Part shown: positions 1 to 40,265 of the stretch, one piece after another | Position numbering within the stretch: the first letter of the stretch is position 1 | Layout of the letters: every line of letters starts with the position of its first letter | NCBI GenBank assembly: GCA_902604065.1 | Contig: CACKXF010000010.1 | Coordinates: 1-40,265 of the forward strand | From: an uncultured Pelagibacteraceae bacterium | GTDB taxonomy: Bacteria > Pseudomonadota > Alphaproteobacteria > Pelagibacterales > Pelagibacteraceae | Length of the DNA: 40,265 nt | Direction: 5' to 3' | Notes under the pieces: model-generated | What the model saw: only the letters and a program-made list of their open reading frames with translations | Database searches by the model: none | Told to the model about the DNA's origin: nothing | Made by a program: the position numbers and the translations under genes

Positions 1-1
1 A

Positions 2-217
2 AATGATCTACAAAAAATTGTAGAAAAAAAATATTCAAGAATTCAGCAACTTATCCAATTTATATCAAATCAAAATGGCTGTATTATTTCAAGAATGACA
101 GGATCAGGGTCTGCTTGTTTTGGAGCTTTCAATTCTACAAAAGCCGCAAAACTTGCCATGGTTAAATTAAAAAGGAAATACCCCAAATATTGGTGTGCTA
201 TTACAAAAACTATTTAA
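2..217 (+). CDS. ispE: 4-diphosphocytidyl-2-C-methyl-D-erythritol kinase, C-terminal part
   Basis: This is the last 71 codons of a gene that starts before the window; the frame opens at base 2 and stops with TAA at 215-217. It contains MTGSGSACFG, the third glycine-rich motif of GHMP kinases, in the form and near-terminal position typical of IspE. IspE phosphorylates the 2-hydroxyl of CDP-methylerythritol in the non-mevalonate (MEP) isoprenoid pathway in the cytoplasm. The assignment rests on this motif and the tail only; another GHMP kinase is possible but less likely. A tRNA gene follows after 33 bp with no visible terminator, so read-through into tRNA-Gln and cca is possible. Confidence 0.75.
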   Translation, partial: NDLQKIVEKKYSRIQQLIQFISNQNGCIISRMTGSGSACFGAFNSTKAAKLAMVKLKRKYPKYWCAITKTI

Positions 218-250
218 ATTAAATTATTTATGATATATGAAGCAAATAAT

Positions 251-324
251 TGGGGCATAGCCAAGTGGTAAGGCAGCGGTTTTTGGTACCGCCATCCTAG
301 GTTCGAATCCTAGTGCCCCAGCCA
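251..324 (+). tRNA. tRNA-Gln (anticodon TTG)
   Basis: A complete cloverleaf folds here. The 7-bp acceptor stem is TGGGGCA paired with TGCCCCA, the T arm carries GGTTCGAATCC, and the anticodon stem GCGGT/ACCGC encloses the loop TTTTGGT with anticodon TTG at 283-285, which reads CAA glutamine codons. The discriminator base is G and the 3' CCA is encoded at 322-324. The U1-A72 acceptor pair is typical of bacterial tRNA-Gln. The next gene, cca, starts only 5 bp after the CCA end. Confidence 0.96.
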
Positions 325-329
325 ATTAA

Positions 330-1595
330 ATGAAAAAATTAATTAAAAATTTTAGTCACCTTATTAGTAGATACTTTTTCCCCTTTTATAACTCTAAAGA
401 TATAAAGCTATTAATTAAAAAATTAGAGAATGGAGAACAGTCAAAAAGAGATGTAATAATGTTTGTAGGAGGCTGTGTAAGAAATCACTTAAAATTCGTA
501 AAAGTTAAAGATATAGATATAGCTACAATATTTACACCTGATGAAATAAAAAAAAAATTAAAGAATTCTGAATTTAAAGTTATAGACACTGGTTTAGAAC
601 ATGGCTCAGTTACTATAGTCTTTAAAAATAGTAAGTTCGAATTAACTACATTAAGAAAAGACTTAAAAACTGACGGAAGGTATGCTGAAATTCAAATCAT
701 TGATGATTGGATAGAAGATTCAAAAAGAAGAGATTTTACTATAAATGCAATATACCTAAATAAAAAAGGTAAAATATTTGATCCTCAAAATGGCATAAAT
801 GATTTAAATAATAATACAGTAAAATTCATAGGTGATCCACAAACTAGGATTGAAGAAGATTTTCTGAGAATTATTAGATATATAAGGTTTTCAGTTCAAT
901 ATAATTCAAACACAGAAAATTCTACACTTAAAGCGATTAGATTAAATATAAGTGGTATCAAAAAACTTTCTAAAGAAAGAGTTCTGTCTGAATTATTTAA
1001 AATACTTAAGCTTGAAAATTTTTTTAGAATTGTCGATAGCAAGGAACTTATTGAAATTTTTAATTTGATATTCCCAGAGTTTGAAAATGTCAATCGATTA
1101 CAAAATTTTAAATTTATTCAGAGTCATTTAAAAAAAACTGACATTTTATTGTTGGGAATTTTATTAATAGATAAAAAGAATAATCATGAGTATTTTTCTC
1201 ATAAATACAAAGTGCCTAAAAAGATCAATGAAAATTTAATTTTACTAAGTGAAAAATACAAGGAAAGTAAAGATGACTTAGATTTCTTTAGAAAGAAATT
1301 GAAAATCAATTGCTATAAAATAGGTATTGAAAATGTGAAGATATTATATTGTTTAAATTTATTAGATAAAAAAAAAATTCCAGAAAAAGAGTTTGATTTT
1401 TTTAAATCGATAGAAAAAGTATCTACTCCTCAATTTCCTTACGACGGTAAATTTTTGCTTAAAAAGGGCTTTAAAGAGGGAAAGAAGATTGGAGCAATTT
1501 TACAAGAAGCAGAAAAAAGTTGGGTTAAAAATAATTTTAATCTTTCGTCACAAGAATTTGAGTTGATCATAAAAAAAAATATAAATATTAATTAG
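330..1595 (+). CDS. cca: CCA tRNA nucleotidyltransferase / poly(A) polymerase family
   Basis: This class II nucleotidyltransferase adds or repairs the 3' CCA of tRNAs using CTP and ATP; a poly(A) polymerase role cannot be excluded from sequence. Visible motifs are the flexible-loop/nucleotide site GGCVRN (residues 47-52), the catalytic DID pair (61-63), TLRKD (107-111), the RRDFTINA motif (133-140) and the EEDFLRIIRYIRF helix (175-187). A less conserved C-terminal body fills residues 190-421, normal for the alphaproteobacterial form. The start at 330 is well fixed because the next Met (residue 44) lies directly against the catalytic core. Its leader is only 5 nt after the tRNA-Gln CCA end, so the mRNA probably begins as the tRNA 3' trailer. 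The 3' end overlaps convergent greA by 4 bp. Confidence 0.93.
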   Translation: MKKLIKNFSHLISRYFFPFYNSKDIKLLIKKLENGEQSKRDVIMFVGGCVRNHLKFVKVKDIDIATIFTPDEIKKKLKNSEFKVIDTGLEHGSVTIVFKNSKFELTTLRKDLKTDGRYAEIQIIDDWIEDSKRRDFTINAIYLNKKGKIFDPQNGINDLNNNTVKFIGDPQTRIEEDFLRIIRYIRFSVQYNSNTENSTLKAIRLNISGIKKLSKERVLSELFKILKLENFFRIVDSKELIEIFNLIFPEFENVNRLQNFKFIQSHLKKTDILLLGILLIDKKNNHEYFSHKYKVPKKINENLILLSEKYKESKDDLDFFRKKLKINCYKIGIENVKILYCLNLLDKKKIPEKEFDFFKSIEKVSTPQFPYDGKFLLKKGFKEGKKIGAILQEAEKSWVKNNFNLSSQEFELIIKKNININ

Positions 1596-2068
1596 ATATA
1601 TTCTACTTCTAATATCTCGAAATTTTTTTCTCCTGAAGGAGTGTTAACTGAAGCCATTTCTTTACAATTTTTACCAATCAAGGCTTTACCTATAGGACTC
1701 TTAAAGTATATCAAGTTATTATTTATATCTGCCTCATCTTTTCCTACTAATTTATATTGAATTTTCTTTTTTGTTTCTAAATTCTGTAAAGTGATTGTTG
1801 AACCAAAAATAATTTTTCCATTATTTTCCATTTTTGTTACATCAATTAAATTTGCCCTTGCGATGGTATCATTAATTGATAATATTCTACCCTCAAGTTT
1901 TGCTTGTTGTTCTTTAGCTGCGTGATACTCAGCGTTCTCTTTTAAATCACCGTGAGATCTTGCCTCAGAAATAGCTGCGACTATTTTAGGTCGATCCTTA
2001 TTTTTTAAATTTTCTAATTCTTTTTTAAGTTTCTCCAAACCGCTTATTGTAATTGGTTCTTTATCCAT
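1592..2068 (-). CDS. greA: Transcription elongation factor GreA
   Basis: GreA rescues backtracked RNA polymerase by stimulating transcript cleavage through its secondary channel. The N-terminal coiled coil (about residues 8-75) carries the acidic tip segment GDLKENAEYH, with the Asp and Glu that coordinate the second Mg ion. The C-terminal FKBP-like domain includes SPIGKALIG and ends at a normal length of 158 residues. Two ATG starts are possible: 2080 (four residues longer, overlapping the hemF stop) and 2068. I chose 2068 because it places the conserved glycine before the coiled coil at residue 10, as in E. coli GreA, and leaves a 5-bp gap after hemF. It is probably co-transcribed with trmL and hemF. 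Confidence 0.96.
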   Translation of the reverse strand: MDKEPITISGLEKLKKELENLKNKDRPKIVAAISEARSHGDLKENAEYHAAKEQQAKLEGRILSINDTIARANLIDVTKMENNGKIIFGSTITLQNLETKKKIQYKLVGKDEADINNNLIYFKSPIGKALIGKNCKEMASVNTPSGEKNFEILEVEYI

Positions 2069-2073
2069 TTGAC

Positions 2074-2901
2074 TTACCATTTTACTTCAGGAGGAAGAGA
2101 CATTAAAATTGCCTCTGTATTTCCTCCAGAATTTAATCCAAATTTTGTTCCTCGATCGTACAATAAATTAAACTCAACATAACGACCACGTTTAATTAAC
2201 TGCTTCTCTTTTTCTTTGCTATTAAATTTTTTTTTCATTTTCTTTTTAATTATACTATTGGATATTTCTATAAAGGAAATACCTACTTCTCTTACAAATT
2301 TAAAATCTTTTTCCCAGTTTTTATCCTCGTAGTCAAAAAATATACCACCTATACCCCGAGGCTCATTTCTATGTGGTAAAAAAAAATACTTATCACATGA
2401 ACTTTTGTATTTATCATAACTTTTACTATTTTCTTTACAAACATTTTTAAGCTTAGAATGAAAATATATTTCCTCTTTTTTATCTTTTATACAGGGAGTT
2501 AAATCTATTCCACCCCCAAACCAACTTTGAGAGGTAACTATAAATCTTGTATTGAAGTGAATCGCTGGTATTTTTGGATTTTTCATATGTGCTACTACTG
2601 AAATTCCTGATGCCCAATATCTTCCATCTTTTTGAGCACCAGGTATTGATTTACGAAATTGTTTTGAAAATTTACCAGATACAGTGGATTTATTGACGCC
2701 GACTTTGTCGAATATCTTACCATTTTTTAAAATTTTATATGTTCCACCACCATTTATACTTACATTTTTCCTCCAATTAGTAGAAATAAATTTTTTTTTA
2801 CTTTTTAATTCCCCTTCAAGATTTTCAAAATGATTACAAATTTGCTCTTGTAAATATGAAAACCATTTTTCAGAAAAATTTTTTTTATCTTTAATATTCA
2901 T
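2074..2901 (-). CDS. hemF: Oxygen-dependent coproporphyrinogen III oxidase
   Basis: HemF converts coproporphyrinogen III to protoporphyrinogen IX using O2, a late step of haem synthesis, as a cytoplasmic homodimer. Family motifs are all present: GGGTYK (51-56), QSWFGGGIDLTP (125-136), the PHRNEPRGIGG loop (176-186) and, near the end, GRYVEFNLLYDRGTKFGL followed by a GGNTEAILMSLPP tail. The length of 275 residues is slightly short but complete. It starts 2 bp after the trmL stop and is followed by greA. Its position next to petABC fits haem supply for the b- and c-type cytochromes. Use of the aerobic enzyme indicates an oxygen-respiring lifestyle. Confidence 0.97.
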   Translation of the reverse strand: MNIKDKKNFSEKWFSYLQEQICNHFENLEGELKSKKKFISTNWRKNVSINGGGTYKILKNGKIFDKVGVNKSTVSGKFSKQFRKSIPGAQKDGRYWASGISVVAHMKNPKIPAIHFNTRFIVTSQSWFGGGIDLTPCIKDKKEEIYFHSKLKNVCKENSKSYDKYKSSCDKYFFLPHRNEPRGIGGIFFDYEDKNWEKDFKFVREVGISFIEISNSIIKKKMKKKFNSKEKEKQLIKRGRYVEFNLLYDRGTKFGLNSGGNTEAILMSLPPEVKW

Positions 2902-2903
2902 TA

Positions 2904-3353
2904 TTAAATTTTGTTTAATTGCCTTAGAGCTTCCGCAGCTGAAATAGACGTAGCCAAAGCCACATTTAAAGATCTTGTGTTAGAAGATATTGGAATTTTT
3001 AAGCTATTTTTTAAAAGTTGGTGTATTCGACTGGGAACACCTTTGCTTTCTCTTCCCATTAGAATAATATCGTTTTCTTTAAATTTAAAATTGAATAAAG
3101 ATTTTTTTGCTTTAGTTGACATTAATATTATTCTTGAATTATTATTATTTTTTTTTAGGCTTTCAAAACTATCATATCTTATAATATTATTTATATTTAT
3201 ATAATCCATGATTACTCTTTTAAATCTAGAGTCGTTCAAGTTAAAGCCACAAGGCTCAATTATATGTGTTTTTATTCCCAAACAAGCGCAAAGCCTTAGA
3301 ATTGAAGCGGTGTTTTGTGGAATATCTGGTTTATAAAGAGCAATACTAATCAT
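2904..3353 (-). CDS. trmL: tRNA (cytidine/uridine-34 2'-O)-methyltransferase, SPOUT family
   Basis: TrmL uses S-adenosylmethionine to methylate the wobble ribose of tRNA-Leu isoacceptors. The protein has the expected start (ISIALYKPDIPQNTASILRL), the IIEPCGF segment and the C-terminal trefoil-knot motifs ILMGRESKGVP and SLNVALATSISAAEALRQL. At about 150 residues it is the minimal SPOUT domain of TrmL rather than the larger TrmH/RlmB forms. The open frame extends to a TTG at 3359, but the ATG at 3353 matches the family N terminus, so I use it. It heads the trmL-hemF-greA strand group and diverges from petABC across about 80 bp. Confidence 0.92.
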   Translation of the reverse strand: MISIALYKPDIPQNTASILRLCACLGIKTHIIEPCGFNLNDSRFKRVIMDYININNIIRYDSFESLKKNNNNSRIILMSTKAKKSLFNFKFKENDIILMGRESKGVPSRIHQLLKNSLKIPISSNTRSLNVALATSISAAEALRQLNKI

Positions 3354-3436
3354 TATCAATAATATTATGTGTCATTCTGACCCTAGAAAATGTTAATTTT
3401 CTGTCTTATTTAATAAATAAGAGTATAAACATCAAT

Positions 3437-3961
3437 ATGGACAAATCAGAAAAAAAAACAACAACTAGAAGAGATTTTTTATTTACGACTAGTTATACAG
3501 TTGGAGCAGTAGGTTTGGGTGCAGTAATATGGCCTTTGATAGACCAGATGAATCCCGATAAAGCTCAGAAGGCTTTAGCAACTACAGAGGTGGACATAAG
3601 CCAAATTGAACCTGGTAAATCTATAACTGTTTTGTGGAGAGGGAAACCAGTTTTTTTAAAAAGACGAACACAAGAGGAAATTTTAGAGGCAAGATCAGTA
3701 TCTTTAACTGATCTTCCTCACCCAGAAAAAGATGAAGAGAGAGTTAAAAGTGGAAAAGATGAATGGCTAGTTATGTTAGGGGTCTGTACGCATCTAGGAT
3801 GTGTTCCTCTTTCAAACAAGGGAGATTATAAAGGATGGTTTTGCCCTTGCCATGGATCACATTATGATCTGTCTGGTAGAATTAGAAAAGGTCCAGCACC
3901 TAAAAATATGGAAATACCAAAATATGAGTTTGTTGATGCTAACACAATTAAGATCGGATAA
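3437..3961 (+). CDS. petA: Ubiquinol-cytochrome c reductase iron-sulfur (Rieske) subunit
   Basis: This is the Rieske [2Fe-2S] subunit of the cytochrome bc1 complex, which takes the first electron from ubiquinol at the Qo site and passes it to cytochrome c1. The N terminus carries a twin-arginine-type signal anchor (TTRRDFLF at residues 9-16, then a hydrophobic segment about 17-34), as expected for export of a folded cluster protein. The cluster-binding boxes are CTHLGC (117-122) and CPCHGSH (136-142), giving the two Cys and two His ligands and the disulfide cysteines. The length of 174 residues is normal. It is first in the petABC operon, with 5 bp to petB. No clear Shine-Dalgarno site precedes it. 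Confidence 0.98.
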
Positions 3962-3966
3962 AATTT

Positions 3967-5226
3967 ATGAGTGAAAAAGAATACGTACCAAAATCGAAAG
4001 CTGGAAAATGGTTTAATGATAGACTGCCTTTATTATCATTAGCATCTCATTTAACAGATTATCCCACTCCTAAAAATTTAAATTATTGGTGGACCTTTGG
4101 CGGTATATTAACTTTTTGTTTATTGACCCAAATTATTACTGGCATAGTTCTAGCGATGCATTACGTCGCTCACGCAGATTTAGCTTTTGCAAGTGTAGAG
4201 CACATTATGAGAGATGTTAATTACGGTTGGTTAATTAGATATATTCATAGTAACGGCGCTTCAATGTTTTTTTTAGCAGTTTATATTCATATTTTTAGGT
4301 CTTTGTTCTACGGATCTTATAAATCACCAAGAGAAATAATATGGATAATAGGTTTAATGATTTATCTTCTTATGATGGCTGCAGCATTTATGGGTTATGT
4401 TTTACCCTGGGGTCAAATGAGTTTTTGGGGAGCAACGGTAATTACCAATTTATTTAGTGCAATTCCACTAGTAGGAGATAGCATTACAACATGGCTATGG
4501 GGAGCTTATTCCGTAGATAATCCAACTTTAACAAGATTTTTTAGTTTACATTATCTAATACCTTTCTTAATTTTAGGATTGGTGGTTCTACACATCTGGG
4601 CATTACACATACCTGGAAATAATAATCCAGTTGGAATAGATATAAAAAAACCTTCTAAAGACACTGTTCCTTTTCATCCATATATAACAATTAAAGATGC
4701 TTTTGCCTTGCTTTTATTCTCGATTATTTTTGCTGGCTTTGTATTTTTTGCTCCTAATGTTCTAGGACACTCAGACAATTATATTCAAGCTAACCCAATG
4801 GTTACTCCAGCACACATAGTTCCCGAATGGTACTTATTACCTTTTTATGCAATTCTAAGATCAGTTCCAGATAAACTCGGCGGTGTAATTCTTATGTTTG
4901 GTGCAATATTTATTTTATTCGTGCTACCATGGTTAGATACATCTAAAGTAAGATCATCAGTGTATAGACCAATTTATAGACAGTTCTTTTGGATTTTAAT
5001 CGTAGATGTTTTGGTTCTTGGTTACGTTGGAGCTATGCCAGCTGAAGGTATTTACTTAGTTTTAGCAAGAGTTGGAACAGTTTACTACTTCCTTCACTTT
5101 ATCGTTATATTACCAGTAGTTGGATATTTTGAAAAAACTGAACCTGTACCTTTAAGTATATCCGAACCAGTTCTATCAGGATCGGCTGATTATTCAATGG
5201 CGAAAAAGGATAATGAAAAAATTTAA
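3967..5226 (+). CDS. petB: Cytochrome b subunit of the bc1 complex
   Basis: This inner-membrane diheme subunit carries the Qo and Qi quinone sites. Eight hydrophobic helices can be followed. The haem ligands appear as two 14-residue-spaced His pairs: H94/H108 in helix B and H195/H209 in helix D. The Qo-site PEWY motif is at 286-289 and the [10 protein letters not shown] segment lies at about 142-151. The 419-residue length matches the full-length proteobacterial form, not the split b6/subunit IV form. The final 14 bp overlap the start of petC, which suggests translational coupling within the operon. Confidence 0.98.
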
Positions 5227-5989
5227 ATTATTCTTTTGTATACTACTATCCCTTACTATTTTTAATACTCTTAAATCAGCAGAACAAATTGATCCTATTA
5301 AAGTAGATTGGAGCTTTAAAGGTTTGCTTGGTAAATTTGATAGAGCATCGTTACAGAGAGGATATCAAGTATATAACGAGGTTTGTGCTTCTTGCCATTC
5401 TATGCAGTATTTAAGTTATAGAAATCTTGGTGAACCCGGGGGTCCTGAATTCTCTGAGGAAGAAGTTAAAGCTATAGCAGCAGGCTTCGAAGTGACTGAT
5501 GGCCCAGACGCTCAAGGAGAAATGTTTACTAGATCGGGGAGGCCCTCTGATAAGTTTGTCAGTCCTTACCCAAATGTTAATGCTGCTGCAGCAGCAAACG
5601 GAGGTGCTTATCCTCCTGACATGTCTGTATTGGTAAAAGCAAGAAAAGGGGGGGCAAATTACATTTACTCAGTTTTAGTTGGTTACGAAGATCCGCCTCC
5701 TGGCGTAACATTAGATGAAGGTGTTTATTATAATAAATACATGACCGGTAATAAAATTAAAATGCCAAATAATTTATCTGATGGTTTAGTTGAGTATGCT
5801 GACGGTACAGAGGCAACTGTAGATCAAATGGCTAAAGATGTTACTACTTTTTTAAGTTGGGCGGCAGAACCAGAGCTAGAAAGCAGACATAAAACTGGAT
5901 TAAAGGTTATGCTTTATTTGATTTTATTATCAATTTTAGTTTTTTTAAGTATGAAAAAAATATGGTCACGGGTTAACTCTGAAGAATAA
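5213..5989 (+). CDS. petC: Cytochrome c1 subunit of the bc1 complex
   Basis: Cytochrome c1 receives electrons from the Rieske protein and passes them to a soluble or membrane-bound cytochrome c. A Sec signal peptide spans about residues 1-23 (cleavage probably after KSA), CASCH (58-62) binds haem c covalently, and a single C-terminal helix (about 229-250) anchors the periplasmic domain. The conserved YEDPPPGV and [12 protein letters not shown] segments are present; the latter contains the likely Met ligand. The gene is the last of petABC. Its 3' end overlaps the convergent ychF gene by 24 bp, so no terminator of its own fits between them. Confidence 0.97.
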
Positions 5990-7036
5990 AACATCACCAT
6001 CTTTTACAATATAATCTTTTCCTTCGATTCTTAATTTCCCGTTTTCTTTACACTTTTCTGCGCTACCAAATTTTATAAAATCGTCAGTATCTACAGCTTC
6101 CGCCCTTATAAAATTTTTTTCGAAATCAGTATGAATTACTCCTGCTGCCTTTGGAGCCAAGGTATTTTTTTTTACTGTCCAAGCTCTGCTTTCTTCTTTT
6201 CCAGACGTAAAAAATGTTTCTAAACCAAGCAAATCATAACCCTCTTTAATAAGTTTGTTAATACCCATTTTTTCAAGACCAATCTCTTTCATAAAATTTG
6301 CTTTTTCGTCTATTTCTAAACCAGATAATTGATCCTCAATGTCAGCACATATAGTTATTACTTTTTCATTTGGATATGTTTTTTTTATATTTATTGTATG
6401 TTCATTTTCATCTTTTAAGTTTGCTTCATCGACATTACACACGATTATCTTGGGTTTTAAACTAAGTAATCCTATTTGATTTAAAAATGGCAGTGATGAA
6501 TTTTCTAAAGTATTTAAATCAATTCCTTTATCGAGAGTTTCAAGTGATTTCTCTAAAATATCTATCTCCTTTTGAGAAAGTGCTTTCTTTTTAGATTTAT
6601 CAAGTTTTTTTTGAATAGTTTCTATATCAGATAGTGAGATTTCAGTTTTAATAGTTTCAAAATCTTCAACTGGATTTACTTTGTTATTAACATGTTGTAT
6701 TTTTTCAGTTTCAAAACATCTCACTAAGTGAATAATCGCATCAACTTCCCTTATATGGGATAAGAATTTATTTCCCAAACCTTCGCCTTTTGATGCACCT
6801 TTTACTAATCCAGCAATATCAACAAAAGTAATTGTAGTATAAATTTTTTTTTTTGAATTTGATAGTTTTGTTAGTTTGTCTAAACGATCGTCTAAAACTT
6901 CTACTACCCCTATGTTTGGATCAATAGTACAGAACGGAAAGTTTGCAGCCTCAGCATTTTTAGTAGCGGTTAAAGCATTGAACAAAGTGGATTTACCTAC
7001 ATTCGGTAAACCAACGATACCACATCTAAATCCCAT
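5966..7036 (-). CDS. ychF: Redox-regulated ATPase/GTPase YchF (OLA1 family)
   Basis: YchF is a conserved OBG-family P-loop nucleotidase that prefers ATP, binds ribosomes and is linked to oxidative-stress responses; its exact role remains unsettled. The G1 P-loop GLPNVGKST is at residues 8-16, and the G3 region DIAGLVKGASKGEGLG is near 73-88. The C-terminal TGS domain ends in [19 protein letters not shown]. The full length of 356 residues is typical. The start overlaps the end of pth by 11 bp, a pth-ychF pairing common in bacteria. The stop overlaps convergent petC. Confidence 0.96.
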   Translation of the reverse strand: MGFRCGIVGLPNVGKSTLFNALTATKNAEAANFPFCTIDPNIGVVEVLDDRLDKLTKLSNSKKKIYTTITFVDIAGLVKGASKGEGLGNKFLSHIREVDAIIHLVRCFETEKIQHVNNKVNPVEDFETIKTEISLSDIETIQKKLDKSKKKALSQKEIDILEKSLETLDKGIDLNTLENSSLPFLNQIGLLSLKPKIIVCNVDEANLKDENEHTINIKKTYPNEKVITICADIEDQLSGLEIDEKANFMKEIGLEKMGINKLIKEGYDLLGLETFFTSGKEESRAWTVKKNTLAPKAAGVIHTDFEKNFIRAEAVDTDDFIKFGSAEKCKENGKLRIEGKDYIVKDGDVLFFRVNP

Positions 7037-7598
7037 TTAAGTTTTGATTAACTTTACTTGAAAATAAATCCATTTTTTTATCCATTAGTGCTGGAATAAG
7101 TTTAACAATATTTTCAGTAATTTCTTTAATTTTTTCCTCTTCATCATCTTTAAAATCTTCTAAGACATGATTATTAACTCTCTTTTTTTCTTTGGGATGG
7201 CCTATGCCAACTCTAACTCTAGAATAGTCAGTGCCTATAAATTTATCTATAGATTTGATACCATTATGGCCTGCACTAGAACCGCCTATTTTTGCTTTAA
7301 CTTTTCCGAAATCAACATCTAGATCGTCGTGAAAAACTATTACGTTTTTAGCATCAATTTTAAAATAATCTATTAGTTCTTTAATTGCTGTTCCTGAATT
7401 ATTCATGAATGTAAGTGGTTTTATTGCGTAAACTTTCTTAGAATCTATGTTCCCGGTAGTAAGGAGGCCTTTAAATTTTGGTTTTTGTTTAGAAAGCTTA
7501 AAATGGGTATTGATAGCATCTATGATTTTGAAACCTATGTTGTGACGATTATTTTCACTATTAGGTCCAGGATTTCCTAATCCAACAAGTAAAAGCAT
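7026..7598 (-). CDS. pth: Peptidyl-tRNA hydrolase
   Basis: Pth cleaves the ester bond of peptidyl-tRNAs released prematurely from ribosomes, recycling the tRNA. The fold signature starts with LLLVGLGNPG and the catalytic His is in NNRHNIGF (H19). Asn in the TFMNNSG segment and the HDDLDVDFGK and GSSAGHNGIKSI motifs complete the active site and tRNA-binding surface. The length is 190 residues. The gene lies 5 bp after rplY, a conserved rplY-pth-ychF order, and overlaps ychF, so the three are probably one transcript. Confidence 0.97.
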   Translation of the reverse strand: MLLLVGLGNPGPNSENNRHNIGFKIIDAINTHFKLSKQKPKFKGLLTTGNIDSKKVYAIKPLTFMNNSGTAIKELIDYFKIDAKNVIVFHDDLDVDFGKVKAKIGGSSAGHNGIKSIDKFIGTDYSRVRVGIGHPKEKKRVNNHVLEDFKDDEEEKIKEITENIVKLIPALMDKKMDLFSSKVNQNLNGI

Positions 7599-7603
7599 AT
7601 TAT

Positions 7604-8368
7604 TTATTTTTTCTCAGCAGGTTTTTTCTCAGCAGGTTTTTTCTCAGCAGGTTTTTTATCAGAAGAAGTTTCTTTGCCTTTTTCATCTTTTTTAGCCGAC
7701 TCCCCATCTTTTGCCGAAGCATCTGCATTAGCTTCAGCTCCTTCCGCTGCTTCTCCTCCTTCAGCTCCTTCCGCTGTTTCTCCCTCTGCAGGTTTTTCTG
7801 GTTCTTTAATAATCGTTGGCGCTGCAACTGTAGCTATTACAAAGTCTCTATCTGTAATAACTGGAAAGACATTTTCTGGTAATTTAACTGAAGAAATTTT
7901 AATACTTGTTCCTATATCTGTTCCAGCCAAATCTATGATAATATCTTCAGGAATACTATTTGCAGGACATTTTAATTCAACTTTTCGTCTAACAATATTT
8001 AAAACACCGCCTCTTTTCAAACCAGGAGAGTCATTGTTATTAATGAATTTTACTGGAATCTCGATTACTATTTTAGCTCCTTCTACTATTCTCATTAAAT
8101 CTAAATGTATGGGTTCGTTAGTTGTTACGTGGTAAGCCACATCTCTTGGTAAGACTCTTTCTTTTTTTCCATCTAACTCAATTTCAAATACAGTTGATAA
8201 AAATGACTCACTTTGAATAAAGTTTTTTACATCTTTCTTTGCAACAGATATTTTTTCATTAGCTGTTTTACCTCCGTAAAGAATAGCTGGAATAAAGCCA
8301 TCTAATCTTAATTTATTTGTAAAGCCTGATGTAGATTTATCTCTTTTTGTCGCTTTAATATTAATCAT
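7604..8368 (-). CDS. rplY: 50S ribosomal protein L25, long (Ctc/TL5) form
   Basis: L25 binds 5S rRNA in the central protuberance of the large subunit. The N-terminal L25 beta-barrel (about residues 1-90) includes GFIPAILYGG and PRDVAYHVTTNEPIHLDLMRI. The Ctc-type beta domain follows (about 95-185, with KRGGVLNIVRRKVELKCPANSIPEDIIID conserved in the family). After residue 190 comes a low-complexity tail rich in Ala, Glu, Lys and Gly that ends in three PAEKK units. The tail is encoded by tandem DNA repeats and is noticeably more GC-rich than the surroundings. It precedes pth and ychF on the same strand. Confidence 0.95.
   Translation of the reverse strand: MINIKATKRDKSTSGFTNKLRLDGFIPAILYGGKTANEKISVAKKDVKNFIQSESFLSTVFEIELDGKKERVLPRDVAYHVTTNEPIHLDLMRIVEGAKIVIEIPVKFINNNDSPGLKRGGVLNIVRRKVELKCPANSIPEDIIIDLAGTDIGTSIKISSVKLPENVFPVITDRDFVIATVAAPTIIKEPEKPAEGETAEGAEGGEAAEGAEANADASAKDGESAKKDEKGKETSSDKKPAEKKPAEKKPAEKK
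7606..7665. repeat. 15-bp tandem repeat in the 3' end of rplY
   Basis: Four adjacent 15-bp units occupy 7606-7620, 7621-7635, 7636-7650 and 7651-7665. The two central units are identical (plus-strand GTTTTTTCTCAGCAG), the first differs only at its first base, and the last is degenerate. Each unit encodes one PAEKK pentapeptide of the L25 tail on the minus strand. Because the unit is a multiple of three, copy-number change would keep the reading frame. Confidence 0.9.
7732..7785. repeat. 27-bp tandem duplication within rplY
   Basis: Two adjacent 27-bp copies (7732-7758 and 7759-7785) match at about 24 of 27 positions. They encode the repeated AEGAEGGE/AAEGAEA stretch of the L25 tail. Like the 15-bp repeat nearby, the period is a whole number of codons, so the tail probably grew by in-frame duplication. 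Confidence 0.8.
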
Positions 8369-8420
8369 AAATTTATATTTTGCAGGGTTATTTAACTCAA
8401 CTTAAAAAATAAAACAAGTG

Positions 8421-9353
8421 TTAATTAAACAAATCTGACACCGAAGTTGAATTTGAGATTCTCTTTATAGCCTCAGCCATTAATGAGGATATAGATAATA
8501 CCTCAATTTTATTGTTATTTTTTATTTTTACAGAGTTATCAATAGTATCTGTAATTATAAGTTTTTTAATTTTAGATTTTTTAATTTTATTTACTGCATC
8601 ACCACTTAGAACCGCGTGAGTTATAAAAACGTATACATCTATTGCCCCATTCTTTTTAAGTGCTTCAACTGCGTTTACTATGGTTCCTCCACTATCAATT
8701 ATATCATCAACTATAATGCATGTTTTACCTCTCACATTTCCAATAATATTCATAACCTTAGACTGGCCTGGCTTTGGTCTCCTTTTGTCTATTATCGCTA
8801 AGTCTGCTTTTATCTTAGTAGCTAAACCCCTAGTTCTTTGAACTCCACCTACATCTGGAGATACACAAATTAACTTTTTATTTTTTAATTTCTTTTTAAT
8901 GTATCTTGCAAACAAAGGAGTTGTAAAAAGGTTATCAACCGGCATATCAAAAAAACCTTGTATCTGCCCAGCGTGTAAATCTACCGTTACGACTCTGCTT
9001 GCTCCAGCGTTTGTAATTAAATTTGCCACTACTTTTGCAGATATGGAAGTTCTTGGTACAACTTTTCTATCTTGTCTAGCATATCCATAATACGGTATCA
9101 CCGCAGTAATATTTTTTGCAGAAGATCTTCTTAATGCATCTATACATAATAACAACTCCATCAAATTATCGTTTGCAGGATTTGAAGTCGATTGAATTAC
9201 AAAAATACTATTTCCTCTTATATTTTCATTAATTTCAACGTAGATCTCTCCATCTGAAAATCTTTTGATATTAGTATTAACTAACTTCAGCTTAAGTTTT
9301 TTGGAAATTTCTTTACTCAGTTTTAGATTGCTAGTTCCTGAAAGAATTTTCAT
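8421..9353 (-). CDS. prs: Ribose-phosphate pyrophosphokinase (PRPP synthetase)
   Basis: Prs transfers pyrophosphate from ATP to ribose 5-phosphate, giving PRPP for purine, pyrimidine, histidine and NAD synthesis. Seen in order: the ATP-contact segment YYGYARQDRK with the regulatory flexible region (about residues 94-103), VDLHAGQIQGFFDMPVDNL (metal and nucleotide loop, about 130-148), and the PRPP-binding loop VDDIIDSGGT (about 216-225). The length of 310 residues is normal for the class I enzyme. It is followed after about 50 bp by rplY. A plausible sigma-70 promoter lies directly upstream. Confidence 0.97.
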   Translation of the reverse strand: MKILSGTSNLKLSKEISKKLKLKLVNTNIKRFSDGEIYVEINENIRGNSIFVIQSTSNPANDNLMELLLCIDALRRSSAKNITAVIPYYGYARQDRKVVPRTSISAKVVANLITNAGASRVVTVDLHAGQIQGFFDMPVDNLFTTPLFARYIKKKLKNKKLICVSPDVGGVQRTRGLATKIKADLAIIDKRRPKPGQSKVMNIIGNVRGKTCIIVDDIIDSGGTIVNAVEALKKNGAIDVYVFITHAVLSGDAVNKIKKSKIKKLIITDTIDNSVKIKNNNKIEVLSISSLMAEAIKRISNSTSVSDLFN

Positions 9354-9362
9354 TAGATTAAT

Positions 9363-9393
9363 ATTATATACAATTATTTTTAGAGGTTTTCAA
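9363..9393 (-). promoter_or_regulatory. Candidate sigma-70 promoter for prs
   Basis: Reading the minus strand, TTGAAA (9393-9388) is followed after 17 bp by TATATA (9370-9365), overlapping a perfect TATAAT at 9368-9363 (19-bp spacing). The start codon of prs is at 9353, so the leader would be very short. This is a match by eye in AT-rich DNA and needs transcript-end data. Confidence 0.4.
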
Positions 9394-9403
9394 ATCAATT
9401 AAA

Positions 9404-10159
9404 CTATTTTAGACTGATAATTGATAGGCATCTACCATAATCTTTTTCGCCCTTTTTTTGGGATCTTCTATAACTAAAAAAATTTTCTTTGTCTGCAAAT
9501 GTATCTTTATCAATATTATCAATATTTTCAATTCCACAATTTCTAAGCTGACTGTAAACAAAACCCCTCAAATCAAATAAATATTTGTCATTTTTTCGGG
9601 TAAAAAATTTTTCATTTTTATTATCTTTGTCTATAAATTTATTTTTAAACGCCTGGTCAACTTCGTAACTTTTTTTTCCAATACAAGGACCAATACAACT
9701 ATAAATCTTTTTTAGGTTACTGAAATTTTTGAATTCGTTAATTGTGTTTCCTATTATACCTTCAAAACTTCCTTTCCAACCGGCGTGTATGCACCCAATC
9801 ATTTTTGATGAGTCGTCGTATATTATTATTGGAACACAGTCAGCAGTTAAAACACCTAATATTATTCCATTTAATCTTGTTATAACTGCATCTGACTCAA
9901 ACTTTTTATCTCTAAAATTTATTTCATTTATAATAGTTACTTTGTTACTATGAGTTTGATTCATCATTTTAATTTCTTTTAAGTCTAAATCATTTGATTT
10001 AAGAGCAATTTTAATATTTTGTTCAACATTTATTTTATTATCATTTGAACCGATCCCACAGTTTAAGCTTGAGTAAATTCCTTTAGACACCCCATTTTTT
10101 CTAGAAAAAAAACAGTGATTAATATTATTGAAATTTAAAAGTTTTTTTGAGTAGAACAT
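9404..10159 (-). CDS. pgeF: Peptidoglycan editing factor / multicopper-oxidase-like purine nucleoside enzyme (YfiH family)
   Basis: This is the COG1496 (DUF152/YfiH) family. Members have been described as laccase-like, as purine nucleoside phosphorylase/adenosine deaminase enzymes, and as PgeF, which prevents mis-incorporation of amino acids into peptidoglycan precursors. Active-site Cys/His motifs are visible: NQTHS, GVLTADCVPI, CIHAGWKGS and IGPCIGKKSYEVD. The length of 251 residues is typical. Its ATG overlaps the stop of the upstream methyltransferase gene by 1 bp (TAATG), so translation is probably coupled. The exact substrate cannot be settled from sequence. Confidence 0.9.
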   Translation of the reverse strand: MFYSKKLLNFNNINHCFFSRKNGVSKGIYSSLNCGIGSNDNKINVEQNIKIALKSNDLDLKEIKMMNQTHSNKVTIINEINFRDKKFESDAVITRLNGIILGVLTADCVPIIIYDDSSKMIGCIHAGWKGSFEGIIGNTINEFKNFSNLKKIYSCIGPCIGKKSYEVDQAFKNKFIDKDNKNEKFFTRKNDKYLFDLRGFVYSQLRNCGIENIDNIDKDTFADKENFFSYRRSQKKGEKDYGRCLSIISLK

Positions 10160-11202
10160 TATTGGAAACCTAATGAAAATATATTTTTTGAATTAGATGC
10201 GTAAATAACTTTAAATAATTCACCCATTTTTTTATCACTCAGTAATCTTTCTAATCTATAGTACATATCCGATTTTTCTGTAAATAAGCTATTTTTATTT
10301 AAAATTTCAGCCCTTTCAATTATTCCTAGTTTTTTAAGAAAAAAACTTTGGGTAACGATTTTATTTGAAAATAAATTTTTCATTTTAAAAAATCTTTTCA
10401 AGAGAGAGAAATCTACAAGATGAGTAATATCTGCCTTCCCCACACTTTCAAATAATTCATTTCTTTTATGTCTTTTTAATGATTGAAGAGTATCCATGCC
10501 TCGAGAACTTGTATAACCATAATCAATTAATAGAATCCCTCCCTTATTTTTTTTTATAATTTTACAAATACTTTCTAAGATCTTAAACCCCATTTCAGGA
10601 TATTCTATTATTTTTTTATTATTTAAGTTCCAATATTTAATTTTTTTAAAAGTTTTAGGGTCAACTTTTTTAAAAATTTCTTTTATAAATTTTCCATTCT
10701 CGAATGATAAAAATCGTTCATATATTATATTTCCTTTATTCTTAAATTGTTTTATAGGAATAGCGTCTAGAAATTCATTTCCAAAAAATAAAACTGGTCC
10801 AGTTTGAATTTCATTAAAATTTTTTATCCAAGATATTTTTTTTCCTTTTAATCTTTTTTTTTGAACTTGTATTAAACTTGTACTATTCTCAAAAAGGTAA
10901 ATTTTTAAAGATTTATTAAATTCAGGAAATTTTTTAACAACATCAATTAATACCTTACAAAATTCTCCGTCTCCAGGCCCAAGCTCAACTAAAGAAAATT
11001 TTTTAGGTTTTCCTAATTTAATCCAAAAAGAAATTATCCAAATAGAAACCATTTCACTGAAAAGTTTTGAGATGAGAGGCGAGGTAATAAAATCACCAGA
11101 TTTGCCAAAAGAATTTTTTTTTGTGTAATAACCAAATTTTTTATCATAAAGGGCTAACTGAATAAATTTTTCTACAGAAAGGATTTGGTTTTTTAAGATC
11201 AT
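10159..11202 (-). CDS. Class I SAM-dependent methyltransferase, MidA/NDUFAF7 family
   Basis: The protein belongs to COG1565 (DUF185). The mitochondrial member NDUFAF7/MidA symmetrically dimethylates an arginine of the complex I 49-kDa subunit; the bacterial role is inferred from that. The N terminus GYYTKKNSFGKSGDFITSP is the family hallmark, the SAM-binding motif I is VELGPGDGEF (about residues 71-80), and the internal LFFGNEFLDAIP and LLIDYGY segments are also conserved. The length of 347 residues is normal. The start ATG overlaps the lgt stop as ATGA, and pgeF follows with a 1-bp overlap, an lgt-midA-pgeF order seen in other alphaproteobacteria. Confidence 0.88.
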   Translation of the reverse strand: MILKNQILSVEKFIQLALYDKKFGYYTKKNSFGKSGDFITSPLISKLFSEMVSIWIISFWIKLGKPKKFSLVELGPGDGEFCKVLIDVVKKFPEFNKSLKIYLFENSTSLIQVQKKRLKGKKISWIKNFNEIQTGPVLFFGNEFLDAIPIKQFKNKGNIIYERFLSFENGKFIKEIFKKVDPKTFKKIKYWNLNNKKIIEYPEMGFKILESICKIIKKNKGGILLIDYGYTSSRGMDTLQSLKRHKRNELFESVGKADITHLVDFSLLKRFFKMKNLFSNKIVTQSFFLKKLGIIERAEILNKNSLFTEKSDMYYRLERLLSDKKMGELFKVIYASNSKNIFSLGFQ

Positions 11203-11978
11203 TTAATTTTTAAATACACTAAAATGCCAGATAAAAGCATTATCAAACTTAATAAAGATCCTGTGCTTATAATATCCGCTATGTATCCTATGTGGTGATC
11301 CGGTTCTCGATAAAATTCTAATATAAAACGAAAAATACCATAAAAAATTAAAAATAATGCCGAGCAAAATCCTTTTTTGTAATCAAATTTATTTATTATG
11401 TAATTTAATATTAAGAAAAGTATAATTCCTTCAAAAAAAGCCTCGTATAATTGAGAAGGATGTCGACTAGAGTCATCAATTTTAGGAAATATTATGGCCC
11501 ACGGCAAATCACTTTGTTTTCCGACTAACTCACCATTAATAAAATTTGATATTCTTCCTAGACACAACCCAATTGGAGCGACACATGCTACAACATCCAA
11601 TAAATTAAAAACTTCAACTTTTTTACTTCGTGAAAAAATTATAGAACCTAGAATAACACCAATTAACCCTCCATGAAATGACATCCCTCCCTTCCAAATC
11701 ATTAAAATTTCTAAAGGATTATTTATATAAAAATTGAAGTTGTAAAATACTACATAACCCAATCTTCCGCCTAAAATAATTGAAATTATTATAATATTTA
11801 TAAAATCATCAAAATCATTTTTTTTTAAATTTATTGCATTTTTATTATTAAGTTTTAAAATAATTTTATTGCCGTACCACCACCCCAAAATAATTCCCAC
11901 AATGTACGACAAAGAGTACCAACGCAAAGAAATAACCCCAAATTCAAATATAATAGGATCTAAGTTATGAATATACAT
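11199..11978 (-). CDS. lgt: Prolipoprotein diacylglyceryl transferase
   Basis: Lgt transfers diacylglycerol from phosphatidylglycerol to the lipobox cysteine of prolipoproteins in the inner membrane. The protein has about seven hydrophobic helices, the conserved GGMSFHGGLIG segment (about residues 95-105), the Lgt signature GRISNFINGELVG (about 142-154) and HPSQLYEA (about 173-180), which contain the essential Arg, Asn and Glu residues. The length of 259 residues is typical. It heads a translationally coupled lgt-midA-pgeF group and diverges from ubiK across about 50 bp. Confidence 0.96.
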   Translation of the reverse strand: MYIHNLDPIIFEFGVISLRWYSLSYIVGIILGWWYGNKIILKLNNKNAINLKKNDFDDFINIIIISIILGGRLGYVVFYNFNFYINNPLEILMIWKGGMSFHGGLIGVILGSIIFSRSKKVEVFNLLDVVACVAPIGLCLGRISNFINGELVGKQSDLPWAIIFPKIDDSSRHPSQLYEAFFEGIILFLILNYIINKFDYKKGFCSALFLIFYGIFRFILEFYREPDHHIGYIADIISTGSLLSLIMLLSGILVYLKIK

Positions 11979-12031
11979 TCTAGATCTTATAACATAATTG
12001 AATTATATTTTTTTATCAAATATGATTAATT

Positions 12032-12274
12032 GTGAGCGATAAAGACAAAATATTAAAATCTTTAACCAGTCTAATTGAGACGGGTATTTTAACAGTAAAT
12101 GACGTTAAGAAAGAGTTTTTGACAAATTTCAAATTTAAAAAAGATAATTTGGTCAATCAGCTTGACCTTGTTTCAAGAGAAGAATTTGATGTTCTTAAGA
12201 AAATTGTAGATGCACAAGAGAGAAAGATTACGAAACTGTCAAAAAAAAAAACTAAAAAGGCAAAGAAATCTTAA
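12032..12274 (+). CDS. ubiK: UbiK/YqiC-type ubiquinone biosynthesis accessory factor (BMFP family)
   Basis: This 80-residue protein fits the membrane fusogenic/UbiK family (COG2960): a short amphipathic N-terminal part followed by a coiled coil (VSREEFDVLKKIVDAQERKI) and a very basic Lys tail. UbiK supports assembly of the aerobic ubiquinone biosynthesis complex in enterobacteria. The start is GTG at 12032; an in-frame TGA at 12023 rules out a longer protein, and no ATG exists further in. The location beside lgt and close to bc1 genes fits a respiratory role. Its last 23 bp overlap convergent envZ-like coding sequence. Confidence 0.75.
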   Translation: MSDKDKILKSLTSLIETGILTVNDVKKEFLTNFKFKKDNLVNQLDLVSREEFDVLKKIVDAQERKITKLSKKKTKKAKKS

Positions 12275-13574
12275 CTTGCAATCCATTTAAAATACTTTTA
12301 GATAATTGAATATTGCCACCATGAGAGTGCACTATATCTTCTACAATCGCTAACCCTAATCCCACACCAGATTTATTTAAACTTCTACTTCTATCTAATC
12401 TAAAAAAGGGTTTAAAAACGTTTCTGTAATGCTCTTGGGGAATTCCTGGTCCATTATCATCTATCTTTATAATAGCCGCTCTATTTGAACTCTTTTGAAC
12501 TGTTACCTGAACTTTGTTTCCATATGTTAAGCCATTGTGTATGATATTAGAAAAACATCTTTCTAGAGCATTCTTTCTACCATTCAGAGTTATTTCATTT
12601 TCTATCAATAATTCAAAATTTTTATTCTTTATTTTTTCCTTAATAGAACTTAAAATTTTACTTAAATTAACACTTTCAGTAGTTTCTTTAACTTGTGTTT
12701 TAGCAAATTGTAGATAATCGTTAAGCATATTTTCCATCTCATTAATATCTTTAGACATCTTCGTTGAAGTTTCTTTGTCTTTGAGCAATTCTAACTGTAA
12801 CTTTAATCTAGTTAATGGTGTTCTTAAATCATGACTTATGCCCGACAACATTTCTGATCTTTGATTTAAATGTCTATTTATCCTTTTTGCCATTCTATCG
12901 AATTCATAAGCAGCATTTCTTATTTCTCGAGCTCCGGAAGGTCTAAACTCATTAATATAGTCACCCTTACCAAATCTTTGTGCAGCTTTAGCAAGATTTG
13001 TAATAGGTCTTGTTTGATTTTTCAAAAAAAGTATCGCTATAAAAATTAATATTAATGAGGGCAGTGTAATCCATAAAACAAATAACCTCACCGAAGAAGT
13101 TGCAATTCTTTCCTTGGGGAAAAAAAATTGTAAATTATTGTCGTTAGTTCTAATTCTCACTTCCACAACATCTAAATAATTAACAGTGCTAAACCAGTAA
13201 TTATCATTTCCAAAGGTTGATTTTAATTCTCTTCTTAAAGATCTATCCATGGGGCTAAATTTCCTCTCAAAACTTTCTTTGGGCAAATCTTCTTCTATTA
13301 AATTGATTACAAAATCAAAATTTTTTTTATAGACTTCAGTAAAATAATTGATTTGGTTGATATTATCATTATCATAAACATCACTTAAAGTTTTTATCTC
13401 ACCCACCAAAGACCTTGTCATACCCTTATTGGCTTTTATCCAGATGCTATCAAAAAAAACAACCGTTACAATTACTTGCAACAAAAGTATTGGAGCAGCA
13501 ACTATAATTAAAGATCTATAAAATAAACCTTTTGGTAAAATTTTTTTAAATAATTTATTCAATCCAAAGAACAT
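12252..13574 (-). CDS. EnvZ-type sensor histidine kinase
   Basis: The layout is a first membrane helix (about residues 19-41), a periplasmic sensor loop of about 120 residues, a second helix (about 162-184), a HAMP linker (about 185-238) and a HisKA domain with SGISHDLRTPLTRL and phospho-accepting His248. The HATPase domain carries an N box (IIHNGLTYG), G1 (DDNGPGIP) and G2 (GVGLGLAIV). It would phosphorylate the OmpR-type regulator encoded directly upstream, with a 20-bp overlap. The H-box Thr-Pro phosphatase motif is intact. The stimulus is unknown. The 3' end overlaps convergent ubiK. EnvZ-like is a family label, not proof that it senses osmolarity. Confidence 0.93.
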   Translation of the reverse strand: MFFGLNKLFKKILPKGLFYRSLIIVAAPILLLQVIVTVVFFDSIWIKANKGMTRSLVGEIKTLSDVYDNDNINQINYFTEVYKKNFDFVINLIEEDLPKESFERKFSPMDRSLRRELKSTFGNDNYWFSTVNYLDVVEVRIRTNDNNLQFFFPKERIATSSVRLFVLWITLPSLILIFIAILFLKNQTRPITNLAKAAQRFGKGDYINEFRPSGAREIRNAAYEFDRMAKRINRHLNQRSEMLSGISHDLRTPLTRLKLQLELLKDKETSTKMSKDINEMENMLNDYLQFAKTQVKETTESVNLSKILSSIKEKIKNKNFELLIENEITLNGRKNALERCFSNIIHNGLTYGNKVQVTVQKSSNRAAIIKIDDNGPGIPQEHYRNVFKPFFRLDRSRSLNKSGVGLGLAIVEDIVHSHGGNIQLSKSILNGLQVKISLPF

Positions 13575-14229
13575 ATCCCGATCCCCTTATAGTTTGTAAG
13601 TATTTTGGATTTTTTGGATTAATTTCAATTTTTTGTCTTAACCGAGTTATCATCACGTCTATTGATCTCTCTTGAAGAATACCTGAAATTTCTCCTATTC
13701 TAGATCTAGAGTATGTTTTTCCTGGGTTAGATAACATTTCGATTAAAACCTTTTTTTCAGTAACATTTATTTTTTTTTGACTATTATTAAATTTAATTAT
13801 CATTTTACTTAAGTTAATGACAGCCCCGCCAATATGATATTCTAGCTTTGTATCAATTTTGCTGCTTTTTGAAATAATATTTTTAATCCTTAAAAGTAAT
13901 TCTTTAGGTTCAAATGGTTTACCCAAATAATCATCAGCTCCTAATTCTAGTCCTTTTATTCTACTTTCAGCCTCTCCTCTAGCAGTTAAAAGAATTATAG
14001 GTGGGCTATTTTTTTTTTTCAATTCTTTAACTAAAGAATAACCATCTTGCCCAGGCATCATCACATCTAAAACTATAAGATTAAAATTAAAAAAGTTAAT
14101 TTTTATCTTAGCTTCATTGGCGTCACAAGCCGTTGAAATAATAAAATGTTTTTCACTTAAATATTCTTTAAGTAAATTTCTAATCCTGTCATCATCATCT
14201 ACTATTAATATGTGATTATTTTCAACCAT
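13555..14229 (-). CDS. OmpR/PetR-type response regulator
   Basis: The receiver domain (about residues 5-118) has the acidic pocket IVDDDD (9-14), phosphorylation site Asp55 in LIVLDVMMPG, Thr82 in LLTARG and Lys104 in LGKPFEP. The C-terminal winged-helix DNA-binding domain (about 128-224) ends in RLRQKIEINPKNPKYLQTIRG, typical of OmpR-family regulators. It overlaps the upstream MarR-type gene by 8 bp and the downstream kinase gene by 20 bp. The MarR/OmpR pairing resembles petP-petR of Rhodobacter capsulatus, where PetR is needed for bc1 production; that functional link is inference. Confidence 0.94.
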   Translation of the reverse strand: MVENNHILIVDDDDRIRNLLKEYLSEKHFIISTACDANEAKIKINFFNFNLIVLDVMMPGQDGYSLVKELKKKNSPPIILLTARGEAESRIKGLELGADDYLGKPFEPKELLLRIKNIISKSSKIDTKLEYHIGGAVINLSKMIIKFNNSQKKINVTEKKVLIEMLSNPGKTYSRSRIGEISGILQERSIDVMITRLRQKIEINPKNPKYLQTIRGSGYVLWIE

Positions 14230-14659
14230 TAATTATTTTCTTTAAAACTTCTTTAAATTTAATAACAGATCCTGGTTCGGAATTTTTTAAAGCATTAAAT
14301 ATTCTTTTTTTTTGAACTTTATAAACTAAATCAAAAAAAATTTTACCCTCTTTATCTAAATATAATTTCTTTTTTCGTGTATCTTTATTATCTTTAATTT
14401 GCATGATCATCTTTGACTTTAATAAATCTCTAATAACTCTGTTAATACTTTGTTTAGTAATTTTGAGTCTAAATATTAACTCTCCCAAGCTAATGCCCGG
14501 GTTGCTTTCGATAAGATTTAAAGCTCTTAAGTGTGCTGGTCCAAAAAATTTTTTAGATAAAACCTCCATTGGATCAGAATAAGTCTCTCGATAAGCGTAA
14601 TAAAGTAACTGTATGAAATCTTTGATTTGTTCATCTTTAAGGTAAAGTAAGTCTTTCAT
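14222..14659 (-). CDS. MarR/PetP-type transcriptional regulator
   Basis: The protein has a winged helix-turn-helix: LRALNLIESNPGISLGELI followed by the recognition helix region ITKQSINRVIRDLL and the wing KDNKDTRKKKLYL. An ATG-opened frame extends to 14734, but that start would leave only 5 bp before divergent ilvE. I prefer the ATG at 14659 (145 residues, beginning MKDLLYLKDEQ), which is a normal MarR length and lies about 19 bp after a promoter predicted within the longer frame. It is the first gene of the marR-ompR-envZ operon. The ligand and target are unknown. Confidence 0.82.
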   Translation of the reverse strand: MKDLLYLKDEQIKDFIQLLYYAYRETYSDPMEVLSKKFFGPAHLRALNLIESNPGISLGELIFRLKITKQSINRVIRDLLKSKMIMQIKDNKDTRKKKLYLDKEGKIFFDLVYKVQKKRIFNALKNSEPGSVIKFKEVLKKIING

Positions 14660-14684
14660 AATTGGTAAGCTATATTGACTTATT

Positions 14685-14713
14685 CTATTAAGAAATATAC
14701 TTTTTTGTAACAA
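14685..14713 (-). promoter_or_regulatory. Candidate sigma-70 promoter for the marR-ompR-envZ operon
   Basis: On the minus strand, TTGTTA (14713-14708) and TAATAG (14690-14685) are separated by 17 bp. Transcription would begin near 14678, about 20 bp before the ATG at 14659 and downstream of the longer ATG at 14734. This supports the shorter start for the regulator. A TTGACT on the opposite strand (14675-14680) may serve ilvE. Confidence 0.38.
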
Positions 14714-14739
14714 AAAAAAAGATATATTATTCATAATCT

Positions 14740-15627
14740 ATGGAAATAATACCCTACGATAAAAGATCAGGTAAAATTTGGTTTAACGGTAAAGCCGTTA
14801 ATTGGGAGGACGCGCAAATTCACGTTTTGAATCATGGACTTCACTATGCAAGCTGTGTTTTTGAGGGAGAGCGAGTTTATGATGGCGAAATATTTAAGCT
14901 AGAAGAACATACCGACAGATTATTTTATTCTGCTAAAAGGATGGGTATTAAAATGCCTTATAGTACTAAAGAAATTAATGAGGCATGTAAAAATATTGTA
15001 AATATTCAAAAAATAAAAAATGGATATGTTAGACCAGTGATTTGGCGAGGTAGTGAAATGATGGCTATATCTGCGCAAAAAAATAAAACCCATGTGGCTA
15101 TTGCTACTTGGGAGTGGGGTTCGTATTTTGATCCTAAATTAAAAGCAGAAGGTATAAAATTAAATATTTCAAAATGGAGGCGACCAGCTCCCAACACTAT
15201 ACCTTGGGATACAAAGGCCGCAGGTCTTTATATGATATGCACTTTGTCAAAGCATGAAGCTGAAGAAAAAGGCTTTAACGATTCTTTAATGCTAGATTTT
15301 GAGGGCAATGTTGCAGAAGCGACAGGAGCAAATATATTTTTTAAAACAAAAGACAATGAGTTACATACACCTATACCTGACTCATTCCTTGATGGAATTA
15401 CAAGAAGATCAGTTATTGAAATTGCTAAGTCAAAAAATATTAAAGTTCATGAGAGAAAAATATCTCCAGATGAAATGAAACAATTTGTTGGTTGTTTTTT
15501 GACAGGTACAGCAGCTGAAATTACTCCTGTTTCGCAAATTGATAAAAATGATTTTAAGGTATGCGATTTAATTAAAGATTTGAGTGATAGCTATCAGACT
15601 ATGGTAAGAAAAAGATCTGCTGCTTAA
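14740..15627 (+). CDS. ilvE: Branched-chain amino acid aminotransferase
   Basis: A fold-type IV PLP aminotransferase catalysing the last step of valine, leucine and isoleucine synthesis with glutamate as amino donor. The early region HVLNHGLHYASCVFEGERVYDG is typical of IlvE, the PLP lysine is K159 in IPWDTKAAGLYM, and the phosphate-binding FLDGITRRSVIEIA and FLTGTAAEITPV segments follow. The 295-residue length is normal. D-amino acid aminotransferase and aminodeoxychorismate lyase share the fold but have different motifs here. It diverges from the MarR-type operon and its stop overlaps convergent pgsA by 4 bp. Confidence 0.93.
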   Translation: MEIIPYDKRSGKIWFNGKAVNWEDAQIHVLNHGLHYASCVFEGERVYDGEIFKLEEHTDRLFYSAKRMGIKMPYSTKEINEACKNIVNIQKIKNGYVRPVIWRGSEMMAISAQKNKTHVAIATWEWGSYFDPKLKAEGIKLNISKWRRPAPNTIPWDTKAAGLYMICTLSKHEAEEKGFNDSLMLDFEGNVAEATGANIFFKTKDNELHTPIPDSFLDGITRRSVIEIAKSKNIKVHERKISPDEMKQFVGCFLTGTAAEITPVSQIDKNDFKVCDLIKDLSDSYQTMVRKRSAA

Positions 15628-16208
15628 GATTTATCATCTTCATTTAAAGCGTGATCTATTCCTTTAGCCAAATAGTCATAACCAGTATATAAAGTTAATG
15701 CTGCAGAAAGCCATAAGAGAATTATTCCAATAGTTTGAGCGTTATAATCTTGAAAATTTATAATTTTATTTCCAAAGTCACCTGTTAAAAGAACTGAAAT
15801 TGAAAACATTTGAATGAATGCTTTTAGTTTGGATAAGCCTGTTACTGGCATTGATATTCTTCCTTTAGCTAGAAATTCTCTCAAACCTGAAATAATAATT
15901 TCTCTAGTAATAATAATAATTGCTGCAATAACCTCAAAATTTTTTATTGTTCCGTTCATAATAAGCAAAAGAAGAGCAGTGGACACTAGAATCTTATCAG
16001 CGATGGGGTCTAATAACTCTCCAAGTTTTGACTCCTCCTTAAAAACTCTTGCAATAAGACCGTCTAAGTAGTCTGTAAAACTTGCTAAAACAAAAAGAAA
16101 AAAAGGGATTAGATCACCAAAAAAACCCGGTAAAAAAAAAGTTAATACAAAAATGGGAACTATAATTATTCTTCCTATTGTTAAGATATTTGGAATTTTA
16201 AATTTCAT
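15624..16208 (-). CDS. pgsA: CDP-diacylglycerol-glycerol-3-phosphate 3-phosphatidyltransferase
   Basis: PgsA makes phosphatidylglycerol phosphate from CDP-diacylglycerol and glycerol 3-phosphate in the inner membrane. The CDP-alcohol phosphatidyltransferase signature D-x2-D-G-x2-A-R-x8-G-x3-D-x3-D is complete (TDYLDGLIAR followed by GELLDPIADK, about residues 46-72). Several hydrophobic helices and the start NILTIGRIIIVPIF fit the family. It begins 2 bp after uvrC, a uvrC-pgsA order widespread in proteobacteria, and is the last gene of the uvrB operon. Confidence 0.95.
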   Translation of the reverse strand: MKFKIPNILTIGRIIIVPIFVLTFFLPGFFGDLIPFFLFVLASFTDYLDGLIARVFKEESKLGELLDPIADKILVSTALLLLIMNGTIKNFEVIAAIIIITREIIISGLREFLAKGRISMPVTGLSKLKAFIQMFSISVLLTGDFGNKIINFQDYNAQTIGIILLWLSAALTLYTGYDYLAKGIDHALNEDDKS

Positions 16209-16210
16209 AT

Positions 16211-18049
16211 TTATTCATGAAAGTAATCATATATTTTTTTTGCCATACTTTCTTCAATCCCTTCTACTGATTTTAAATCTTCTAGACTAGCAGACTCCAC
16301 TGATCTGGCCGATCCGAAATGATTTAGTAAAGACCTTTTTCTCTGTTTTCCTACTCCTTGGATTTGATCTAACAGTGACTTGCTTAGTCCTTTTTTTCTT
16401 TTGGCTCTGTGGGTACTAATCGCAAATCTATGTGCTTCATCTCTTAATCTTTGAATAAAAAATAATAAAGGATCATTTTTTTTTAAAACATATTCTTTAT
16501 TTTCATGATAAATTTTTTCTTCCCCTGCGTGTCTATTTTTACCTTTTGCGACGGCCAATATAGGTAGGTCATGTAACCCTAGCTCGTTCAATATTTCTCT
16601 GCTCACCGAATATTGACCTTTACCTCCATCAATTAGAATTAATTCAGGCAAAGAGAGAGAGCCAGATTTTTCTTTTATAGCCTTAGAGAATCTTCTAAAT
16701 AAAACTTCTTTCATCATTCCATAATCATTATTTCTTATTTTTTCATTCTTGATATTAAATTTTCTATATCTTTTTTTTATAAATCCCTCACTACCAAAAC
16801 ATATTAAAGCTCCGATAGAATCAGTTCCTTGATTGTGACTATTATCATAAACTTCAATTAGGTTTATATTGTTGTTTAAATTAAATTTATTTATTAAATT
16901 TTCGATTAGATTATTATTACTTTCAGTTTGGTAAAGTTTTTGAGTTAAAGCTTGCTTAGCATTTTTTTCAGCAAGTTTAGATATATTAATTTCATTATAA
17001 TTTTTGGCTTTTTTTATTAATATAACTTTTTTTTCTTTTTGAGAAAAAGCTTTCTCTAAAAGTTTTAAATCTTTAACTTCAATATTTGTTATTATCATAT
17101 TGGGGATTACTTTATTCTCATAAAATTGTGATAAAAATGAAGTAAGAATTTCTTTAATATCATCGTCACTATCATGCTTTGGGTAAAAAGCTTGGTTTCC
17201 CCAATTTTGTTTAGATCTAAAAAAGAAAACCTGGATACAAGTTTTCCCAGACTCTTTGTAGATACTTACAACATCAGCTTCAGTGAGATTTGTTTGATTA
17301 ATCTTCTGTGAAGTCTGAATTTGAGTTAAAGCTTTTATTCTGTCTCTAGCTATCGCAGCTTTTTCAAAATCTAATTCTTTACTAGCTTTCTCCATATCGT
17401 TTGATAAAGATTTTTGTATTCTTCTAGATTTTCCAGAAATAAAATCTATAGCATCTGAAACTGTTTTTTTGTATTGATCTTCACTAATATGACCAACACA
17501 TGGAGCTGAACATCTTTTTATTTGATACAAGATACATGGCCTTTCTCTATTTTTAAAAACAGTGTCATCACAAACTCTTATTTGAAAAATTTTTTGTAGG
17601 ATTTTTATTGTCCAATTTGCCGAACCTATTGAAGCGAAAGGACCAAAATAATATCCATTTCTAGACTTTTTTCCTCGAAGTTTAGTTAGTTGAGGCCATT
17701 TATCTTTATGACCGATATAAATATAGGGAAATGATTTATCATCTCTTAGCAAAATATTAAATCGTGGTTTATGTTTTTTTATTAAGTTAGCTTCAAGAAG
17801 TAGCGCCTCACTTTCATTATTAGTTGTGGTTGTTTCAAGATTATGTGTTAAAGAAAGCATTCTTTCAGTTCTTATCGGCAAGTTTGAGTCAGCGACGTAA
17901 CTTTTGAGTCTATTAGGAATATTTTTAGCTTTACCTATATAAAGAATTTCTCCAGAGAAACTTATCATTCTGTAAACACCTGGATTTTTTGGAATTAAAG
18001 GTATTTTTTTTTTTATAATTTTTTTTCCTAATTCTAAACTGTTATTCAT
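16211..18049 (-). CDS. uvrC: Excinuclease ABC subunit C
   Basis: UvrC makes both incisions in nucleotide excision repair. The N-terminal GIY-YIG domain (about residues 19-100) has NPGVYRM and [22 protein letters not shown] motif sits at about 205-240 ([21 protein letters not shown]), followed by the RNase H-like endonuclease domain with [18 protein letters not shown] and [10 protein letters not shown], and a C-terminal helix-hairpin-helix pair (about 550-612). The full length of 612 residues is normal. It overlaps folB by 8 bp and is separated from uvrB by only two pterin-related genes on the same strand. Confidence 0.97.
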
Positions 18050-18440
18050 CTCTTTTTTTTGAAACCTCGATTCCTACTGATTCAGTATTTTTGATAATAT
18101 CTAATTTTTCTAATTCAATTGTTACTTTTTTTACTATTTTATTTTCAAATATTATATCAAATATATTTTCTGCTAAGTCCTCTAAAAGTTCATGATGATA
18201 TTGCTTTGTAATAGATATTATTTGGTTAATAATATCCTCATAATTAACAATCGATGATAGATTATTATTATCAGCTTTTATATTTGAGTTTGTAGTAATA
18301 AAAATATTAAATCTTACTCTCTGTTTCTTTTTTTTTTCAAAATCATGAAGACCAATTGAAATATTAAGTATTAAGTTTTTAATATTTACTTTCCTATTAT
18401 ATTTATATTTCTTTTTTTCTTTAAATTTAATTATTTTCAT
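18042..18440 (-). CDS. folB: Dihydroneopterin aldolase-like protein
   Basis: FolB converts dihydroneopterin to 6-hydroxymethyl-dihydropterin in folate synthesis. The protein (132 residues) carries the family pattern: [17 protein letters not shown] holds the conserved Glu, IVNYEDI the conserved Tyr, and LEKLDI the position of the catalytic Lys, although the usual KPxA is changed to KLDI. An ATG start at 18473 would add 11 residues inside the SDR gene; I chose 18440 because it forms an ATGA stop-start overlap with that gene. It overlaps uvrC by 8 bp. The divergent C-terminal motif leaves open a related tetrahydrobiopterin-fold enzyme such as FolX. Confidence 0.78.
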
Positions 18441-19192
18441 TCTTTTAAATTTATAATATCCGGTGTTAACCATGCAAGTCTTTGCCCACTGTCAACGTTT
18501 ATTATTTCTCCAGTTATATTATCATTATTTATAAGGAACTTTACAGCTTCACATATATTTTCTAAATTTACTTTCTTTTTTAACAAAACTGACTTCCATT
18601 GTTTTTTAAAATGAGAATCCGATTGTCTTTTATTTTTTAAAGTTGGTCCAGGAGATATTGCATTTACTCTGATATTTGGTGCTAGTTTCATTGCAGATAT
18701 TTTTGTTAATGTACCTAAGGCTGATTTACTCAAGGTATAAGAAAGAAAATAAGGAGTTAGTTTTTCGATTCTTTGATCAATTATATTTATGATATTTCCT
18801 CTATTATTTTTTACATATCTTTTAAAATTTTGTGTCAATATTGCTGGCGCTTTCAAATTAATATCGATATGTTTGGAAAAGCTTTTATCATTGAAATTTA
18901 TGAGATTATCATTTTCAAAAATTGAGGCGTTATTAATTAAACAGTCTAATCCACTCATTTTTTTAACTGCATCCCTAATTATATTTTGTGCCTGACTAGA
19001 TTTATTTAAATCTGCTTTTATTAAAAATACATTACTTCCTAAATCTTCAAGCTCTTTTTTTAATTTGTTAGCTGAATTCTTTGATTTGTTGTAATGAACT
19101 GAAATATCTACTCCATATCCCGCCAAACTTCTTGCTATGGCGCCACCGATTCTAGTAGCTCCACCAGTAATTATTATTTTTTTGGCTTCCAT
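18437..19192 (-). CDS. SDR-family oxidoreductase, pteridine reductase (FolM/PTR1)-like
   Basis: A short-chain dehydrogenase with Rossmann motif TGGATRIG (residues 10-17), NNASI (about 88-92) and catalytic YTLSK (about 152-156), followed by NAISPGPT. Arg in place of Gly within the glycine-rich motif (TGxxxRIG) is the form found in pteridine reductases such as FolM and PTR1, which reduce dihydropterins or dihydrofolate with NADPH. The ATGA overlap with folB supports a pterin role. It overlaps the end of uvrB by 19 bp. Substrate specificity is an inference; a generic SDR is the alternative. Confidence 0.8.
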
Positions 19193-21345
19193 TTTTTGAT
19201 TGCTTTCCTAGGCTTAGTGCCCGGCATTCCCATAGTTGATCTTCCTTTAGGATATACTTTATTTTTTAATTTGTATTGATCAATTTTTGGATTTAGAGAT
19301 ATCTCTAATTCACTCGCTTCTAATTTTCTTATTTCATCTCGAATTTTAGCTGCTTCTTCAAATTCTAAATTACCAGCGGAATCCTTCATTTTTCTATTTA
19401 AAGCTTTTAAGTGTTTTTTCAAATTACCACCAACATTTGAACCTTCACTTATTCTTACATAATCTTTCTCATAAACAGACTCCAAGATATCACTAATTTC
19501 TTTTTTCACTGACTCCGCAGTAATGTTATTTTTTTTATTATACTGTAATTGTTTATTTCTCCTCCTATCAGTTTCTTTAATTGCTTTATCTATGCTTTTG
19601 GTAACTTTATCAGCGTACAAAATTACTTTTCCATCTATGTTTCTAGCAGCTCTTCCTATAGTTTGAATTAACGAAGTTTCTGATCTTAAAAAACCCTCTT
19701 TATCAGCATCTAGTATGCCAACCAAACCACACTCTGGAATATCCAAACCTTCTCTTAATAAATTTATTCCAACTAAGATATCAAAAACTCCTAGTCTTAG
19801 GTCTCTTATAATTTCGATTCTTTCTAAAGTATCTATATCAGAATGCATATATCTGACTTTAAGACCGTTTTCATGTAAATACTCTGTTAAATCTTCAGCC
19901 ATTTTTTTTGTTAAGGTTGTTGCTAAAACTCTATAGCCTTTTTTAATAACTTGCGCTGCTACATGCATCAGGTCATCCACTTGAGTTTTAGCCGGCCTAA
20001 TCTCTACCGGAGGATCTATTAATCCTGTAGGTCTTATAATTTGATCTATATGTTTGTTGTTTGTTTGTTTTAATTCCCAAGGTCCAGGTGTCGCCGAAAC
20101 AAATACTGTTTGAGTTCTCATCATATCCCATTCCTCAAACTTCAAAGGTCTATTATCCATACAAGAGGGAAGTCTAAAACCATATTCTGCTAATGTACTC
20201 TTTCGAGTACGATCACCTTTATACATCCCGTTTAATTGAGGAACTGTTACGTGGCTTTCATCTACAAAAATAATTGCATTATCTGGAAAATATTCAAAAA
20301 GGGTCGGAGGCGGCTCACCAGATTTTCTACCAGATAAATATCTTGAATAATTTTCAATTCCAGCACATGTTCCTGTAGCTTCTATCATTTCTAGATCAAA
20401 CTTTGTTCTTTCTCTTAATCTTTGTTCTTCTAATAATTTATTATTCTCTCGGTGTTTTTTTAAAGTTTCATCTAACTCTAATTTTATTTGTTTTATAGCT
20501 TGTTCCATAGTTGGTTTGGGCGTTATATAATGACTATTTGCGTAAATTTTTATTGCTGAATAGTCATTAGTTTTTTCTCCTGTAAGGGGATCAAATTCTT
20601 CAATTTTTTCCAATTTATTTAAATTTAAACTTAATCTCCATGCTCTGTCTTCTAGGTGTGAAGGAAATATTTCTAAGTTTTCTCCTCTAACCCTAAAAGT
20701 TCCTCTAAAAAAGTTTTGATCGTTTCTTTTGTACTGAAGCATTACAAAGGTTTTTATTAAATCTTCTCTGTCGTACTCATTATTTTTTTTTAATGTAATA
20801 GTCATTTTACTATATGCCTCAACTGAGCCAAGGCCGTAAATGCATGAAACACTTGCCACTATAATTACATCGTCTCTTTCTAATAATGATCTTGTCGCAG
20901 AATGTCTCATTCTATCAATTTGCTCATTAATAGAAGCTTCTTTCTCTATGTAAGTGTCAGATCTTGGCACGTATGCTTCAGGGGTGTAATAATCATAGTA
21001 AGAAACAAAATATTCGACCGCATTGTTAGGAAAAAAACTTTTAAATTCTCCGTAAAGTTGTGCAGCAAGAGTTTTATTCGGTGCAAGAATTAAGGCTGGT
21101 CTATTAGTAGATTCAATAACTTTTGCCATTGTAAAAGTTTTACCAGATCCAGTTACTCCAAGAAGAACTTGTTCATTTTTTTTATCTTTAAGGTTTTTTG
21201 TTAATTCCTTTATAGCCTCCGGCTGGTCCCCAGCTGGCTGAAAATCACTTTTTATTTTAAATTTAATTCCTCCCTCTAACTTCACCCTAGGAGAATTGTT
21301 AGTATTTTCTATATCTAGTATTTTTTGTTGATACGTATTTTGCAT
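19174..21345 (-). CDS. uvrB: Excinuclease ABC subunit B
   Basis: UvrB is the damage-verification helicase of nucleotide excision repair. The Walker A loop [14 protein letters not shown] lies at about residues 62-75, the beta-hairpin region [12 protein letters not shown] at about 116-127, the DESH motif within [14 protein letters not shown], and motif VI as [10 protein letters not shown]. The C-terminal UVR motif ([18 protein letters not shown], about 655-672) binds UvrC. A basic [15 protein letters not shown] tail after the UVR motif is common in alphaproteobacteria. The length is 723 residues. It is the first gene of a five-gene operon ending in uvrC and pgsA. Confidence 0.98.
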
Positions 21346-21379
21346 TCTGTGATATTAATAATTTAAAAAAACATTATAA

Positions 21380-22601
<1,222 letters not shown>

Positions 22602-22608
<7 letters not shown>

Positions 22609-23549
22609 TGATTTAAAATTTTCGTAGCTGCTGAAGTTTTTTTTATCCATTTCTTTGGAATAGATTTTAATCCCTTTAAAGCGGAAAAATAAGCTCCAAT
22701 AAAATTTACTCTCGAACAGTTACAGCCACCAGCTTTAATTGTTTTTAAAATAGCGTTTTTATAATTTGGAGAATTTATAATAGAGTGAATAGCGCTTTCA
22801 AAAGTTCCAGGATAACTACAGGCCATTCCAAGTTTTTTGACTACTAAAGGATGAGGTTTTTTTTTCAGCTTTTTTACTTTTTCGATACCTTTCACAACGT
22901 TTTTGAAATATGAGTTTTTTTTGTATTTAGAGACAAATTCTTTTATGGGATCTCTAGAGCCTTTAAGAGCTAAGTCTATTAGGTGAAACTTAGCTAAAGC
23001 ATATTTAAGACTTATTTCTGAAACTGTAACTATAGAAATGATCTTTTTTAAATCATTAAATCTATAGCCATACAAAAAATAGGGAAGAGCTGCACAATAG
23101 CCGTCAGACTCGTTTACTTTTTTTCCTCCTGTTAATCTTTTTTTTGCTTTTATATTTCGAATGGTTTCAATTACATTTTGGTGTATCCAAGAACCTTTGA
23201 TTATTCCTCTCCAGTCTTTTACTTTTCTATATTTAGCTCTAAGATTAAAGTTTTTCCAATAGATGCTTCCTGGGCCAAAATTCTTTATTATATTTCTTTT
23301 AAATCTTGCCTCTATATTTTCATGACCTTCAAGTAATGTTTTAAACATAACTTGTCCAATGTCATTATACCCTGAAACTCTTCCAGTTTTGATATTGTAG
23401 AATGGACTCTTATTCTTACTTAAAAAAGCAAAGTCCTTTTTACCTTTTATGTAGACCAATAGTTTTTTTTGATTATACACCCAATGCAAGGGTCTAGCAG
23501 CAGCATCTGCAACAGTTGCACCTAAAAAAACATGTAAATTATTTTTCAT
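22602..23549 (-). CDS. ADP-ribosylglycohydrolase-like (crystallin J1-type) protein
   Basis: About 315 residues with the layout of the ADP-ribosyl-glycohydrolase fold: an N-terminal GATVADAAARPLHWVY segment (the place of the usual GxxxGDALGxP), a central SDGYCAALPYF region, and a C-terminal block YPGTFESAIHSIINS followed by KAGGCNCSRVNFIGAYFSALKGLKSIPKKW. In true ARH enzymes the last block reads GGDTDT and its Asp residues bind Mg; here it reads GGCNCSR, so metal binding and hydrolase activity are doubtful. The open frame reaches a TTG at 23585 inside trxB, but the ATG at 23549, 4 bp after the trxB stop, is the better start. Its function is unknown. Confidence 0.72.
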
Positions 23550-23553
23550 TAAT

Positions 23554-24501
23554 TTATTTAGAGGATAAGTGCTTTTCAGCTTCAAGTGCCGCCATACATC
23601 CCATACCTGCTGCGGTTACAGCCTGTCTAAAAATTTTATCTTTCACGTCACCAGCAGCAAATACACCTGGAATATTTGTAATAGTAGAGTCAGGTTTGGT
23701 AATTAAATATCCCTCTTTATCCATTTTTAATTGATCTTTAAATAAAGATGTAGCAGGATCATGACCTATAGCTATAAATAAACCATCAACTTTAAGTTCA
23801 GATATATTATTAGTTTTTACATTTTTAATTTTAATTCCATTAACTCCTTTAGGCTCCGTTGTTCCTGTAACTTCCTCTACAACACTATCCCAAATAATTT
23901 TAATTTTTTTGTTGGCTTTAAGTTTTTCTTGTAATAATTTTTCAGCTCTTAATTCATTTCTTCTATGTATAAGGTGAACCTTAGAAGCAAATTTAGTTAA
24001 AAACATTGCTTCCTCGACCGCAGCATTTCCACCTCCAACTACTGCAACTTCTTTTTCTTTAAAGAAAAAACCATCACATGTCGCACAGGCAGACACACCA
24101 AATCCCCTAAATTTTTGTTCAGATTCTATATTTAACCATCTTGCTTGAGCGCCTGTAGAAATAATAATGCTGTCAGCAGTATATACTTGACCACTATCTC
24201 CATAAGCTGAAAAGGGTTTTTTTGATAAATCAACTTTTTTTATATGATCTTGTATCATTTCTGTGCCTACTGCATGAGCTTGGCCTTTCATTTCCTCCAT
24301 TAACCAAGGTCCCTGAATAACTTTTGCGAAACCTGGAAAATTTTCAACATCTGTTGTGGTTGTAAGTTGACCGCCTGGCTCAGATCCAAAAACTAATATA
24401 GGTTTAAGAAGCGCTCTTGCGGCATATATAGCAGCCGTATAACCAGCTGGCCCAGATCCAAGAATCAACACTTTTGTATGTTTAGATGATTTATTATTCA
24501 T
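23554..24501 (-). CDS. trxB: Thioredoxin reductase
   Basis: TrxB is an FAD enzyme passing NADPH electrons to thioredoxin. The FAD-binding motif is LGSGPAGYTAAIYAARA near the N terminus, the redox-active CATC is at residues 139-142, the NADPH motif is VVGGGNAAVEEA, and a C-terminal FAD motif PGVFAAGDVKD is near 280. The open frame runs up to a TTG at 24525, but the ATG at 24501 gives a standard 315-residue protein. It is followed after 4 bp by the ADP-ribosylglycohydrolase-like gene and diverges from the ELM1-family gene over just 24 bp. Confidence 0.96.
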   Translation of the reverse strand: MNNKSSKHTKVLILGSGPAGYTAAIYAARALLKPILVFGSEPGGQLTTTTDVENFPGFAKVIQGPWLMEEMKGQAHAVGTEMIQDHIKKVDLSKKPFSAYGDSGQVYTADSIIISTGAQARWLNIESEQKFRGFGVSACATCDGFFFKEKEVAVVGGGNAAVEEAMFLTKFASKVHLIHRRNELRAEKLLQEKLKANKKIKIIWDSVVEEVTGTTEPKGVNGIKIKNVKTNNISELKVDGLFIAIGHDPATSLFKDQLKMDKEGYLITKPDSTITNIPGVFAAGDVKDKIFRQAVTAAGMGCMAALEAEKHLSSK

Positions 24502-24525
24502 TCTAATAAAGGTATATAGTAACAA

Positions 24526-25476
24526 ATGTCAAAATTAAAAGCACTCCTTTTAACGCAAGGTATGCATGGTATGATAAGTCAAGTAGAAGGCTTAGCAAAA
24601 GCTTTGAATTTAAACTACAAACATCAAGAAATTAAACTTAAAAAGTTTTGGGAATTTATACCCCCTTCACTAACACCCGCTTCTATGAGTGTTCTAAAAA
24701 CTCAATTTATATTTGATTCGAAGGTAATCATTTCTTGTGGAAGAAAAAGTGTAATCCCATCTTTAGCACTTAAAAAAAAATATAAAGAGAAGGTTTTTAC
24801 AATCCATATTCAAGATCCAAAAGTTTCAATAGATAAATTCGATCTAATAATTTGCCCAGATCACGATAGTCTTGAAGGAGAAAATGTTATCAAAACAACT
24901 GGAGCTATCCATTATCTATCAGATAAAGAAATTATAAAAGAAAAAAATTATCTAAATATTGACAAAGAAGAAAAAAAAATTATTGCCTTTATTATTGGAG
25001 GACCAAATAAATATTACGCCTATTCAGACAAAGAAATAGACTTTTTATTTAATAAAGTAAAAACTATTTTCACAAGAGATAAATATAAATTAGTAATTAT
25101 TCCATCTTACAGAACTCCAACTGAAATCATTAAAAAAGCCTTCAATGCATTCGGTCATGATCATTTAGTTGTTAAAGAAGTAGATAAAAAGGCATACTTG
25201 TCTGCATTATCAATTTCTGATTATTTAGTAGTGACGTGTGACTCTACTTCAATGATTTCAGAGGCAGCTATAACCGGAAAACCAATATATGTTGCTCAAA
25301 TGTATCCAAAAAAAAATAATGTAAGATTTCAAAAATTTTTCTTCCAATTTAAACAATTAAGTATAATAAAGGATTTGACAGACAAAATTGATTTGTGGTC
25401 TTATGACAAGCTAGATGAAGTAAATAGAATATCACCTTTAATAAATGAAAAAATAAAAAAAAATGGAATTATTTAA
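24526..25476 (+). CDS. ELM1/GtrOC1-family protein (COG3660), predicted glycosyltransferase-like fold
   Basis: The protein resembles the family of plant mitochondrial fission factor ELM1, whose bacterial homologues are common in alphaproteobacteria. Visible signatures are LLLTQGMHGMISQVEGLAKAL at the start, SCGRKSVIPSLALKK (about 67-81), IHIQDPK, FDLIICPDHD (about 106-115), a central FIIGGPNKYY and IIPSYRTPTEI, and near the end VTCDSTSMISEAAITGKPIYV, which looks like a GT-B nucleotide-sugar site. No enzymatic activity is established for bacterial members as far as I know. A TATAGT six bases upstream suggests a leaderless transcript. It overlaps the downstream oxygenase gene by 14 bp. Confidence 0.8.
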   Translation: MSKLKALLLTQGMHGMISQVEGLAKALNLNYKHQEIKLKKFWEFIPPSLTPASMSVLKTQFIFDSKVIISCGRKSVIPSLALKKKYKEKVFTIHIQDPKVSIDKFDLIICPDHDSLEGENVIKTTGAIHYLSDKEIIKEKNYLNIDKEEKKIIAFIIGGPNKYYAYSDKEIDFLFNKVKTIFTRDKYKLVIIPSYRTPTEIIKKAFNAFGHDHLVVKEVDKKAYLSALSISDYLVVTCDSTSMISEAAITGKPIYVAQMYPKKNNVRFQKFFFQFKQLSIIKDLTDKIDLWSYDKLDEVNRISPLINEKIKKNGII

Positions 25477-26125
25477 GTCATTAGAAAACAGAACTAAATC
25501 TTTCAATAATCCTTTTAAACACTTTGAGATTAATCAACCTTTATCTAAAGAAGCAATTAAAGAGATTAGTAATGCTGAAATTGCTGACCCAAAAAAAGAA
25601 AATTTAAATTATGATGGCACTAGAGCGATTGATGGAGGAGATGGAGCTTTTCGTTCAGGCATTAAAGATGGAGGAAAGGCAAAAAAATTAAGATGTTATG
25701 TAACAAAAGAAAATTCAAATCAATTTCCCTATCTATCAAAATTTATTGAAGAATTAAGAACTCCAGAGGTTTATAAAAAAATAGGAAGTTATATAGAAAA
25801 AGACTTAAGTAATTCTTTTGTAAGATTAGAAGTTATTTGTGATAGAGAAGGATTCTGGCTTAAACCTCACTGCGATATAAAAGAAAAGTTAATGTCATCT
25901 ATAGTTTTTATTAATCTTCATAACGAGTCTGAGAATTTAGGTACTGACTTTTATGACGCTAAATTAAATAAAGTTAAAACAGTTCCATACAAACATAATT
26001 ATGGGTATTTTTTCACAAGTGGGCCAGACTCTTGGCACGGTATGGAAAAAAAAGAGATTAAAAAAGAGCGAAGATGTATTCAAATAAATTATGTTACATT
26101 TGAGACAGATTGGAAAGTAAAATAA
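25463..26125 (+). CDS. 2-oxoglutarate/Fe(II)-dependent dioxygenase family protein
   Basis: The double-stranded beta-helix iron site is visible as HCD (H136, D138) and a distal His192 in GPDSWHGME, with R204 in KKERRCIQINY as the likely 2-oxoglutarate carboxylate anchor. The length is 220 residues and no signal peptide is seen, so it should act in the cytoplasm. The 14-bp overlap with the ELM1-family gene implies coupled expression and perhaps a shared substrate such as a glycan or nucleotide sugar, though this is a guess. I cannot name the substrate; protein, lipid and small-molecule hydroxylases share this layout. Confidence 0.8.
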   Translation: MELFKSLENRTKSFNNPFKHFEINQPLSKEAIKEISNAEIADPKKENLNYDGTRAIDGGDGAFRSGIKDGGKAKKLRCYVTKENSNQFPYLSKFIEELRTPEVYKKIGSYIEKDLSNSFVRLEVICDREGFWLKPHCDIKEKLMSSIVFINLHNESENLGTDFYDAKLNKVKTVPYKHNYGYFFTSGPDSWHGMEKKEIKKERRCIQINYVTFETDWKVK

Positions 26126-26128
26126 ATT

Positions 26129-29100
26129 TTATATATCTTGCAAAGAAGTCACTTTAATTTCTTTATTTTTTAGAGACTTGATACCCTCGATACAAACTTG
26201 AGCAGTAGACATATTGGTACAGTAGGGTACTTTATTTGCTAAAGTCGCTCTCCTTAAAGCTAAAGCATCATTTAGTTGTTTTTCACTATTACCGCCTCCA
26301 GTATTAATAACCAACGCAATTTTTTTTGCATTTAATATATCAACAATATGAGGGGAGCCTTGATTGACTTTATTTATTTTTTTACACTTAATGCCGTGAT
26401 TATTTATATAGTCTGCAGTCCCACCTGTACCACAAAGTTTAAAATTTAATTTTGATAATTGTTTTGCTAAAGCCACTCCCTCACTTTTGTGACTATTTTT
26501 AAGAGATATAAAGGCTAGTCCTTTAGTAGGCAAAGAATTGGATGCTGCTATTTGACTTTTAGCAAAAGCCATTCCAAAGTTTTCATCAAATCCCATTACT
26601 TCACCAGTAGACTTCATTTCTGGTCCAAGTAAAAGATCGCTATTTGGAAATTTGTTGAAAGGAAAAACTGCTTCTTTTACGGCAAACATTTTTTTTGTTT
26701 TAGTTTTTAAATTAAATTTAGATAATTTTTCGCCAGCCATTACTCTAGAAGCAATTTTAGCTAAAGGTAGATTCTTTGCTTTAGATACAAATGGAACAGT
26801 CCTACTTGCTCTAGGATTAACTTCTATAACAAAAATTTTATCATTTTTAATCGCAAATTGAACATTCATAAAACCTTTTACTTTTAGTGCTAAGGCTAAT
26901 TTTTTGGTTTGGCTCTCTATCTCTTTTATTAAAAAAGGTTTGATAGAAACTGGAGGTAAACTACATGCAGAGTCACCTGAATGTATACCTGCTTCTTCGA
27001 TATGTTGCATAATACCGGCAACAAAAACCTGTTTGCCATCTGACAATGCGTCAACATCTACTTCCATTGCATGGTCAATAAATTTATCTATTAAAATAGG
27101 ATTTTTTTCTGCTGCCTTAAAAGCTTCCTGAACGAACTTTTTAAGCTGTTTTTTTTCATGTACAATTTCCATTGCTCTTCCACCTAACACATATGATGGT
27201 CTTACCATTAATGGTAAACCTATTTTATCAGCTATTTTTAATGCTTGAGGAAAAGTTTTAGCTATACCGCTTTCAGCTTGTTTTAATTTTAATCTATTTA
27301 AAAGATTTCTAAATCTATCTCTGTCTTCAGCTAAGTCTATGGAAGTGTACTGAGTACCTAATATTGGTATTTTATTTTCGTGTAAAAATTTGGCCAATTT
27401 AATAGGAGTTTGTCCTCCAAACTGAGCTATCACACCAAATAAATTTCCTTTAGTTTTTTCTTTTTTTATAATATTAAAAACAAATTCTTCAATTAATGGT
27501 TCAAAATACAATCTATCGCTAGTGTCATAATCAGTTGAGACTGTTTCCGGATTACAATTTACCATGATCGTTTCAAGACCAGCTTTTTTTAAAGCAAAAC
27601 TAGCTTGGCAACAACAATAGTCAAATTCTATACCTTGACCGATCCTATTAGGTCCTCCACCGAGTATTATAACTTTTTTTCTTCCTGATGGTTCTGCTTC
27701 GCATTGAGTATTTAGTGTAAAATTTCTTTGATAAGTAGAATACATGTATGGTGTATAGGATTTAAATTCAGAAGCGCAGGTATCTACCTTTTTGAATACA
27801 GGGAAAATTTTTAAAGTAGATCTTTTTTTTCTTACAATATTTTCCGATATATTTGTTAATTCTGATAGTTTTTTATCTGAAAAACCAATTGATTTGATAT
27901 AATTAAACTCGTTATAGGTTTTAGGCAAACCTTTCTTTTTAATTTTATATTCGATATCTACAATATCTTTAATTTGATTTAGAAACCAAGGGTCAATCTT
28001 TGAAAGCTTGTGTATTTTTTTTATATTAATTTTTTTTCTTAAAGCCTCACCAATTAGCAAGATCTTATTTGGTATATTTTCCTTAAGTCTTTTTTCTATT
28101 TGCTTAATCTTTAAATTAAAAATTTGGTCTACTCCAGAAAAACCAGTCTCTAGGGAAACAAGAGCTTTCTGCAAAGATTCCTTAAAATTTCTTCCTATTG
28201 CCATTGCTTCACCCACTGACTTCATAGATGTTCCTAAAACAGCTGCCGATTTTGGAAATTTTTCAAAAGTAAATCTTGGAATTTTAGTTACAACGTAATC
28301 AATAGTTGGTTCAAACGAGGCAGGAGTAACTTTCGTTATTTCATTTTTTAACTCATCCAAAGTGTAGCCTATTGCAAGTTTTGCAGCGATTTTAGCAATT
28401 GGAAATCCTGTAGCTTTAGACGCTAATGCGGAGGATCTAGAAACTCTAGGGTTCATTTCTATGATTACCATTCTCCCATTTTTCGGATTTATTGCGAATT
28501 GAACATTTGAACCCCCAGTTTCTACTCCTATTTTTCTTAAGCAAGCTATCGAGGCATTTCTCATTACTTGATATTCTTTATCAGTTAGAGTTAAGGCTGG
28601 GGCAACAGTAATTGAGTCCCCAGTGTGAATTCCCATTGGATCAACATTTTCAATCGAACAAATAATTATACAATTATCTTTTTTATCTCTAACAACTTCC
28701 ATCTCAAACTCCTTCCAACCTTCTAAACACTCTTCTACTAACACCTGGTTTACGGGTGACTCATTGAGACCGCTTTTGATTATTTTAAAAAATTCTTTTT
28801 TATTTTTGGCAATACCTCCTCCTAGACCTCCAAGCGTAAAAGCAGGTCTTATTATTGCAGGAAGGCCAATTTGCTTTAAAGCGTTAGAAGATTGAACAAA
28901 ATTGTTTACAATTTTTGATTTTGGCAGGTCTAAACCAATATCCAGCATGTTCTTCCTAAATTTTTTTCTGTCTTCTGCATTTGAAATTGCTTTAGAATTA
29001 GCTCCAATTAGTTCAATTTTATATTTTCTAAGAATACCTTTTTTCTCTGCCTCCATAGATAGATTTAAAGCAGTTTGACCCCCCATAGTTGGAAGAATAG

Positions 29101-29353
29101 CATCTGGCTTCTCTTTAATTAAAATTTTTTCTAGAACTTCCAAAGTAATAGGTTCAATGTAAGTTTTGTCTGCAACATCTGGGTCAGTCATTATGGTTGC
29201 GGGATTAGAATTTATTAAAATTACTTTATATCCCTCATCTTTTAAAGCTTTACAGGCTTGAGTACCAGAATAATCAAATTCACATGCTTGACCAATTATA
29301 ATTGGACCTGCTCCAACAACTAAAATTTTTTTAATATCTTTTCTTTTTGGCAT
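26129..29353 (-). CDS. carB: Carbamoyl-phosphate synthase large subunit
   Basis: CarB makes carbamoyl phosphate from bicarbonate, ATP and ammonia delivered by CarA, feeding pyrimidine and arginine synthesis. Two homologous ATP-grasp halves are clear: the first begins [21 protein letters not shown] (residues about 10-30) with [11 protein letters not shown], the second begins [20 protein letters not shown] with [13 protein letters not shown]. An oligomerisation region lies between them, and the C-terminal MGS-like allosteric domain (about 940-1074) contains [11 protein letters not shown]. The length of 1074 residues is normal. The start overlaps the end of carA by 23 bp. Confidence 0.98.
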
Positions 29354-30539
29354 TTTCTTTCATACTTTTAATAAAATCTTCGAATAAATATACACTGTCT
29401 TGTGGACCTGGATTAGACTCAGGATGATATTGAACAGAAAAAACTGGTTTAGACTTAAGCTTAATTCCTTCTATACTATTATCAAACAGAGATTGATGAG
29501 TAACTTTTATATTTCTTGGCAAACTTTGCTTAACTATTTCAAAACCATGATTCTGACTTGTGATTTCAACGTTTCCTCGAATTAAATTTTTAACAGGGTG
29601 GTTTGCACCTCTATGGCCCAAATTCATTTTTTTAGTTTTTGCTCCTAAGGCTAAACCAAGCAATTGATGACCTAAACAAATTCCAAATACAGGCAAATTA
29701 TTTTTTATAAATTGTTTGATGATAGGGATAGCATATTTTCCTGTAGCAGCAGGATCACCCGGACCATTTGATAAAAATATACCATTAGGTTTTAATTTTA
29801 AAATATCTTTTGCACTTGTTTTGCAGGAAACTATAGTAACTTTACAATGAAAATCTGAGAAATATCTTAAAATATTTTTTTTGATACCATAATCAATCGC
29901 AATTACATGTAATAATTTTTTTTTATTCTTTACGAATCCTTGCCCTTTTTTCCAAGTCTTTAAATCTTGCCAGATATAATTCTTTTTAGTTGTAACTTGC
30001 TCAGCTAAATCTAAATTTTTTAAGCCACTCCATTTTTGTGTCATCCTAATAATTTTTTTTATATTAAATTTACCTTTTCTCAAAAAAGATATAGTTCCTT
30101 TTGGCGCTCCTTTATCTCTAATTAAATTTGTTAAATTTCTTGTATCAATACCGGTAATACCAACTATTTTATTGATCTTAAGCCATTGGTCCAAATGTTT
30201 TAACGATCTATAATTAGAGGGATCAGTAATTTCAGTGTTAATGATTACACCTTTTGTCCAAATTTTATCTGACTCAAGATCCTCTTTATTAGACCCAACA
30301 TTTCCAACATGGGGGAAAGTAAAATTAATAATTTGTTCGGCATATGATGGATCAGAAATAATTTCTTGATATCCCGTTATAGATGTATTGAAACAAACTT
30401 CCCCTGTAGCTGTTCCTTGATATCCTAAGCCTAATCCTTTAAAAATTTTTCCATTTTGAAGAACTAAAATAGCGTTGGAATCGATCTTTTTAAGATTTTT
30501 TTTTGAGTTTATATTTTGATCAATCTGTTTCAAATACAA
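29331..30539 (-). CDS. carA: Carbamoyl-phosphate synthase small subunit (TTG start)
   Basis: CarA hydrolyses glutamine and channels ammonia to CarB. The N-terminal CPSase domain includes [15 protein letters not shown] (46-60) and PSYAEQI; the class I amidotransferase domain has the nucleophile Cys288 in FGICLGHQ and the His372/Glu374 pair in VQYHPES. The first 60 codons contain no ATG and no ATG precedes them in frame, so translation must start at a rare codon; TTG at 30539 (or TTG at 30533) is the best choice. E. coli carA also starts with TTG. The N terminus is about 20 residues longer than in E. coli if 30539 is used. Confidence 0.95.
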
Positions 30540-30581
30540 CTCATGAGTTAAAGTAAAAAACTTATAAACATGATTTTGCGA

Positions 30582-30610
30582 AACATATGAAAAACTTTAA
30601 AAATCGTCAA
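30582..30610 (-). promoter_or_regulatory. Candidate sigma-70 promoter for carAB
   Basis: On the minus strand, TTGACG (30610-30605) and TATGTT (30587-30582) are separated by exactly 17 bp. Transcription would start near 30575, giving a leader of about 36 nt before the TTG start codon of carA. I saw no arginine- or pyrimidine-type operator that I could name. Confidence 0.5.
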
Positions 30611-30631
30611 GAAAGAACTTTTTATTTTGAA

Positions 30632-30637
30632 TATAAT
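30632..30637 (+). promoter_or_regulatory. Candidate -10 element for yqeY-dnaG
   Basis: A perfect TATAAT lies 24 bp before the yqeY ATG; the -35 position has no good match, so activity may rely on an extended or weak -35. A GAGG ribosome-binding site at about 30651-30654 precedes the ATG at 30662. The element is divergent from the carAB promoter, so both share a 122-bp region. Confidence 0.38.
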
Positions 30638-30661
30638 TTGTGATTAAACTGAGGAAAAAAA

Positions 30662-31114
30662 ATGTCTATAGAAAAAAAAATTGAAGCAAAATTAAACGAA
30701 AGTCTTAAAAACAAAGACAAAACTGTATTCCCTACTTTAAGGCTTATTATTTCAGCCATAAAAGATTTTAAAATAGCTTCAAAATCAAGAGATCAAGAAC
30801 TCAAGGACCAAGAAGTAATATCTTTATTGAAAAAAATGACAAAACAAAGAAACGATTCGTGTGAAGCCTACAAAAAAGCTGGAAGAGAAGATTTGTTAAA
30901 AAAGGAACAAGAGGAAATTTCAATTATTAATAATTTTCTTCCAAAGCAAATGACCGAAGAAGAAACTAAAAGTCTTTGCAAAAAAATAGTCGAACAAACA
31001 GAGGCATCCTCAATGAAGGATATGGGGAAAGTCATGGGAGTTTTAAAGAAAGATTATGGAGATGTTTTAGATTTTTCAAAGGTAAGCAACTTGATAAAAG
31101 AGATTTTGAAATGA
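30662..31114 (+). CDS. yqeY: GatB/YqeY domain protein
   Basis: A 150-residue protein consisting of the YqeY/Aim41 domain, homologous to the tRNA-binding tail of GatB. Typical features are the N-terminal KIEAKLNESLKNKDKTVFPTLRLIISAIK, the central QRNDSCEAYKKAGREDL and EEISIINNFLPKQMT, and the end MGKVMGVLKKDYG. Function is not firmly known; a role with tRNA or amidotransferase is inferred from homology. It ends in an ATGA overlap with dnaG, so the primase is translationally coupled to it. A yqeY-dnaG-rpoD order is common (it resembles the rpsU-dnaG-rpoD macromolecular synthesis operon, with yqeY taking the first place). Confidence 0.93.
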   Translation: MSIEKKIEAKLNESLKNKDKTVFPTLRLIISAIKDFKIASKSRDQELKDQEVISLLKKMTKQRNDSCEAYKKAGREDLLKKEQEEISIINNFLPKQMTEEETKSLCKKIVEQTEASSMKDMGKVMGVLKKDYGDVLDFSKVSNLIKEILK

Positions 31115-32895
31115 TGATGAAATATCCAAAAGAATATTTAGATGAAATTAGGCTTAGATTAAAAGTCTCCCAGGTAGTTGGTAAATATGTGCAGCTAAAA
31201 AAAAGGGGAAAAGAATTTGTTGGATTGTCACCTTTTAAAAATGAAAAAACACCCTCTTTTACAGTGAATGATGAAAAAGGTTTTTACCATTGTTTCAGTA
31301 CAGGAGAGCATGGAAATATTTTTGATTTTTTAATGAAAACAAAATCGTTTAAATTTGGTGAGGCAGTAAGATCTTTAGCAACAGAAGCGGGTATGGAAAT
31401 ATATAAGTTTTCAAAATTTGATAAAGAAAAAGAGGCTAGATTTGTAAAATATAAGAACATTTATAAATTGTTTAAGGATTTTTTTCATAAACAGTTGTTC
31501 GATAGTGAGAACTTTTTTGCTTTGAAATATTTGCTTGATAGAAAAATTTCAATAGAAACAATTAAAAAGTTTAACATTGGTTACGTACCAAAAAAAAATA
31601 ATTTTTTAAATGATTTAAAAAAAAATTATTCCGAAGAAGAAATTAAACTTTCTGGACTTTATTACTTAATTGAAAATTCAAATACGTTTATCAATAGATT
31701 TAATGATAGAATAATTTTTCCTGTTCTAAACCTTTCTGGAGATCCAATCGCTTTTGGAGGAAGGGTGATACAAAGCACAAAATTAGCAAAGTATATTAAT
31801 TCACCAGAAACAGAATTTTACAAAAAAGGCAGACAACTTTTTAATTTAAATTTTGCTAAAGATGAAAGATTAAATCCAGAAGAAGTTATAATAGTTGAAG
31901 GATATATTGATGTCTTATCTCTACATTCAGTTGGTATTAAAAATGTAATTTCAAATTCTGGGACAGCACTTACTGAAAATCAAATTAGATTAATATGGAA
32001 GTTCTTTCAAAACCCAATCATCTGCTTAGACGGAGATGATAGCGGACAAAAGGCTGCCATTAGAATAGCAGAAAGATTATTTCCTTTAATAAATGAAAAT
32101 AACAAAATTTTTTTCACAATCTTAAACAAAGGTAGTGACCCAGATGATATTGTTAAAAAAGGTGGTAAGGTAGCATTTTTAGAAGTTTTAAAAAATAAAA
32201 TTATTATACAAAAATTTTTATGGGATCAATATATTGAAAAAGTTAATACTAATAATCCTTATGAAATAACTAAATTTGAAAAACAAATTAAAAACTTGTG
32301 TAGCCAAATATTAGATGAAACTTTAAAAAAATATATTTTAGAGGACTTTTTAAATAAGATCTCTCAATTAACCCCGAATGTTAATTCTAAAAAAAAATAT
32401 CAGTTTAATACTAAACAAAAATTTAAAGTACTCAATGAAACTAAACAAATTCATTTACAAAAAAAAAATCTTTCAAGAATAAACGTTCTTGAATTATCCA
32501 TTCTATTTGTAATGATAAATTACTCTAGTGTGGCAAAAATTAGAAATAAAGAAATAGCAGAATTGATTTTCGAAACAGTAGAAAACAATAATCTTAAATC
32601 GAAACTTGTAAAACTAAATAGTATGGAAAACATTGATAAGAACCTCATGGATGGTGTATTAAAAGAAAATTCAAGTTTAATTGATAAAATTAATACAAGT
32701 GTCAATTTAAAAATAATTTTAGATAAAAAAAATTTTAAACAAATTGAAGAAATTTTAGTAGATTTGATTAATGATCTTGAAGAATTCGATAATAAAAGAA
32801 AAATAGAATCTCTTGAAAAAAAACTTATTAATAATATGGAAGAGAGTGCCTATTCAGAACTCTTAAGGCTTAAAAGTCAATTAAATCGTGAATAA
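31111..32895 (+). CDS. dnaG: DNA primase, with a degenerate zinc-binding motif
   Basis: DnaG makes RNA primers at replication forks. The N-terminal CHC2 domain is recognisable ([14 protein letters not shown] and [13 protein letters not shown]), but three of the four zinc ligands known in E. coli (C40, H43, C61, C64) are replaced: S40, K43, C61 kept, T64. The TOPRIM catalytic core is intact: [15 protein letters not shown] holds the metal-binding Glu, and [12 protein letters not shown] the DxD. A helicase-binding C-terminal region fills about residues 430-594. The open frame extends back to 30976 inside yqeY, but the ATG at 31111, in an ATGA overlap with the yqeY stop, gives the canonical N terminus. 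Adjacent ATGs at 31114 and 31117 are also possible. Confidence 0.96.
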
Positions 32896-32954
32896 TTAGA
32901 GATAGATTTTTAAAATTTAGTGTTTATATATATTCCGACTATTTAATTCTACGT

Positions 32955-34829
32955 ATGGCTGAGAAACTAATCACAAAATCATTTGAAAGAATTCTTGATA
33001 AAGGTAAAAACAGAGGTTTTATTACCTATGAAGAATTAGGAAAATCTTTAGGCAAAAGAGGTGGTTCAATAGAAAATACTGAACTTGCATTTTTAATAAT
33101 CGCAGACAATAAGATAACATTAGTAGAAAAAAAATCTGACTTTCAGTCCAATAAGAAAAAGGAAAATTCAAACAATGTAGAAGAAAAGACATCTGAAAAA
33201 AGTGATGATCCGATAAGAATGTACTTACGTGAAATGGGTGGTGTTGAATTACTATCCAGAGAAGGTGAAATTGCAATAGCTAAAAGAATAGAAGCTGGAA
33301 AAGATGTGATGATAAACGCGTTAACACAGAGCCCAATAGTTGGAAATAGAATTTTTGAATGGAAAGATAAAATAGAAAAAGATGAAATGTTAGTTAGGGA
33401 TATAATTGACATTGACTCGACTTATGAAGATTTTGAGTCTTCGGATGAAGAAGATGCAAAGAAGCAAAAGGATAATCAAAAAGAAAATTCAAAAAAAATT
33501 GATCTTAAAAATGAGAATAATAAAAATCCAGATCAAAAAGAAGAAGTAACCGAAGAAGATGAATTTAATATGTCTTTGGCAAAAATGGAAGAAGAAATTA
33601 AACCAAAAATTTTAACATTACTAGAGTCATTAAACAAAAATTATTCAAAATTACAAAAATATCAAAAAGAAAATCTCGAGTGTATTTTGTCTGGAAAAGA
33701 ATTGTCAGTTTCAAAAAATAAAAATTTTAAAAAAATTCAAAGTATTTTAGTCGATAATTTTAAAAATTTACAATTAGCTCCTAACACGGTTGAGGAGTTA
33801 GTTCAGTCTCATTACAAAGAAAATAAGAAAATTGTTTCTCTAGAAGGAGTTTTATTACGACTCGCTATGGACAATAAAATTTCAAGAGAAGAATTTTTAA
33901 AATATTATATTGGTAATGAAATAAATCCAAAGTTTGAAACATTCCTAAACCAAAATCCTATATGGAAGTCATTTTTCAAAAAATTTAAAAATGATTTCAA
34001 AGAAATTAGAGATAGGCTGGTTGAATTTAGTAAAAAAATAGGAATTTCTGTTGGTGAATTTAAACGTTTGGTAAATAGAATTCAAAAAGGAGAAAGAGAG
34101 TCCAGAATAGCAAAAAAAGAAATGGTTGAAGCTAATCTAAGATTAGTAATATCTATAGCAAAAAAATATACTAATAGGGGCCTTCAGTTTTTAGACCTAA
34201 TTCAAGAAGGAAATATCGGTTTAATGAAAGCGGTAGATAAATTTGAATATAGAAGAGGATACAAATTTTCAACTTACGCAACTTGGTGGATAAGACAAGC
34301 CATTACTAGATCTATAGCAGATCAAGCTAGAACAATTAGGATTCCAGTTCATATGATAGAGACAATTAATAAGATAGTTAGAACTCAAAGACAAATAATG
34401 AGCGAGTTTGGCAGGGAGCCCACACCTGAGGAGCTTGCAAAAAAGTTGGCTATGCCATTAGAAAAAGTAAGAAAAGTATTAAAGATTGCAAAAGAACCAG
34501 TTTCACTTGAAACTCCAGTAGGTGATGAAGAAGATAGTAGTTTAGGGGATTTTATTGAAGACAAAAATGCTTTGCAGCCATTAGATACTGCTATTCAATC
34601 TAACTTAAGTGAGTCCACTACAAAAATTTTGGCCTCACTGACGCCAAGAGAGGAAAGAGTTTTAAGAATGAGATTTGGAATTGGAATGAATACAGATCAC
34701 ACTCTCGAAGAGGTTGGTCTTCAATTTTCAGTGACGAGGGAGAGGATCAGACAAATCGAGGCTAAGGCTTTAAGAAAATTAAAGCACCCTAGTAGATCCA
34801 AACAACTTAAAAGTTTTCTAGAAAAATAG
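32955..34829 (+). CDS. rpoD: RNA polymerase primary sigma factor (sigma-70)
   Basis: The housekeeping sigma factor directs RNA polymerase to -35/-10 promoters. Region 1.1 occupies about residues 1-60, followed by a Lys/Glu-rich spacer; region 1.2 is [22 protein letters not shown] (about 84-105), a non-conserved acidic region spans about 150-205, and regions 2.1-2.4 run from [17 protein letters not shown] to [13 protein letters not shown] (about 390-450). Region 3 follows and region 4.2 is [21 protein letters not shown] near the end. The length of 624 residues fits RpoD and not an alternative sigma. It follows dnaG by 59 bp, and a tRNA follows 26 bp after it. Confidence 0.98.
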
Positions 34830-34855
34830 TTTATTCTGTAGTAAGAAAGTCATTT

Positions 34856-34932
34856 GGGCCTGTAGCTCAGTTGGTTAGAGCAGTACACTCATAATGTATT
34901 GGTCCCAGGTTCGAGTCCTGGCGGGCCCACCA
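34856..34932 (+). tRNA. tRNA with CAT anticodon, probably tRNA-Ile2 (lysidine type)
   Basis: A full cloverleaf: acceptor GGGCCTG paired with CGGGCCC, D arm AGCTCAGTTGGTTAGAGC, anticodon stem GTACA/TGTAT with loop CTCATAA (anticodon CAT), T arm CCAGGTTCGAGTCCTGG and an encoded CCA at 34930-34932. CAT may mean elongator Met, initiator Met or the minor Ile decoder whose C34 is made lysidine by TilS. The first base pair is G1-C72, so it is not an initiator. The GGGCC acceptor and overall sequence look more like tRNA-Ile2 of alphaproteobacteria than elongator Met, but this is a judgement by eye. No terminator separates it from rpoD. Confidence 0.93.
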
Positions 34933-34937
34933 TCAAT

Positions 34938-35540
34938 CTACTTATTAATAAATTCCTCTAGTTTTTTTAGTAGTTCATTAACATCATTATTATTTGAAAT
35001 TAATATTGATGAAAATTCTTCTTTTTGAGTTCTTGCTAGGCTTAGACCTTCAACTATTAAATCTCTTATAAGAGGCTTTTGAGGATCTTTTGTATAAACT
35101 CTCCAATCAACCTTTATTTCCGGAGACTTAATGCTTTCTGCAATTTTAGATTTAACAATTGTGTAGGTCGCGCTTTTTTGCTCCGAGTCTATTATTTCAA
35201 ATTTTTGGGATGAATATTCAGATAGTCGTGAAGTTAAAGTTTTTAAAAAGTACTTTTCAAAAAGGTTTTGATATTTTTCGAGTGTGTTAGGATCTATTTT
35301 TTTACGAATACTTCCTAGTGTATAAAGTCCTAAAGCTTTAATATCAACATTCTCTGTAGCAATTTTTTCTATAATTTCATTTTTTTGATCTATTGTTAAA
35401 GATTTATCACTTAAAGTTTTAGTAGCATCTTGTACTAATTCTTCAACAAAGATTTTTGGTTCTGAATTGTATGTTACCGCAGATAAAGAATTAAAAAGTA
35501 AAAGAAAAATTGATATTATAAAAAAAAATTTCTTTATCAT
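34938..35540 (-). CDS. mlaC: MlaC/Ttg2D-type phospholipid-binding periplasmic protein
   Basis: MlaC carries phospholipids between the outer-membrane MlaA and the inner-membrane MlaFEDB transporter. A Sec signal peptide covers about residues 1-21 (FNSLSA then VTYNSEPK). The mature 180 residues have family signatures: FVEELVQDATKTLSD, a LGLYTLGSIRKKI-type central segment in place of the usual ALGR-W segment, FEKYFLKTLTSRLSEY, and the final VDWRVYT-x-LIRDLIVEGLSLARTQKEEFSSIL. It starts 12 bp after the mlaA stop. The mlaFED genes are not in this window. Its stop is 5 bp from the 3' end of the tRNA. Confidence 0.9.
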   Translation of the reverse strand: MIKKFFFIISIFLLLFNSLSAVTYNSEPKIFVEELVQDATKTLSDKSLTIDQKNEIIEKIATENVDIKALGLYTLGSIRKKIDPNTLEKYQNLFEKYFLKTLTSRLSEYSSQKFEIIDSEQKSATYTIVKSKIAESIKSPEIKVDWRVYTKDPQKPLIRDLIVEGLSLARTQKEEFSSILISNNNDVNELLKKLEEFINK

Positions 35541-35552
35541 TGAAATAATTTT

Positions 35553-36311
35553 TTATTTGTCTAACTCACCCCAATCTTCGTCACTTGAGCTTGAAGAGTT
35601 GGTTATTTTACTATCTCTATTTTGTAGATATAAACTTTTGGTAGCAGCATAAATATCAATTGAATTTTTTTCTAAACTTTCAAAATTTGTCATATTTTCT
35701 CCTCTAAAGTCAACAGCAGTGGCTGCTTTTACCCCAACGTAATCAAGTTTAGTACCCGACATACTTTTAATTTCTTTTTCGTGCCATGTTACTCTTGCAA
35801 AAGGGTCTAAGAAATTATTATCAATTACCATTCCAAAAGTATCTCTAACAGTCGTTGGACCTAAAATTGGTAAAACAAAATAACATCCTCCGTCTACACC
35901 ATACGTCCCCAATGTTTGTCCTAAATCCTCTTTTTGATTTTCAAGACCCATTGCTGCCGCTGGATTAGCCAATCCAAAAATTCCAATAGTTGAATTTACT
36001 AAAAAACTTCCTGTTGCATGGCCTGCTAATCTCATTTCTCCTTGTAAAAGATGGTTTGGTATAGATAGAAGAGTAGCTATGTTAGAAGTAAAATTTCCCG
36101 TTCCATTTCTTATTGGTTCTGGCAGTCTATTATAAACCTTTGCTACCGGTTCTAAAATTACGTTGTCAAAGCCCTGATTAAATTTAAATATTCCTCTACT
36201 AATTTTTTCAAAACACTCTTTTTCAGTCTGAGATTCAGCGCTTGCACCGCAAATTAAAGTTAAATTTATAAGTATTGCGTAAAAAATAATTTGTATTTTT
36301 TTAAAGTTCAT
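35553..36311 (-). CDS. mlaA: MlaA/VacJ-family outer-membrane phospholipid transport protein
   Basis: MlaA removes misplaced phospholipids from the outer leaflet of the outer membrane and passes them to MlaC. The body has family motifs FKFNQGFDNVILEPVAKVYNRLPEPIRNGTGNF, PNHLLQGE and FLVNSTIGIFGLANPAAAMGL, then DLGQTLGTYGVDGGCYFVLPILGPTTVRD. The ATG at 36380 would put 23 residues before the signal peptide; I prefer 36311, which starts a normal signal sequence (MNFKKIQIIFYAIL). The region before cleavage reads LTLICGASAES, which lacks a proper lipobox, so the protein may be cleaved by signal peptidase I rather than lipidated. Followed by mlaC. Confidence 0.9.
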   Translation of the reverse strand: MNFKKIQIIFYAILINLTLICGASAESQTEKECFEKISRGIFKFNQGFDNVILEPVAKVYNRLPEPIRNGTGNFTSNIATLLSIPNHLLQGEMRLAGHATGSFLVNSTIGIFGLANPAAAMGLENQKEDLGQTLGTYGVDGGCYFVLPILGPTTVRDTFGMVIDNNFLDPFARVTWHEKEIKSMSGTKLDYVGVKAATAVDFRGENMTNFESLEKNSIDIYAATKSLYLQNRDSKITNSSSSSDEDWGELDK

Positions 36312-36417
36312 ATTTGCTATATATAGAATTAATTTAGATAATGCACATAAATCGTACTTTATTTTAAGAGATTTTATCATAAAATTTGTTTATATTTATC
36401 AGTAAATTAGCCAAAAT

Positions 36418-37128
36418 ATGAAGTTAAAAGTAAAAAAATCTTTAAATTACTCAAAAAAATCAAGAGATTTAAAGAATATAAAATATATAATAATACATTA
36501 TACTGGAATGCAATCTGCGCGCGAGTCTCTAAAAAGACTTATAGACAAAAAAAATAAGGTAAGCTGTCACTATTTCATAGATAGAAAAGGAGAGGTTTTA
36601 AATCTGGTAGATGATAATAAAATTGCATGGCACGCAGGTAAATCTAAGTGGAAAAGAGAGAAAAATTTAAATGACGAATCTATTGGTATCGAATTACAAA
36701 ACAAAGGTCATTTTAAAAATTACGAAAAGTTTACAAATTTACAAATAAAATCTTTGATAAAAGTAATTAAAAGATTAATGAAAAAATATAATATTAAAAA
36801 ATATAATGTTCTGGGACATTCAGATATTGCCCCTTTAAGAAAACTAGATCCAGGAGAAAATTTTCCTTGGAAGTTATTGAGCAGTAAAGGGCTATCAATT
36901 TGGTTCTCAAAAAAAAAAGAGAGAAACTACGAACTTAAAGACAGCCAAAAAAGAGTAATTTTTTTTAAAAATATATTCAAAATAGGTTACAGATATTTTA
37001 ATTTATCTAATCGAAATAAAGGAGACGTTCGTATTATTAAGGCGTTTCAAATGAGGTTTTTGCCTAAAGAAGTCAGTGGAAAAATTACTGATAAAACCCT
37101 TCATATAAGCCAATTATTAGCCAAATAG
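36418..37128 (+). CDS. N-acetylmuramoyl-L-alanine amidase, AmpD/AmiD type
   Basis: An Amidase_2 zinc hydrolase that splits the bond between N-acetylmuramic acid and L-alanine in peptidoglycan fragments. The zinc ligands appear as H27 in IIIHYTG, H134 in GHSDIAP and D144 in KLDPG; the SCHYFIDRKGEV and DDNKIAWHAG segments are typical. No signal peptide is visible, so it is probably cytoplasmic and acts in muropeptide recycling, like AmpD. After a linker, residues about 195-236 (VRIIKAFQMRFLP) resemble a peptidoglycan-binding helical domain, as in AmiD. rnpB follows, with its promoter beginning at the stop codon. Confidence 0.9.
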   Translation: MKLKVKKSLNYSKKSRDLKNIKYIIIHYTGMQSARESLKRLIDKKNKVSCHYFIDRKGEVLNLVDDNKIAWHAGKSKWKREKNLNDESIGIELQNKGHFKNYEKFTNLQIKSLIKVIKRLMKKYNIKKYNVLGHSDIAPLRKLDPGENFPWKLLSSKGLSIWFSKKKERNYELKDSQKRVIFFKNIFKIGYRYFNLSNRNKGDVRIIKAFQMRFLPKEVSGKITDKTLHISQLLAK

Positions 37129-37129
37129 T

Positions 37130-37159
37130 TTGATTTTACTTGATTTTTGTATTTATAAG
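37130..37159 (+). promoter_or_regulatory. Candidate sigma-70 promoter for rnpB
   Basis: TTGATT (37130-37135) and TATAAG (37154-37159) are separated by 18 bp, directly after the amidase stop codon. Initiation would fall near 37166, a few bases before the predicted mature RNase P RNA end at about 37174. Confidence 0.45.
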
Positions 37160-37173
37160 GAATATCTGGTTAT

Positions 37174-37533
37174 TGCCAGATAGTTGGACAGTCGCTATCA
37201 ATTGTTGATAGAGGAAAGTCCGGGCTCCGTAAAGACAACGTGCCAGTTAACGGCTGGCGAGGGAAACCTCAGGGCTAGTGCCACAGAGAATAGACCGCCT
37301 AATCAAGGCAAGGGTGAAAAGGTGTGGTAAGAGCGCACCGGGTTTTTGGTAACAAAAACCGCATGGTAAACCCCACGTGGAGCAAGGCTAAATAGGGATA
37401 ACAATGCATATTTATATGTTAAAAACAGTCTTTAGTTCGTTATCCGGGTTAGCCGCTTGAATTTAATCGCGAGATTAAATCTAGATAAATGACTTCTTAA
37501 ATGACAGAACCCGGCTTATAGACTATCTGGCGA
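37174..37533 (+). ncRNA. rnpB: RNase P RNA, bacterial class A
   Basis: The catalytic RNA of RNase P, which trims the 5' leader of precursor tRNAs. The P1 helix is formed by GCCAGATAGT (37175-37184) and ACTATCTGGC (37522-37531). The universally conserved core is present: GAGGAAAGTCCGGGCTCC (37211-37228) near the 5' end, AGGGTGAAAAGGTG and GGTAAACCCCACGTGGAGCAAG in the specificity/P-helix region, and ACAGAACCCGGCTTATAGA (37504-37522) near the 3' end, which pairs with the first block as P4. Exact ends are estimated. No strong intrinsic terminator is visible after it; mraZ begins about 150 bp later. Confidence 0.96.
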
Positions 37534-37590
37534 CCAACAATTTCAATACAATGTTCTATTTTTGTACTTTTTATTAAATCAAGTATTTTA

Positions 37591-37618
37591 TTGACTAAAG
37601 TTTTAAATCCCATATTAT
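37591..37618 (+). promoter_or_regulatory. Candidate sigma-70 promoter for mraZ-ftsZ-rsmH
   Basis: TTGACT (37591-37596) is followed after 16 bp by TATTAT (37613-37618), with a predicted start near 37625. It lies between rnpB and mraZ, and the TCCCA repeats described separately overlap its -10 and start region. Confidence 0.5.
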
Positions 37619-37632
37619 CCCAAATAATCCCA
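37608..37632 (-). promoter_or_regulatory. Probable MraZ operator: three TGGGA direct repeats
   Basis: TCCCA occurs at 37608-37612, 37618-37622 and 37628-37632, each separated by exactly 5 bp. On the minus strand this reads TGGGA-N5-TGGGA-N5-TGGGA, the pattern (TGGGN repeats with 5-nt spacers) described for E. coli MraZ autoregulation. It sits 52 bp ahead of the mraZ gene and covers the predicted -10 and start site, consistent with repression. The orientation relative to the gene and the binding itself are inferred. Confidence 0.6.
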
Positions 37633-37683
37633 AAATGGAGGATTAATTGACTAAAAAAAAAATAGAAAGAAATTTTAAAAATT

Positions 37684-38130
37684 ATGTTTTTATCAAGCTA
37701 CGAAAACAATATAGACAAAAAAGGGAGAGTATCAGTGCCAGCTTCATTTAGATCTTTTCTTTCCTCTCAAGGTTACAATGGTTTTATTTCTTATCCGTCT
37801 TTTAGCAATCAGGCTTTGGAATGTTGCACTCAAGATAGAATTGAAATGCTTTCTAACTCCATAGATACATTAAACCCATTTGAGGAAAAACGAGATTATT
37901 TTGCTACTGCAATTTTATCAGATAGCTCAAATTTACTTTTTGATACAGAGGGAAGAGTTCAGTTTTCACAAAAACTTTTAAAATTTGCTAAGATAAGTAG
38001 AGAGGTTTTATTTGTAGGATTGGGCAAAACCTTTCAAGTTTGGAATCCTACAAATTTTGAAAAATTTAAATCTTTAGCAAGAAAAAAAGCTTTACAAAGT
38101 AGAGCTTCACTTAAATGGAATAACAATTAA
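37684..38130 (+). CDS. mraZ: Transcriptional regulator MraZ
   Basis: MraZ is a ring-forming DNA-binding protein of the AbrB/SpoVT swapped-hairpin fold that regulates the division and cell-wall (dcw) cluster, including itself. Two repeats of the DxxGR motif are visible: NNIDKKGRVSVPASFR (about residues 8-23) and LLFDTEGRVQFSQKLLKFAKI (about 79-99), followed by VGLGKTFQVWNP. The length of 148 residues is normal. An in-frame TAG at 37663 fixes the ATG at 37684 as the start; no good Shine-Dalgarno site lies at the right distance. ftsZ follows directly, an unusual dcw order. Confidence 0.95.
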   Translation: MFLSSYENNIDKKGRVSVPASFRSFLSSQGYNGFISYPSFSNQALECCTQDRIEMLSNSIDTLNPFEEKRDYFATAILSDSSNLLFDTEGRVQFSQKLLKFAKISREVLFVGLGKTFQVWNPTNFEKFKSLARKKALQSRASLKWNNN

Positions 38131-38136
38131 TTAAAA

Positions 38137-38144
38137 AAGGAGGG
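38137..38144 (+). promoter_or_regulatory. Strong ribosome-binding site of ftsZ
   Basis: AAGGAGGG ends 4 bp before the ftsZ ATG at 38149. It is the best Shine-Dalgarno match that I noticed in the window, where most genes have none, and agrees with the high FtsZ level needed for division. Confidence 0.8.
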
Positions 38145-38148
38145 AGAT

Positions 38149-39606
38149 ATGAGTATCAATGTTGGTGGGGGACAATTAAAAGAACTTAAGCCTAGAATTT
38201 TAGTTATGGGAATAGGTGGAGCTGGAGGAAATGCTATTAATGCGATGATCGAGTCAGGTCTTAGTGGAGTAGAATTCGTAGCTGTTAATACCGATGCTCA
38301 GGATTTAAGTGCAAACAAAGCTGATGCTAAGATTCAAATTGGTATGAATTTAACAAAAGGATTAGGAGCGGGAGCAAAACATGATATTGGTCAGGCTGCT
38401 GCTGACGAGTCATTAAATGAGATAGTTAGCTTTATTCAAGGTAGTAATATGATTTTTATTACTTCTGGAATGGGAGGTGGGACTGGAACAGGCGCTTCTC
38501 ATATTATTGCAAGAGCAGCTAAAGAATTAAATATTTTAACAGTAGGAGTTACAACCCTTCCTTTTGCATATGAAGGACCTAAAAGAATGCGAAGAGCAGT
38601 GGCAGGATTAGAAGAATTAAAAAAACATCTTGATACAGTTATAGTAGTTCCAAATCAAAATCTTTTTAAAATTGCTAATGAAGGAACTACATTAAAAGAA
38701 GCATTCACACTATCGAATGATGTTTTAAAACACGGAGTACAAAGCGTCACAGATTTGATGGTAAGACCAGGAATGGTAAACTTGGACTTTGCTGATGTAG
38801 AAACTGTCATGAGTGCAATGGGTAAAGCTATGATGGGCACAGGAGAAGCTGAAGGAGAAAATAGAGCTACAGTTGCAACTGAAATGGCTTTAAATAATCC
38901 TCTGATCGATGAGTATTCTTTAAAGGGTGCTAAAGGCTTATTAGTTAATATTACTGGTGGTGAAGATATTACTTTGTTTGAAGTCGATCAGTCGGTAAAT
39001 AAAATAAGAGCAGAAGTCGACCCTGAAGCAGAGTTAATATTTGGTGCTATTCAAGATGAAAAGATGAATGGTAAAATTCGAGTTTCAATAGTAGCAACAT
39101 CTTTAGATGGAAATAGACCAGACTCAAAAACTGTTTTGAATATGGTAACTCGTATCCAAAATAGAAATCCAGGTTATTCAGATAATCTTTTTTCTAATAA
39201 AAACTTGGAAAAAAACGTTATTAATTCAATTAATGGAGCTAACGCTCTTAAACTTGATGAAGAATATGAAGTTAATTCATCAGAAAGCTTAAATGACAAT
39301 CAAGAAGAGAACAAAACTAATAATCTTGATGAAGAAAAAGAAGTTGTTTCTAATGGAATTTCAATAGAAAATGCATCCTACATAGAAGACAACATAGATA
39401 TAGACAACCATTCTAATAGCAAAAGAGAAGTAGAAGAAGAAACTCCTCAATTATTTTCTGAAGAAAATCATTATATTGAGACTGATCTAGGCGTGGAAAA
39501 TCAAATAAATATAGATGAAAAAGAAAATGAAAAACTTTTTGATAGGCCGCTTAGCGAAGAAGAAGAGTTTGAAATACCTGCTTTTTTGAGAAAACAAAAG
39601 TTTTAA
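38149..39606 (+). CDS. ftsZ: Cell division protein FtsZ
   Basis: FtsZ is the tubulin-like GTPase that forms the division ring. The nucleotide-binding core has GIGGAGGNAINAMIES (residues 22-37), the tubulin signature GGGTGTGAS (about 108-116) and the T7 synergy-loop region VNLDFADVETVMSAMGKAMMGTG (about 208-230). The core ends around 330. A long acidic, Asn/Glu-rich unstructured linker covers about 335-470, and the C-terminal peptide EIPAFLRKQKF binds FtsA and other partners. The full length is 485 residues. It lies between mraZ and rsmH instead of after ftsQA. Confidence 0.98.
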   Translation: MSINVGGGQLKELKPRILVMGIGGAGGNAINAMIESGLSGVEFVAVNTDAQDLSANKADAKIQIGMNLTKGLGAGAKHDIGQAAADESLNEIVSFIQGSNMIFITSGMGGGTGTGASHIIARAAKELNILTVGVTTLPFAYEGPKRMRRAVAGLEELKKHLDTVIVVPNQNLFKIANEGTTLKEAFTLSNDVLKHGVQSVTDLMVRPGMVNLDFADVETVMSAMGKAMMGTGEAEGENRATVATEMALNNPLIDEYSLKGAKGLLVNITGGEDITLFEVDQSVNKIRAEVDPEAELIFGAIQDEKMNGKIRVSIVATSLDGNRPDSKTVLNMVTRIQNRNPGYSDNLFSNKNLEKNVINSINGANALKLDEEYEVNSSESLNDNQEENKTNNLDEEKEVVSNGISIENASYIEDNIDIDNHSNSKREVEEETPQLFSEENHYIETDLGVENQINIDEKENEKLFDRPLSEEEEFEIPAFLRKQKF

Positions 39607-39624
39607 TGTTGACCTTAATTCATA

Positions 39625-40265
39625 ATGAAATCACCCAACACATCGCTGGACATAAATCATATTCCAGTGATGCTGAAAGAGGTTATAAAAATTTGTTCTC
39701 CTAAGCAGGGAGACAATATCCTAGACTGTACATTTGGAGGCGGAGGGTATTCTAAAGAGTTATTAAAATTTTCATCCACAAATATAATTGCGTTTGATAG
39801 AGATAAAGAAGTTCTGCCTGTAGCAAATTTTATAAAAAAAAAATTTCACAAAAGGTTTAATTTTCATCTTAGTAAATTTAGCAATATCGATAAACTTCCA
39901 GAAAGAAGTGTTGATGCTGTAATTTTTGATTTAGGTGTTTCATCATTACAACTTGATAATTTAGAAAGAGGGTTTTCTTTTAAATCAAAAAGTGACTTAG
40001 ATATGGATATGGGTTTAGCAGCTTTATCTGCGAAAGATGTAATAAATAATTATGATGGCAAAATTTTAAGAAATATAATTAGGCATTTAGGAGATGAAAA
40101 GCAAGCATCTTCTATAACAAAAAATATTTTAATTAAGAGGAAATCAACAATTATAAAAACAACCGATGAATTGGTTGATATTATTAAAAAAAGTAAAAAA
40201 AAAGTCTTTAATCAAAAAATAGACGTTTGCACCAAAACATTTCAAGCAATTCGTATTTTTGTAAA
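39625..40265 (+). CDS. rsmH: 16S rRNA (cytosine-1402 N4)-methyltransferase, N-terminal part
   Basis: RsmH (MraW) methylates C1402 of 16S rRNA, which lies in the P site. The gene begins at ATG 39625, 18 bp after ftsZ (in-frame TAA at 39616 excludes an earlier start) and runs past the window end, giving 213 codons here. Motifs are HIPVMLKEV (residues 12-20), the SAM-binding DCTFGGGGYS and FDRD, DLGVSSLQLDNLERGFSF, DMDMG and, at the edge, KTFQAIRIFV. All are diagnostic of the family. Confidence 0.95.
   Translation, partial: MKSPNTSLDINHIPVMLKEVIKICSPKQGDNILDCTFGGGGYSKELLKFSSTNIIAFDRDKEVLPVANFIKKKFHKRFNFHLSKFSNIDKLPERSVDAVIFDLGVSSLQLDNLERGFSFKSKSDLDMDMGLAALSAKDVINNYDGKILRNIIRHLGDEKQASSITKNILIKRKSTIIKTTDELVDIIKKSKKKVFNQKIDVCTKTFQAIRIFV

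Follow-up and report, generated by a model that had tools for sequence, protein, structure and literature searches.

We found that the cell division operon of an uncultured Pelagibacteraceae bacterium is headed by two conserved elements: an array of three boxes over the mraZ promoter, which very likely serves as an operator for MraZ, and a short out-of-frame open reading frame (ORF), almost certainly translated, which crosses the mraZ start codon and may throttle the translation of MraZ. To this reading, with operator, translated ORF, and throttle taken together, we assign a probability of roughly 0.4. The DNA analyzed (the window) is the whole stretch of 40,265 nucleotides, and its relevant features are collected in Table 1.

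Table 1. Features at the head of the division operon in the window.
Feature	Position	Strand	Basis and remarks
-35 element TTGACT	37591..37596	+	promoter scan; TTGAC near box 1 in 113/116 family loci
MraZ box 1 (predicted), TGGGA on minus strand	37608..37612	-	sequence; array in 221/221 loci, box 1 usually ACCCA
-10 element TATTAT	37613..37618	+	between box 1 and box 2; promoter scan, family hexamers
MraZ box 2 (predicted)	37618..37622	-	sequence; family conservation
MraZ box 3 (predicted)	37628..37632	-	sequence; family conservation
Shine–Dalgarno GGAGG of overlapping ORF	37637..37641	+	sequence; pairing energies in 221 loci
Overlapping ORF	37647..37751	+	TTG start, 34 codons, TAG 37749-37751; out of mraZ frame
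mraZ	37684..38130	+	Pfam PF02381; PDB MraZ chains by sequence, best E 3.6e-7
mraZ codon 18, GTG, possible restart codon	37735..37737	+	GTG in 220/221 loci
ftsZ	38149..39606	+	Pfam PF00091 and PF12327
rsmH (mraW)	39625..40263	+	Pfam PF01795; cut by window end

In the window, mraZ is followed on the plus strand by ftsZ and rsmH. An earlier note on this DNA had named these three as the genes behind the boxes, and the assignment stands: the first encodes a true MraZ by Pfam profile search (PF02381, 63.8 bits at a cut-off of 23, in two stretches). The closest named relatives by MraZ are uncultured Pelagibacteraceae (order Pelagibacterales, class Alphaproteobacteria), with at best 85% identity over the protein. 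A structure model of MraZ reached a mean pLDDT of 58.5 and was not used. Directly upstream of the mraZ promoter, across a short gap, lies the gene for RNase P RNA (rnpB, 37176–37534), the sole Rfam match between 36600 and 38200. The same neighborhood of rnpB and mraZ appears for Candidatus Pelagibacter ubique HTCC1062 in the excerpted text of PMC2704228.

MraZ is present in 333 of 397 Pelagibacteraceae (SAR11) genomes. Removal of duplicates by sequence gave sets of 116, 138, and finally 221 mraZ loci of this family, with none set aside. These loci are related rather than independent, and the counts were made without a tree. Among the 80 loci that carry a name, almost all come from uncultured single-cell or metagenome assemblies, where one-base errors in A-runs are possible. 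The next gene after mraZ is ftsZ in 115/116 and 31/31 family loci, and in 12/13 loci of a sister family. Among 30 other alphaproteobacterial loci it is rsmH in 27 and ftsZ in 2, with no hit in 1. The order found in the window, with ftsZ directly after mraZ and before rsmH, is common to the sister family and to loci L212 and L216.

The three boxes are copies of TCCCA with a period of exactly 10 bp, and they read on the minus strand as TGGGA-N5-TGGGA-N5-TGGGA, as the earlier note had it. From the frequency of TCCCA, 1.6e-5 such exact triples are expected in the window. A search for 5-mers with at least three G or C that occur three times at period 10 returned two in the window, which we take as two registers of one array, and none in each of 50 shuffles. 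The pair TCCCA-N5-TCCCA with one mismatch allowed is, by itself, not remarkable (three in the window, shuffle mean 1.06, with 9 of 100 shuffles reaching three). Across the 871,858 bases of this genome, which is estimated to be 75% complete, an exact TCCCA pair recurs in one other place and no second exact triple occurs; we therefore rejected a wider MraZ regulon for this genome, at that coverage.

The promoter TTGACT-N16-TATTAT that had been proposed under the boxes is present and is overlapped by them. Its -10 hexamer forms the first spacer of the array, and the last T of the hexamer is also the first T of box 2. Although this is the best promoter-like match between 37100 and 38200 (10 of 12 positions), the scan of that interval returned four such sites against a shuffle mean of 3.9, so that the promoter call rests on conservation. 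Of 116 loci of the family, 113 have TTGAC upstream of the array, at a distance suited to a promoter. The spacer between this element and the hexamer behind box 1 measures 16 nt in 78 loci, 17 in 24, 15 in 9, and 19 in 2, and the hexamer itself is TACTAT in 59 of the 116, TATGAT in 11, and TATTAT in 10, with various sequences in the remainder. Box 3 probably lies just downstream of the transcription start, which we place near 37625. Given that the -10 element is the first spacer, a protein that occupied all three boxes would span roughly positions -17 to +8 of the promoter.

The earlier note had made its reading depend on the fate of the boxes in close relatives. All 221 distinct Pelagibacteraceae loci carry three boxes at 10-bp phase with the same spacing. 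The array scored 15 of 15 in 17 loci, 14 in 176, and 13 in 28, and to two decimals the CCA of box 1 shows 100% conservation, as does the CCCA of each of the other two boxes. ACCCA, TCCCA, TCCCA is the commonest form (86/116); the triple TCCCA of the window occurs in 15/116. That the boxes bind another protein, or are mere promoter sequence on which MraZ does not act, appears very improbable to us. Boxes 1 and 2 flank the -10 element and could share some of the constraint on the promoter; however, apart from one T, the box cores lie outside both hexamers and are more constant than the spacer between -35 and -10, and a 10-bp phased array beside mraZ is found throughout the class and, inverted, throughout the phylum. 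We consider it very likely that the array is an operator of a known kind, through which MraZ would repress its own mraZ–ftsZ–rsmH operon. The suggestion that MraZ bound there could block RNA polymerase agrees with the overlap between the array and a conserved promoter.

The boxes point away from mraZ. The earlier note had seen in this a possible departure from the known case, and they are indeed opposite to those of E. coli; among the sampled Alphaproteobacteria, however, this orientation is the normal state. Boxes of the CCCA type stand on the gene strand in 13/13 loci of the sister family, which belongs to the same taxonomic order, and in 28 of the 30 other alphaproteobacterial loci (three exact cores in 19, two in 9); the remaining two gave one weak GGGA-type array and one tie. 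Outside the class, 25 of 30 loci from the phylum are of the GGGA type (6 of them weak), two are ties, and three are of the CCCA type, one weak (L335) and two at distances of 188 and 180 nt (L321 and L343). These loci were scored on the gene strand and are the best-scoring hits of each search rather than a random draw. From these counts the reversed boxes appear to be a class-wide trait, and the strand difference between Alphaproteobacteria and the sampled rest of the phylum is one for MraZ–DNA structures to explain. We do not regard orientation as defining a MraZ-box operator.

Eraso et al. (2014) reportedly placed the MraZ boxes of E. coli upstream of the dcw cluster. In the MG1655 sequence (L063) we found a GGGA-type array of TGGGA, TGGGG, and TGGGA at 10-bp phase before mraZ. 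The window resembles this arrangement in having three G-rich, TGGG-type direct repeats at 10-bp phase with mraZ directly downstream. It differs in that its boxes lie on the opposite strand and flank the -10 element, and that ftsZ directly follows mraZ. The excerpted text of PMC8475190 likewise locates the E. coli boxes upstream of the dcw cluster and describes a MraZ site AAAGTG[T/G] for Mollicutes, restricted in Mycoplasma genitalium to the mraZ promoter. Here, too, a reduced genome has direct repeats in its mraZ promoter and the exact triple was found nowhere else, although the box sequence differs from the Mollicutes site. By that account M. genitalium provides a precedent for MraZ control of a division cluster in a reduced genome, which the earlier note had considered notable.

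More surprising than the boxes is a conserved out-of-frame ORF that the earlier note did not mention. Behind box 3 of the window, GGAGG is followed by five bases and a TTG, 37 nt before the mraZ ATG and hence offset by 1 modulo 3. The frame opened by this TTG crosses the mraZ ATG; in the family, this frame ends 62 or 68 nt inside mraZ. Over the 221 loci the mean Shine–Dalgarno (SD) pairing energy is -6.31 before the upstream start versus -2.18 before the mraZ ATG. The start with the strongest SD is offset from the mraZ frame by 1 in 216 loci, by 0 in 3, and by 2 in 2. The 216 offset-1 starts (107 TTG, 107 ATG, 2 GTG) stand at 20 different distances from the mraZ ATG, from 7 to 79 nt, and in 214 of them the frame runs uninterrupted to the stop at +62 or +68. 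The other two, L040 and L111, have a leader stop behind their strongest start but also an open start further downstream in that frame. Where the start lies at -37 (93 loci), the leader contains 2 stops in the overlapping frame versus 220 and 154 in the other two frames.

Since each codon of the overlapping frame consists of the third base of one mraZ codon and the first two bases of the next, a silent change in mraZ can create a stop in this frame. The frame is nevertheless open over mraZ codons 1–20 in 219 of the 221 loci. The expectation, with synonymous codons drawn at random by the usage of the family in equal trials per locus, is 1.09 loci. We scored codons that end in T or C (Phe, Tyr, Asn, Asp, His, Cys, and AGY Ser). 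Within mraZ codons 2–19, positions at which T would make a stop hold 650 C and 4 T, whereas positions with no such threat hold 24 C and 342 T. From codon 25 onward the stop-critical context shows 522 C versus 2035 T. A general codon or context preference for C can be rejected, because C accounts for 20% of these later mraZ positions (522/2557) and for 23% in ftsZ (440/1873), and because codon 8 is AAT in all 13 sister-family loci.

The end of the frame is under selection as well. After the mraZ ATG the first stop falls at +68 in 168 loci, at +62 in 51, and at +26 in 2. All 221 loci have a stop at +62 or +68, versus 177.9 expected; the 9 loci that lack the +68 stop all have the one at +62, as do 42 of the remaining 212. 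Codons 2–17 of the mraZ frame are conserved in their own right (mean entropies of 0.23, 0.17, and 0.83 for codon positions 1 to 3), and this selection on both frames indicates that both are used. With an SD-led start and a reading frame under selection, the ORF has the makings of an upstream ORF (uORF), and we consider it almost certain from these sequence patterns that it is translated across Pelagibacteraceae.

The exceptional loci and the sister family, in which a start lies in frame with mraZ, serve as natural controls. Three family loci have their strong start in the mraZ frame, and two of these, L012 and L107, are the only ones whose overlapping frame is stopped early (through AAT at codon 8 and GAT at codon 11). 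The third, L220, combines an in-frame strong start with an intact overlap, and L042 and L089 have a strong start in the third frame, also with the overlap intact; these three may represent recent changes or assembly errors. In the set of 116, the one-base cases that lack the overlapping start are L042, L068 (on the same contig as L012), L089, and L107. The sister family has a strong TTG in the mraZ frame in 12/12 scored loci, L171 being unscored, and none of its 13 loci has an open overlap. Initiation at this TTG in sister-family loci L168–L180 (12 of 13 scored) would produce MraZ with about a dozen additional hydrophobic residues at its N-terminus. As this family has the mraZ–ftsZ order without the ORF, a one-to-one link between the two is out. 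Among the other Alphaproteobacteria the overlap is open in 8/25 parsed loci (5 of 30 were not parsed), a number that is uninformative since the third frame is also often open (11/25).

The open frame and the evidence for its translation would also fit a functional small basic protein of 24–47 residues acting for itself. The peptide has Ala at the position of mraZ GTG codon 18 (GTG18) in 137/138 loci, and several loci with long leaders share, by eye, a DF...DLKK-like leader sequence. Against this, the leader part varies in sequence and spans 2 to 26 codons, substitutions such as K/E are common within the overlap, the peptide has no Pfam match, and two loci and the sister family manage without it. 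We consider this explanation improbable. RNA-based control was looked for in the leader as well. Neither a terminator nor an attenuator-type structure was found there (mean z of +0.24 over 40 of the 138 loci), and the consensus fold of 76 equal-length leaders reached -1.8 kcal/mol, with no conserved structure.

We tentatively suggest, at somewhat less than even odds, that the overlapping ORF acts as a throttle on MraZ translation. An MraZ oligomer would read three boxes one DNA turn apart, cover the -10 element and the start point, and so exclude RNA polymerase. On the mRNA, the sole strong ribosome site would start the out-of-frame ORF across the SD-poor mraZ start; ribosomes on this ORF would pass the mraZ AUG and finish too far off to restart there. 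Little repressor would then be made from an mRNA that must still yield much FtsZ, and ftsZ, with a ribosome site of its own (GGAGGGAG before 38149), could be made freely. The mraZ ATG lacks an SD comparable to that of the upstream start. We favor a throttle because stops close to the mraZ ATG are disfavored by selection and one at +62 or +68 is demanded. Restart at the ATG itself after termination close by was rejected, since early stops are selected against and coupling of this kind would call for the opposite.

If ribosomes slipped by +1 out of the overlapping frame into that of mraZ, in a programmed frameshift similar to that of prfB, MraZ with another N-terminus would result. Many of the loci that stop at +68 have a slippery-looking NTT before the stop (among 138 loci, residue 21 is F 75 times and I 34 times). 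However, 51 of 221 loci stop first at +62, where by eye the preceding codon could not pair again after a +1 slip; no slippery site is common to all loci, and the conservation of the mraZ frame in codons 2–17 argues that its own start is used. Such a frameshift is therefore most improbable.

Three features are left unexplained by a plain throttle: codon 18 is held as GTG, AGA is rare at codon 15 (23/138 loci versus 98 expected), and codons 12–16 show an excess of G. In the set of 138 loci, the excess of third-position G at mraZ codons 12, 14, 15, 16, and 18 goes beyond what stop avoidance requires. GTG18, preceded by purine-rich codons and followed closely by the stop, suggests termination and restart: ribosomes that end the overlapping ORF at +62 or +68 would restart at this codon, to make an N-terminally shortened MraZ or to keep up translation of mraZ toward ftsZ. 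GTG18 was expected in about 12 of 138 loci and is nearly invariant (220/221), and the sole exception is a GTA in L012, which has lost the overlapping frame. At nearly all loci it is the only start codon between +40 and +95; it lies 8–14 nt upstream of the end of the stop, the position of which is fixed, and behind G-rich codons 12–16, and the mean SD energy before it is -7.33 versus -5.91 for random coding with the frame open. On the other hand, this SD exceeds its own expectation in just 65 of 116 loci, L107 has kept GTG18 without the overlapping frame, GTG18 also yields the Ala of the overlapping peptide, and MraZ without residues 1–17 would lose the conserved D11, K13, and R15. On balance we view restart as unlikely. 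It is a rather unlikely, more elaborate proposal that the head of the division operon carries a dual-coding control element, an ORF over the mraZ start that ends beside an invariant GTG, through which one mRNA would yield scarce full-length and shortened MraZ, with the balance of the two tuning MraZ repression of ftsZ.

Bacterial leader peptides and uORFs exist, as do overlapping genes coupled by termination and restart. Like these, the throttle proposed above would be a short SD-led ORF that controls access to a downstream start. It differs from them by its out-of-frame overlap of 62–68 nt, the selected position of its stop, and the lack of a conserved RNA structure. The open-licence literature searched, at the level of titles and the beginnings of abstracts, returned no description of an overlapping ORF at an mraZ start. 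The closest printed parallel that we found is the small ORF (sORF) of Rhodobacter sphaeroides. As described in the excerpted text of PMC5089854, the mraZ leader of this species contains the sRNA UpsM and an sORF that is weakly translated in a lacZ fusion, overlaps a terminator in the 268-nt 5' UTR, and is said to be restricted to that species. In both alphaproteobacteria the leader of mraZ holds a small ORF. The ORF of the window differs from the sORF as portrayed there by its overlap with the beginning of the mraZ coding region, its strong SD, and its family-wide occurrence, and no terminator or structure was found in its leader.

SAR11 bacteria rank with the most numerous cells of the ocean, and to our knowledge little is known of how they control division with few regulators. 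The conserved operator implies that control by MraZ has been retained in SAR11, and with the overlapping ORF the MraZ switch would gain a second, translational level of control in a lineage noted for its streamlining.

Two side observations concern single loci of the family. The leader of L105 contains a CCCA; its leader frame is open by eye, and the overlap is intact. The conserved Gly of the KGR motif (mraZ codon 14) is replaced by Trp in L042 and by Met in L044, replacements that might alter DNA binding.
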